Shown: positions 1 to 45,239, numbered from the stretch's first letter. The stretch: 45,239 nt of DNA from an uncultured Mycoplasmatota bacterium (GCA_947576095.1 CANPPW010000011.1:1-45239), one strand, 5' to 3'. A program made the numbers and translations. Notes: generated by a model not told the origin, from the sequence alone.

Positions 1-429
1 CTTTAGTATATCATTACTCAAGATTTCCGTGTCTATATATCTATCCTAACACCAACGATTGTAATAATTGATGAATCAAAATCGTCATCTTCAATAAGGA
101 AAATTCTAATTGCTAAATTTTTAATTTCTATAATGAATGGCTTCAGCGAAAAGGTTACACCTGGAGCTTTTTTAGTTTCTATTATTGAAAAAATGATCGA
201 AACCGAATAGGTATAAAAAATACTTGGTAAACTTGACTTAGGAATCTATAACTTCCATACTTTAAGGTAAACTTTTGTTACTAGATGTATTGAAAACGGT
301 TTTGATCAAAAAATTTTAAGTGAAACATTAGGACATTCTAGTGTAAAAATTACATTAGAAAGATATGTCCATCCTAATTATGAAAATAAAGGTATAATGA
401 TAAATCAATTAAAACCTTTATATATTTAA
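1..429 (+). pseudogene. Tyrosine recombinase (phage integrase family) remnant, 3' part
   Basis: One reading frame (codons in phase with base 1) translates to recognisable integrase C-terminal sequence: SSSSIRKI near the start, then FHTLR, TFVTRCIENGF, LGHSSVKITLERYVHP and a final stop at 427-429. In intact enzymes the motif is HxLRHTF, and the tyrosine sits in the LGHSS...Y block. Here stop codons interrupt the frame at 4-6, 208-210, 214-216 and 268-270. The last replaces the conserved His of HTLRHTF. The gene enters from outside the window and is inactive. It marks a former integrative element next to the sigma factor and pilin-like genes that follow. Confidence 0.85.
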
Positions 430-441
430 AAGGCTATGAAT

Positions 442-469
442 AGACTTTAATTTGTTTGTAGTCTTTTTT
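442..469 (+). terminator. Possible weak terminator after integrase remnant
   Basis: AGACT and AGTCT form a 5-bp stem with a 13-nt loop followed by a run of T. The stem is short, so the call is weak. Confidence 0.35.
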
Positions 470-589
470 GGATTCAATTATAATTTATCAATTTTATATT
501 TACAAAACGAATTTCTTTAAAAGATGAAAAAAGAAAATTTAATATTTTATTTAATTGAAGCGAAAAGGGGATAAATAGTTTTCTTTTTC

Positions 590-617
590 TTGACAAGGCA
601 AAGGAAAGTGCTAAAAT
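590..617 (+). promoter_or_regulatory. Sigma-A-type promoter of the sigma factor gene
   Basis: TTGACA (590-595) and TAAAAT (612-617) are 16 bp apart, about 85 bp upstream of the start codon. The 430-702 stretch shows nothing else recognisable. Confidence 0.6.
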
Positions 618-702
618 ATAAGATAAAATGAATTTTTTGAGTAAAACGGTTAAATCTTATGATATATATATATTTAAAATAAGATGACTGATGGAGGTAA
701 CA

Positions 703-2211
703 ATGGAATTAAATATTAAAAAGGTTGAGCAGATGCGTTCTGAAGAAATTTTTGAATCTTTATTGTCGATGATTGATAATATTTTCAAACAATTTGGTTA
801 TATGGAACTGCCTAAGCAAGAGTATTATAAATTAGTAAAGAAAGAAATTTGTAATTCTAAAAAAACTTATAATGGGAACACATCCTATACTGAATTTATA
901 GCAAAAAGAATAAAAAGTTCTTTATCAGAAGAAACAAGAAAATTAATACATGATTCTGCTTCATCATTTAGGGTAATAGACAATTATGTAAGACAAAATT
1001 TTGGGAGTATTTCAAGTTGTGAAGATGCAGAAAGATATTTTGAGGAATTAAATATTTTTTTTGAGAATCATGAATGGATACCCAATCCAGATTTATTGAT
1101 TCAATTAATCAATAAAAATGATAATTTTAACAAAATGATTGAACAAATAGTAGAACAGTATTATGAAGGAATAACAAAAGGGAATGCTGAGAAAATATTT
1201 GATAATAATTTGTTAGTATTGACTGTGGAAATGTATTGTATGCTTAAAAATATAGAAATAAAGGAGGAAAAATTTGAAGTAGAAATATATGATGAGAGTG
1301 ATGATGGAATAATAGACAGTTTTAAAATCTATTTAAAAGAAGTTGGTAGGAAACCATTACTATCAATAGAAGAAGAAAGAAAGCTAGCAAATAAAATCTC
1401 TAAGGGAGATGTTCAGGCAAGAGAACAATTTATAGAAAGTAATTTAAGATTAGTGATTAGTATTGCCAAATACTATTTGAATAGGGGATTATCATTTTTA
1501 GATTTAATTCAAGAGGGAAACCAAGGATTAATAGTGGCAGTTGATAAATATAATGTTGAGAAAGGATATAAGTTTGCTACATATGCAAGCCACTGGATAA
1601 GACAGGCTATAACTAGAGCTATCGCTGACAAAGGAAGTAATGTCAGACTTCCTGTTTATATGTATGAAAGAATAGGAAAATACAACAGAACAGTCATCAC
1701 TTTGAAGGAAAAGTTAAATAGAGAGCCAACCATAAATGAAATAGCTATGGAAATGGACTTATCAAATTTACAAGTAAGCAAATTACAAAAAATTGAAAAT
1801 GATCAAAGTATAGTGAGTGTTAATACATTAGTAGGTGAGGATAAGGATACAGAACTCGGAAATCTTATTTTAGTTGCTCATGAAACTTTAGAAGAGACAA
1901 CAATTTATAAGATGTTACAAGAAGATGTTAAAAAATTAGTTGAAAATTGTAATTTAACAGAAAGGGAAAAAGAAATATTAAAGAATATATATGGTTTTAA
2001 TAATCAAGAACCAATGAGTCTGAGTGAATTAGGAGAAATATACGGAATTACGAGGGAAAGAGTTAGACAAATCAAAAAAAAGGCATTAGAAAAAATTAGA
2101 AGATCAAAATATGCTAAAGATTTCACAACATATATGGATGATCCAGTAAAAGCTTTAGAAAATTTAAATAACTTTAGAGAAGAAGCATATAAAACATATA
2201 AGAAAAAATAG
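703..2211 (+). CDS. Sigma-70 family RNA polymerase sigma factor with a novel N-terminal domain
   Basis: 502 residues from the ATG at 703, which follows GGAGG (693-697); the ATG at 691 overlaps that ribosome site. The C-terminal ~300 residues carry sigma-70 regions 1.2 (YLKEVGRKPLLSIEEE), 2 (NLRLVISIAKYYLNRGLSF, DLIQEG, FATYASHWIRQAITRAIAD), 3 and 4 (LTEREKEILKNIYGF, ITRERVRQIKKKALEKIRR). Region 2.4/3.0 departs from housekeeping RpoD: NVRLPVYMYERIGKYNR instead of the usual IRxPVHMxExINK. The first ~200 residues are charged, mostly helical in appearance, and not recognised; they are not region 1.1. It is therefore most likely an alternative sigma factor, sitting beside a dead integrase, and not the primary one. 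The regulon is unknown. Confidence 0.85.
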   Translation: MELNIKKVEQMRSEEIFESLLSMIDNIFKQFGYMELPKQEYYKLVKKEICNSKKTYNGNTSYTEFIAKRIKSSLSEETRKLIHDSASSFRVIDNYVRQNFGSISSCEDAERYFEELNIFFENHEWIPNPDLLIQLINKNDNFNKMIEQIVEQYYEGITKGNAEKIFDNNLLVLTVEMYCMLKNIEIKEEKFEVEIYDESDDGIIDSFKIYLKEVGRKPLLSIEEERKLANKISKGDVQAREQFIESNLRLVISIAKYYLNRGLSFLDLIQEGNQGLIVAVDKYNVEKGYKFATYASHWIRQAITRAIADKGSNVRLPVYMYERIGKYNRTVITLKEKLNREPTINEIAMEMDLSNLQVSKLQKIENDQSIVSVNTLVGEDKDTELGNLILVAHETLEETTIYKMLQEDVKKLVENCNLTEREKEILKNIYGFNNQEPMSLSELGEIYGITRERVRQIKKKALEKIRRSKYAKDFTTYMDDPVKALENLNNFREEAYKTYKKK

Positions 2212-2319
2212 CAATTATGAATAAATTGCAATCAATTTATGAATATTTTAATTAGCACATAAAAGAACAATATAAATCATTTCTTAATGATATTATACAA
2301 ATAGCAGAATGTAAATAAA

Positions 2320-2359
2320 AAAAATAACAGCTTTTTAGATGTATTTAGCTGTTATTTTT
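2320..2359 (+). terminator. Intrinsic terminator of the sigma factor gene
   Basis: AAAAATAACAGCT and AGCTGTTATTTTT form a 13-bp stem with a 14-nt loop ending in T residues. The A-rich 5' arm could also work on the other strand. Confidence 0.75.
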
Positions 2360-2418
2360 ATTTGATCAAATTCAAAGGAATATTATTTTGCATTATAGAC
2401 TATATCAGATAAAAAACA

Positions 2419-2434
2419 CAAAGTAATCTACTTT
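2419..2434 (+). repeat. Left copy of an inverted repeat pair
   Basis: CAAAGTAATCTACTTT is the reverse complement of the first 16 bases of 2584-2600, read on the other strand. The unit is itself nearly palindromic around a 3-nt centre (ATC here, GAT in the other copy). Confidence 0.65.
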
Positions 2435-2578
2435 ATGAAGTAACTACTTCAATAACATATAAATTATACTATAAAAATTATTATTTTTGGTAATTTATTG
2501 TAAATCTAATTAAAATTTCTTATGTTTCATAATAAATATTTTAATTTTTTTCTTAATTTTTCTCAAAGAAAACTTTAT

Positions 2579-2605
2579 TTTCTCAAAGTAGATTACTTTG
2601 AGAAA
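2579..2605. promoter_or_regulatory. 27-bp perfect palindrome (operator, recombination site or right inverted repeat)
   Basis: TTTCTCAAAGTA and TACTTTGAGAAA are perfect 12-bp arms around GAT. A partial direct copy (TTTCTCAAAG) lies 20 bp upstream, at about 2559-2568. The palindrome ends 63 bp before the pilin-like gene. There is no U-run after the stem, so it is not a terminator. The gene-free region 2212-2667 otherwise holds only the terminator and AT-rich sequence with several TATA-like boxes. Confidence 0.6.
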
Positions 2606-2667
2606 TAGAGGATTTTAGTGAATGTAGAATTTAAAATAGATATCAGATAGAAGTAAGGAGAAAAAGA

Positions 2668-3804
2668 ATGAAAAAGATGTTTTTGATAACATTTCTTTTA
2701 ATGGTAATTTATTTGCCTGTAAAAGCTGCTCCTAATTGTAATAAATATCAATGTATTACTTGTGTAGCTAAAGTTAAAAACGTAGTAGAGCTTACTTATT
2801 ATGTAAAATCAGATGGCAAGGAAAATATAACAGTTACCCATACCCTAAAAAGAGATGTTGAAAATAGTGCAGTCGATTATGATGTTATTTATGATAATGA
2901 GTATTTTTATAGCAAACAAAAGGATAAACTTGTTTGTCCATCACTTGGATATTTAATTGTTCCTAGTGTAGGTGCCAACCGTGTTACGAAAATTACGATG
3001 AAATTGGTTTTAAAAAAACCTCAAAATGGATCTAGTGGTAATCAGTTTTCGATATCTACTAGTTTTGATAATAAAAAGCCTTATCGCGAAAAAAAATCTG
3101 CTAAAGTTTTGAAGTGTCAGTATGATGGAAGGGTCTTTATAAGTGGCCGTGCGACAGGAAGTGTGAAACTCACTATTGTAAATGATGGAACCAATCTTAA
3201 ATATAATTTTGGAAATTATAAAGTGGGTCAAATCAATGAGGCAAGTCTTTCTATGTTTCAGTCAAATTCCTGTCCCAAGTTAGCAATGAATTGTAATGTA
3301 GAATCCAAAACTTGTAATATTTATAAAGAATTAAATGATCCTATATCAAATGCTGAGAATAATAAACCACAAAAGGGTAAAGATCCTATTAATGCAGATG
3401 ATCTTGAGAGAGATAATGCATTTTGTAAAAGATATGATTGCATGCCATCATCATCAGTAGATCCAAGTACAAGTGCAGCTTTAAAAAGATCAACTTGTGA
3501 AATTATTAATGTAAATACAGGCTTAGGTAGATTTTTAAATAAAATGGTCAATTATATAAGAATAGGAGTTATTTTCTTAGTACTTGTACTTGGAATGGTA
3601 GATTTAATGGGAGCCGTTGGTGCAAGTGAGGAAGGAGCTTTTAAAAAAGCAGGGACAAGATTTTTTAAACGTTTGATTGCAGCAGCTCTCGTATTTTTAG
3701 TACCAGCTATTGTAAATATATTGATATCTCTTATCAATGATGCATCTTGTGCTGGTGACCCTAATTATGATCCAACAGGTGGTATCTTTGATAATCATGC
3801 TTAA
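2668..3804 (+). CDS. Secreted type IV secretion pilin-like (TrbC/VirB2-type) protein with a large ectodomain
   Basis: 378 residues; ATG at 2668 follows AAGGAG. Residues 1-20 form a signal peptide ending near VKAAPNC. A Cys-rich extracellular part (CNKYQCITC near residue 25, more Cys at about 90-280) follows, probably beta-rich. The C-terminal ~90 residues contain two hydrophobic helices (near RIGVIFLVLVLGMVDLMGA and AAALVFLVPAIVNILISLI) separated by a short charged turn (GASEEGAFKKAGTRFFKR). That hairpin is the hallmark of VirB2/TrbC-like pilins. No other conjugation gene is visible nearby, so this is an orphan or a remnant of a mobile element; a function in surface filaments is inference only. 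The assignment rests on the hairpin, not on the ectodomain. Confidence 0.6.
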   Translation: MKKMFLITFLLMVIYLPVKAAPNCNKYQCITCVAKVKNVVELTYYVKSDGKENITVTHTLKRDVENSAVDYDVIYDNEYFYSKQKDKLVCPSLGYLIVPSVGANRVTKITMKLVLKKPQNGSSGNQFSISTSFDNKKPYREKKSAKVLKCQYDGRVFISGRATGSVKLTIVNDGTNLKYNFGNYKVGQINEASLSMFQSNSCPKLAMNCNVESKTCNIYKELNDPISNAENNKPQKGKDPINADDLERDNAFCKRYDCMPSSSVDPSTSAALKRSTCEIINVNTGLGRFLNKMVNYIRIGVIFLVLVLGMVDLMGAVGASEEGAFKKAGTRFFKRLIAAALVFLVPAIVNILISLINDASCAGDPNYDPTGGIFDNHA

Positions 3805-3826
3805 GACCAGTAAATGGTCTTTTTTT
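3803..3826 (+). terminator. Intrinsic terminator of the pilin-like gene
   Basis: AAGACCA/TGGTCTT stem, 4- to 5-nt loop, then seven or more T. It overlaps the stop codon. Confidence 0.85.
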
Positions 3827-4013
3827 ATAGGAATGTGGTGTTAAAAAAATAAGTAAGAAAAAGAAAAACACAGTAGTTTTAACCATGCTTTTAAATAATA
3901 TTATCTTTGAATGTATTCTCATCTAGAGAGTGAATAGTTTCCTTAGGTATTAATTTTTGAGATCCGCCTTTAATATATTTAAATTTGATACTTATTTTTT
4001 TCATCAAATTGTT

Positions 4014-4727
4014 TTAATTACTTGTTAAACTTTTTGAATGATTATTTTCTAATAAGTGTTGTTTGTATTCAGTTCTAATACGAGCTGAGATTCTTTCTAA
4101 ATCTAATCTTGTAATTTTTCCGCCATTGTTTGATACTGTTTCTATTTCTTTATCCGTTAAATAATTAAATAAGGGGTGGCAATTATTACAATGAATAAAT
4201 CCAGGCCATAAATCGTATATTTGTTCATTAATATCAGGATATAATCCAAACCAAGTTTTAAGTTCATTGCAATATTCATAACATGTACCACCTTCGTCAG
4301 GGACATTTAGTATATGTAAATCAGATTGGTTGTTTTCGTTTTTATTTTCCATATAATATTCATAAATTGTACCACTATCTTTAGTTTCATGTAATATATA
4401 TATATCAGATTGATTGTTTTCATTTGTATTTTCCATAACAATTAAATTTTCTATATTGAAAGTTTCAATATTTTGTAATGTTTCCTCTGGTTCTAATAGA
4501 CTAGTATTTTCCCTTTCTAGTAGCGTATCATGTGTTACAATATAATCATTTAAGTATTGGTTATTTAATTTATCATTACTTACATTAGTTGTATTGCCTA
4601 GTTCATAATACACTATTTTTTTTGAATTCGATTTTCCTAAGCCACATCCAGATGTAACTAACACTAAACTCATCCCACCTGATATAGCTCTAGCTAATAA
4701 TTGTTTATTGAATTTAACTTTTTTCAT
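4014..4727 (-). CDS. Putative lipoprotein with an internal 28-residue duplication
   Basis: 237 residues from the ATG at 4727. An upstream in-frame ATG at 4736 overlaps the GGAG ribosome site and is rejected. The N-terminus is a lipoprotein signal: basic residues, a hydrophobic stretch, then VTSGCG with the lipobox Cys near residue 28. The mature part is acidic and Asn/Glu-rich. Two tandem copies of a unit reading MEN-NENNQSD--IL-----GT-YEY lie in the middle. The C-terminal part is more compact, with HCNNCH and a helical tail (TDKEIETVSNNGG, ISARIRTEYKQHLLENN). I recognise no family. It is divergent from parC and shares the intergenic region. A second SGCG lipoprotein in the window (35060-35731) has a similar signal but no obvious similarity beyond it. 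Confidence 0.7.
   Translation of the reverse strand: MKKVKFNKQLLARAISGGMSLVLVTSGCGLGKSNSKKIVYYELGNTTNVSNDKLNNQYLNDYIVTHDTLLERENTSLLEPEETLQNIETFNIENLIVMENTNENNQSDIYILHETKDSGTIYEYYMENKNENNQSDLHILNVPDEGGTCYEYCNELKTWFGLYPDINEQIYDLWPGFIHCNNCHPLFNYLTDKEIETVSNNGGKITRLDLERISARIRTEYKQHLLENNHSKSLTSN
4269..4436 (-). repeat. Tandem 84-bp duplication inside the lipoprotein gene
   Basis: Two direct copies with an 84-bp period, for example TCAGATTGGTTGTTTTC at 4321 and TCAGATTGATTGTTTTC at 4405. They keep the reading frame and encode a 28-residue repeat. Confidence 0.8.
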
Positions 4728-4754
4728 TATAAACATCTCCTTTTTTGATAGGGT

Positions 4755-4783
4755 ATTTTAGCATAAAATCTATAATCTGTCAA
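4755..4783 (-). promoter_or_regulatory. Promoter of the lipoprotein gene
   Basis: On the minus strand TTGACA (4783-4778), 17 bp, TAAAAT (4760-4755); about 28 bp before the start codon. Confidence 0.8.
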
Positions 4784-4898
4784 AACTCTTCGCTTGACTT
4801 TTTAATAGTACATTTTTGTATGAATTTTTATCTTAGAATATTTCTATAAAATTGATTACAAAAACATCTATATCCTTTTCATAAGTTTTTTTCCTCTT

Positions 4899-4927
4899 TT
4901 GCACTTTTTCTTTTTATTTGTTATAAT
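4899..4927 (+). promoter_or_regulatory. Promoter of parC with a near-minimal leader
   Basis: TTGCAC (4899-4904), 17 bp, TATAAT (4922-4927). The expected transcription start is at about 4933-4935, so the mRNA begins essentially at the AGGTGAT ribosome site and has about a 10-nt leader. Confidence 0.85.
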
Positions 4928-4943
4928 GACAAAAGGTGATATA

Positions 4944-7484
4944 ATGCAGAATGTAGTAAAACGTATATATGATTATTCTTTAGAAGAAATTATGGGAATG
5001 CGATTTGAAAGATATTCTAGATCCATTATTTTAGATCGAGCCCTTCCTGATGTCAGAGATGGCTTAAAACCTGTACAAAGAAGAATTTTATATGGAATGT
5101 ACAAGGAAAAGCATACCCATAATAAACCTTATGTCAAATCCGCACGTTGTGTAGGAGATATCATGGGTAAATATCATCCCCATGGGGATTCTTCCATTTA
5201 TGATGCAATGGTAAGGATGAGTCAGTGGTGGAAACAAAATGCCATTTTAATCGATATGCAAGGAAACAATGGTTCCATGGATGGTGATGGTGCAGCTGCA
5301 ATGCGTTATACAGAAGCTAGACTTTCGCAAATTGCAGGTGAATTAATTAGTAAAGATTTAGATAAAGGAACAGTCTCTATGGCTCCCAATTTTGATGATA
5401 CTCTGGAAGAACCAACAGTTTTACCTGCACGATTTCCTAATTTATTAGTGAATGGTGCTAATGGAATTAGCGCAGGGTATGCGACCAATATTCCGCCTCA
5501 TAATTTAAGTGAAATCATTGATGCAACAATCAAACGAATTGATAGTCCATCTTGTAATTTAGAAACTATTTTAAAAATTGTAGGTGGACCAGACTTTCCA
5601 ACAGGAGGTATAATTTACGGAAAAAAAGGAATTATAGATGCCTTTACGTGTGGCCGTGGAAAAATTATAGTGCGATCTAAATATAGCATTCAAAAAAATA
5701 AAGGAAAAGAGCAGATTTTAATTACTGAAATTCCTTTTGATGTCAATAAACAAGCACTTGTTGCTAAAATAAATGAAATTCGTATTGATAAAAAAGTGGA
5801 TGGAATTACAGAAGCTAGGGATGAATCCGATCGTGAAGATTCAGTTCGAATTGTTATCGATTTAAAAAAGGATGCTAATAAGGATTTAATTTTAGCATAT
5901 TTATTGAAAAATACTGATTTACAGATTTCATATAATTATAATATGGTAGCGATTGTAAATAGAAGGCCAATGACTTTAGGAATTTTAAAAATATTGGATG
6001 CTTATATTGCACATCAAAAAGAAGTCATTACAAAAAGAACCCAGTTTGATTTAGCACATGCTAAGGATCAGATGCACATTGTAGAAGGACTTATAAAGGC
6101 TCTATCGATACTTGATAAAGTGATTCAAACAATTCGTGGAAGTAAAAATAAAATAAATGCTAAAGAGAATTTAGTAAAAGAATATCAATTTACGGAAAGA
6201 CAAGCAGAAGCTATTGTAACCTTACAATTATATCGATTAACCAATACAGATGTTACAGAATTAATGAATGAACAAATGAATCTTAAGAAAATTATAGAAG
6301 GTCTTGATGCTTTATTACAGGACGAAAATAAAATGAAAAACCGAATGAAAGAAGAACTTCGTGAAATAAAAAAACAATATGGTACAGCAAGAAAAACAGA
6401 AATTAAAGAAGAGATTGAAGAAATAAAGATAGAGAAAGAGAAGCTCATCACTAAGGAAGATGTAATTGTTGTTATTACAAAAGAAGGATATATTAAAAGA
6501 GTATCTACAAGAAGTTATCAAAAAGAAGAAAATACTCTTTTAAAGGATACAGATTATGTAATAGGACTTTATGAAATGAATACCATAGACACGTTATTGA
6601 TCTTTACAAATAAAGGCAATTATTTATATATACCAGTGCATACTATCCCGGATTTAAAGTGGAAAGAACTCGGTAAACATATCAGTAATATCATTCCAGT
6701 TGGCACAGAAGAAGTTGTGATTGGATGTTATCCTGTTTCTAATTTTGAAGTGGATGCATGTATTACTATTTTGACAAAAAATGGTATGATCAAACGAAGT
6801 AAACTAAGTGATTTTAAAGTGAATCGCTATTCTAAACCACTTGTAGCGATGAAACTAAAGGAAGATGATGAAGTCTTATATACATCTTCAAATGATGGGG
6901 ATATTTTAATTGTAACAAAAAGGGGATATGGTCTTTGTTATAATATAAAAGAAGTTCCTGTTACAGGACTTAAATCAAGTGGTGTAAAAGCCATATCACT
7001 GAAAGATGATATAGTTGCTACAGCCGCTTTATTAACACCGAATATAGAGTATATCGCTCTTATAACTTCAAAAGGGACAGGGAAGAGAATGAAAGCATCA
7101 GAATTGGAAAGAACAACAAGAGCACGTAGGGGACTTTTGATGATAAGAGAGGTAAAAACAAATCCTTACGAAATTATAAAAGTATTAGCAATTGAACATA
7201 AAAATATGATTGGTATAAAAACAAAGGATGATATGTTAGAAATAAAACCGACAGAACTATCTATTAGCGATAGATATTCTGTTGGAACAACTCTTTTCCG
7301 AAATGAAATTTTAGATTGTTTCGTTTGTATAAAAGAACCTATAGGCAAGACTTTTATTCAGATAGAAGAGATGGAAACATTAGATGTAGATCTTAAAGCA
7401 AGTGATGAAGAGGCGTTGAAAAAAGTAGATGAAAAAATTTATACAATAGAAGATTTTTTAAATGAAATTGAAGAAAATAATTAA
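4944..7484 (+). CDS. parC: DNA topoisomerase IV subunit A
   Basis: 846 residues from the ATG at 4944, after AGGTGAT; the upstream ATG at 4926 lies inside the -10 box. ParC cuts and rejoins DNA with ParE to decatenate daughter chromosomes. The breakage-reunion domain comes first, with ALPDVRDGLKPVQRRILYGM near residue 33, the quinolone region KYHPHGDSSIYDAM near 77-89 (wild-type-like Ser and acidic residue), and the catalytic Tyr at about 122 in AMRYTEARL. A coiled-coil gate follows (about 440-500), then the C-terminal beta-pinwheel. The GyrA-box QRRGGKG is absent, which favours ParC over GyrA. parE is not adjacent, unlike the usual parE-parC pair. It is divergent from the lipoprotein gene. 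Confidence 0.93.
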   Translation: MQNVVKRIYDYSLEEIMGMRFERYSRSIILDRALPDVRDGLKPVQRRILYGMYKEKHTHNKPYVKSARCVGDIMGKYHPHGDSSIYDAMVRMSQWWKQNAILIDMQGNNGSMDGDGAAAMRYTEARLSQIAGELISKDLDKGTVSMAPNFDDTLEEPTVLPARFPNLLVNGANGISAGYATNIPPHNLSEIIDATIKRIDSPSCNLETILKIVGGPDFPTGGIIYGKKGIIDAFTCGRGKIIVRSKYSIQKNKGKEQILITEIPFDVNKQALVAKINEIRIDKKVDGITEARDESDREDSVRIVIDLKKDANKDLILAYLLKNTDLQISYNYNMVAIVNRRPMTLGILKILDAYIAHQKEVITKRTQFDLAHAKDQMHIVEGLIKALSILDKVIQTIRGSKNKINAKENLVKEYQFTERQAEAIVTLQLYRLTNTDVTELMNEQMNLKKIIEGLDALLQDENKMKNRMKEELREIKKQYGTARKTEIKEEIEEIKIEKEKLITKEDVIVVITKEGYIKRVSTRSYQKEENTLLKDTDYVIGLYEMNTIDTLLIFTNKGNYLYIPVHTIPDLKWKELGKHISNIIPVGTEEVVIGCYPVSNFEVDACITILTKNGMIKRSKLSDFKVNRYSKPLVAMKLKEDDEVLYTSSNDGDILIVTKRGYGLCYNIKEVPVTGLKSSGVKAISLKDDIVATAALLTPNIEYIALITSKGTGKRMKASELERTTRARRGLLMIREVKTNPYEIIKVLAIEHKNMIGIKTKDDMLEIKPTELSISDRYSVGTTLFRNEILDCFVCIKEPIGKTFIQIEEMETLDVDLKASDEEALKKVDEKIYTIEDFLNEIEENN

Positions 7485-7591
7485 ATAATTTATATAGTAG
7501 GAAAGATAAACAAATACTAAAAAGGAAAAATTAATTTATTAAAAAAGTGAAAAAAACAGGAAAGAGTCATATACTAAAATAGGTGATGGCC

Positions 7592-7954
7592 ATGAATAAA
7601 AAAGAAGAATTTAAAAATTTTGTCAGAAAAAATCCTAGACTCATCAAATTTGTAAGAGAGGGGCAAATGGACTGGCAAAAATTTTATGAAATCTATGATT
7701 TATATGGAGAAGAAGAGAATGCCTGGAAAGATTATATAGAACCACCTCCATTAAAGGTGGAAGAAAAAAAAGAAGCTACACCCTCAATGGATTTAGTGAG
7801 TTGGCTTAAAAATATCGATTTAGATAGTATTCAAGATGGAATGAATAGCCTGCAGCGAGTAGTGGGACTTTTAGGTGAATTGACAACAAAAGATACGCCC
7901 ACTACATCGACTGAGTATAAACCAAGACCCCTTTATAAACATTTTGAGGATTAA
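7592..7954 (+). CDS. ylbD: YlbD-like spore coat protein
   Basis: 120 residues from the ATG at 7592. GTG 7583 and ATG 7586 lie in the AGGTGAT ribosome site and are rejected. EFKNFVRKNPRLIKFVREG and WQKFYEIYDLYGEEENAW match the N-terminal pattern of the Bacillus YlbD coat family. The middle is Lys/Glu-rich and the tail Thr/Pro-rich. It overlaps ylbE by one base (TAATG), and rsmD follows, as in the Bacillus ylbD-E-F-G-H(rsmD) cluster but with ylbF and ylbG missing. A coat role is inferred from the family. A CATATACTA at 7568-7576 resembles a sigma-E/K -10 element (CATAnnnTA), but no convincing -35 was found. Confidence 0.75.
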   Translation: MNKKEEFKNFVRKNPRLIKFVREGQMDWQKFYEIYDLYGEEENAWKDYIEPPPLKVEEKKEATPSMDLVSWLKNIDLDSIQDGMNSLQRVVGLLGELTTKDTPTTSTEYKPRPLYKHFED

Positions 7955-8175
7955 TGACCTTAGAGTTACAATTTAAAATAAAAAATAACCCAATGTACCA
8001 AAATTATTTAAGGGAAAATTCATATTGGTATAAAATATTAAATCGTACCCCTGAACAATTTAAGGAATTTGAAAATAAAGCAAAAGAACGTTATCAGGTT
8101 AGAACAACAGATAAAATTAATAAAATATTAAATGCTTTCGAAATGGTGAATTCTATTGTATCATCATTAAAGTAA
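7954..8175 (+). CDS. ylbE: YlbE-like protein
   Basis: 73 residues; its ATG overlaps the ylbD stop by one base, so the two are probably translationally coupled. MYQNYLRENSYWYKILNRTP followed by a helical Lys-rich stretch resembles the YlbE-like family (about 75-80 residues, pattern LR/IREQPxWYRxLSRxP). Biochemical function is unknown. Its position between ylbD and rsmD supports the assignment. The end of the gene carries the -35 of the rsmD promoter. Confidence 0.75.
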   Translation: MTLELQFKIKNNPMYQNYLRENSYWYKILNRTPEQFKEFENKAKERYQVRTTDKINKILNAFEMVNSIVSSLK

Positions 8176-8184
8176 TGCTATAAT
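8156..8184 (+). promoter_or_regulatory. Promoter of rsmD inside the end of ylbE
   Basis: TTGTAT (8156-8161), 17 bp, TATAAT (8179-8184). A ribosome site GAGGTG follows 7 bases later, giving a leader of about 12 nt. Confidence 0.75.
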
Positions 8185-8201
8185 AACGAAGAGGTGCGAC
8201 T

Positions 8202-8750
8202 ATGCGATTTATCAGTGGAAAATATAAGGGAAAAAAAATAGAGGGATATAATATTGTAGGAACAAGACCTACTATGAACCGTATAAAAGAATCTTTGATT
8301 GCAACGATTCAGCCATATATAAAAAATGGCACAATTTTGGATTTATTTGCTGGAACAGGTGCTTTAGGTTTAGAGGCACTTAGTAATGGGGCTAAGGTAT
8401 GCTATTTTGTGGATCAAAATTATAAATGTATTCAATCCATCCAAAATACCATAAAGCAAAACGAAATAAAAGAATTAGCTATCTATTTAAAAATGGATTA
8501 TCAAAAAGCCCTAAGTAAGTGTAAGGAAGAAAAACTAAAGTTTGATGTTATATTTTTGGACCCTCCATATGAGACACATTATATTTCATCAGCCTTATCT
8601 TTCATAAAAACAAATGCATTACTGAAAGAGGATGGAATTGTAGTTTGTGAATATGAAAAAAAAACAATGGAAGCAGATGGCTTTTGTTTGTGGAAAGAGA
8701 AAAAATATGGTAGTAAATATATAGAAATCTATAAGAGTAAACAAAATTAG
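8202..8750 (+). CDS. rsmD: 16S rRNA (guanine-966-N2)-methyltransferase
   Basis: 182 residues, the usual length. Methylates G966 of 16S rRNA with S-adenosylmethionine during 30S assembly. MRFISGKYKGKKIEG and RPTMNRIKESL are RsmD N-terminal signatures. LDLFAGTGALGLEALSNGA (near residue 46) is the SAM-binding loop, and FLDPPYE (near 121) is the catalytic DPPY motif. ATG 8202 follows GAGGTG. coaD (ylbI), the usual next gene in Bacillus, is not here; a terminator and the peptide-export cassette follow. Confidence 0.93.
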   Translation: MRFISGKYKGKKIEGYNIVGTRPTMNRIKESLIATIQPYIKNGTILDLFAGTGALGLEALSNGAKVCYFVDQNYKCIQSIQNTIKQNEIKELAIYLKMDYQKALSKCKEEKLKFDVIFLDPPYETHYISSALSFIKTNALLKEDGIVVCEYEKKTMEADGFCLWKEKKYGSKYIEIYKSKQN

Positions 8751-8762
8751 TTTGCTTTTTTT
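8736..8762 (+). terminator. Intrinsic terminator of rsmD
   Basis: AGTAAAC/GTTTGCT stem (one G-U pair), 7-nt loop, then seven T. It overlaps the stop codon. Confidence 0.75.
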
Positions 8763-8816
8763 GTTGCAAGGATATTTTTCTTATTTCCTATATATTATAG
8801 GTAAGGAGGTGATACA

Positions 8817-10928
8817 ATAAGAAAATATCCTTTTGTAAGACAATCTGGAATAAAGGATTGTGGGGCTGCCTGTCTTCTAATGATTGTTAAATATTATCAG
8901 GGAAATGTTTCTCTAGATAAAATGACGGATCTTTGTAGAACGACAAAAAAGGGGACAAGTGCATACCATCTTATAAATGCAGCAGAATCTTTAGGATTTC
9001 ATGCCAAAGGAATGCACTGTTCTTTTTCAAGTTTATTGGATGATGTTTTATATCCATTTATTGCTCATGTAACAATTGATAATACTTATAACCATTATGT
9101 GGTCGTTTATGAAAATAATCGAAAACAAAATAATTTTCTCATTGCAGATCCTGCAGATAAAATAAAAAAAATTTCCTATCAGAAGTTTAAAGAAATATAT
9201 AACGAAACAATCCTTTTATTTACCCCCACCACCCATATTGTATATGATGGAAAAGAGGTTTCTATTTTCTCATTTTTTAAAAATCTTTGTTTTAAATATA
9301 AATCTTTGTTACGATATTTTATAGTAATCTCACTTTTATTTACAATATTATCTATCTTATCAGCTCTTTACATGAAATATATGATAGAACTTTCACAAAA
9401 TGCAGCCTCTTTTCAAAATATACAGTTTATTTTCTTGTTCTTTTTATGTATTATGATTTTGCAAAGCCTTACTTTTTATTTGCGAAATAGTCTTGCTTCA
9501 CATATTAATCAAAAGATTAGTTTTGTTCTTACAAGCGAAACATTTTCTTATCTTTTATCACTTCCATACCCTTATTTTCGAAATCGTACTACTGGTGAAA
9601 TTCTTTTAAGAATGCAGGATGTAGGCACTTTACAAGCTTTTGTGAGTACATTTATGGGAACTATTTTTATTGATTTTCCACTTTCGATCATTGCTTTATT
9701 TTTTTTGTTTCACTTGCAAGTGTCAATGTTTGTATATATAAGTGTTTTGTGTATATTTTATCTTCTTTTATATAAGATAACTGCTTCATTTTTACCAGCA
9801 ATGATAGAAAAATTTCAAAGAAAAAGAGAAACAGTACACTCCTTTATGACCGAATCTATTGCAGGGTTTGAAACGATTAAAGCATTACATATCAAAAAAA
9901 CAATTATGCAAGTCTTTGAACATTATTATTTGCACTATTTTCAAACGGAAGAATCTTTACATAAGCAAATTAATATTTTGTATCTGATAAAATATATTTT
10001 AGATAAGATAGGATATATATTTTTGATCTATATGGGAGTCATTCTGATTAGGAAGGGGAATTTGACAATACCTACTTTCCTTACTTGTACAACTCTTTAT
10101 TCCTATATTTTACTTCCGTTTCAAAACTTCGTACAAGAAGTTCCCCAGTATAAAAAAGCCATTATATCTCTTAAAAGAATTGGTGAACTATATATATCAA
10201 AACCGAAACAAGGATACATTCATTCAAAAATAAGAGGACATATTATATTTTCAAATCTTACATATACCTATAATGAACAAAATGATATATTAAAGATGGT
10301 ATCTATGGAGATAAGACAGCAAAGTAAAGTGATGATTCTTGGAAAGAGTGGAGTAGGAAAAAGCACTCTTTTAAAAATTTTAATGAAATATTATGATACA
10401 AATAGAGGTATGGTATATATAGATGGCCTAGATCTTTGTGACTATGATAAATCTGTTATTGAAAGAGATATTTGTTATATATCGCAAAATGAAGTTTTGT
10501 TTACAGATTCTCTTTATAACAATTTGACTTTATGGAAAAAAGTAGATCCTCATCATTTACAAAAAATTTTAAAAATATGTGAAATAGAAGAAATCATGGA
10601 TAGCCATTCCCAAGGGTTATATATGCCGATTGAAGAGAATGGATTCAATTTATCAGGAGGCGAACGACAAAGGATTATATTAGCAAGAGCACTTTTATGT
10701 GATTTTGAAGTTTTGTTGATTGATGAGGGTATGAGTGAAATCGATGGTGCAAGAGAATCTCGTATTTTAAAGGGAATATTTTCTTATTGTCTTTGTAAAA
10801 CAATTTTATTTGTAACACATCGTACGCGAAATGCTTCGTTATTTGATCAGATCATTAGGTTGGAAGAAAATGGGCAAATTTTAAATATCAGGAGAAAAGA
10901 GAATGGAAAATATATGGTGCAAAAATAG
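8817..10928 (+). CDS. Peptidase C39-containing ABC transporter (leader-cleaving peptide exporter), AUA start
   Basis: 703 residues if started at ATA 8817. It cleaves double-glycine leaders and exports the peptide with ATP. The N-terminal C39 peptidase has Cys15 (QSGIKDCGAACLLMI), His93 (YNHYVVVYE) and Asp111 (IADPADK). Membrane segments lie at about 165-430. The nucleotide-binding domain has Walker A GKSGVGKST (about 509), signature LSGGERQR (about 612), Walker B VLLIDE and H-loop THR. The first in-frame ATG (8880) is downstream of the catalytic Cys. The frame has a stop at 8802-8804 and no ATG, GTG, TTG or CTG before 8880. AAGGAGGTGAT followed by three bases leads exactly to ATA, which homologous N-termini (M-RKYPFVRQ) support. 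It overlaps the next gene by 26 bases. Confidence 0.88.
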   Translation: MRKYPFVRQSGIKDCGAACLLMIVKYYQGNVSLDKMTDLCRTTKKGTSAYHLINAAESLGFHAKGMHCSFSSLLDDVLYPFIAHVTIDNTYNHYVVVYENNRKQNNFLIADPADKIKKISYQKFKEIYNETILLFTPTTHIVYDGKEVSIFSFFKNLCFKYKSLLRYFIVISLLFTILSILSALYMKYMIELSQNAASFQNIQFIFLFFLCIMILQSLTFYLRNSLASHINQKISFVLTSETFSYLLSLPYPYFRNRTTGEILLRMQDVGTLQAFVSTFMGTIFIDFPLSIIALFFLFHLQVSMFVYISVLCIFYLLLYKITASFLPAMIEKFQRKRETVHSFMTESIAGFETIKALHIKKTIMQVFEHYYLHYFQTEESLHKQINILYLIKYILDKIGYIFLIYMGVILIRKGNLTIPTFLTCTTLYSYILLPFQNFVQEVPQYKKAIISLKRIGELYISKPKQGYIHSKIRGHIIFSNLTYTYNEQNDILKMVSMEIRQQSKVMILGKSGVGKSTLLKILMKYYDTNRGMVYIDGLDLCDYDKSVIERDICYISQNEVLFTDSLYNNLTLWKKVDPHHLQKILKICEIEEIMDSHSQGLYMPIEENGFNLSGGERQRIILARALLCDFEVLLIDEGMSEIDGARESRILKGIFSYCLCKTILFVTHRTRNASLFDQIIRLEENGQILNIRRKENGKYMVQK

Positions 10929-11304
10929 TATTATAGATGAGGCGTTATGGAAGGTCAATCGTCTAATTCTAATATTAGGTATTCTTTTTTTCATCAGTAT
11001 ATTATTTTGTCTTTTTTATCCCTACAAGGAAGAGTATTATTATGCTGCAAAAACTTTAAAAAAAGAAAATCAAGTGTATTTTCAAATGAAAGTTTCTATA
11101 AAAAAATATATAAAACTTAAAAATATGACCATGTATTTAGATGATAAAGCTTATTCATATAAAATTATTCATATAGAGGTAATGGATGAATCAACCTTTT
11201 TATTAACTATATCCTGCTCATATAAAAATCCGTCTTTGATAGAGCAAATCGTTTTTAAGGGAAAAAAGAAAACACTATTACAAAGAATATTACAAGCAAA
11301 ATAG
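10903..11304 (+). CDS. Small membrane protein of the peptide-export cassette (accessory or immunity)
   Basis: 133 residues; ATG 10903 lies inside the transporter's 3' end, behind AGGAG. A single transmembrane helix (about 18-38, LILILGILFFISILFCLF) is followed by about 95 residues that look beta-rich and extracytoplasmic, and a basic end. In bacteriocin loci this position is often taken by an HlyD-like accessory protein of about 450 residues. This one is much shorter and lacks the coiled-coil hairpin, so it could be a reduced accessory protein or the immunity protein. No family recognised. The overlap and order imply one operon with the transporter and the two peptides. Confidence 0.65.
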   Translation: MENIWCKNSIIDEALWKVNRLILILGILFFISILFCLFYPYKEEYYYAAKTLKKENQVYFQMKVSIKKYIKLKNMTMYLDDKAYSYKIIHIEVMDESTFLLTISCSYKNPSLIEQIVFKGKKKTLLQRILQAK

Positions 11305-11318
11305 AGAGGATGATTTTT

Positions 11319-11459
11319 ATGTATGAACTTACTAAAGAGGAATTACAAAAAGTGAAAGGTGGAGAATTAGGAACTGGAACTATATTTTTAATTTCTGGGG
11401 CAATTGTTTTTATAATTGGTGTTATTGATGGTTATTTAAGACCAGAAAGATGTCATTAA
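11319..11459 (+). CDS. Double-glycine leader peptide 1 (bacteriocin-like precursor)
   Basis: 46 residues. The leader MYELTKEELQKVKGG fits the C39 substrate pattern, with Leu/Val positions and GG at 14-15. The predicted mature peptide is 31 residues: a hydrophobic segment (TIFLISGAIVFIIGV) with GVIDG (a GxxxG motif) and a tail RPERCH with one Cys. GxxxG in a short hydrophobic peptide is typical of two-peptide class IIb bacteriocins. Lies 14 bases after the membrane protein, with a GAGAGGATG ribosome site. A signalling role cannot be excluded. Confidence 0.8.
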   Translation: MYELTKEELQKVKGGELGTGTIFLISGAIVFIIGVIDGYLRPERCH

Positions 11460-11471
11460 AAGGAGAAGGTT

Positions 11472-11639
11472 ATGGAAGAACTTACAAAACAGCAATTGCT
11501 TAAAGTTAGGGGAGGGGCTATAAGTGCTACTTATTTAAATGCTATTGTAAAAGGAATTGATGCTTTGTTTGACTTAGGCAGGAGCCTTGGAAGTTCGATT
11601 AAACAAATTGTAACAGGAACCTCTTGTCCTGCACCTTAA
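11472..11639 (+). CDS. Double-glycine leader peptide 2 (bacteriocin-like precursor)
   Basis: 55 residues. The leader MEELTKQQLLKVRGG is closely similar to that of peptide 1. The predicted 40-residue mature peptide is amphipathic (YLNAIVKGIDALFDLGRSLG), has a GRSLG GxxxG motif, and ends TSCPAP with a single Cys. Twelve bases separate it from peptide 1, with AGGAGAAGG as ribosome site. Being last in the operon with a partner peptide, it probably acts with peptide 1; this is inference. Confidence 0.8.
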   Translation: MEELTKQQLLKVRGGAISATYLNAIVKGIDALFDLGRSLGSSIKQIVTGTSCPAP

Positions 11640-11689
11640 TAGTTTTACTTTTTGTGGTTCCATTTTGCTAAGTATGGTGTTTAGATTTT

Positions 11690-11716
11690 AAAAAAAGCAT
11701 TTTTTGCTTTTTTTTC
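11690..11716 (+). terminator. Terminator of the peptide-export operon
   Basis: AAAAAAGCA/TGCTTTTTT stem, short T loop and a long T tail. Confidence 0.85.
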
Positions 11717-11738
11717 GTGAAAAAACGTCAAAAATACA

Positions 11739-11767
11739 TTGAATTATTGCAAAAAACATGTTATACT
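11739..11767 (+). promoter_or_regulatory. Promoter of rpsU-yqeY
   Basis: TTGAAT (11739-11744), 17 bp, TATACT (11762-11767). The ribosome site AGGGGGTG lies about 20 bases downstream. Confidence 0.7.
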
Positions 11768-11796
11768 ACCTGTAGTTAAAAAAAAGGGGGTGCAAA

Positions 11797-12000
11797 ATGA
11801 GTAAAGTAGTTGTCAGAAATGGTAATGTTGATGGGGCACTCCGTACTTTTAAACAAAAAAATCTCAGAGATGGTTCTTATAAGAAAATAAGAAGCATTCA
11901 AGATGGTTATATGAAACCTGGCGAAAAAAGAAGAGCTGCTAAAAAAGAAGGCACAAAAAATAGCCGAAAAAGAGAAAGATTATCAAATAGAGCCGTATAG
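11797..12000 (+). CDS. rpsU: 30S ribosomal protein S21
   Basis: 67 residues. Component of the 30S platform near the anti-Shine-Dalgarno end of 16S rRNA. VVVRNGNVDGALRTFKQ is the conserved N-terminus and KKEGTKNSRKRER the basic tail. ATG 11797 follows GGGGGTG. It is followed 27 bases on by yqeY, the usual Firmicutes pair. Confidence 0.95.
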   Translation: MSKVVVRNGNVDGALRTFKQKNLRDGSYKKIRSIQDGYMKPGEKRRAAKKEGTKNSRKRERLSNRAV

Positions 12001-12027
12001 GCTCTTTTGCATAATAAGGAGGAATTT

Positions 12028-12468
12028 ATGAGAGAGAGAATATTAAAAGATCTAGTTTCTGCTATGAAAGACAAGGACAAAGAAAGATTATCTGTACTGC
12101 GTATGGTAAAAGGTGCTATGCAAATGGAAGAATTAGATAAAAAGAAAGAATTAGATGATACAGAGATGACCCTTTTGCTTGGAAAACAAATTAAAACAAG
12201 AAGAGATTCTCTTGCTGAATTTGAAAAAGCGAATCGCCAAGATTTAATGGACTCTACAGCAGCAGAAATTATAATTTTAGAAGAGTACATGCCTATACAA
12301 ATGTCAGCAGAGGAAATTGCTTTAAAGGTTGATGAAGTGATTAAACTTGTGCAACCTACTAATGAGAAAGATGCTGGAAAGATTATGAAAGAGCTTTCAT
12401 GTTTAAAGGGAAAAGCAGATATGTCTTTAGTAAATAAGATTGTAAAGGAAAAATTAAGCAAAATATAG
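12028..12468 (+). CDS. yqeY: YqeY / GatB-domain protein
   Basis: 146 residues, close to the usual 148, from the ATG at 12028 after AAGGAGG. An upstream in-frame TTG at 12007 is rejected. RERILKDLVSAMKDKDKERL, VLRMVKGAMQ, IILEEYMPIQMS and DAGKIMKEL match the YqeY family, whose helical domain is related to the C-terminal tRNA-contacting part of GatB. The exact role is unknown. Paired with rpsU as in Bacillus. Confidence 0.93.
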   Translation: MRERILKDLVSAMKDKDKERLSVLRMVKGAMQMEELDKKKELDDTEMTLLLGKQIKTRRDSLAEFEKANRQDLMDSTAAEIIILEEYMPIQMSAEEIALKVDEVIKLVQPTNEKDAGKIMKELSCLKGKADMSLVNKIVKEKLSKI

Positions 12469-12486
12469 GGTGATCCTATATTTTTT
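12462..12486 (+). terminator. Terminator of rpsU-yqeY
   Basis: AATATAGG/CCTATATT stem, 5-nt loop, then six T. It overlaps the yqeY stop. Confidence 0.8.
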
Positions 12487-12805
12487 AATTGAGTAAAGCT
12501 ATATTTTGAAACAGGGTGAATGAAAATGTGTCACAATTGAGTGTTTCAGAAATCACAATATTTAAAAATACAATTATTACACCTACAAATATTTTCCTGT
12601 TTGGTATTGATATTTATATCAAAAAAGATATCCAATCCATTTTATATAAAATTTGAGATAGGAAAAAATATTTTTGATTTGGCTCCTTTATTCGATTATG
12701 AATCTAGTTTTTGATGTATCAGGGGACTGCTTCTAATTTCTAGTAATGATAGAGAAAAGAAGAGAAAATATTATAAAAACTTCTTTAAAAAGTATTATAA
12801 AAGGC
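12487..12805. other. About 320-bp gene-free stretch before the rpsB promoter
   Basis: No intact gene. One short forward reading frame (about 12571-12714) encodes a protein-like stretch ending GKNIFDLAPLFDYESSF before a stop. It faintly recalls HipA-family kinases, but it is too short to call a pseudogene. Confidence 0.3.
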
Positions 12806-12833
12806 TTGTATTTACATAATATTATGATATAAT
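12806..12833 (+). promoter_or_regulatory. Promoter of rpsB-tsf
   Basis: TTGTAT (12806-12811), 16 bp, TATAAT (12828-12833); leaves an approximately 105-nt leader. Confidence 0.7.
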
Positions 12834-12839
12834 AAGATT

Positions 12840-12943
12840 GGCTTTTTCAAATACACACATTACTGATTCTTATGCCAAGTGCCTTAAAGGTGGTAGTGAG
12901 AGCGTGAAAGTAATGGAGGATAAAAACAAAAGGAGGAATTTAT
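12840..12943 (+). promoter_or_regulatory. Candidate structured leader of rpsB
   Basis: The leader is much longer than others in the window. CATTACT (12858-12864) pairs with AGTAATG (12909-12915), closing a 44-nt domain rich in G with GCC/GGT short pairings. The closing stem ends about 18 nt before the ribosome site AGGAGG. S2 autoregulates its own mRNA in other bacteria, so an S2-responsive leader is plausible; not assigned to a named RNA family. Confidence 0.4.
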
Positions 12944-13987
12944 ATGGCAGTTGTGTCAATGAGTCATTTATTAGAATCAGGTGTTCACTTTGGTCATCAG
13001 ACAAAAAGATGGAACCCAAAAATGAAAGAGTATATTTTTACATCAAGAGATGATATTTATATTATCGATTTACAAAAAACAGCAAAAAAAATCGATGAAG
13101 CTTATGCAGCTATGAAAGCGATTGCTGAAAATGGTGGAAAGGTTTTATTTGTTGGAACGAGAAAACAAGCAAGTGAAGCAACAAAAGAAGAAGCAATTCG
13201 TTCAGGATCTTATTATGTTAGTGAAAGATGGTTAGGTGGAACTTTAACAAACTTCAAAACAATTCGACAAAGAGTAAAAAGATTAGAAGAAATCGAAAAA
13301 ATGGAACAAGATGGTGTTTTTGAAGTATTACCTAAAAAAGAAGTAATTGGTCTAAAGAAGGAATATGATAAATTAAATAAATTATTGTGTGGAATTCGTG
13401 AAATGAGAAAAATTCCAAGTGCTATGTTTATTGTAGATCCATCTAAAGAAGAAATAGCAATTAGAGAAGCTAGAAAACTTCATATTCCAGTATTTGGAAT
13501 TGTAGATACAAACTGTGATCCTGATATGGTAGATTATGTAATTCCAGCTAATGATGATGCGATTCGAGCTGTAAAACTGATTATTGGTGTTATGGCAAAT
13601 GCTATAGTTGAAGCACAAGGTGGAAAAATGATTGATTATTCTACTGAAAAAGAGGAAAATTCAGAGGAAATCATGCAAAAAGCACTTGAAACAGTAAAGA
13701 GAAAAGAAGATAGACGTAGACCATTTGATAATAGAGGAAAGAGACCTTATAATAATGATAGAAAACCATATACAAAAAATAATAAACCATTTGTAAAACC
13801 TGAAGAAAGAAAAGTAGAAAAAACAAAAGAAGTAGAACAAAAAAAAGATGAAGCTGTAGAAGAAAAAGCTAACAATACAGATTTATCTAAGTTAACTGTT
13901 GCAGAACTTCGTAATTTAGCTAAAGAAAAAGATGTTAAAGGCTATAGTACAATGAAAAAAGCAGAATTACTAGAAGCTTTAAAATAA
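12944..13987 (+). CDS. rpsB: 30S ribosomal protein S2 with C-terminal Rho_N/SAP-like extension
   Basis: 347 residues; S2 is usually about 240-260. Residues 1 to about 235 are canonical: [62 protein letters not shown]. From about 245 a basic, Arg/Asn/Pro/Lys-rich linker ([18 protein letters not shown]-like) begins, then an acidic/basic coil. The last ~35 residues ([18 protein letters not shown] and [10 protein letters not shown]) match the small helical Rho_N/SAP fold, which usually binds nucleic acid. S2 sits on the 30S back where S1 docks, so the tail could serve an RNA-binding role; that is inference. ATG 12944 follows AAGGAGG. tsf follows after a hairpin. Confidence 0.95.
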
Positions 13988-13994
13988 ATCTACA

Positions 13995-14025
13995 AAAATA
14001 AAGATGGTTTAAACATCTTTATTTT
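13995..14025 (+). terminator. Hairpin between rpsB and tsf (attenuator or processing site)
   Basis: AAAATAAAGATG/CATCTTTATTTT form a perfect 12-bp stem with a 7-nt loop. The U stretch is inside the stem and is followed by GTTATAAAAAGGAGG, so read-through into tsf is likely. It may lower tsf relative to rpsB. Confidence 0.6.
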
Positions 14026-14046
14026 GTTATAAAAAGGAGGAATAAT

Positions 14047-14922
14047 ATGATAAGTGCAAGTTTAGTAAAAGAATTAAGAGAAAAAAGTGGGGCTGGAATG
14101 CTTGATTGTAAAAAAGCATTAGAAGCAGTAGATGGAAATTTCGAAGAAGCAATGGATTGGCTTAGAGAAAAAGGAAAATCAACTGCTGCAAAAAAAGCGG
14201 ATCGTATTGCTGCAGAGGGACTTGCAGCTATTCAAATTGAAGGAAATGAAGCTGTAATTGTAGAGGTAAATGCTGAAACAGATTTCGTTGCTAAAAATGA
14301 GGAATTCCGCTCATTAGTAGATGAAATTTTAAAGACACTATTAAAAAATGATGTTTCTACAATGGAGGAAGCAATGAATTTACCTACATCAGAGGGAACA
14401 ATTCAAGAATTATTTACAGAAAAAACATCCAAAATTGGAGAAAAACTAAGTTTTAGAAGATTCAAAAAACTAATAAAAAAAGATAGTGAATCATTTGGAT
14501 CTTATTTACATATGGGTGGAAAGATCGCAGTTTTGACAGTAATAGATGGAGCAAGTGAAGAAGTTGCTAAAGATGTATCTATGCATGCTGCAGCTATGAG
14601 ACCAAGTTATCTTAGAAGAGATGAAGTTCCATCAGAAGAAGTAGAAAAAGAAAAACTTGTTTTAAAAGAGCAAGCAATGAATGAAGGAAAACCAGCAGAC
14701 ATTGCGGAAAAAATGGTAATGGGGCGTCTAAATAAATTTTATAAAGAAATTTGTTTAGAAGAACAACCATTTGTAAAAGATAATGATCTTACTGTAGAAT
14801 CTTATGTGAAAAACAATGGTGGAAGTATTACAGATATGATTCGATTTGAAGTAGGAGAGGGAATCGAAAAAAAACAAGAAAATTTTGCTGAAGAAGTAGC
14901 AAAACAAATTAATGGAAACTAG
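14047..14922 (+). CDS. tsf: Elongation factor Ts
   Basis: 291 residues, normal length. Exchanges GDP for GTP on EF-Tu. The N-terminal UBA-like helix region reads VKELREKSGAGMLDCKKALE. The core has TDFVAKNEEF (the conserved TDFVAxN motif contacting EF-Tu), YLHMGGKIAVL and MHAAAMRPSYL. ATG 14047 follows AAAGGAGG. Second gene of the rpsB-tsf unit, with its own terminator. Confidence 0.96.
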   Translation: MISASLVKELREKSGAGMLDCKKALEAVDGNFEEAMDWLREKGKSTAAKKADRIAAEGLAAIQIEGNEAVIVEVNAETDFVAKNEEFRSLVDEILKTLLKNDVSTMEEAMNLPTSEGTIQELFTEKTSKIGEKLSFRRFKKLIKKDSESFGSYLHMGGKIAVLTVIDGASEEVAKDVSMHAAAMRPSYLRRDEVPSEEVEKEKLVLKEQAMNEGKPADIAEKMVMGRLNKFYKEICLEEQPFVKDNDLTVESYVKNNGGSITDMIRFEVGEGIEKKQENFAEEVAKQINGN

Positions 14923-14938
14923 AGAATAGTTTCTTTTT
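14915..14938 (+). terminator. Terminator of tsf
   Basis: GAAACTA/TAGTTTC stem, 5-nt loop, T tail. It overlaps the stop codon. Confidence 0.8.
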
Positions 14939-15017
14939 ATATTTCCAGAATAAATTCTATTTGAAGTTGACAATGGGGAAGGCTTTTTTTATAATATTAT
15001 TAGAAAGTAGGATATAT

Positions 15018-16190
15018 ATGAATAGAGAAAAAGGTTTTACATTAATTGAATTGTTAGGTGTTATAGCATTGCTTGCACTATTATCTTTGCTAGTATCTGT
15101 GCCAGTTACAAAACATATGCAAGAGGCAAATCAAAAGGCATGTGAAGGACAATTAAATAATATTGTTTTAGCGGCTAAACAGTGGGGAGAAGATCATAAA
15201 CTAGATTTGCCAGAGGAAATAGGAACACAACTTGTGTTATCTTTAGCTGAACTAAAAAGGGAAGGGTATATAGAAGAAGAGTTTAAAAATCCTATCACAA
15301 AAAATAATTTTTCTGATGAGTTGCAAGTCATAGTTACTAAAGAAGGTAAAAGATATTGGTCTTATGATGTGGTTGCGTCCAACTCTGTAAGAGCAGATCA
15401 AATATCAAAGATAGACTTATTCCATGGGCTTAATGGTGATAATCAGCCATTTAGTGGGGATTATCATTATATAGGTATGAATCCCCATAATGTACTTCAT
15501 TTTTCTGAAGCTTGTTTTAGCATTGTAAATATAGCGAAAAACGGAAGTTTAAAATTAGTATACGAAGGTCCAGTTTCAACAAATGGAAGCTGTGAACATG
15601 TAAGGAGTTCTTCCTCTGGAAAACTGGAAGTGTCGCAGCCATGGAATGCAAGTAATGTAAATGATTGGAAAAATCCCAATACAACAATCCGAAAAACTTT
15701 AGAAAATTTACAAGATAAACCTGATCTTTTACACATTAGAACAAGTGATTTAGAAAAATTAGAGGATGCAACTTTTTATGTAGGAGCCGCAGGTACAGGT
15801 CCTAATGGTTCCCTATTGAATGATATACAAACAGAACAAAGTAATTCTTATATAGGGAAAGTAGGAACTTTGAATGTTACAGACTATGTAAAGGTTTGTG
15901 CTTCTACTCAAGGTGGAGCTCAAAACATAAGCGTTGCTTTCAGTGGTGGATATTGCCCAGGAAGCTATCTTCAAAAAGACTATTCATACTGGTTTATGAA
16001 TGCTCATCCTAACTCCGAAGTTTGGCTTTTTTCTTCAGCCGCCCAAAGCAAGATAGATTTGAAATACCCTAATACAGCACTTTATATTAGACCTGTTGTT
16101 TATTTAAAAGCAAATACATATTTAACTGGTACAGGAACAGACGAGGATCCATTTAGAGTAGCAAATGAGAATATATGTCAAAAAAAATAG
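15018..16190 (+). CDS. Type IV prepilin-like protein with a large C-terminal domain
   Basis: 390 residues from ATG 15018. In-frame ATGs upstream (14973 and the frame from 14961) would bury the motif and are rejected. MNREKGFTLIELLGVIALLAL is a class III prepilin signal: cleavage before F6, Glu at +5, then a hydrophobic helix. The following ~100 residues look like a pilin stalk (QEANQKACEGQLNNIVLAAKQW). The rest (about 120-390) has several Cys and Gly-rich loops and ends with IRPVVYLKANTYLTGTGT, a pattern seen in large secreted pseudopilins of gut Firmicutes. No assembly ATPase, prepilin peptidase or platform gene lies nearby, so its machinery must be elsewhere or the gene is an orphan. It stands alone between two terminators. 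Confidence 0.8.
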   Translation: MNREKGFTLIELLGVIALLALLSLLVSVPVTKHMQEANQKACEGQLNNIVLAAKQWGEDHKLDLPEEIGTQLVLSLAELKREGYIEEEFKNPITKNNFSDELQVIVTKEGKRYWSYDVVASNSVRADQISKIDLFHGLNGDNQPFSGDYHYIGMNPHNVLHFSEACFSIVNIAKNGSLKLVYEGPVSTNGSCEHVRSSSSGKLEVSQPWNASNVNDWKNPNTTIRKTLENLQDKPDLLHIRTSDLEKLEDATFYVGAAGTGPNGSLLNDIQTEQSNSYIGKVGTLNVTDYVKVCASTQGGAQNISVAFSGGYCPGSYLQKDYSYWFMNAHPNSEVWLFSSAAQSKIDLKYPNTALYIRPVVYLKANTYLTGTGTDEDPFRVANENICQKK

Positions 16191-16202
16191 TATATATAAT
16201 AT

Positions 16203-16242
16203 AAAAACCTCATTTCTTAGATAGAATAGAAACGAGGTTTTT
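16203..16242 (+). terminator. Terminator of the prepilin gene
   Basis: AAAAACCTC/GAGGTTTTT stem with an internal TTCT/AGAA helix. It could also serve the opposite strand. Confidence 0.8.
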
Positions 16243-16301
16243 AATATGAAAAAATGAAGTTTTGAAGATAAATGGTTCAACTTTTAGAATAGCATGCAGT
16301 A

Positions 16302-16895
16302 TTATTCTGTTTTAATTATTACATTTTCCTCTATATTGATTTCTGTACAAAAGGGTTGAAGGCTTGCTTTTAGGGAGGGAAATGTTATTTTATCCACTTC
16401 TAATGTATAATAAATTTGTTGCTGATACTTTTTTTCTATGATTTCATATTTTTGTAGTAAATAATTAATTTGTTTTTGGTGCTGATAGGGAAAGGTAATA
16501 AATATCCTTATTCCTTCTATTAACTGTGTGAAATGGCATTGCTTGATTGTATCATTTGCACATCCTGCATATGCTCTTAAAAGTCCTGTTGCTCCTAATT
16601 TGATTCCACCAAAATAACGGATAACAATGCATAGAACAAATTGTAGAGAATGAAAATTTAAAATATTTAAGATAGGAAGTCCAGCTGTACCACTAGGTTC
16701 TCCATCATCAAAGCATTTTGTAATAGGACCTATTTTATAGGCGTAGCATATGTGAGTAGCGTTTTTATGTATTTGTTTTTCTTTTTCAATATATGATGTA
16801 GTGTCTTTTAGAGAATATACTGGGAATACCTTGGTAATAAATTTAGATTTTTTAATTTCTTTTTCAAAATATAGTGGCTCTTTAATTGTTTGCAT
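16302..16895 (-). CDS. YigZ/YvyE (IMPACT/UPF0029) family protein
   Basis: 197 residues from ATG 16895. An in-frame GTG three codons upstream lies in the AAGGTGAT ribosome site and is rejected. FEKEIKKSKFITKVFPV, CFDDGEPSGTAGLPIL and VIRYFGGIKLGATGLLRAYAG are the conserved motifs of the UPF0029 domain, followed by an EF-G-domain-IV-like C-terminal part. Eukaryotic IMPACT binds GCN1, and the bacterial role is uncertain, possibly linked to translation. Monocistronic, with its own promoter. Confidence 0.92.
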   Translation of the reverse strand: MQTIKEPLYFEKEIKKSKFITKVFPVYSLKDTTSYIEKEKQIHKNATHICYAYKIGPITKCFDDGEPSGTAGLPILNILNFHSLQFVLCIVIRYFGGIKLGATGLLRAYAGCANDTIKQCHFTQLIEGIRIFITFPYQHQKQINYLLQKYEIIEKKYQQQIYYTLEVDKITFPSLKASLQPFCTEINIEENVIIKTE

Positions 16896-16912
16896 TCCAA
16901 TCACCTTAATTT

Positions 16913-16941
16913 ATTATATCCTACTAGAGTTCTAACTTCAA
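16913..16941 (-). promoter_or_regulatory. Promoter of the YigZ-family gene
   Basis: Minus strand TTGAAG (16941-16936), 17 bp, TATAAT (16918-16913); the ribosome site follows within 10 bases. Confidence 0.8.
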
Positions 16942-17062
16942 GGATATAAATATTGTAAATTCACTAAATAGAAGGTATAGAAATGTTTAAAAATTTATAG
17001 AAATATAGTCAAAAATTTACTATATTTTTGTTATAATAAAAAAGAAAAGTGAGATGAATACT

Positions 17063-18850
17063 ATGAATGAAGAGGTTCAAAAACATATCAAACAGAAATT
17101 ATCTTTAGTTCCCAATAAACCAGGTTGTTATCAAATGAAGAATAAAGACCAAGTGATTATTTATGTTGGAAAAGCAAAAAAACTTAAAAATCGTTTATCG
17201 TCTTATTTTAGAGGTACACATACAGGTAAGACAGCAAAATTAATTAGTGAAATTACTGATTTTGAGTATATTATTGTGGGAAGTGAAACAGAATCTCTTA
17301 TTTTAGAATTGAACTTAATAAAAAAATATGATCCTAAATACAATATTCTACTTCGTGATGATAAGTCATATCCTTATATTGAGCTTACAAATGAAGCTGT
17401 CCCTAGATTGATGATTGTGAGAAATTTATCGAGAAAACGTGGTAAGAATCTACGGTTATATGGTCCTTATCCAAATGTAACGGCAGCGAGAAATACAGTA
17501 AATCTTTTAAACCGAATTTATCCACTTCGAAAATGTCGTACATATAATAAGAAACCTTGTTTATATTATCATATTGGACAATGTTTAGGTTTTTGTACAA
17601 ACAAGGTAGAACGTTTTGATCTAGAAAAAATGCAACATGAAATTATACGCTTTTTAAAAGGGGATGATTCACTTGTTGTAGATAAATTAGAAAAAGAAAT
17701 GTTAGAGGAAAGCGAAAAATTAAATTATGAAAAAGCAAAAGAACTAAAGGATCTACTAGATTATATTAAAGTCACTCTAACAAAACAAAAAGTAGAAATT
17801 CATGATACAATAGATCGGGATATTTTTGGGTATTATACAGATAAGGGATATCTTTCTATTCAAGTTTTCTTTATTAGAAGCTCTAAAATATTAGAAAGGC
17901 ATTCAGCTATGATTCCTTTAATAGAAGAGGCTGATGAAGAGTTTATCAGATATGTGGCTAAATTTTATGACAAAAATTTTATTTTACCAAAAGAGATTTT
18001 GATTCCAACAACAGCTGATGCCAAAATTTTGCAAGATTATCTTGATGTGTCTGTAAAATCTCCTTTAAAAGGGGTGAAAAGAAAAATTGTAGATATGGCC
18101 ATTAAAAATGCCGAAAATGCTTTATATGAAAAATTTGAACTAATAAAAAAAGATGAAGAAAAAACCATTGCAGCGAATGAGCAATTACGTGAGTTATTGC
18201 ATATGGAAACACTCAATCGAATTGAATTATTTGATAATTCTAATTTGTTTGGTAATTTTAATGTATCAGGTATGGTTGTATTTAAAAATGGGAATCCATC
18301 TAAAAATGATTATCGTAAATTTAAAATTACCAATGATAAAAATGATGATTATGGTACAATGAAAGAGGTAATTTATCGCAGATATTTTCGGGTTTTAAAA
18401 GATGGTTTGGAAAAACCTGATTTAATTATTGTAGATGGTGGAAAGGGGCAAATCCACTGTGCAAGGGAAGTACTTTCAGCTTTGCATTTACCAATTAAGG
18501 TTGTAGGTCTAAAAAAAGATGATCACCATACAACTAGTGCACTACTTGAGGGAGATCCTATTCAGGAAATTATGATTGATCGAAAAAGCAATTTATTTTA
18601 TTATCTAGAACGTATGCAAGATGAAGTACATCGTTATACAATTAGTTATCATAGGCAAATTCGCAGTAAAGGATCTTTAGAAAGTGTTTTAGATTCTATT
18701 TCTGGAATTGGACCTACAAGAAAAAAGGAGCTTTTAAGGAAATATCATACAATTACTAAGATTAAGGAACAAAGTGTTGCAGATCTTTGTAAGATTTTAC
18801 CAAAGCAAGTTGCTCTTGAACTTTTAAAGTTTTTATCTGAATATGAATAA
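17063..18850 (+). CDS. uvrC: Excinuclease ABC subunit C
   Basis: 595 residues from ATG 17063; an in-frame ATG nine bases upstream (17054) has a poorer fit to family N-termini. Makes the dual incisions in nucleotide excision repair. The GIY-YIG nuclease comes first: PNKPGCYQMKNKDQVIIYVG, KKLKNRLSSYFRG. Then a Cys-containing region (LRKCRTYNKKPCLYYHIGQC), the UVR motif (about 200-235), the RNase H-like nuclease (NRIELFDNSNLFG, DLIIVDGGKGQIH, HRYTISYHRQIRSK) and a C-terminal helix-hairpin-helix (LDSISGIGPTRKKELLRKY). A TATAAT at 17032-17037 is the likely -10. Monocistronic. Confidence 0.96.
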   Translation: MNEEVQKHIKQKLSLVPNKPGCYQMKNKDQVIIYVGKAKKLKNRLSSYFRGTHTGKTAKLISEITDFEYIIVGSETESLILELNLIKKYDPKYNILLRDDKSYPYIELTNEAVPRLMIVRNLSRKRGKNLRLYGPYPNVTAARNTVNLLNRIYPLRKCRTYNKKPCLYYHIGQCLGFCTNKVERFDLEKMQHEIIRFLKGDDSLVVDKLEKEMLEESEKLNYEKAKELKDLLDYIKVTLTKQKVEIHDTIDRDIFGYYTDKGYLSIQVFFIRSSKILERHSAMIPLIEEADEEFIRYVAKFYDKNFILPKEILIPTTADAKILQDYLDVSVKSPLKGVKRKIVDMAIKNAENALYEKFELIKKDEEKTIAANEQLRELLHMETLNRIELFDNSNLFGNFNVSGMVVFKNGNPSKNDYRKFKITNDKNDDYGTMKEVIYRRYFRVLKDGLEKPDLIIVDGGKGQIHCAREVLSALHLPIKVVGLKKDDHHTTSALLEGDPIQEIMIDRKSNLFYYLERMQDEVHRYTISYHRQIRSKGSLESVLDSISGIGPTRKKELLRKYHTITKIKEQSVADLCKILPKQVALELLKFLSEYE

Positions 18851-18938
18851 AAGTAGGATGTGAGTCTATGCTTTAGGAGTAAATATCTTTTTCAATTACA
18901 ATGATATAAATTTTTTTACACAATATTCTGTAGAAATA

Positions 18939-18967
18939 TTGTAAATAATTAAAAAAAGTGTTATTAT
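18939..18967 (+). promoter_or_regulatory. Promoter of the TPR protein gene
   Basis: TTGTAA (18939-18944), 17 bp, TATTAT (18962-18967). Leaves a 55-60 nt leader before AAGGTG. Confidence 0.6.
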
Positions 18968-19129
18968 AAAATCAATTTTAAATAAAGAAATATGGTTTTA
19001 ATATTTTAGAAAATAATGGAAGGTGTATGACAAATCGATCAACTAAACAAGAAGAACTATAATGATAGTGAATTTATAAATAGTAAACTTGAGGAATTAT
19101 ATGATAAAGGTATAGTTTTATTAAAGCCT

Positions 19130-19918
19130 ATGAACGGGGAACGAAGACAAGAAATACATAATATAGTAAAAAATATCCCAGATATTGTATCATTTACTAT
19201 TGGAGATAATAATAAAGAACAAGTGGTGTTAAGGTTTAAAACATATGTGACTGAATATGTTGATGTAAAAAAATTATTTGAATTAGGTAATGAAGCATAT
19301 GCAAATGGTGATTATGCCAGTTGCATAAATGCCTATAGAAGGTTACTAGAATTTTTGTGGGAACCTAAATCGTTTGTTTATGGTAAATTAGGACTTGCTT
19401 ATATGAAAATACATGAAAAAGAAACAGCAATTAATTATTTAACGATTGCAACAGAATTAAGTAAAAAAGAAAATGAAATATTTGATTTTACAGAATTAAT
19501 AGCTGTTCTAAATGGATTCATACCAACAAAAGATAGAAAACCTCAATTTATAATGCCAATATCTGATTTTGAAGATGATTTAGATAATTATTATGGAATA
19601 GAACAAGTTGAGCAAATCGCAGAATTAGTTACTTCTGGAGTTTCCATGAATGATGCGTGTTTAAGTTTCGATTTAAGTGATGAGCAAAAGAGTATTGTTG
19701 CATTAATTTTTGCAAAAGAATGTTATGCCCAAAAGAATTATATAATTGGTGATCAGTATTTAAAAAAAGTTGAAAGAACGAAAAATAAGTCTAAATTTGT
19801 TAAATCATTATTTGAGGAAGTAAGAAAGAATAAAAGATTTTATAAAAATAGAGTTGAAGATGGCCAAAAACATTTGGTACTAACGTCTAAAACAACAAAT
19901 AACGCTAGTTTAAACTAG
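19130..19918 (+). CDS. TPR-repeat protein; 5' end probably further upstream
   Basis: 262 residues from the first in-frame ATG, which has no convincing ribosome site. The same frame is open back to a TGA at 19028-19030, and the extra 33 codons look protein-like (QIDQLNKKNYNDSEFINSKL, then EELYDKGIVLLKP). GGAAGGTG lies at 19018-19025. No ATG, GTG or TTG exists in that stretch; ATC at 19034 is the nearest candidate. An ATG at 19027 is in another frame and ends after 11 codons. Residues 45-110 hold tetratricopeptide-like helices (LFELGNEAYANGDYASCINA, YGKLGLAYMKIHEKETAINY). A second helical half and a basic tail follow. Function unknown; TPRs usually bind proteins. Confidence 0.7.
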   Translation: MNGERRQEIHNIVKNIPDIVSFTIGDNNKEQVVLRFKTYVTEYVDVKKLFELGNEAYANGDYASCINAYRRLLEFLWEPKSFVYGKLGLAYMKIHEKETAINYLTIATELSKKENEIFDFTELIAVLNGFIPTKDRKPQFIMPISDFEDDLDNYYGIEQVEQIAELVTSGVSMNDACLSFDLSDEQKSIVALIFAKECYAQKNYIIGDQYLKKVERTKNKSKFVKSLFEEVRKNKRFYKNRVEDGQKHLVLTSKTTNNASLN

Positions 19919-19936
19919 TGTCAGACCATTGACAAA

Positions 19937-19970
19937 GTGGTATATTCAAAATGAATATGTCGCTTTTTTT
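19937..19970 (+). terminator. Terminator of the TPR gene
   Basis: GTGGTATATTC/GAATATGTCGC form an 11-bp stem with three G-U pairs and a 5-nt loop, followed by seven T. Confidence 0.8.
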
Positions 19971-20149
19971 GATTATTTTTACAAAATGGAAAAATTTATA
20001 AAAATGACCGAAAATATTAGGCCCAACATCATTTTTATTGTACCTAATTTATTTACAAAGCAAAAAGACTATTGAACCTTTTGTCAACAGTCTGAATTAT
20101 AGATATAAGTCTATGCTTTAATATTTAGAAAAATTGATTATGATAGTAC

Positions 20150-20803
20150 CTATTTTGTTAAAATTTCAGCTTTGCATAAAGAAACAAAGGCAGGATTACT
20201 ATTATTAGGTCCTACTATTACAACCATGCCAAATTCACTTATTAAAACACTACCATTAGCTACTGTCTGACCACCTGCGTTAATTTCAGCGCCTGCCGTG
20301 CCAACTGGAAGGTATAATCGACTTGCATTTTCACAATCAGTATCACATCCCTCACTAATTGGGCTAGGTGCAGGCAAGTACGTAATAGCATTATTATAAG
20401 TGGAACTCGTTATTGTAATAGAGGCAATTCTACATAATGATATCGCTTCCTGAGGCACACCTTGATTGTTTACAAGTTGTAATAATCCTGAATTGGGGTT
20501 ATTATTAGGACCTGGTAATAATTCTCCTAATCTTCCACTAACATTATTGCCACTTTCCATTGCAATAATAACATTATCTGTAGGATAGAGGATTATAAGT
20601 TGCTGAATTACATTTCTCATTTGTTCTACACAGAAACAACTAGTTGAGTTTGCATTTGATCCGGTAGGTCCAGTAGGTCCCGTTGCACCACCCGATGGGC
20701 CCGTTGGACCCGTGGGACCAGTAGGACCAATCATGGCTAAACATTTTGGCTTACACTTTTTATCATGTTCTATTTTTCTAATTGCTTTATCATAACAATC
20801 CAT
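20150..20803 (-). CDS. Collagen-like spore-surface (exosporium/coat) protein
   Basis: 217 residues. The N-terminal ~25 residues are basic with two Cys. A short collagen-like run follows at about 25-48 (MIGPTGPTGPTGPSG, then GATGPTGPTG), interrupted once by GGA. Then comes CFCVEQMRNVIQQLIILYP, a motif frequent in BclA-like and coat proteins of spore formers. The C-terminal ~130 residues are Gly/Asn/Ser/Thr-rich and beta-like. GXT triplets, commonly glycosylated in exosporium proteins, suggest the spore outer layer. ATG 20803 follows GGAG, and a sigma-K-like promoter lies directly upstream. Monocistronic and convergent with the TPR gene. Confidence 0.8.
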   Translation of the reverse strand: MDCYDKAIRKIEHDKKCKPKCLAMIGPTGPTGPTGPSGGATGPTGPTGSNANSTSCFCVEQMRNVIQQLIILYPTDNVIIAMESGNNVSGRLGELLPGPNNNPNSGLLQLVNNQGVPQEAISLCRIASITITSSTYNNAITYLPAPSPISEGCDTDCENASRLYLPVGTAGAEINAGGQTVANGSVLISEFGMVVIVGPNNSNPAFVSLCKAEILTK

Positions 20804-20824
20804 ATATAACTCCTTTCGTTATTA

Positions 20825-20851
20825 TAAAGTATGTAAAAATAAAGATATGGT
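20825..20851 (-). promoter_or_regulatory. Candidate sigma-K (mother-cell) promoter
   Basis: On the minus strand AC (20851-20850), 16 bp, CATACTTTA (20833-20825) fits the sigma-K consensus AC-N16/17-CATAnnnTA. A TATAAT overlaps it (20826-20821 region) but has no sigma-A -35. Confidence 0.5.
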
Positions 20852-20937
20852 ATATATGTATATCTAATTTTATAGTTTCTGACGTTTTATTCATTTTTTT
20901 ATTTCAAATGTATAGTATAATAAATTTGGTGATATAA

Positions 20938-21621
20938 ATGAATACAATTTTTTTGATTGAGGATGATGAAACAATTCGCTTAGGTCTTCGTTATTATTTA
21001 AACCAAGAAAATTTTAAAGTGATTGAAAATAACAAATGTAAAGGGACAACAGAAATTTTAGAGAGGGAGAAAATAGATTTGATTTTATTGGATTTAAATC
21101 TACCTGATGGAAATGGATTTGACCTTTTTAAGGCCATTAAGAAGGTAAAAGACGTGCCAGTAATATTTTTAACAGCAAATGATTTGGAAGTTTCGGTTGT
21201 GATGGGTTTAGATATGGGAGCAGATGATTATATAACAAAACCTTTTAAAGCAAGAGAGCTTGTATCAAGAATTAAAAGTGTATTAAGAAGGACCATTAAA
21301 AAAAATGATTCCAATATTATTTATTTGAAAGATGTTATTATTGATCTGAAACAAGCTAAAGTGTTTAAAAATAATGTAGATGTGATGTTAACCGCACTAG
21401 AATATAAAATATTATTGACACTAGCATTATCTCCTGGATGTGTTTTTACAAGAGAAAAAATCCTTGCTGATATATGGGATGTAAATGAAGCTTATGTAAA
21501 TGATAATACATTGACAGTCTATATCAAGAGAATTCGCGAAAAAATAGAAACCGATGTGAATAATCCTGAGATTATTATTACAGTGAGAGGAATGGGATAT
21601 AAGGTTGATGTGCCATGTTAA
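20938..21621 (+). CDS. OmpR/PhoB-family response regulator
   Basis: 227 residues. The receiver domain (1 to about 118) has acidic residues in FLIEDDETIR, the phosphorylated Asp in IDLILLDLNLPDG, Thr in IFLTAND and Lys in DDYITKPF. The C-terminal winged helix reads LTALEYKILLTLALSPG, TLTVYIKRIREKIE and TVRGMGYKVD. ATG 20938 follows GGTGAT, with TATAAT at 20916-20921. It overlaps the kinase by 7 bases (ATGTTAA). It is likely to act on the phased TGTCAT repeats before the ABC genes. Confidence 0.95.
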   Translation: MNTIFLIEDDETIRLGLRYYLNQENFKVIENNKCKGTTEILEREKIDLILLDLNLPDGNGFDLFKAIKKVKDVPVIFLTANDLEVSVVMGLDMGADDYITKPFKARELVSRIKSVLRRTIKKNDSNIIYLKDVIIDLKQAKVFKNNVDVMLTALEYKILLTLALSPGCVFTREKILADIWDVNEAYVNDNTLTVYIKRIREKIETDVNNPEIIITVRGMGYKVDVPC

Positions 21622-22838
21622 AAAATAAAGAATGCAAAAGATTTGTGATTGGAGAAGGGATTGTTTTAATTGTTTCAATCTTATTGGTAATGATGTTTCA
21701 AAAAATATTATTTATACAATATAAAAACAATTTGATTCAAAGTAATGGATATATTATAGCCAATATTTTGGAAAAATATCCTGAGTTCGAGGAGGATATT
21801 ATAAATGCTCTTTTAAATAAAAAGGGAGATGTAGAGAAGGGGATTCAGGTTCTTTCAAAGTATGGATTATCAGATATTGATAGTCTGGATTATATGAAAG
21901 ATATTTATATATTAAAAAAACAAATGATGATTTATCAGATTTCTTTTGTACTTTTTTTGTTTGGTTTGTTATCTTTTATATATTATCTTTTTATTCGAAA
22001 CCAATATCAAAAAATAAACGAAATCAATCGATATATGATTTCTGTTCTAAATGGTGATTATACATTTGATATTCGAGATTATGAAGAAGGAGCTATTAGT
22101 AATCTTAAAAATGACATTTATCGTATTACAACTCTTTTAAAACAACAAATAGAAAATGCAAACCAAGGGAAAAAAGAATTGGAAACAGTCTTATCTGATA
22201 TATCCCATCAGTTAAAAACACCACTTACTAGCATGTATGTTATGAATGATCTTTTATATGATGATACTATGGATGTAGAGGTAAGACATGAATTTTTAAA
22301 TAAAAATAAAAAACAATTGGAGAGAATTGAATGGCTTGTAACTTCTTTACTTAAAATTTCTAGGTTAGATAGTGGAACAATTGTTTTAAAAAAACAAAAA
22401 GTAAGTGTTTATAATCTTATTCAAAAAGCTGTAGAGCCTATTCGTATACCTTTAGAACTAAAAAAACAAAATATTGTAATTGATTGTCCAGAGACTTTTT
22501 TGATCGTGGATGAAAACTGGACAGCAGAAGCATTTTTAAATATCTTGAAAAATGCCCACGAACATAGTTCAGAAAATAAAGATATTAAGATAATTGTGAA
22601 AGAAAATAACTTATACATATCTATTTTTATCATTGATGAGGGTGAAGGAATGGATACAAAGGATTTAAAAAATATTTTTAAACGATTTTATAAAGGGGAA
22701 GGAAATAAGGAGAGTATAGGGATTGGTCTTAATATGGCATATACTATTATTGTCAAACAAAATGGTGAAATAAAGGTAGAAAGTAAGAAAGGTAAAGGAA
22801 CAACTTTTTGCATTTTCTTCTATAAAACAATTGTGTAA
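21615..22838 (+). CDS. Membrane histidine kinase
   Basis: 407 residues. Two transmembrane helices (about 10-32 and 98-120) enclose about 65 external residues, a small sensor loop. The phosphoacceptor His is in DISHQLKTPLTSM (near residue 194). The ATPase domain has ENILKNAHEHS-like N box (FLNILKNAHEH), DEGEGM and GIGLNMAYTI. It is translationally coupled to the response regulator. With the ABC genes downstream it resembles the peptide-antibiotic sensing/detoxification modules of Firmicutes; the stimulus is unknown. Confidence 0.94.
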   Translation: MLKNKECKRFVIGEGIVLIVSILLVMMFQKILFIQYKNNLIQSNGYIIANILEKYPEFEEDIINALLNKKGDVEKGIQVLSKYGLSDIDSLDYMKDIYILKKQMMIYQISFVLFLFGLLSFIYYLFIRNQYQKINEINRYMISVLNGDYTFDIRDYEEGAISNLKNDIYRITTLLKQQIENANQGKKELETVLSDISHQLKTPLTSMYVMNDLLYDDTMDVEVRHEFLNKNKKQLERIEWLVTSLLKISRLDSGTIVLKKQKVSVYNLIQKAVEPIRIPLELKKQNIVIDCPETFLIVDENWTAEAFLNILKNAHEHSSENKDIKIIVKENNLYISIFIIDEGEGMDTKDLKNIFKRFYKGEGNKESIGIGLNMAYTIIVKQNGEIKVESKKGKGTTFCIFFYKTIV

Positions 22839-22846
22839 TTTATAAC

Positions 22847-22901
22847 ATGACATTTTTGTCATGATAATTGTCATATCTTTGTCATAAAAATAGATTATAC
22901 T
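22847..22901 (+). promoter_or_regulatory. Phased TGTCAT operator and promoter of the ABC genes
   Basis: TGTCAT occurs at 22857-22862, 22869-22874 and 22880-22885, spaced 12 and 11 bp, as expected for an OmpR-family dimer array. The first also forms an inverted repeat with ATGACA (22847-22852). A -10 TATACT lies at 22896-22901, 10 bp after the last repeat, so the repeats occupy the -35 position. No good -35 hexamer is present, which suggests activation by the response regulator. Confidence 0.6.
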
Positions 22902-22923
22902 AAAAAAAGAAAGGAAGAAAAAT

Positions 22924-23607
22924 ATGGAAATATTGAAAGTGGAACAATTGACAAAAATTTATGGAAAGGGGGAAGCCAAGGTTACAGCATTGGATCATGT
23001 ATCCTTTACCGTTAATAAAGGAGAATTTGTATCCATTGTGGGTTCTTCAGGAAGTGGGAAGTCTACGCTTTTACATTTACTTGGAGGTGTGGATCGACCT
23101 ACATCTGGGAAAATATTTGTGGATGGTGAAGATGTATATCAATTAAGTGAAACAAATCTCGCTGTTTTTAGACGAAGACAAGTGGGGTTGATTTATCAAT
23201 TTTATAATTTAATTCCTATTTTGAATGTAACAGAAAATATTACATTACCTATTTTATTAGATAATAAAAAAGTTGACGAAGTGTATTTAAAGGAACTTAT
23301 TGATACATTAGGTCTTGAAAAAAGAGTGCGACATTTACCAAATGAACTTTCAGGTGGACAGCAACAGAGAGTTTCCATTGGAAGAGCATTAATGAATCGA
23401 CCTGCGATTCTTTTGGCAGATGAACCAACGGGAAATTTAGATTCAAAGGCTTCTAAAGAAATTATTGAATTGCTTAAATTATCAAATAAAAAATATAATC
23501 AAACAATCATTATGATTACACATGATCATTCTCTAGCTCTTGCAGCAGATCGTATTATTACATTAGAAGATGGACATATTGTCAGTGACGAGAGGGTGTC
23601 AGCATGA
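22924..23607 (+). CDS. ABC transporter ATP-binding protein (MacB/LolD-type)
   Basis: 227 residues. Walker A GSSGSGKST (near residue 40), Q-loop YQFYNL, signature LSGGQQQRVSIGRAL, Walker B ILLADEPTGNLD, H-loop THD. DEPTGNLDS is typical of the MacB/LolD/FtsE class that partners FtsX-like permeases. ATG 22924 follows AAAGGAAG; ATGA overlap with the permease. It energises the adjacent permease, likely in peptide-antibiotic or envelope-stress resistance. Confidence 0.96.
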   Translation: MEILKVEQLTKIYGKGEAKVTALDHVSFTVNKGEFVSIVGSSGSGKSTLLHLLGGVDRPTSGKIFVDGEDVYQLSETNLAVFRRRQVGLIYQFYNLIPILNVTENITLPILLDNKKVDEVYLKELIDTLGLEKRVRHLPNELSGGQQQRVSIGRALMNRPAILLADEPTGNLDSKASKEIIELLKLSNKKYNQTIIMITHDHSLALAADRIITLEDGHIVSDERVSA

Positions 23608-26189
23608 AGATTTTAAATAAGCTTACGATTAAACATCTGACAATGAATAAAAAAAGAACTATTGTTACAATTATTGGTGTTGTATTATCTACAGCTCTTA
23701 TGGTTGGAATTGGACTTTTATTTGCATCATTACGTGACAATACTATTAAAACGACTATTGCCAGTAGAGGGGCACAACATGTTATGATACAAAATATTCC
23801 TAAAAATAAAATCAATATTTTAGAAAATAATGTGGAAATAAAAAGTGTCTATTATCGGCATGATTTAGGATTTGCGAAATTAACAGGTTCACAAAACTCT
23901 TCAAAACCTTATGTGTTGGTTTCAGAGGCCTCTAAAGAGCTTCTAGAAAATTTTACACTTCTTCAGGGACGATTGCCTCAAAGTAGTGATGAAATTGTCA
24001 TTTCTAATCATATTAAAAATAATGGTGGAGTTACCTATAAAATAGGTGATAGTGTCACTTATAATATCGGAAAAAGAAAAACAGTGGACGGAACTGAATT
24101 TATCAATATGAATTTGTATGAAGATGATGAAGTTTTAACAAGCGAGGTTACAAAAACATATAAGATTGTTGGTATCATAGAAAGAACTTTTATTGAAAAC
24201 TATGAATCACCAGGATATATGGTTTTTACAAAGTTAGATACAAAGAAACTTCCAGATACACTTTATTCTTATATAATATATAAAGATGTGAAAGGTATTT
24301 ATGATAAAGTTGAATCTTTAGGTAAAAATCTTGGCTTTAGTAAAAAGGAAAATGCAGAAAATCTACATTTTAATGATAGCCTTTTATCTGCTTATGGAAT
24401 TAGTAGATATTCTAATATTATGGATGCTATGATGGGAATTATTTTAATTGTTCTTTCACTTGTTTCTATTGGATGTATTATAGTGATTTATAATTCCTTT
24501 GCCATTTCTGTAATGGAGAGAAAAAAACAATTTGGTTTGTTTTCAAGTATTGGAGCTACAAAAAAACAGCTACGTCATACAGTATTTTTTGAAGCTTTTA
24601 TTGTGGGTGTGATTGGTATACCTATAGGTATTTTATCTGCCTTATTAGGAATTGGATCTGTTTTAATGATAGTAAATGAGTTATTACCCAATCTATTTTC
24701 ATTTCCACTTGCCTTATCTATTTATCCAACTTTTATTTTTATCCCTACTTTATTTATGATTGCTGTGATTTTATTTTCTGCCTTCTTTCCTGCACATAGA
24801 GCCAGTAAAATTACACCAATTGAAGCCATTCGACAAAATGATGATATTAAAGTATCATCTAGAAAACTAAAGACAAATCATTTTGTTCGAAAAATATTTG
24901 GAATAGAAGGGGAACTTGCTTTAAAAAATATGAAGCGAAATAAAAAGAAATACAGGATTACAGTCATTTCTTTATTTGTAAGTATTGTATTATTTATTTC
25001 ATTTTCTAGTCTTTTAAATTATTGGCTTGCAGCAGCAGGAGATGTGATTGAAACACCAAATTTTGATTTGTATGCTAATATTGGTACAGAAAATGATGAG
25101 AAGGTTCAACAGATATATGAAACAATAAAAGAAAATGAAGAAGTAATAGATGTTTCTCTTATTAAAGTAAGTAATTTAGATGTTACAGGGTTTAGTGAAA
25201 AATATAGTACCAAAGCAAAGGAAGTATTAAGTCATGAGGAAGAAATAAAGTCAAATGCGAATATTGAAACGCAAATGATTAATTTATATGCTTTAGATAC
25301 TGATACATACCAAAAATTATTAAAAGATATGAATTTAAAACAGGATACTCCTATTATGCTAAATCGAACACGGAATGTAATGTATAGTAGAACATCTAGA
25401 AAAACAGAAACCTTTGATATATTTGATAAACCTATTGATGTTCTTTCACTATATAAAAGCGAGTATAATGAACAAACAGATCGTTTGATAAGAGAAAAAT
25501 TCTTTGAACTTAAAAATATAGTTTATACTGATATAACACCATTAGGAACAGAATATACCTCTATGGTAAGTTGCCCAACTCTTATAGTAAGTGAAGAAAT
25601 GTTTGAAACGATTCTAAGTAAAATAGAGGATGGAAATTATTATCAAAATATTTATATTAAAGCAAATTCTGATAAGAAACTAGATGCTTATTTGAAAGAT
25701 TTAGAAAATAACGGCAATTTCGATCATTACTATTATTATAATTATAAGGAAGCTCTGAAGTTACAAAAGAATATGATTTTTGTTTTAAAATTATTATTAT
25801 ATGGATTTATTGCTTTGGTAACTTTGATTGGGGTAACAAGTGTATTTAATACCATTTATACAAGTATATCACTACGAAGAAAAGAGTTTGCTATGCTAAG
25901 AAGTGTAGGATTGACTCCAAAAGGATTTAATAAAATTTTATATTTTGAAAGTATTTTCTTTGGTCTTAAATCTCTGTTATATGCCATACCAGTTTCTTTA
26001 TTTATAACATATTTATTTGGAAAAGAAATGAGAGGAGTTGTTACAGTTTCAGCATTATTAATTCCATTTGAAAGCATTATTGTTGCAGTAATTGGTGTAT
26101 TTATAATTGTTATTGTTACAATGTTATATGCTTCATCTAAAATAAAAAAAGAAAATATATTAGAAGCCATTCGTGAAGAAAACATTTAG
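23604..26189 (+). CDS. ABC transporter permease with two FtsX domains
   Basis: 861 residues. TM1 (about 17-38), a large external domain (about 40-270), three helices (about 275-400), a second half with a helix at about 445-468, another external domain (about 470-710) and three final helices (about 720-855). Each half ends with an FtsX/MacB motif: MERKKQFGLFSSIGATKKQL, HRASKITPIEAIR, LRRKEFAMLRSVGLTPKGF, KKENILEAIREEN. This two-FtsX layout differs from the 10-helix BceB type. It is translationally coupled to the ATPase and ends at a terminator. Function in resistance or lipid/peptide handling is inferred from the two-component partner. Confidence 0.93.
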   Translation: MKILNKLTIKHLTMNKKRTIVTIIGVVLSTALMVGIGLLFASLRDNTIKTTIASRGAQHVMIQNIPKNKINILENNVEIKSVYYRHDLGFAKLTGSQNSSKPYVLVSEASKELLENFTLLQGRLPQSSDEIVISNHIKNNGGVTYKIGDSVTYNIGKRKTVDGTEFINMNLYEDDEVLTSEVTKTYKIVGIIERTFIENYESPGYMVFTKLDTKKLPDTLYSYIIYKDVKGIYDKVESLGKNLGFSKKENAENLHFNDSLLSAYGISRYSNIMDAMMGIILIVLSLVSIGCIIVIYNSFAISVMERKKQFGLFSSIGATKKQLRHTVFFEAFIVGVIGIPIGILSALLGIGSVLMIVNELLPNLFSFPLALSIYPTFIFIPTLFMIAVILFSAFFPAHRASKITPIEAIRQNDDIKVSSRKLKTNHFVRKIFGIEGELALKNMKRNKKKYRITVISLFVSIVLFISFSSLLNYWLAAAGDVIETPNFDLYANIGTENDEKVQQIYETIKENEEVIDVSLIKVSNLDVTGFSEKYSTKAKEVLSHEEEIKSNANIETQMINLYALDTDTYQKLLKDMNLKQDTPIMLNRTRNVMYSRTSRKTETFDIFDKPIDVLSLYKSEYNEQTDRLIREKFFELKNIVYTDITPLGTEYTSMVSCPTLIVSEEMFETILSKIEDGNYYQNIYIKANSDKKLDAYLKDLENNGNFDHYYYYNYKEALKLQKNMIFVLKLLLYGFIALVTLIGVTSVFNTIYTSISLRRKEFAMLRSVGLTPKGFNKILYFESIFFGLKSLLYAIPVSLFITYLFGKEMRGVVTVSALLIPFESIIVAVIGVFIIVIVTMLYASSKIKKENILEAIREENI

Positions 26190-26202
26190 TTTTCTTTTTT
26201 TG
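26177..26202 (+). terminator. Terminator of the regulator-ABC module
   Basis: AAGAAAAC/GTTTTCTT stem, ATTTA loop, T tail. It overlaps the permease stop. Confidence 0.8.
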
Positions 26203-26211
26203 ATACATTTT

Positions 26212-26233
26212 AGTCTACATAAAATTAGACTAC
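26212..26233. repeat. Short inverted repeat before popT
   Basis: TAGTCTA and TAGACTA are 8 bp apart. A possible operator in the 130-bp gap before popT; several TATAAT boxes follow. Confidence 0.4.
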
Positions 26234-26323
26234 ATATAATGAGATATATATAATTTTTTTAGAAGACTAGATATAATATAATAAGCATGTTATAATAATA
26301 TAAACATAAGAAAAGAGGTTTGT

Positions 26324-27154
26324 ATGAAAGAAAATATTGTTTTAGGAATCAAAGGTTTTTTTATAGGAATTGCAAATATTATCCCAGGTGTTAGTGGAGG
26401 AACCTTGGCAATTACTATGGGAATTTATGAAAGATTGATTGAAGCGATTAGTCATTTTTTTGGTAAATTTAAAGAAAATATGAAATTTTTAATACCAATT
26501 GGTGTTGGTGCTGTTTTAGCAATTATATTAGGAAGTAAAATCATTGGATATTCACTGGATACATTTCCACTGCCTACCATTTTATTTTTTACAGGATTAA
26601 TTTTGGGTGGAGTTCCTATGTTATATAATAAGGTGAAAGGAAATTTTAAAATTTCTAATATCATTTTTTTTCTCCTTACATTTGCTTTTATTATTGGGAT
26701 TATGTTTTTGAAAACAGGAAAAGAAGTTCGTTTTGAAAATATGAATTTTATGAGTTATATTCTTCTATTTATAGTTGGAATTATCTCAGCCGCTACTATG
26801 ATTATTCCAGGAATTAGTGGTTCTTTTATGTTAATGGTTATGGGGTATTATAAGCCTATTTTAAATACTATTAATGCACTTACTTCGTTTGAAAATATAG
26901 GCCATAATATTAGTATCTTATTACCTTTTGGTTTAGGTATTTTGGTAGGATTTGTAGGAATTGCAAAACTATTGGAAATTTTATTTCAAAAATTTGAGAT
27001 TCCAACTTACTTTGGAATTATTGGTTTTGTATTGGCATCTATTATAGGTATTTTTGCAAGTACACCAGGTTTATCTTTTTCGATATTACCATTTCTAATT
27101 GGTATAATCTTATTTTTAATAGGATTTGGAATTGCTTATCGTCTGGGAGATTAA
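26324..27154 (+). CDS. popT: DUF368 (PopT-like) undecaprenyl-phosphate translocase
   Basis: 276 residues, almost entirely membrane-embedded (about eight helices). Two related motifs mark the family: IGIANIIPGVSGGTLAITMG (near residue 17) and ISAATMIIPGISGSFMLMVM (near 152), an internal duplication with re-entrant GxSG segments. DUF368 proteins recycle the C55 lipid carrier across the membrane. Its neighbours murG and murB use or serve the same carrier, which supports this. ATG 26324 follows AGAGG. The symbol rests on family knowledge. Confidence 0.85.
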   Translation: MKENIVLGIKGFFIGIANIIPGVSGGTLAITMGIYERLIEAISHFFGKFKENMKFLIPIGVGAVLAIILGSKIIGYSLDTFPLPTILFFTGLILGGVPMLYNKVKGNFKISNIIFFLLTFAFIIGIMFLKTGKEVRFENMNFMSYILLFIVGIISAATMIIPGISGSFMLMVMGYYKPILNTINALTSFENIGHNISILLPFGLGILVGFVGIAKLLEILFQKFEIPTYFGIIGFVLASIIGIFASTPGLSFSILPFLIGIILFLIGFGIAYRLGD

Positions 27155-27178
27155 AAAGTTCAGTTTGAACTTTTTTTT
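27154..27178 (+). terminator. Terminator of popT
   Basis: AAAAGTTCA/TGAACTTTT stem, 3-nt loop, eight T. Confidence 0.85.
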
Positions 27179-27208
27179 ACAAGTTGACACCCCTTTGGGT
27201 TATTTATT

Positions 27209-27236
27209 TTTGTATCACATATAATTATGATATAAT
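27209..27236 (+). promoter_or_regulatory. Promoter of the murG-ftsQ genes
   Basis: TTTGTA (27209-27214), 16 bp, TATAAT (27231-27236). The ribosome site AGGTGAT starts six bases after the -10, so the leader is minimal. Confidence 0.5.
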
Positions 27237-27251
27237 AAAGTAGGTGATAAA

Positions 27252-28331
27252 ATGAGAGTCATAATTTCAGCAGGTGGTACAGGTGGTCATATTTATCCTG
27301 CACTTGCTATTATTCATAAAATTAAAGAAAAAGAGCCTGAGAGTACATTTATATATATAGGGACCCATAATCGTATGGAAAAAGATATTGTTCCCAAAGA
27401 AGGTATTCCTTTTCGAGCTATTGAAATGTATGGATTTAATAAAAAAAATATCTTTAGCAATATAAAAGTAATGCGTTGTATTGTAAGAGGATATTATTCC
27501 TGTCGAAAAATTATGAAAGAATTTAAACCAGATATTGTTATTGGTGTTGGAGGATATATAACAGTTCCTGTAGTAATGGCTGCTCATAAACTGGGGGTTA
27601 AAACGATGATTCATGAGCAAAATAGTATTCCAGGTAAAGCCAATCTTTTTTTAAGTAAGTATGTCAATAAAATTGCTGTTTCTTTTCAATCCAGTCTTTC
27701 TCATTTTCCAAGTTATAAGACTGTATTTACAGGAAATCCTTGTAGTGAAGAGGCCATCTATAAAACACCTATTGATAAAAAAACATTAGGACTTGATCCT
27801 GGTAAAAAATTAGTATTAATTGTCATGGGGTCTTTAGGTGCGAGTAAGATGAATACATATCTTTTGTCTTGTATGGAAAGTTTTAAAAACCAATCATATG
27901 AGGTTCTATTTGTTACAGGAAAAAAAGATTACGAAGAAATCAGGAAAAATACATTTCCTAAAAATGTATTTGTTCTTCCGTATATTGATAATATGACAAG
28001 AGTCATGAAACAAACAGATGTTATTGTATCTAGGGCAGGTGCTTCTACATTAAGCGAAATTATAGCCTTAAAACTTCCATCTATTTTAATACCAAGCCCC
28101 TATGTCCCTAATAATCATCAATATAAAAATGCTATGGATTTAGTAAAAAATGAAGCGGCGATTTTGTTAGAAGAAAAAGATTTGACTGGAGATATACTTC
28201 CTTTGAAAATAGCAGAAGCATTAACACATGATGTGCAAAGAAAACTAAAAAATGGTTTAAAAAAATCAGATATGCCTAAAAGTGCTACTAAAATTTATGA
28301 AGAAATGAAAAAGATAATAGATAGGAAGTAG
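27252..28331 (+). CDS. murG: UDP-GlcNAc:lipid I GlcNAc transferase
   Basis: 359 residues. Adds GlcNAc to lipid I to make lipid II on the inner face of the membrane. GGTGGHIYPALAI (near residue 8) is the glycosyltransferase loop, MIHEQNSIPGKAN and GNPCSEEA are family motifs, and SRAGASTLSEI is the UDP-sugar site. ATG 27252 follows AGGTGATAAA. murB starts 4 bases after its stop; ftsQ, ftsA and ftsZ follow, a reduced division/wall cluster. Confidence 0.97.
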   Translation: MRVIISAGGTGGHIYPALAIIHKIKEKEPESTFIYIGTHNRMEKDIVPKEGIPFRAIEMYGFNKKNIFSNIKVMRCIVRGYYSCRKIMKEFKPDIVIGVGGYITVPVVMAAHKLGVKTMIHEQNSIPGKANLFLSKYVNKIAVSFQSSLSHFPSYKTVFTGNPCSEEAIYKTPIDKKTLGLDPGKKLVLIVMGSLGASKMNTYLLSCMESFKNQSYEVLFVTGKKDYEEIRKNTFPKNVFVLPYIDNMTRVMKQTDVIVSRAGASTLSEIIALKLPSILIPSPYVPNNHQYKNAMDLVKNEAAILLEEKDLTGDILPLKIAEALTHDVQRKLKNGLKKSDMPKSATKIYEEMKKIIDRK

Positions 28332-28335
28332 ATAT

Positions 28336-29232
28336 ATGATAGATATACAAAAGTTAGAAAAACAAGATTTTGGTGAAATTATTTTTAAACCATACATGAA
28401 AGATTATACGACCTATAAAGTAGGAGGAATGGCAGAAGCTATGGTTTTTCCAAAGTCAGTAGAATCATTAATTGGACTATTAACATATTTAAAAAAAGAA
28501 AAAATAAGATATAAAGTTGTTGGAAATGGTTCTAATTTGATTTTTAGTGATAGTGGATTTGATGGAGTTATTATTAAACTAGATGAATTTACACATTTGA
28601 ATATAAGTGGAAATCAAATTACGGTGGGGGCTGGCTATAACCTTATGAGGCTTTCCATAAAACTATCTCGTTCTGGATATAGAAATCTTGAATTTGCATC
28701 AGGCATTCCTGGGACATTAGGGGGAGCTATTTACATGAATGCAGGTGCTTATCAAAGTGATATGGGATATATTGTTAAAAGTGCCAAACTCCTTACCCCA
28801 GATTTAGAAATAAAAACATTTTTTAATCACGATTTAAATTTTCATTATAGAACTTCCTTTTTGAAGGAACATGAGGGTTATATTTGTTTAGAGGCGACGT
28901 TAGAACTGCCCTTTGGTGATGCTAAAGAAAGCATGGAACTGATTGCTGAGAGAAAGAAAAGACGTGTGGAATCGCAACCACTTTCTTATCCAAGTGCAGG
29001 GAGTGTATTTAGAAACCCTAAAGATATACCAGCTTGGAAATTGGTAGAACTTGCAGGTTTTAAAGGTAGAAAAATAGGGGGAGCACAGGTTAGTGAAAAA
29101 CATGCCAACTTTATTATTAATGTAGATGGGGCCACTGCAGCTGATATTCGAAAATTGATAGATGAAATTAAGGAAAGCGTAAAAGAAAAATACAATGTTC
29201 TTTTAAAAGAGGAGCAAGAATTTGTAAAATAG
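28336..29232 (+). CDS. murB: UDP-N-acetylenolpyruvoylglucosamine reductase
   Basis: 298 residues, Gram-positive (type II) MurB. FAD enzyme reducing the enolpyruvyl group to make UDP-MurNAc. DYTTYKVGGMAEAMVFP and VVGNGSNLIFSD bind FAD. Then FASGIPGTLGGAIYMNAGAY, LSYPSAGSVFRNP with the proton-donor Ser, and IGGAQVSEKHANFIIN. Ribosome site AGGAAG before ATG 28336. Between murG and ftsQ in one transcription unit. Confidence 0.97.
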   Translation: MIDIQKLEKQDFGEIIFKPYMKDYTTYKVGGMAEAMVFPKSVESLIGLLTYLKKEKIRYKVVGNGSNLIFSDSGFDGVIIKLDEFTHLNISGNQITVGAGYNLMRLSIKLSRSGYRNLEFASGIPGTLGGAIYMNAGAYQSDMGYIVKSAKLLTPDLEIKTFFNHDLNFHYRTSFLKEHEGYICLEATLELPFGDAKESMELIAERKKRRVESQPLSYPSAGSVFRNPKDIPAWKLVELAGFKGRKIGGAQVSEKHANFIINVDGATAADIRKLIDEIKESVKEKYNVLLKEEQEFVK

Positions 29233-29240
29233 GTGATACA

Positions 29241-29969
29241 ATGAAAAAAAATATGATACAAAACAAACAAAAGGTATCTTCTCCCAAAAAAGGGAAAAAA
29301 AGGGTTAAAATTAAATATAAAAATGTCTTCTTATTTTTGATTTTTCTAACATTTATTATATTTATCTTTTATTGTATACTACATATACCCATTAAAAACA
29401 TTTATATCAAAGGAAATAAATATCTTAAAGATCAAGAAATTTTAGAAATGCTTGGTATAAATGAGTATCCTCCAGCTATTCAAACTATAGCTCCATTGTT
29501 AGAAAAGAAAGCAAAAAAACAAATATTGATTAAAAATATAAAAATCTCTCATAAATATATAACTGAAATTTGGATTCAGATAGAAGAAAATATTCCTCTA
29601 TTTTATGATTCAACGAAGCAAAAAACCATTCTAAAAGATGGAAAGCAGACCGATATAAAATTTCTTACGCCTACACTTCTCAATTATATTCCAGAACAAA
29701 AATATGAAAGATTTATTGAGAAGATAGCACAAACAAATCCTAAGGTGCTCCAAAAAATATCAGAAATTAAATACGATCCAAATGATAAAGATGAAGAACG
29801 CTTTCTTATGAGTATGAATGATGGCAATTATGTATATGTAACACTAGGGTATTTTGATAGACTTGATACATATATAGATGTTATTAAGCAAATTTCTAAA
29901 AAATTTAATCATAAAAAAGGGATTTTATATTTAGATTCAGGTGGATATTTTGAGGCCTTAGGTGATTAA
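29241..29969 (+). CDS. ftsQ: Cell division protein FtsQ/DivIB
   Basis: 242 residues. A basic cytoplasmic tail of about 30 residues, one transmembrane helix (about 31-50, VFLFLIFLTFIIFIFYCILH), then a POTRA domain (IKNIYIKGNKYLKDQEIL; IKNIKISHKYITEIWIQIEE) and the beta domain. Positional and topological match to DivIB of the FtsQLB complex; sequence similarity is weak, as usual. ATG 29241 follows AGGTGAT; 8 bases after murB. Confidence 0.88.
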   Translation: MKKNMIQNKQKVSSPKKGKKRVKIKYKNVFLFLIFLTFIIFIFYCILHIPIKNIYIKGNKYLKDQEILEMLGINEYPPAIQTIAPLLEKKAKKQILIKNIKISHKYITEIWIQIEENIPLFYDSTKQKTILKDGKQTDIKFLTPTLLNYIPEQKYERFIEKIAQTNPKVLQKISEIKYDPNDKDEERFLMSMNDGNYVYVTLGYFDRLDTYIDVIKQISKKFNHKKGILYLDSGGYFEALGD

Positions 29970-30046
29970 TATAATTTTGATATAATTTTAAAAGAGAAAA
30001 AATATTTTTTTAAAAATTTTTTCTTTTATTTTGGAGGATTATATAG

Positions 30047-30052
30047 TATAAT
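30047..30052 (+). promoter_or_regulatory. Possible -10 element of ftsA-ftsZ
   Basis: TATAAT with the ribosome site GGTGGTGAT 15 bases on. No clear -35 hexamer; an AT-only hairpin-like stretch precedes it (about 29990-30030). Confidence 0.4.
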
Positions 30053-30078
30053 GATAGTTAGATGTGGGTGGTGATTTT

Positions 30079-31320
30079 GTGAGACATATATATACAGGAC
30101 TTGATATTGGTTCACATGCCATCAAAATTGTTGTTTGCGAATTATATAAAAACAAGCTCAATTTACTTGCGGCAGTAGAAACCCCCTCTATGGGAATAAA
30201 AAGAGGTTTAATAACAGATGCCGAATTGGCACAAAAATCTATAAAAAAAGGACTTGATTCTATAGAAGGTATGCTTGGAATATCAATCAAAGAGGTTGTT
30301 GTAAGTATTCCTTCTTATCATGCAGACTTTGAAGTGGTCAAAGGAGAGTGCGAAATTGATGGAAATGGAATTATTGCAGGAAAGCATGTTCAAAAAGTAT
30401 TAGAAGATGCCTTAAAAAAAAGAACGGTAGGAACGCTTGAAATGGTCACGGATTTACCAATCGATTTTAAAGTAGATGATAAAAATGGGGTAATGGATCC
30501 TAAAGGACTGTTAGCAGATTATTTAGAGGTGCGATCAATTGTTACTAGTGTACCTAAAAAAAATCTTTATTCAGTTGCCTCCATATTAGATCAAATTGGA
30601 CTAGAAATCGTTGATGTTACTTTAAATCCCATTGCCAATATCGCTAATTTTAAAACGAAGGAGATAGAAGATGCTACAACCATCGTGATTGATATAGGAT
30701 ATGAAACAACAACAGTATCTCTTTATAACAATGCGATTTTGATTCAAAATGAAATTTTAAATATAGGTAGTAAAAAAATAGAAAAAGATCTTTCCTATAT
30801 CTATAAAATATCTACAAAAAATGCACATATCATACAAGAAAGATTTGCCTTAGCACATAAGAGAAATGCAAATGTTAATGAATTTTATGAAATTGTGAAT
30901 ACAATGAATGAAAAAATCAGAATTAGTCAATTTGAAGCTTCAGAGATCGTAATGGCACGTTTAGAAGAAATTCTTACAGAGGCCCAAAAGGTTTTTACAA
31001 CCTTGACAAGTCCTAAAATAGATTATATTATAATTACAGGGGGCATAAGCAATATGGCAGATTTTGACTATATTGCAAATGATGTCTTTGGAAAAAAATC
31101 AATACTTGGTCATATAAAAATGCTAGGAATTAGAAATAATGCATATTCAGTGGCACTCGGGAATATTATACATTTCATTCATAGGCTTAAATTGACGGGT
31201 AAAGAATATACGATGATAGATGAAGAAGATGAAGAAGGACTTGCAAATAGAGGCAAAGGCATAAATATATCAAGTGACTCTATGTTAGGTAAAGTATTCG
31301 GATACTTTTTTAACGAATAG
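30079..31320 (+). CDS. ftsA: Cell division protein FtsA
   Basis: 413 residues from GTG 30079, which follows GGTGAT by three bases; an in-frame GTG at 30064 has no ribosome site. Actin-like ATPase that tethers FtsZ to the membrane. [17 protein letters not shown] is phosphate loop 1; the 1C subdomain lies near 80-160; [15 protein letters not shown] is phosphate 2; [13 protein letters not shown] is the adenosine site. The last residues ([12 protein letters not shown]) form the membrane-targeting amphipathic helix. Fourteen bases before ftsZ. Confidence 0.96.
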
Positions 31321-31333
31321 GAGGATTTATAAA

Positions 31334-32395
31334 ATGTTTGGATTAGAAATGGATCAAATTGCAAAGATTAAAGTAATTGGTGTTGGTGGTGGCGGTTGTA
31401 ATGCTGTAAACCGTATGATAGAATCGGGAGTAAAAGGAGTCGATTTTATTGTAGCAAATACTGATTTACAGGTATTAAATTGTTCAAATGCACCTATAAA
31501 AATACAAATTGGTGCGGAACTTACAGGTGGCCGTGGTGCAGGAGCAAAACCTGAAATAGGTAGAGAAGCTGCAATGGAATCAAAAAAAGAAATAGAAGAA
31601 GCTTTAACTGGTGCTGACATGGTATTTGTAACATGTGGAATGGGTGGAGGAACAGGAACTGGTGCCGCTCCTATTATTGCAGATATTGCACAAGAACAAG
31701 GTGCCCTTACTGTAGGAATTGTAACAAAACCATTTTCCTTTGAAGGTAAAAAAAGAATGGATCAGGCATTGGCGGGACTTGAAGAATTAAAAGGTCATGT
31801 TGATACATTGATTGTGATCCCTAATGATCGACTAAGAGATATTATTGATAAGACCACACCACTTTTAGATTCCTTTAAGGAAGTTGATAATGTTCTAAGG
31901 CGTGGTGTACAATCTATTTCTGATTTGATTGCTGTCGCAGGGTTAATCAATTTGGATTTTGCAGATGTAAAAGCTGTGATGGAAAAAAGAGGAAATGCTC
32001 TAATAGGAATTGGAATGGGAGTAGGCGAAAATAGGGCAGCTGATGCTGCAAGAGAAGCTGTATCTAGTCCGCTTTTAGAAACAAGTATTGATGGAGCTAC
32101 TGATGCTATTATTAATGTTACAGGAGGTGCTAATTTAACTTTATTTGAAGTTGAGGAAGCCGCTGAAGTAGTTAGAGGCTCAGCTAATACAGATATTAAT
32201 ACAATTTTTGGAGCTGTTATTAATGAAAATTTAACAGATGAAATTATTGTAACGGTTATTGCTACAGGATTTGAGGAAACTTCCGAACCTATTTATCATT
32301 CTTATTCAAGAAGAGAAGAAATTAAAAAGGATATTGAAGAAGGCAATGATGATAATAATGATATTCCATCATTTCTTAGAAAAAGAGGATTTTAA
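31334..32395 (+). CDS. ftsZ: Cell division protein FtsZ
   Basis: 353 residues. Tubulin-like GTPase forming the Z ring. [36 protein letters not shown] (tubulin signature) and VIPNDRL are plain. [20 protein letters not shown] is the T7 region with catalytic Asp. A short linker leads to the conserved tail [10 protein letters not shown], which binds FtsA. ATG 31334 follows AGGAGG. Last gene of the division cluster. Confidence 0.98.
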
Positions 32396-32406
32396 TTAAA
32401 AAAAGC

Positions 32407-32435
32407 TTGCAAATTATATAAAACTATTTTATAAT
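32407..32435 (+). promoter_or_regulatory. Strong promoter just after ftsZ
   Basis: TTGCAA (32407-32412), 17 bp, TATAAT (32430-32435); expected start at about 32442, exactly at the foot of the following hairpin. Confidence 0.75.
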
Positions 32436-32442
32436 GGTCAAG

Positions 32443-32487
32443 GTGCTTAAAAAGAAGTATGTAATCACTATACTTCTTTTTAAGTGC
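32443..32487 (+). terminator. 18-bp hairpin after ftsZ (terminator, attenuator or 5' stabilising stem)
   Basis: GTGCTTAAAAAGAAGTAT pairs with ATACTTCTTTTTAAGTGC (two G-U pairs) around a 9-nt loop. The T-run is inside the 3' arm. It can end ftsZ transcripts, but also forms the first bases of RNA from the promoter at 32407-32435. Confidence 0.7.
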
Positions 32488-32525
32488 GTATTTGTGTTTA
32501 TGAAGTTTTAGAAAGGAAAAATAAA

Positions 32526-32903
32526 ATGAAAAAATGTAGTACAGATGGTACAGATAGTATAGAAACATTAATAAATGGGTATTTATTTAAAAATCATTTC
32601 AATATGGAGAATCCTGATGTCTATAAATTTAAAGAATGTATTGAATTTTGGGAAGATACAGATGTAGTACAGATTCAAGAAATCATTGCCCAAAACCCTT
32701 ATAACTTGTATATTGATCTTGCTATTTATTATGAAAAAGGCGTTATCAAGCTTGCCCAAATAATGTGGGATGCATATAATCCTAAACAAACCAAAGTTGA
32801 TATAAATCAGCTTAATCATTTATTATTAAATGGAATTGCCCTTGTTCAAAAATATAAGCAAAGTGGTAGTAAATGTAAAACATTATTATTAAAAAAAGAA
32901 TGA
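32526..32903 (+). CDS. Hypothetical protein
   Basis: 125 residues from ATG 32526, behind AAAGGA; upstream in-frame starts lie in the hairpin region. No signal peptide or membrane segment. It appears mostly helical (NPDVYKFKECIEFWEDTDVV, YNLYIDLAIYYEKGVIKLAQ) and ends in LLLKKE. A late Cys-containing part (KYKQSGSKCKTLLL) is basic. I recognise no family. Its stop lies within a bidirectional terminator shared with rnhC. Confidence 0.65.
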   Translation: MKKCSTDGTDSIETLINGYLFKNHFNMENPDVYKFKECIEFWEDTDVVQIQEIIAQNPYNLYIDLAIYYEKGVIKLAQIMWDAYNPKQTKVDINQLNHLLLNGIALVQKYKQSGSKCKTLLLKKE

Positions 32904-32919
32904 TTTTCATTCTTTTTTT
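32891..32919. terminator. Bidirectional terminator shared by convergent genes
   Basis: AAAAAAAGAATG/CATTCTTTTTTT form a perfect 12-bp stem. Both stop codons lie in it. Confidence 0.9.
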
Positions 32920-33854
32920 GCTAAATATTTAATTTTTTCTGTATTTTTAAAGTTAAGTTTTGCAACTTTGGATAATTGATCAAACCCATATGTTTCAACA
33001 ACTTTGACACCTACTAAATCTACTTTATCACTTGCTCCTTTTAAAAGAGGTATTCCAATATCTTTACTTAATCGATTAAATTCTTTTAAAAATATATATC
33101 TACTAATTAAGGAAGCACAAGCAACTGATAAACATTTATCTTCTCCTTTGGTTAAAAATGTAATACCTTTACATATAATAGGTATATCTTTTAAGTAATT
33201 ATAATAGACGAATTTTTGAGCAAACTGATCCACTACAATATAATCAGCTGGATAATTTTTGGCTTTTAATTTTAATAATACTTTATTATGAAGAATAGCC
33301 TTGATTTTATTCATATTTGTTTTTTCAGAATAATGTGAATTATAGTCTCTGTTGGATAGAATAATACTTTCATATGGTATTTTTTTGATAATTTTTGGTA
33401 CGATTTCCAGGATTTTTTCATCTGATAATTTTTTTGAATCTTTAACACCTATGGTTTCTAAAAAGGGAATGTTTTCTTTAGATACATAAGCAGCAGTTAC
33501 AACAATAGGACCAAAGTAATCACCTGTTCCTACTTCATCTGAACCAATAGAAGAGGAGTAATAAACGTTAGGATCTGTTTCTTTTATTTCTATTTTTTTC
33601 TTTTGTTCACTGTTTTTTTCTTGGATTTGAGAAAGTGGATTTAGGTGTTTTTCTCTTTGTCTCCAAATGGCCGCGTCAATATCAGCGCTTATTCCTTGAA
33701 AAACGACTTTACCTGATTCATATAAGGTAACAACTGTATCTTCTTCATCAGCTTGGAATATAGCATAATTAGGAGTTTTAGGTCTTTTTTTATATTGAAA
33801 ATGTGCAATCATTTCCTGTTTGGTATTTTCACTTACTTTAAATGAAATTGTCAA
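32907..33854 (-). CDS. rnhC: Ribonuclease HIII
   Basis: 315 residues from TTG 33854, behind GAGGTGAT; an in-frame GTG at 33863 lies in the ribosome site. Cleaves the RNA strand of RNA-DNA hybrids. The N-terminal ~85 residues form the TBP-like substrate-binding domain (TISFKVSENTKQEM...YESGKVVFQG). The nuclease domain starts SIGSDEVGTGDYFGPIVVTA (catalytic Asp-Glu), with VKDSKKLSD, YIVVDQFA and CLSVACASLISRY. It is divergent from cvpA, as in the Bacillus rnhC-zapA-cvpA neighbourhood, but zapA is missing and rnhC is inverted. Confidence 0.95.
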   Translation of the reverse strand: MTISFKVSENTKQEMIAHFQYKKRPKTPNYAIFQADEEDTVVTLYESGKVVFQGISADIDAAIWRQREKHLNPLSQIQEKNSEQKKKIEIKETDPNVYYSSSIGSDEVGTGDYFGPIVVTAAYVSKENIPFLETIGVKDSKKLSDEKILEIVPKIIKKIPYESIILSNRDYNSHYSEKTNMNKIKAILHNKVLLKLKAKNYPADYIVVDQFAQKFVYYNYLKDIPIICKGITFLTKGEDKCLSVACASLISRYIFLKEFNRLSKDIGIPLLKGASDKVDLVGVKVVETYGFDQLSKVAKLNFKNTEKIKYLAKKE

Positions 33855-33946
33855 TAGAATCACCTCTTTTATATTCTAACATATTTTTAAGGTAAAAGCT
33901 TTCTTTTTTTGACAAAATATACTATAATACAATAAGGAGGTCTACT

Positions 33947-34672
33947 ATGAATATAATTGATATTATTGTTCTTTTCCTTCTTTTATGGGGAGCGTTGATC
34001 GGATTTAAAAGAGGATTTACACATTCTTTACTTTCTTGTGTAGGAGTTCTTGTCATTTTTATAATTTCTTATTTTTTTAAAAATCCAATTTCCCAATTCT
34101 TTTATCTTCATTTTCCTTTTTTTAAGTTTGGCGGATTTCTTAAAGGTATTACTGTTTTAAATATTTTGTTATATGAATTACTTGCTTTTTCACTTATTTT
34201 TGGTATTTTAATGATTTTATTTAAAATTTTATTACTTGTTAGTAAAATATTTGAAAAAATTTTGAAATTTACCATTATTTTAGGCATTCCTTCCAAATTA
34301 CTTGGAATGATTGTGGGGGTAATCGAGTATTTTGTTATTGCATTTGTTTTTCTTTATGTAATAAGTATGCCTTTTTTTCAAATTGAGGCTGTAAAAAAAT
34401 CTAAATTAAGAGAACCTATTATGACAAAGATACCTATTTTAAAAAATGTGATTGATAAATCCGTTTTTGTAACCGAGGAATTTGAAATTTTATTAAAACA
34501 GTACAAAGAAGATACGAGTGCAGAGGAGTTTAATTTACAAACATTGGATTTATTTTTGAAGTATAAATTGATTCGAGTAGAAACTGTAGATTTACTTGTA
34601 CAAAAGAAAAAGCTTATTTTCGACAAAAAAGGGTTGGATGCTGTGTTATCTAAGTATAGGGAGGTGAATTAA
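33947..34672 (+). CDS. CvpA family membrane protein
   Basis: 241 residues. Four to five hydrophobic helices in the first ~150 residues, beginning NIIDIIVLFLLLWGALIGFK RGF-type (the CvpA N-terminal signature). A charged cytoplasmic C-terminal tail of about 90 residues follows. CvpA proteins are linked to envelope or colicin V phenotypes; the molecular function is unclear. ATG 33947 follows AAGGAGG. Its stop abuts the trxA start. Confidence 0.8.
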   Translation: MNIIDIIVLFLLLWGALIGFKRGFTHSLLSCVGVLVIFIISYFFKNPISQFFYLHFPFFKFGGFLKGITVLNILLYELLAFSLIFGILMILFKILLLVSKIFEKILKFTIILGIPSKLLGMIVGVIEYFVIAFVFLYVISMPFFQIEAVKKSKLREPIMTKIPILKNVIDKSVFVTEEFEILLKQYKEDTSAEEFNLQTLDLFLKYKLIRVETVDLLVQKKKLIFDKKGLDAVLSKYREVN

Positions 34673-34978
34673 ATGATAGTAGAAGGTACAAAGGAAAACT
34701 TTCAAGATGCTTTACAGAAGGGAATTGTGCTAGTTGATTTTTTTGCAACATGGTGTGGACCATGTAAAATGTTGCACCCTGTTTTAGAAGAAGTTCTAGA
34801 AGAAGAGAATCTTACAATTGTAAAGGTAGATATTGATAAAAATGAATCATTAGCTGTTGAGTATGGTGTGATGAGTGTTCCTACTATGATCCTTTTTAAG
34901 GATGGCCATGAAATGAGTAAATCAATTGGTTATAAAGATAAACAAACTCTATTAAATTGGATTCGAGAAAGCATATAA
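34673..34978 (+). CDS. trxA: Thioredoxin
   Basis: 101 residues. Protein disulfide reductase: VLVDFFATWCGPCKMLHPVL has the WCGPCK active site, and YGVMSVPTMILFKDG the cis-Pro loop. Its ATG directly follows the cvpA stop (TAAATG), with AGGGAGGTG inside the cvpA end as ribosome site. Confidence 0.96.
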   Translation: MIVEGTKENFQDALQKGIVLVDFFATWCGPCKMLHPVLEEVLEEENLTIVKVDIDKNESLAVEYGVMSVPTMILFKDGHEMSKSIGYKDKQTLLNWIRESI

Positions 34979-34988
34979 TGCTTTTTTT
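34968..34988 (+). terminator. Terminator of cvpA-trxA
   Basis: AAAGCAT/ATGCTTT stem, 3-nt loop, T tail. It overlaps the stop. Confidence 0.85.
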
Positions 34989-35002
34989 AATAAAATTTAA
35001 AA

Positions 35003-35031
35003 TTGACTGGAAATGATATGTGTGATATTAT
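35003..35031 (+). promoter_or_regulatory. Promoter of the second lipoprotein gene
   Basis: TTGACT (35003-35008), 17 bp, TATTAT (35026-35031). Confidence 0.75.
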
Positions 35032-35059
35032 ATTGCTACTTTTAAACGGGAGGTATATT

Positions 35060-35731
35060 ATGAAAATAAAAACATTAAATGCTATGAAAAAAAGATTATT
35101 ATCTCTTACCATTGCTTCAGCTGTAGCAATGAGCAGTTCTGGATGTGGGGATCGCACAAAAATAAAAACTGAAAATTGTGCAATATTGGTGCATAATGGT
35201 CGTTATTATTTGGTAGAATTAGATCCTGTTTTTGATACATCTACAATATTTATTAAAAATATAGAGAATTCTTCTAATATGGGAAAAATCGATTCTGATT
35301 ATATAATGCCAGAAGAAGAGATATTTTCGAAGAATCAGTTTTATCCATTAAGTAATTGGATCGAAAGTGAATATTTAGATGATTCAAGCAAACAATTTTT
35401 AGCTAAAACCAGTAAAGAACAAATACAATATTTAGATGCAATGATCCCATATCCATTAAATGGTCAATATGGCCAGTTAAAATACTATTCCTATTTAGAT
35501 CCTAAAACCATGAATACTTATAATTACATTGGATATGACTTTGATTTTGTGAATCATTCTAAAACGGGTGTGTTTGATATTGTTACAGGAAAAGTTTATT
35601 CATTTTCACAGTTAGGTGTTGTGGAAACAGAACTAGTTGTTAATAGGAAAGAGTTTATTACTAAAAAAGAAGCAGAACAGTTGCTTTCTGCCTATCAAAA
35701 GGAATGCCATAACCAGCTTATTTTGAAATAA
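35060..35731 (+). CDS. Putative lipoprotein
   Basis: 223 residues from ATG 35060 after GGGAGG; the in-frame TTG at 35003 is inside the -35 box. Basic start, hydrophobic stretch, then MSSSGCGDR with the lipobox Cys near residue 29. The mature part has aromatic, beta-like segments (CAILVHNGRYYLVELDPVF, YNYIGYDFDFVNHSKTGVFD) and a helical C-terminus (ITKKEAEQLLSAYQKE). No family recognised. The signal resembles that of the lipoprotein at 4014-4727. Monocistronic. Confidence 0.7.
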   Translation: MKIKTLNAMKKRLLSLTIASAVAMSSSGCGDRTKIKTENCAILVHNGRYYLVELDPVFDTSTIFIKNIENSSNMGKIDSDYIMPEEEIFSKNQFYPLSNWIESEYLDDSSKQFLAKTSKEQIQYLDAMIPYPLNGQYGQLKYYSYLDPKTMNTYNYIGYDFDFVNHSKTGVFDIVTGKVYSFSQLGVVETELVVNRKEFITKKEAEQLLSAYQKECHNQLILK

Positions 35732-35778
35732 GAATGCTGAAGCTATCTTTTTCGATAATTAAAAATAGAATGGTGTAA

Positions 35779-35825
35779 TTTAAAAAAGTGATTGCTATAA
35801 ATTTAGTAGTATCACTTTTTTTAAA
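35779..35825 (+). terminator. Terminator of the second lipoprotein gene
   Basis: TTTAAAAAAGTGAT/ATCACTTTTTTTAAA stem with an 18-nt loop. Confidence 0.8.
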
Positions 35826-35831
35826 AATAGA

Positions 35832-35860
35832 TTTACATTCTATATAAACATAAGTATAAT
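35832..35860 (+). promoter_or_regulatory. Promoter of rsmE
   Basis: TTTACA (35832-35837), 17 bp, TATAAT (35855-35860); the ribosome site GGTGAT lies 7 bases on. Confidence 0.8.
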
Positions 35861-35876
35861 GAAAATTGGTGATTAC

Positions 35877-36590
35877 ATGCAAAGATATTTTAGTACCAAT
35901 AAAAAGGAAGATTTATTTCTTTTATCTGATGAAGATTTATATCATATAAAAACAGTTATGAGAATGAAGACGAAAGATGAAATTGAAATAATATATGATC
36001 ATACTCTTTATATATGTGAACTCGTAGAGGATGGGGGCTCTTATAAGGGGAAAATGAAACAAAAAGTGTATCAAGACTATAAGGAGTTGGATATTACATT
36101 AATTGTTCCTTTGTTAAAGGAGCAAAAAATGGATTTAATTTTACAGAAAGCTACAGAATTAGGAGTAAATAAGATTATTCCTTTTTCTGCTAAAAGAAGT
36201 GTTGTTAAAATAGATCAGAATAAGGAATCACATAAATTATTAAGATGGAATCGTATTTGTAAAGAAGCAAGTGAACAAGCAAAACGGCTAAGTATTCCAA
36301 TTGTAACAACCATTCATACATTAGAGCAGTTACAGAATCTTCAAGGGCTATCAATTCTTTGTAGCACTCGTGAAAAAAAAAGAACAATCAGAAATCTTTT
36401 GCAATCCAATAAAAACTATGATAAAATGAATATAATTATGGGTCCAGAAGGTGGCTTTACCATAGAAGAAGAAACCTTTTTGGAACAAAATAAATTTCAT
36501 AGTATAACACTGGGAAAAAGAATTATGAGAGTAGAAACAGTACCATTATTTTTAATGAGTGTTATTAATTATGAATATATGGAGTGGTAA
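35877..36590 (+). CDS. rsmE: 16S rRNA (uracil-1498-N3)-methyltransferase
   Basis: 237 residues from ATG 35877; the in-frame ATG at 35859 overlaps the -10 box. SPOUT-class methylase for U1498. A PUA-like start (MQRYFS...LSDEDLYHIKTVMRMK) is followed by KATELGVNKIIPF and the knot motifs MGPEGGFTIEEE and LGKRIMRVETVPL. prmA, its usual upstream partner, is absent. Two bases separate it from the next gene. Confidence 0.94.
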   Translation: MQRYFSTNKKEDLFLLSDEDLYHIKTVMRMKTKDEIEIIYDHTLYICELVEDGGSYKGKMKQKVYQDYKELDITLIVPLLKEQKMDLILQKATELGVNKIIPFSAKRSVVKIDQNKESHKLLRWNRICKEASEQAKRLSIPIVTTIHTLEQLQNLQGLSILCSTREKKRTIRNLLQSNKNYDKMNIIMGPEGGFTIEEETFLEQNKFHSITLGKRIMRVETVPLFLMSVINYEYMEW

Positions 36591-36591
36591 T

Positions 36592-37146
36592 ATGTATATT
36601 TTAGAAACAATATCAGCAGCCAGTTTTCTTTTGGTTTGTATGATTACAATTATTCTTGTTATTATGATGGTTTGTATGATTTTTTTAACAAGTAAAAAAC
36701 CGAAAGAAAAAAACGATCATGTAACCTTTGCACTTTCTGAAGAGAAGGAAAATATAATACCAAAAGAAAGACCTAAAGCTGATATTCAATCAGTTTTAGA
36801 TCAAATGGAAAATGAATTGGAACAAGGTCCTAAAGTGAGTACTCATACCTTTGAGGAAGAACAAGAGGAAAAGGCTGTGATTAGTTATAGAGAATTACTG
36901 AAAGTAGCAGGTAAATTAAAAGAAGAAATTAAAGAAAATGAAGATGCTATGGAACGAGCTGCTATTCAGTCAAAAAAACAGGATGAAAAGAACTCAATAG
37001 ACGATAAAAAGTTTAAAAAAACAGAATTTATTTCGCCTGTTTATGGGAAACAGGCAACTGAAGCGAAAAAACAATATTCATCACAAAATGAAGATAGCGA
37101 GGATTTTTTATCGCAATTAAAAGATTTAAGAAAAAATTTAGAATAG
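36592..37146 (+). CDS. Membrane-anchored charged protein of unknown function
   Basis: 184 residues from ATG 36592, behind GGAGTGG at the end of rsmE. One N-terminal transmembrane helix (about 8-33, AASFLLVCMITIILVIMMVC) precedes a highly charged, Glu/Lys-rich cytoplasmic or external region with coiled-coil character (YRELLKVAGKLKEEIKENED). The end reads EDFLSQLKDLRKNLE. Single-helix coiled-coil anchors occur in division and secretion, but I recognise no family. Cotranscribed with rsmE. Confidence 0.65.
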   Translation: MYILETISAASFLLVCMITIILVIMMVCMIFLTSKKPKEKNDHVTFALSEEKENIIPKERPKADIQSVLDQMENELEQGPKVSTHTFEEEQEEKAVISYRELLKVAGKLKEEIKENEDAMERAAIQSKKQDEKNSIDDKKFKKTEFISPVYGKQATEAKKQYSSQNEDSEDFLSQLKDLRKNLE

Positions 37147-37166
37147 ACAATCTTGTCTATTTTTTT
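37143..37166 (+). terminator. Terminator between the membrane-anchored gene and mtaB
   Basis: ATAGACA/TGTCTAT stem, 4-nt loop, seven T. The mtaB ribosome site follows at once, so part of transcription may read through. Confidence 0.7.
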
Positions 37167-37176
37167 GGAGGATTAT

Positions 37177-38463
37177 ATGAAGTTTTATATATATACATTG
37201 GGATGTAAAGTAAACGAGTACGAATCAAGGGTTATGGCAGATTTATTAACCAATCAAGGATTTATAGAGTCTGAAAATGATGAAAATGTAGATGTATGTA
37301 TTATTAATACATGTTCTGTTACCAATACAGCAGATCATAAATCAGCAAAAGTGATTCGTAGTGCGATTCGAAAGAATCCTGCTGCTATTGTGGTTGTGAC
37401 AGGCTGCTTCGCTCAAGCGAGTCAGGATAATGCTTTGCAAATAGAAGGCGTTGATATTGTCATTGGAAATAAAAATAAAACCAAAATAGTAGATTATATA
37501 AATGAATTTTATCAAAAGAAAGAACAGCTGGCATTGGTAGAAGATATGACGCATATTTCATTTGAACCAATGCGGCTAAATAATTTTAATAAAACTAGAG
37601 CTTTTGTGAAAATCCAAGATGGATGTAATAATTTTTGTTCTTATTGTATCATTCCTTATACAAGAGGAAATGTTAGAAGCAAAAAAAAGGAAGATGTGAT
37701 AGAAGAAGTAAAACATTTAACAAAGCAAGGGCATAAAGAAATTGTATTGACTGGAATTCACACAGGAAATTATGGAGCTGAGTTTACAAATTATGATTTT
37801 GCAGATTTATTAAAAGATCTTTTACAAATAAAAGAGTTGCACCATCTTCGGATATCATCTATTGAAATGAATGAAATTAATGATAGGGTTTTAAAACGAA
37901 TGGAAGAAAATCAAGTTTTAGTAGATCATATGCATATTCCTTTGCAATCAGGAAGCAATAAAATATTGAAGGCTATGAATCGTAAGTATGATAAGACGGA
38001 ATTTATAAACAAAATAAAGCAGATCCGTGATATAAGACCTAATATTTCTATTACTACAGATATTATAGTGGGATTTCCTGGTGAAACAGAGGAAGATTTT
38101 TTAGAGATGATTGCTACGATTCAAGAAATAGGTTTTACAAAATTACATGTTTTTCCTTTTTCTAGAAGAAAGAATACTGTAGCAGATACGATGGAAAACC
38201 AAATTGAAGATAACCTAAAAAAAGAAAGGGTTCGTATTTTGTTAGAACTTTCTAAAACGTTAGAACTTGCTTATATGAAAGAGCAATTACATAAAGAGAT
38301 GATTTTTATTCCAGAAATATATAAAGATGGATTTTTGATAGGTCATACTGGCAATTATCTTTTGATAAAATGTAAGGGACCTTGTGCCTATCTGCATACA
38401 GAAAGAAAAGTTCATTTAAAGGAACTTGCATATCCTTATATTATAGGAGAAATTATTTTTTAA
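37177..38463 (+). CDS. mtaB: tRNA (t6A37) methylthiotransferase
   Basis: 428 residues from ATG 37177 after GGAGG. Radical-SAM enzyme that converts t6A37 to ms2t6A37 in ANN-decoding tRNAs. The N-terminal UPF0004 domain has three Cys of the auxiliary cluster (TLGCKVNEYES, NTCSVTNTADHKS, VTGCFAQ). The radical-SAM CxxxCxxC is in CNNFCSYCIIPYTRG. Then DHMHIPLQSGSNKIL, ITTDIIVGFPGETEEDF, and a short TRAM-like end. The GxGC/TLGCKVN form favours MtaB over MiaB. Confidence 0.94.
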   Translation: MKFYIYTLGCKVNEYESRVMADLLTNQGFIESENDENVDVCIINTCSVTNTADHKSAKVIRSAIRKNPAAIVVVTGCFAQASQDNALQIEGVDIVIGNKNKTKIVDYINEFYQKKEQLALVEDMTHISFEPMRLNNFNKTRAFVKIQDGCNNFCSYCIIPYTRGNVRSKKKEDVIEEVKHLTKQGHKEIVLTGIHTGNYGAEFTNYDFADLLKDLLQIKELHHLRISSIEMNEINDRVLKRMEENQVLVDHMHIPLQSGSNKILKAMNRKYDKTEFINKIKQIRDIRPNISITTDIIVGFPGETEEDFLEMIATIQEIGFTKLHVFPFSRRKNTVADTMENQIEDNLKKERVRILLELSKTLELAYMKEQLHKEMIFIPEIYKDGFLIGHTGNYLLIKCKGPCAYLHTERKVHLKELAYPYIIGEIIF

Positions 38464-38494
38464 AAAAATTTGGAAAAATGAGAGTTACTTATAT

Positions 38495-38526
38495 AAAACG
38501 ACAGAAAATATTCTGGCGTTTTTTTA
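38495..38526 (+). terminator. Terminator of mtaB
   Basis: AAAACGACAG/CTGGCGTTTT stem with one mismatch, 8-nt loop, T tail. It overlaps a TATAAT (38525-38530) serving spoIIGA. Confidence 0.75.
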
Positions 38527-38545
38527 TAATAGAATTGGTGATAAT

Positions 38546-39334
38546 ATGAGAGTATATGTGGATCTTGTTTTTCTATTGAACTTTGCATTTGATTTTTTAT
38601 TACTTTTAACTATATCTATTTTACTTAGAAGAAATGTTTCTATAAATCGGATTATATTGGGGGCTTTTGTTGGGAGTTTATCCGTTTTTTTTCTTTTTAT
38701 ACCCATTTCTACTCTCACTTTATTTTTTATCAAAATTGTGATTAGTATATTGATGGTTTTGTGTTCATTTGGGTATAGAACTATAAAGTATACATTGCGC
38801 AATTTTACCTATCTTTATATGACTAGTATTGTGTTAGGTGGTTTTTTATATTTTTTGAATATCCAATTTTCTTATAAACAAGAAGGACTTGTATTTTATC
38901 ATCATGGTCTTAGTATCAATTATATTGTTTTAATTGTTGCATCACCCATCATTCTTTATTTATATATAAAACAAGGATTGTATCTAAAACAAAACTATAA
39001 TCACTATTATAAAGTGAATTTGTATTTAAAAAATAATCAGTGTATTTGTTTAAATGCTTTTTTAGATACTGGAAATGTGTTAGAAGATCCTTATTTTCAT
39101 AAACCTGTTATTTTGATGAATAAAAAAAGAATGATATATGATATCAATGAATTTGGTATGATTCTAGTTCCATATCAAACTGTTAGTGGATCAGGTTTAC
39201 TAAAATGTTTTAAAGCGGAAAAAATGCAAATTGGTAAAAAGGAGTATCATCATTTTTTGGTTGGAATTATGGAGGATTCTATTCACTTAGATGGAGTGGA
39301 TTGTATTTTAAATAAAAAGATTATGGAGGGATGA
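38546..39334 (+). CDS. spoIIGA: Sporulation pro-sigma-E processing peptidase
   Basis: 262 residues. Membrane aspartic protease that matures sigma-E in the mother cell after contact with SpoIIR. Five hydrophobic helices span about 1-145 (VYVDLVFLLNFAFDFLLLL first). The cytoplasmic half has the catalytic motif FLDTGNVLEDPYFHKPVILM (near residue 173) and a conserved end (HLDGVDCILNKKIM). ATG 38546 follows GGTGAT by three bases. sigE starts one base after its stop, the diagnostic spoIIG pair. Confidence 0.93.
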   Translation: MRVYVDLVFLLNFAFDFLLLLTISILLRRNVSINRIILGAFVGSLSVFFLFIPISTLTLFFIKIVISILMVLCSFGYRTIKYTLRNFTYLYMTSIVLGGFLYFLNIQFSYKQEGLVFYHHGLSINYIVLIVASPIILYLYIKQGLYLKQNYNHYYKVNLYLKNNQCICLNAFLDTGNVLEDPYFHKPVILMNKKRMIYDINEFGMILVPYQTVSGSGLLKCFKAEKMQIGKKEYHHFLVGIMEDSIHLDGVDCILNKKIMEG

Positions 39335-39335
39335 A

Positions 39336-40028
39336 ATGATACAAAAAATTAAAGCATTTTTAATTTTTATATTTGATGAAACAAAAAGTATTTTTTTTGT
39401 AGGAAGTACTGATAAATTAGCAGAACCACTATCTAAAGAAGAAGAAGATTTATATATCGGGTTATCACTAAATGGTGATGAGGAAGCAAAAAATAAACTG
39501 ATTGAACATAATTTGCGACTTGTTGTTTTTTTGGCTAAAAAGTACGAAAATACAGGCGTTGATCTTGAGGATTTGGTTAGTATTGGTACAATTGGGTTAA
39601 TTAAAGGAGTAGGTACTTATAAAGCAGATAAAAATATAAAATTAGCTACTTATGCTTCTAGATGTATTGATAATGAAATTTTAATGTTTTTAAGAAAAAA
39701 TAAAAGAAGAAAGGGAGAGGTTTCTTTTGAAGATAGTCTAAGTTATGATGCAGAGGGAAATGAATTACATCTAGAAGATATTCTAGGAACTGATGCAGAT
39801 ATTGTTACAAAAGGTTTAGAAGATAAAAATGATAAAAAAATGTTATATGAAGAAATTGGGAGATTAAGTGGAAGAGATAAACAAATTATGGTTTTAAGAT
39901 ATGGACTTGGTAACGCAGAGGAAATGACACAAAAAGATGTGGCAAAACTTTTAGGAATTAGTCAATCTTATATATCGAGAATTGAAAAAAAAGTCATTCG
40001 AAGACTTAAAATGAACGCTAAATTTTGA
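39336..40028 (+). CDS. sigE: Sporulation sigma factor sigma-E (pro-form)
   Basis: 230 residues. Early mother-cell sigma factor. An N-terminal pro-sequence of about 28 residues (IQKIKAFLIFIFDETKSIFF) precedes AEPLSKEEEDLYIGL. Region 2: IEHNLRLVVFLAKKYENTGV, DLEDLVSIGTIGLIKGV, IKLATYASRCIDNEILMFLR. Region 4: SGRDKQIMVLRYGL and QKDVAKLLGISQSYISRIEK. Directly downstream of its protease spoIIGA. In Bacillus and Clostridium sigG follows; here it does not. Confidence 0.95.
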   Translation: MIQKIKAFLIFIFDETKSIFFVGSTDKLAEPLSKEEEDLYIGLSLNGDEEAKNKLIEHNLRLVVFLAKKYENTGVDLEDLVSIGTIGLIKGVGTYKADKNIKLATYASRCIDNEILMFLRKNKRRKGEVSFEDSLSYDAEGNELHLEDILGTDADIVTKGLEDKNDKKMLYEEIGRLSGRDKQIMVLRYGLGNAEEMTQKDVAKLLGISQSYISRIEKKVIRRLKMNAKF

Positions 40029-40092
40029 ACATCTTTTTTTTCCAAATCAAACATGATATAATATTATATATAAAATAGAGGAAGTGAAAGTT

Positions 40093-40923
40093 TTGAAAAG
40101 TATTTACCCTAAAATAGATTCTCTCTTTACAGGAATTCATAAGTTAAAAAAATACATAGATAAATATCAAGGCGTAGAAATTCAGATAATGGAAATAGAC
40201 GAGGATGCTTCCTTTTTGTCAGAAGATATTCTACACACACTTTATAGTGTGTGTTCTACTATAAAGGAAGTAACACTACGTGCACCTTTGCATTATTACA
40301 ATTTAGAAATGGTATTATGTAAAGACAAAAATATTATATTAAATCAACTAGCAGAAATTCGAAAATTGTCTAAGGATTTGAACATTCATATTAATTTATT
40401 ATATCGTACTGATTGGAGTGTAGAGGCACATAAGGAATGTACCTTATTGTTGTTAAGGGAATTTTTGTCTTTTATTAAAGGGTATGATATATGTATATTA
40501 CTGGAAAACAGCTACAAGGGATTAGAGAAAGAGTGCAGTGTTTTAAAACTTTGTAAATTAATGGGAGATCCACAGTTAAAAGTATGCTTGGATTTGAGCC
40601 ATATATATTGTTTAGCAAATATTTATCAAAAAAATATGCAAGAATTCATGCCTATATATTTAAATAGAGAGGATTGTATGAAGTATGTTCATCAAGTTCA
40701 TTTTTCTTATACCCCAGTTTGTAATGGACATGAATTTGATAAGAGGCATTCTGTTGTTCATCCTACATTAAAAGAAATGATAAGTGATATGGAACTTTTA
40801 TATGCGTATGGTATGTATGATAGTATTTTTGTTCCATCCATTCGTGAATATAATTATATAGAACGTAAAGATCAAATTACTGAAATTGAAAATATGGAAA
40901 GCATATATGATGTAGTAAGATAA
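40093..40923 (+). CDS. TIM-barrel protein (AP endonuclease 2 / xylose isomerase-like)
   Basis: 276 residues from TTG 40093, five bases after GGAAGTGA; GTG 40084 lies within that site and is the alternative. The layout fits an AP_endonuc_2 barrel: a Glu in ICILLENSYKG, Asp and His in KVCLDLSHIY, then VHQVHFSYT, GHEFDKRHSVVHP and a late Glu (FVPSIREYN). These echo the metal ligands of Nfo, though a strand-7 Asp is replaced by His, so the function may be sugar isomerisation or something else. It follows sigE by about 60 bases and ends in a bidirectional terminator. Confidence 0.65.
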   Translation: MKSIYPKIDSLFTGIHKLKKYIDKYQGVEIQIMEIDEDASFLSEDILHTLYSVCSTIKEVTLRAPLHYYNLEMVLCKDKNIILNQLAEIRKLSKDLNIHINLLYRTDWSVEAHKECTLLLLREFLSFIKGYDICILLENSYKGLEKECSVLKLCKLMGDPQLKVCLDLSHIYCLANIYQKNMQEFMPIYLNREDCMKYVHQVHFSYTPVCNGHEFDKRHSVVHPTLKEMISDMELLYAYGMYDSIFVPSIREYNYIERKDQITEIENMESIYDVVR

Positions 40924-40980
40924 AAAAAGAAACATTAATAAATGGGTTGATTTTAAACCTGGTTTATGATGTTTCTTTTT
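40924..40980. terminator. Bidirectional terminator between the TIM-barrel and SDR genes
   Basis: AAAAAGAAACAT/ATGTTTCTTTTT form a 12-bp stem with a 33-nt loop that holds a weaker pairing. Confidence 0.8.
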
Positions 40981-40981
40981 G

Positions 40982-41881
40982 TTAAACAATAGTGCCACCA
41001 TTTGGATGTAAAATTTGACCAGTCATATATCTAGAATCATCTGATGCAAGAAATAAATAACTGGAGGCAATTTCAAAAGGTTGAGCAGCTCTTTTCATCG
41101 GAACATAAGGAGATTTTGTTCCAAAAGTTTCTATTTCTTCATTTGTGTAAATAGAAGGTATAAGATTAGTCCATGTAGGACCAGGGGCTACTGCATTAAT
41201 CCGAATTTTCTTTTTTTCTAGAGGAATGGACAGTGATTTTGTTAAAGTTACAACAGCCCCTTTTGAACTACTGTAATCAATATTTTCACTTCCTACAAAT
41301 GCCTCTACAGATGCAGTGTTAATAATTGAACTATATTCTTTTAAGTATGGAATCGCATTTTGTATTAAATATAAATAAGAAAAAACATTTGTCTTATATA
41401 CTTTTTCTAATTGATCTGTAGAAATTTCCAAAAGATCTTTGCTTTTATATTGAATGGCATGATTATTAATAAGAATATCTATTTTATGATATACATCTAT
41501 TACTTTTTCAATTGCCTTTCTGCAATTTTCTTCTTTTGTTAAGTCTGTTTTAATTAAAAGGCATTTTCGTCCTAATGATTCAATATGTGCTTTGGTTTCT
41601 ATAGCATCTTCATCTTTGCAAAGATATGCAGCTGCAATATCAGCGCCTTCCCTTGCAAATAAATAAGCAATTGCACGACCAATTCCAGAAGTGCCTCCAG
41701 TGATTAAAACGACTCGATTTTGTAGACGTCCACTTGCTATATAATCTAAATTTTCAGTTATTGGTTTAGGAGACATAGCAGATTCACAAAATGAATTTGA
41801 TCCTTTTTTTTGCTTTTGAAAAGTTATTTTTACATCTTGACAAATTTTTTTGGTACCATTGTAATTGTAAATAGGGTAAAT
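40982..41881 (-). CDS. Short-chain dehydrogenase/reductase (general stress protein 39-like), AUU start
   Basis: 299 residues if started at ATT 41881. NAD(P)-dependent oxidoreductase: cofactor loop LITGGTSGIGRA, NNHA, catalytic Ser in NTASVEA, Tyr/Lys in DYSSSKGAVV, and APGPTWTNLIP. The family (Bacillus YdaD/YhxC type) has a 40-45 residue N-terminal arm ending in a Pro-rich MNPxP block. Here that arm is encoded upstream of the first ATG (41776), ending FCESAMSPKPITEN. The frame is open back to TGA 41893-41891 and contains no NTG start. GAGGTGAT plus three bases leads to ATT. From 41776 the protein would be 264 residues. The substrate is unknown. Confidence 0.85.
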   Translation of the reverse strand: MYPIYNYNGTKKICQDVKITFQKQKKGSNSFCESAMSPKPITENLDYIASGRLQNRVVLITGGTSGIGRAIAYLFAREGADIAAAYLCKDEDAIETKAHIESLGRKCLLIKTDLTKEENCRKAIEKVIDVYHKIDILINNHAIQYKSKDLLEISTDQLEKVYKTNVFSYLYLIQNAIPYLKEYSSIINTASVEAFVGSENIDYSSSKGAVVTLTKSLSIPLEKKKIRINAVAPGPTWTNLIPSIYTNEEIETFGTKSPYVPMKRAAQPFEIASSYLFLASDDSRYMTGQILHPNGGTIV

Positions 41882-41967
41882 AAAATCACCTCAATAAAAA
41901 GTATGTAATGAAAGAAATATTATGAGAAAGATTTATTTTTATAATCTGATAATTCTATAAAAAACAG

Positions 41968-41997
41968 TTGACGAAAATATGTTCGCAATGTTATAAT
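41968..41997 (+). promoter_or_regulatory. Promoter of nusB-xseA-xseB
   Basis: TTGACG (41968-41973), 18 bp, TATAAT (41992-41997). A second -10-like TACAAT lies at 42075-42080, close to the start. Confidence 0.65.
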
Positions 41998-42097
41998 GAA
42001 ATAGGATTACAAAATAAAAGGATTTAATTAAGATTTATAATAATATAGACTTTCTTTGTAGGAACAGGTTGTGTTACAATAGATGTAGGTGATAAAA

Positions 42098-42511
42098 ATG
42101 GGACAAATGAATAGAAGCGAACTTCGGAAAAAAATTATGACAATATTATATCAAATTAATATTTATCAGACAGGCAAAATTGCATATAGTATTGATGATG
42201 TAATAAAAGAAGTTATGGTAATTGATAATGAGTTTGTTAAAGACACTGTATATGGGATTTTGACTTATCAAGTTGATATTGATGAAGTAGCAGATCAATA
42301 TTTAAATGATTGGACAATTTCCCGTTTAGGAAATACAGATAGAGCCATACTAAGAATGGGAATTTATGAACTTTTATATACAGATTCGCCAGAAGTAGTA
42401 GCGATTAATGAGGCAGTAGAGCTTGCTAAAGTGTATAGTGATGATAGTGTTCGTAAAATGATTAATGGTGTTTTAGACAAAGTATATCATCATAAGGTGG
42501 ATCATGAATAA
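42098..42511 (+). CDS. nusB: Transcription antitermination factor NusB
   Basis: 137 residues from ATG 42098 after AGGTGAT; a second Met two codons on (MNRSELRKK) is also possible. All-helical protein that joins S10 in rRNA antitermination. RSELRKKIMTILYQINIY, TISRLGNTDRAILRMGIYEL and VAINEAVELAKVYSDD, INGVLDKV are family motifs. It overlaps xseA by 8 bases. Confidence 0.95.
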   Translation: MGQMNRSELRKKIMTILYQINIYQTGKIAYSIDDVIKEVMVIDNEFVKDTVYGILTYQVDIDEVADQYLNDWTISRLGNTDRAILRMGIYELLYTDSPEVVAINEAVELAKVYSDDSVRKMINGVLDKVYHHKVDHE

Positions 42512-43784
42512 TGATAAGTATCTTACCGTTATTGCACTTACAAAGTATTTAAAACATAAATTTGATGCAGATGAACATTTAAGGAAGATCCTTTTAAAAG
42601 GAGAGATTTCAAATTTAAAAAAACATTCAACAGGGCATTATTACTTTTCGTTAAAAGATGAATATAGTAAAATTAATGCAATTATGTTTAGTACACAGAC
42701 CAAAAAGCTTAAATTTGATGTGGAAGATGGAATGAAGGTTTTGGTATCTGGAAGGGTAAGTGTTTATGAAAATACAGGAAGTTATCAGATATATGTGGAT
42801 GGCATGGAAGAAGATGGCATTGGGAATTTATATGTAGCATTTGAGCAATTAAAAAAGAAACTTATGCAAGAAGGGCTTTTTGATGAAAAGCATAAAAGGA
42901 AAATACCAAAAATCCCTACCAAAATAGGAATTATCACAGCTCCCACTGGAGCTGCTATAAAGGATATTTTATCTACTATTCAAAGACGATTTCCTATATG
43001 TGAGACTTTACTATTTCCTAGTCTTGTACAAGGAGAAATGGCCTCTTTAGATATCGAGAAAAATATTAAAAGGGCTCAAAATTATGATTTAGATGTTTTA
43101 ATTATTGGACGTGGTGGAGGATCGATAGAAGATTTATGGCCCTTCAATGAGGAGAATGTTGCTAGAGCGATTTATCAAAGTCAAATCCCTATTATCAGTG
43201 CTGTTGGTCATGAAGTGGATTTCACTATTTCTGATTTCGTAGCCGATTTAAGAGCTCCTACACCAACGGGAGCTGCAGAGATGGCGGTTCCTAATATGCG
43301 AGATTTGGAAAAACAATTAAAACAATTTGTTATAAGGGTAAACGAAAGCATTTCTAAAAAAATAAAATATAATCAGTTGCTTTTAGATTCCATAACAAAT
43401 AGCTATATTTTAAAAAATCCAAACCTTATGTATGAAAATAAAAAACAATATGTGGATTCTTTAGTAGAAAAGTTACATACAGGAATTTCACATTTAATGC
43501 AAATAAAAAATCAGCAAATGAAGAATATAAGAAATCACTATCTTTTAAAAAGTCCAGAAAAATTTTATGAGAAAGAAATGATAAAAATTCATGGACTTAT
43601 CGAACAATTAGAAATGATAAATCCGCTGCATGTTTTGAAAAGAGGGTATACTCTCACTTATCAAGATGGAAAAGTAGTAAAGAGTGTGGATGATATAGAT
43701 AGAAATAATACAATAAAAATCAAAATGTCTGATGGACAAATAGAAGCAAAAGTAATTGATATAGGAGAGAATGTAAATGAATAA
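42504..43784 (+). CDS. xseA: Exodeoxyribonuclease VII large subunit
   Basis: 426 residues. Catalytic subunit of the single-strand-specific exonuclease. The N-terminal OB fold reads LLKGEISNLKKHSTGHYYFS LKD-type. The nuclease core has KIGIITAPTGAAIKDIL, VLIIGRGGGSIEDLWPFNEE, ISAVGHEVDFTISDFVADLR and RAPTPTGAAEMAVP. A coiled coil and the C-terminal VLKRGYTL follow. ATG 42504 lies in the nusB end; it overlaps xseB by 8 bases (ATGAATAA). Confidence 0.97.
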   Translation: MNNDKYLTVIALTKYLKHKFDADEHLRKILLKGEISNLKKHSTGHYYFSLKDEYSKINAIMFSTQTKKLKFDVEDGMKVLVSGRVSVYENTGSYQIYVDGMEEDGIGNLYVAFEQLKKKLMQEGLFDEKHKRKIPKIPTKIGIITAPTGAAIKDILSTIQRRFPICETLLFPSLVQGEMASLDIEKNIKRAQNYDLDVLIIGRGGGSIEDLWPFNEENVARAIYQSQIPIISAVGHEVDFTISDFVADLRAPTPTGAAEMAVPNMRDLEKQLKQFVIRVNESISKKIKYNQLLLDSITNSYILKNPNLMYENKKQYVDSLVEKLHTGISHLMQIKNQQMKNIRNHYLLKSPEKFYEKEMIKIHGLIEQLEMINPLHVLKRGYTLTYQDGKVVKSVDDIDRNNTIKIKMSDGQIEAKVIDIGENVNE

Positions 43785-44010
43785 GGAAGAAATAAAAAAA
43801 GATGCTAAATTTGAAGAAAAGGTTGATGAACTTGAAAAGATTATTGCGGAATTAGAAAATGGCAATATAGAATTAGAAGATTCTATTGAGAAATATGCTT
43901 ATGCAATGAAACTTGCTAAGGAATGTGATGAAAAATTAAAAAAAATAGAAGAAAAAGTGAACAAGATTATACAAGAAAATGGCACCATAGAAGATTTTGA
44001 TTTAGAATAA
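43777..44010 (+). CDS. xseB: Exodeoxyribonuclease VII small subunit
   Basis: 77 residues, normal length. Helical hairpin protein that coats the XseA coiled coil. KFEEKVDELEKIIAELENGN, LEDSIEKYAYAMKL and CDEKLKKIEEKV are typical. Its start overlaps the xseA stop, so the two are translationally coupled. Confidence 0.95.
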   Translation: MNKEEIKKDAKFEEKVDELEKIIAELENGNIELEDSIEKYAYAMKLAKECDEKLKKIEEKVNKIIQENGTIEDFDLE

Positions 44011-44029
44011 ATACCATCAGGTATTTTTT
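44010..44029 (+). terminator. Terminator of nusB-xseA-xseB
   Basis: AATACC/GGTATT stem, 4-nt loop, T tail. Its 3' arm doubles as a possible forespore promoter -35. Confidence 0.7.
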
Positions 44030-44049
44030 CTTTAAAAGGATCCATATTA
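44021..44049 (+). promoter_or_regulatory. Candidate sigma-G/F (forespore) promoter of spoIVB
   Basis: GTATT (44021-44025), 17 bp, CATATTA (44043-44049) resembles the forespore consensus (GxATA/GTATA, CATnnTA). spoIVB is sigma-G-controlled in Bacillus. Confidence 0.4.
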
Positions 44050-44082
44050 ATATTGTAGTCTGATAAAAAGGGAGATGTGTTC

Positions 44083-45072
44083 ATGTTTTTTAAAAAGTGT
44101 AAAAAAACAATTTCCTTCTTGCTTCTTTTATTAGTTATTCCCAGTGGTGTTTTAGCTTATTCAGATTACATTATTCCTGGAGGAGAAAATATTGGTATTG
44201 AACTACATTCCAAAGGTGTTTTGATTGTAGGCACTTACAAGATTGGTGATGCATCACCAAGCACAGAATCAGGTCTTAAAGTAGGAGATACCATTATAAA
44301 GGTAAATGAAAATTCTGTTTCTACGATTCAAGAGATGGTAAACCAAATTGAAAATCGTGGAATGAGTGATACCGTTAAACTTACCTATATACGAAATGAT
44401 TTAGAAAAAGAAACTTCATTAAAACTTTATAAAAGCGGAGATGTTTATAAGACAGGGCTTTATGTAAAAGATAACATTATGGGTGTAGGAACACTCACCT
44501 ATATTGATCCGAATACCAAAAGTTTTGGGGCATTGGGACATGAAATTATTGAAAAGAATACTGGAAAAATATTAGAAATTAAAGATGGAAAAATCTTTCG
44601 CTCAGATGTGACAGGTGTAGAAGAAAGTAGGGACGGAAGTCCAGGAGAAAAAAATGCAAAGTTTAATACAACAGAAGTAACAGGAGTAATAGATGAAAAC
44701 ACAACACAGGGAATTTTTGGAAAATATACAGATACAATACCAGAGAAAAAGAAATACAAAGTAGCTAAACCAAGTGAGGTGCAGACTGGGGAGGCGAAAA
44801 TTTTAACAGTTACCAGTGGTACTCAAATTGAAGAATATACAATTCGAATTGAAAAAATAAATGATGTTTCAAAGAAAAACAAAAATTTTGTTTTCGAGAT
44901 AACAGATAAAACTTTATTACAAAAAACAGGTGGTATTGTTCAGGGAATGAGTGGTTCCCCAATTATCCAGGGAGATTATATTGTAGGTGCAGTAACGCAT
45001 GTGGTTGTAGATAATCCAGCTAAAGGATATGGTATATTTATTACCAATATGTTAGAAGAAGCAGAAAATTAA
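44083..45072 (+). CDS. spoIVB: SpoIVB serine peptidase (sporulation signalling)
   Basis: 329 residues from ATG 44083 after GGGAG; GTG 44077 is too close to that site. Secreted from the forespore to trigger SpoIVFB cleavage of pro-sigma-K. One hydrophobic N-terminal helix (about 10-26), a PDZ domain (about 35-115; SGLKVGDTIIKVNENSV) and the S55 peptidase with His153 (FGALGHEI) and Ser292 (GIVQGMSGSPIIQG). Shorter than Bacillus SpoIVB (about 425), the lost part being mainly N-terminal. It follows xseB directly; ispA, dxs, argR and recN, which lie between in Bacillus, are absent. Confidence 0.95.
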   Translation: MFFKKCKKTISFLLLLLVIPSGVLAYSDYIIPGGENIGIELHSKGVLIVGTYKIGDASPSTESGLKVGDTIIKVNENSVSTIQEMVNQIENRGMSDTVKLTYIRNDLEKETSLKLYKSGDVYKTGLYVKDNIMGVGTLTYIDPNTKSFGALGHEIIEKNTGKILEIKDGKIFRSDVTGVEESRDGSPGEKNAKFNTTEVTGVIDENTTQGIFGKYTDTIPEKKKYKVAKPSEVQTGEAKILTVTSGTQIEEYTIRIEKINDVSKKNKNFVFEITDKTLLQKTGGIVQGMSGSPIIQGDYIVGAVTHVVVDNPAKGYGIFITNMLEEAEN

Positions 45073-45093
45073 GAGGCAAAAGCCTCTTTTTTT
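45072..45093 (+). terminator. Terminator of spoIVB
   Basis: AGAGGC/GCCTCT stem, AAAA loop, seven T. Confidence 0.9.
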
Positions 45094-45239
45094 GATAAAA
45101 TGTCATGATAAGCATAAGATGAAATAAGGCAAATTATAACCTATAATCAGATTTTAAACGAAACTTTATGATAATATAAATTTTAAAAATGTAGAGTTAC
45201 AATAGATGTGAAACATTTCTATATAAAAAAAGTGAATCA
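45094..45239. other. Gene-free end of window
   Basis: No gene. GTTACAATAGATGT at 45196-45209 repeats exactly the 14 bases before nusB (42073-42086), suggesting the promoter of a gene just beyond the window. In Bacillus spo0A follows spoIVB. Confidence 0.4.

Follow-up and report, generated by a model that had tools for sequence, protein, structure and literature searches.

Class IIb bacteriocins are two-peptide systems, and all characterised members carry GxxxG-like motifs (PMC6382864). In the literature searched, the pairing of their two helices through GxxxG is still mostly modelled, and neither a class IIb bacteriocin with an intermolecular disulfide nor class IIb partners with one cysteine each are described. 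The locus considered here lies in a window (the whole stretch of DNA that was analysed) of 45,239 nucleotides from an uncultured Mycoplasmatota bacterium (GCA_947576095.1, CANPPW010000011.1:1-45239), which is contig 11 of a 1.16-Mb draft genome. It encodes two small GG-leader precursors, A and B, behind a C39 exporter, and carries the sequence-level features that define class IIb; it would work like a bacteriocin of that group. As in lactococcin G and plantaricin S, EF and JK, the precursors are adjacent, both peptides have a GxxxG motif and one helix each, and the exporter is of the C39 kind; unlike those systems, each partner has a single conserved cysteine at fixed spacing, the system is nearly core in its family, and the family has a B relative, peptide C, in place of a classical immunity protein (PMC6382864).

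Resemblance to described families is limited. Against Pfam and curated models of specific bacteriocin families, A and B scored below every cut-off. For instance, A reached 22.1 bits against a cut-off of 37 for NF038034 (lactococcin G-beta/enterocin 1071B), A and B reached 14.6 and 12.7 bits against 21.5 for TIGR03949 (lactobin A/cerein 7B), and they reached 21.6 and 12.4 bits against the gathering score of 27.1 for PF10439 (Bacteriocin_IIc). By these models, both peptides would be placed outside the curated families that they resemble. The leader model TIGR01847 did recognise A, with 16.6 bits (cut-off 15.7), and sequence searches against solved structures gave weak matches only (E >0.05), of which the plausible ones were leaders of GG peptides. 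For B, the best outside match (38% over 45 residues, E 0.03) lies on the plasmid NZ_CP102146 of Streptococcus suis. This plasmid carries a Blp-like class IIb array that likewise has GG peptides whose helices are of the IGKxxG type, together with a leaderless neighbour that holds a similar segment; in contrast to the cassette, it shows no conserved tail cysteine and has an accessory plasmid location, and the match is weak. Among the many class IIb-like peptides at that locus (L195, 3483-3809), the leaderless segment FEVGKEVGQTL resembles FDIGKQTGRAL of the preceding GG peptide, much as C resembles B.

Other comparisons concern the exporter and the use of cysteine. PCAT1 and ComA (PDB 4ry2, 8hf4) align with the window's exporter over their full length, through C39, transmembrane and ATPase domains, but are distant from it, and the exporter of the window's family comes with a minimal barrel protein or none. 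The mycoplasma exporter Mbov_0121 (NF045998) also matches over its length, MAG1140 (NF045999) is a weak match for the small protein, and mycoplasma- and spiroplasma-like loci also have a small protein after the exporter; the window's two proteins nevertheless both fall below the respective cut-offs. No A-B pair occurs within 1.5 kb in the mycoplasma C39-exporter loci. In mycoplasma-like, spiroplasma-like and other Bacilli genomes (L282, L283, L284, L285 and L299), a C39 exporter adjoins what is presumably ybeY, in some cases with era as well, and a small MAG1140-like protein is present in some of these loci. This would be a housekeeping-linked peptide exporter. Bactofencin A is said to contain an intramolecular disulfide. 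Its cluster resembles the cassette in having an unmodified peptide, a C39-type exporter and a functional cysteine, and differs in having a thioredoxin-type helper, whereas the window's cassette has no helper and one cysteine per peptide (PMC7616364). The literature searched holds no report of an A-B system in RF39-type bacteria. A large class II bacteriocin atlas, IIBacFinder (PMC12648078), exists and may already include A and B as predictions.

Layout of the cassette

The cassette occupies positions 8817-11639 of the plus strand and consists of the exporter, a 133-residue accessory protein, A and B. Each part that the sequence-only reading had described, that is, the C39 exporter and two tandem precursors, was found in its place. 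The exporter gene (8817..10928, +) encodes a C39 peptidase/ABC protein of PCAT type, an assignment based on Pfam domains (Peptidase_C39 124 bits, ABC_membrane 92, ABC_tran 86), start analysis and the match to PCAT1 (4ry2), its best solved relative (full-length alignment, E 2.4e-84). Its C39 domain is fused to ABC transmembrane and ATPase domains, the arrangement by which PCATs are recognised. TIGR01193 and NF045998 were also matched, both below cut-off.

The first ATG of the exporter gene (8880) falls after the catalytic cysteine, and start analysis found no ATG, GTG or TTG start ahead of that residue. Translation apparently begins at an ATA codon at 8817, behind GGAGGTGA; a strong Shine-Dalgarno sequence, AAGGAGGTGA (8803..8812, +), can be read directly 4 bases 5′ of this codon. 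Because the apparent start codon is non-standard, gene callers would lose the exporter's catalytic cysteine. Apparent starts of this kind were seen in about 10 of 119 loci, from several genera and mostly behind a strong GGAGGT-type Shine-Dalgarno sequence: ATA in the window, L066, L068, L069, L082, L146 and L166, ATT in L085 and L167, and ACG in L153 and L185. The survey of starts covered the exporter gene, where they are possibly a means of limiting expression.

The gene for the 133-residue protein (10903..11304, +) sits between the exporter and A and overlaps the end of the exporter gene. Its product is predicted to comprise one transmembrane helix and a beta barrel, AlphaFold2 giving one long helix and a small barrel (pLDDT 92.8), and is a weak relative of mycoplasma MAG1140 (NF045999, 18.6 bits against a cut-off of 35). 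Structural matches include AcrA (Z 7.1), Spr0693 (Z 6.6) and MacA (Z 6.1), with unrelated barrels at similar Z. The match to membrane fusion proteins is barrel-like, and the protein is too short to hold lipoyl and hairpin domains. Both the weak MAG1140 match and the small protein at the same place in mycoplasma-type loci point to adaptor homology, which is a lead only, since unrelated barrels score alike. Of the loci that have A, 36 yielded an accessory open reading frame (ORF) and the rest yielded none.

Precursor A (11319..11459, +) is composed of the GG leader MYELTKEELQKVKGG and the mature part ELGTGTIFLISGAIVFIIGVIDGYLRPERCH, in which a hydrophobic helix with GVIDG is followed by the tail RPERCH; an alternative in-frame ATG at 11310 is possible. 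Precursor B (11472..11639, +) has the GG leader MEELTKQQLLKVRGG and the mature part AISATYLNAIVKGIDALFDLGRSLGSSIKQIVTGTSCPAP, with GRSLG in its helix and the tail TSCPAP. Each mature peptide thus shows the one GxxxG and the one C-terminal cysteine that had been ascribed to it. AlphaFold2 predicts a helix from residue 19 to 48 of B (mean pLDDT 77), which would place Cys52 just past the helix end.

On the left, the cassette is flanked by YlbD, YlbE and an RsmD-like methyltransferase (8202..8750, +; PF03602), and on the right by ribosomal protein S21 (11797..12000, +; PF01165, TIGR00030) and then by what is presumably a YqeY-like protein. Either flank is kept in part of the window's family: the RsmD-like order is shared by L064, L065, L066, L068, L069, L070, L073 and L074, and the S21 order recurs in several loci. 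Elsewhere, the window encodes a secreted, Cys-rich protein of 378 residues with a weak T4SS_pilin match (2668-3804), a 409-residue protein with a pilin-type N-terminal methylation motif (14961-16190; PF07963) and, on the minus strand (20150-20803), a 217-residue protein with a short collagen-like stretch, GPTGPTGPTG.

Conservation and distribution of the peptide pair

With HMMs of A and B made from roughly a dozen loci, the pair was recovered next to the same exporter at about 50 loci from other genera. In total, 151 distinct A-B pairs were collected, nearly all of them directly adjacent and, at nearly all loci, behind a C39 exporter. Chance ORFs are ruled out by the roughly 150 pairs in other genera. 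In an alignment of 53 relatives of A, the GG is invariant and F31, G34, G38, P42 and C45 are conserved in at least 90%; among 51 relatives of B, the GG, G36 and G40 are invariant and C52 is conserved in at least 90%. In each peptide, GxxxG and the tail cysteine are therefore conserved nearly as strongly as the cleavage site. The motif is present in 146 of 148 A and 147 of 148 B peptides, and exactly one cysteine occurs in the mature part of 137/148 A and 140/148 B. Spacing is fixed as well, with 6 residues between GxxxG and the cysteine in A (144/146) and 11 in B (146/147).

Both tail cysteines are found in 149 of the 151 pairs and in 13 additional loci. The two exceptions are not single losses: in L088, B ends at the contig end, while in G050 it is a second, duplicated pair from which both tails are missing. 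This second pair (L043, 3981-4251) lies behind the first and has one internal cysteine in each peptide. A shifted disulfide through these residues was considered and rejected, as it would stand as a single instance and the two residues are not opposite one another about GxxxG. In G020, a stop codon precedes the Cys tail of A, and B and C are on a separate contig. Relatives with only one cysteine conserved, or with neither, were to have counted against the sequence-only reading; apart from G020 no such case turned up, and the outcome of this check favours that reading. Two loci have genes inserted between A and B, namely NUDIX-like genes in L066 (G002, 7544-9771), where a second, partial C copy follows downstream, and a methyltransferase-like gene in L064 (G021, 7568-8586).

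The two peptides also diverge together. In 28 genomes, A and B distances correlate with r 0.60, compared with about 0.3 for A or B against exporter distance and 0.21-0.25 for A or B against ribosomal S2 distance. Controlled for S2 and exporter distance, the A-B correlation was 0.55 in the 28 genomes (p 0.001 by permutation), and with the mature parts alone it was 0.51 (p 0.001, permutation); exporter identities are near 30%, where the distance signal is close to saturation. The A and B leaders are clearly homologous. Given the similarity of the leaders and the adjacency of the genes, part of the correlation could come from their being inherited as one unit, and co-divergence is support for physical pairing, short of proof. 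With both cysteines in 149/151 pairs, fixed spacing and this correlation, the claim that A and B, each with conserved GxxxG and tail cysteine, belong together is strongly supported.

Peptide A occurs in 134 of 145 genomes, and 133 of 144 genera, of the window's family, a group of uncultured Bacilli with reduced genomes of about 0.8 to 1.7 Mb; among high-quality genomes the count is 107 of 113. Beyond the family, only weak leader-type matches to A were seen, and good B matches were confined to it in a class-wide search of 296 genomes. When 98 relatives were searched for the exporter, nearly all same-family genomes had exactly one exporter relative, and two genomes outside the family passed the same threshold. 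The eleven family genomes without A are mostly also without a full-length C39 exporter: three show exporter pieces that are incomplete or run into the end of a contig, G007 carries a divergent exporter, and the rest gave general ABC matches only, or none. Where matching records carry a name, they are labelled as uncultured Bacilli, Tenericutes and Mollicutes, of gut and other origin, or as Candidatus Onthousia, Faecisoma and Pelethosoma. We take these lineages to belong to the RF39 group, and the hosts of the cassette are probably anaerobic. For RF39 members, reduced genomes and, in most cases, a cell wall are predicted (PMC10868615, PMC7301438).

As almost every family member carries it, the cassette probably serves the family as a conserved weapon or signal and is no local oddity. 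Correlation with ribosomal S2 distances is weak but significant (r 0.26), so inheritance is at least partly vertical. Small two-peptide systems are rarely retained, as this one is, across almost all genera of a gut lineage with reduced genomes. A mobile or plasmid-borne trait was considered and rejected: A was absent from the plasmids and phages searched, no B relative was confirmed in viral contigs, and plasmids gave the one weak S. suis match for B. Mycoplasma-type genomes were likewise rejected as carriers of B, the matches there being limited to the leader and the first helix and lying in unrelated ORFs of about 95-141 residues. For example, Mollicute-type genomes (TGA = Trp) at L108, L109, L110, L111, L113 and L114 encode a GG-leader protein of this length (xSGALLNGI...) that resembles B in those two parts alone and in several cases lies directly ahead of ribosomal protein L21.

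Peptide C

Directly after B, beside 73 of the 151 pairs, lies a leaderless peptide of about 40-60 residues, termed C, with a Lys-rich start, a hydrophobic stretch and then GxxxGTxxR. Profile comparison (hhalign) identifies C and B as relatives (94.7%, P 5.6e-8), and the comparison of A with C gave no match. Among collected C peptides, GxxxG is present in 63/63 and a tail cysteine in 45/63, counts that lean towards the motif because the search model was seeded with peptides picked by eye beside B. The window has no C, and a search for a copy elsewhere in its genome gave no match. At 75 places without C after B, no common alternative small immunity ORF was found; four more divergent C-like ORFs follow B in L060, L147, L188 and L214.

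The known immunity proteins for two-peptide bacteriocins sit in the membrane; their architecture varies, and they have between one and four membrane segments (PMC6957408). C may sit in the producer's membrane and occupy A, which makes it a candidate immunity decoy; one half of the toxin, in membrane-tethered form, might then protect the producer. About half of the loci have no C next to the pair, so many producers are without recognised immunity.

Interpretation of the pair and its cysteines

From the computed cassette, cleavage motif, conservation, spacing, co-divergence and B-C homology, we infer a secreted two-peptide system of class IIb type, with a parallel GxxxG pair, a possible disulfide, membrane attack and protection by C; our belief in this reading as a whole is evenly balanced with doubt. 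The C39 domain would cleave both precursors behind the Gly-Gly and the ABC portion would export them, with the small barrel protein, where present, serving as a minimal adaptor. Once exported, the hydrophobic helix of A and the cationic amphipathic helix of B would pair via their GxxxG faces. Given a cysteine at a fixed distance after each GxxxG, a parallel pair would put both tails on the same side, where a disulfide could clasp them. The pair would most likely insert into the membranes of competing, probably related, bacteria and would have bacteriocin activity, while C, a membrane-anchored B relative that keeps GxxxG and often the cysteine, would probably protect the producer by occupying A. 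The roughly 150 natural pairs with fixed GxxxG-Cys spacing offer a direct handle on helix pairing.

A disulfide-linked A-B heterodimer, as proposed by the sequence-only reading, would be compatible with the paired cysteines and their spacing, and, if true, would freeze the pair for structure work. An invariant cysteine cannot separate such a linkage from other uses of the thiol. Among the family genomes searched, none yielded VKOR or DsbB and a single one, other than the window's genome, yielded a DsbA-like protein (PF13462), so that no dedicated disulfide enzyme is known in the family; the bond could form spontaneously or via other thiol enzymes. The fullest version of the idea, a covalent two-peptide bacteriocin fixed in a whole uncultured family, with C as a tethered B copy that captures A via GxxxG and often the cysteine, is doubtful. 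A substantial share of probability, though less than an even one, goes instead to a two-peptide system whose thiols do not join A to B and serve in homodimers, in a mixed disulfide with the target or with C, with metal, or in S-modification such as lipidation. The scarcity of disulfide enzymes agrees with this, C too often keeps its tail cysteine (45/63), and a lone invariant tail cysteine is the expected look of a modification site. Such uses sit less well with the constant one cysteine per partner at fixed spacing, with a cassette that no modifying enzyme accompanies, and with the duplicated G050 pair, which lost both tails together.

Bacteriocin genes normally have a patchy distribution; near-core status throughout a family is unusual for one. 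Presence in nearly every genus, with about half of the loci lacking a recognisable immunity gene, argues for caution about the bacteriocin reading and gives some weight to a conserved secreted signal or envelope component with a housekeeping role and no part as a weapon. The counts of A across genomes, genera and high-quality genomes favour that role, as do the single exporter kept in reduced genomes, the partly vertical inheritance seen against S2, and the loci without C. Yet no sensor kinase or regulator adjoins the cassette, signals usually need one peptide, and two co-secreted GxxxG helices with a B-like membrane peptide fit attack and self-protection better. A non-killing role is thus unlikely on balance, and keeps a distinct minority share given the near-core status of the cassette and the many producers without C. 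Far less probable is a pair of independent single-peptide bacteriocins with a common exporter. Their clearly homologous leaders and shared exporter would suit that arrangement, but the two are almost never apart (in G020 they are on separate contigs), GxxxG and cysteine are conserved in complementary fashion, and their co-divergence exceeds what species and exporter distance account for.
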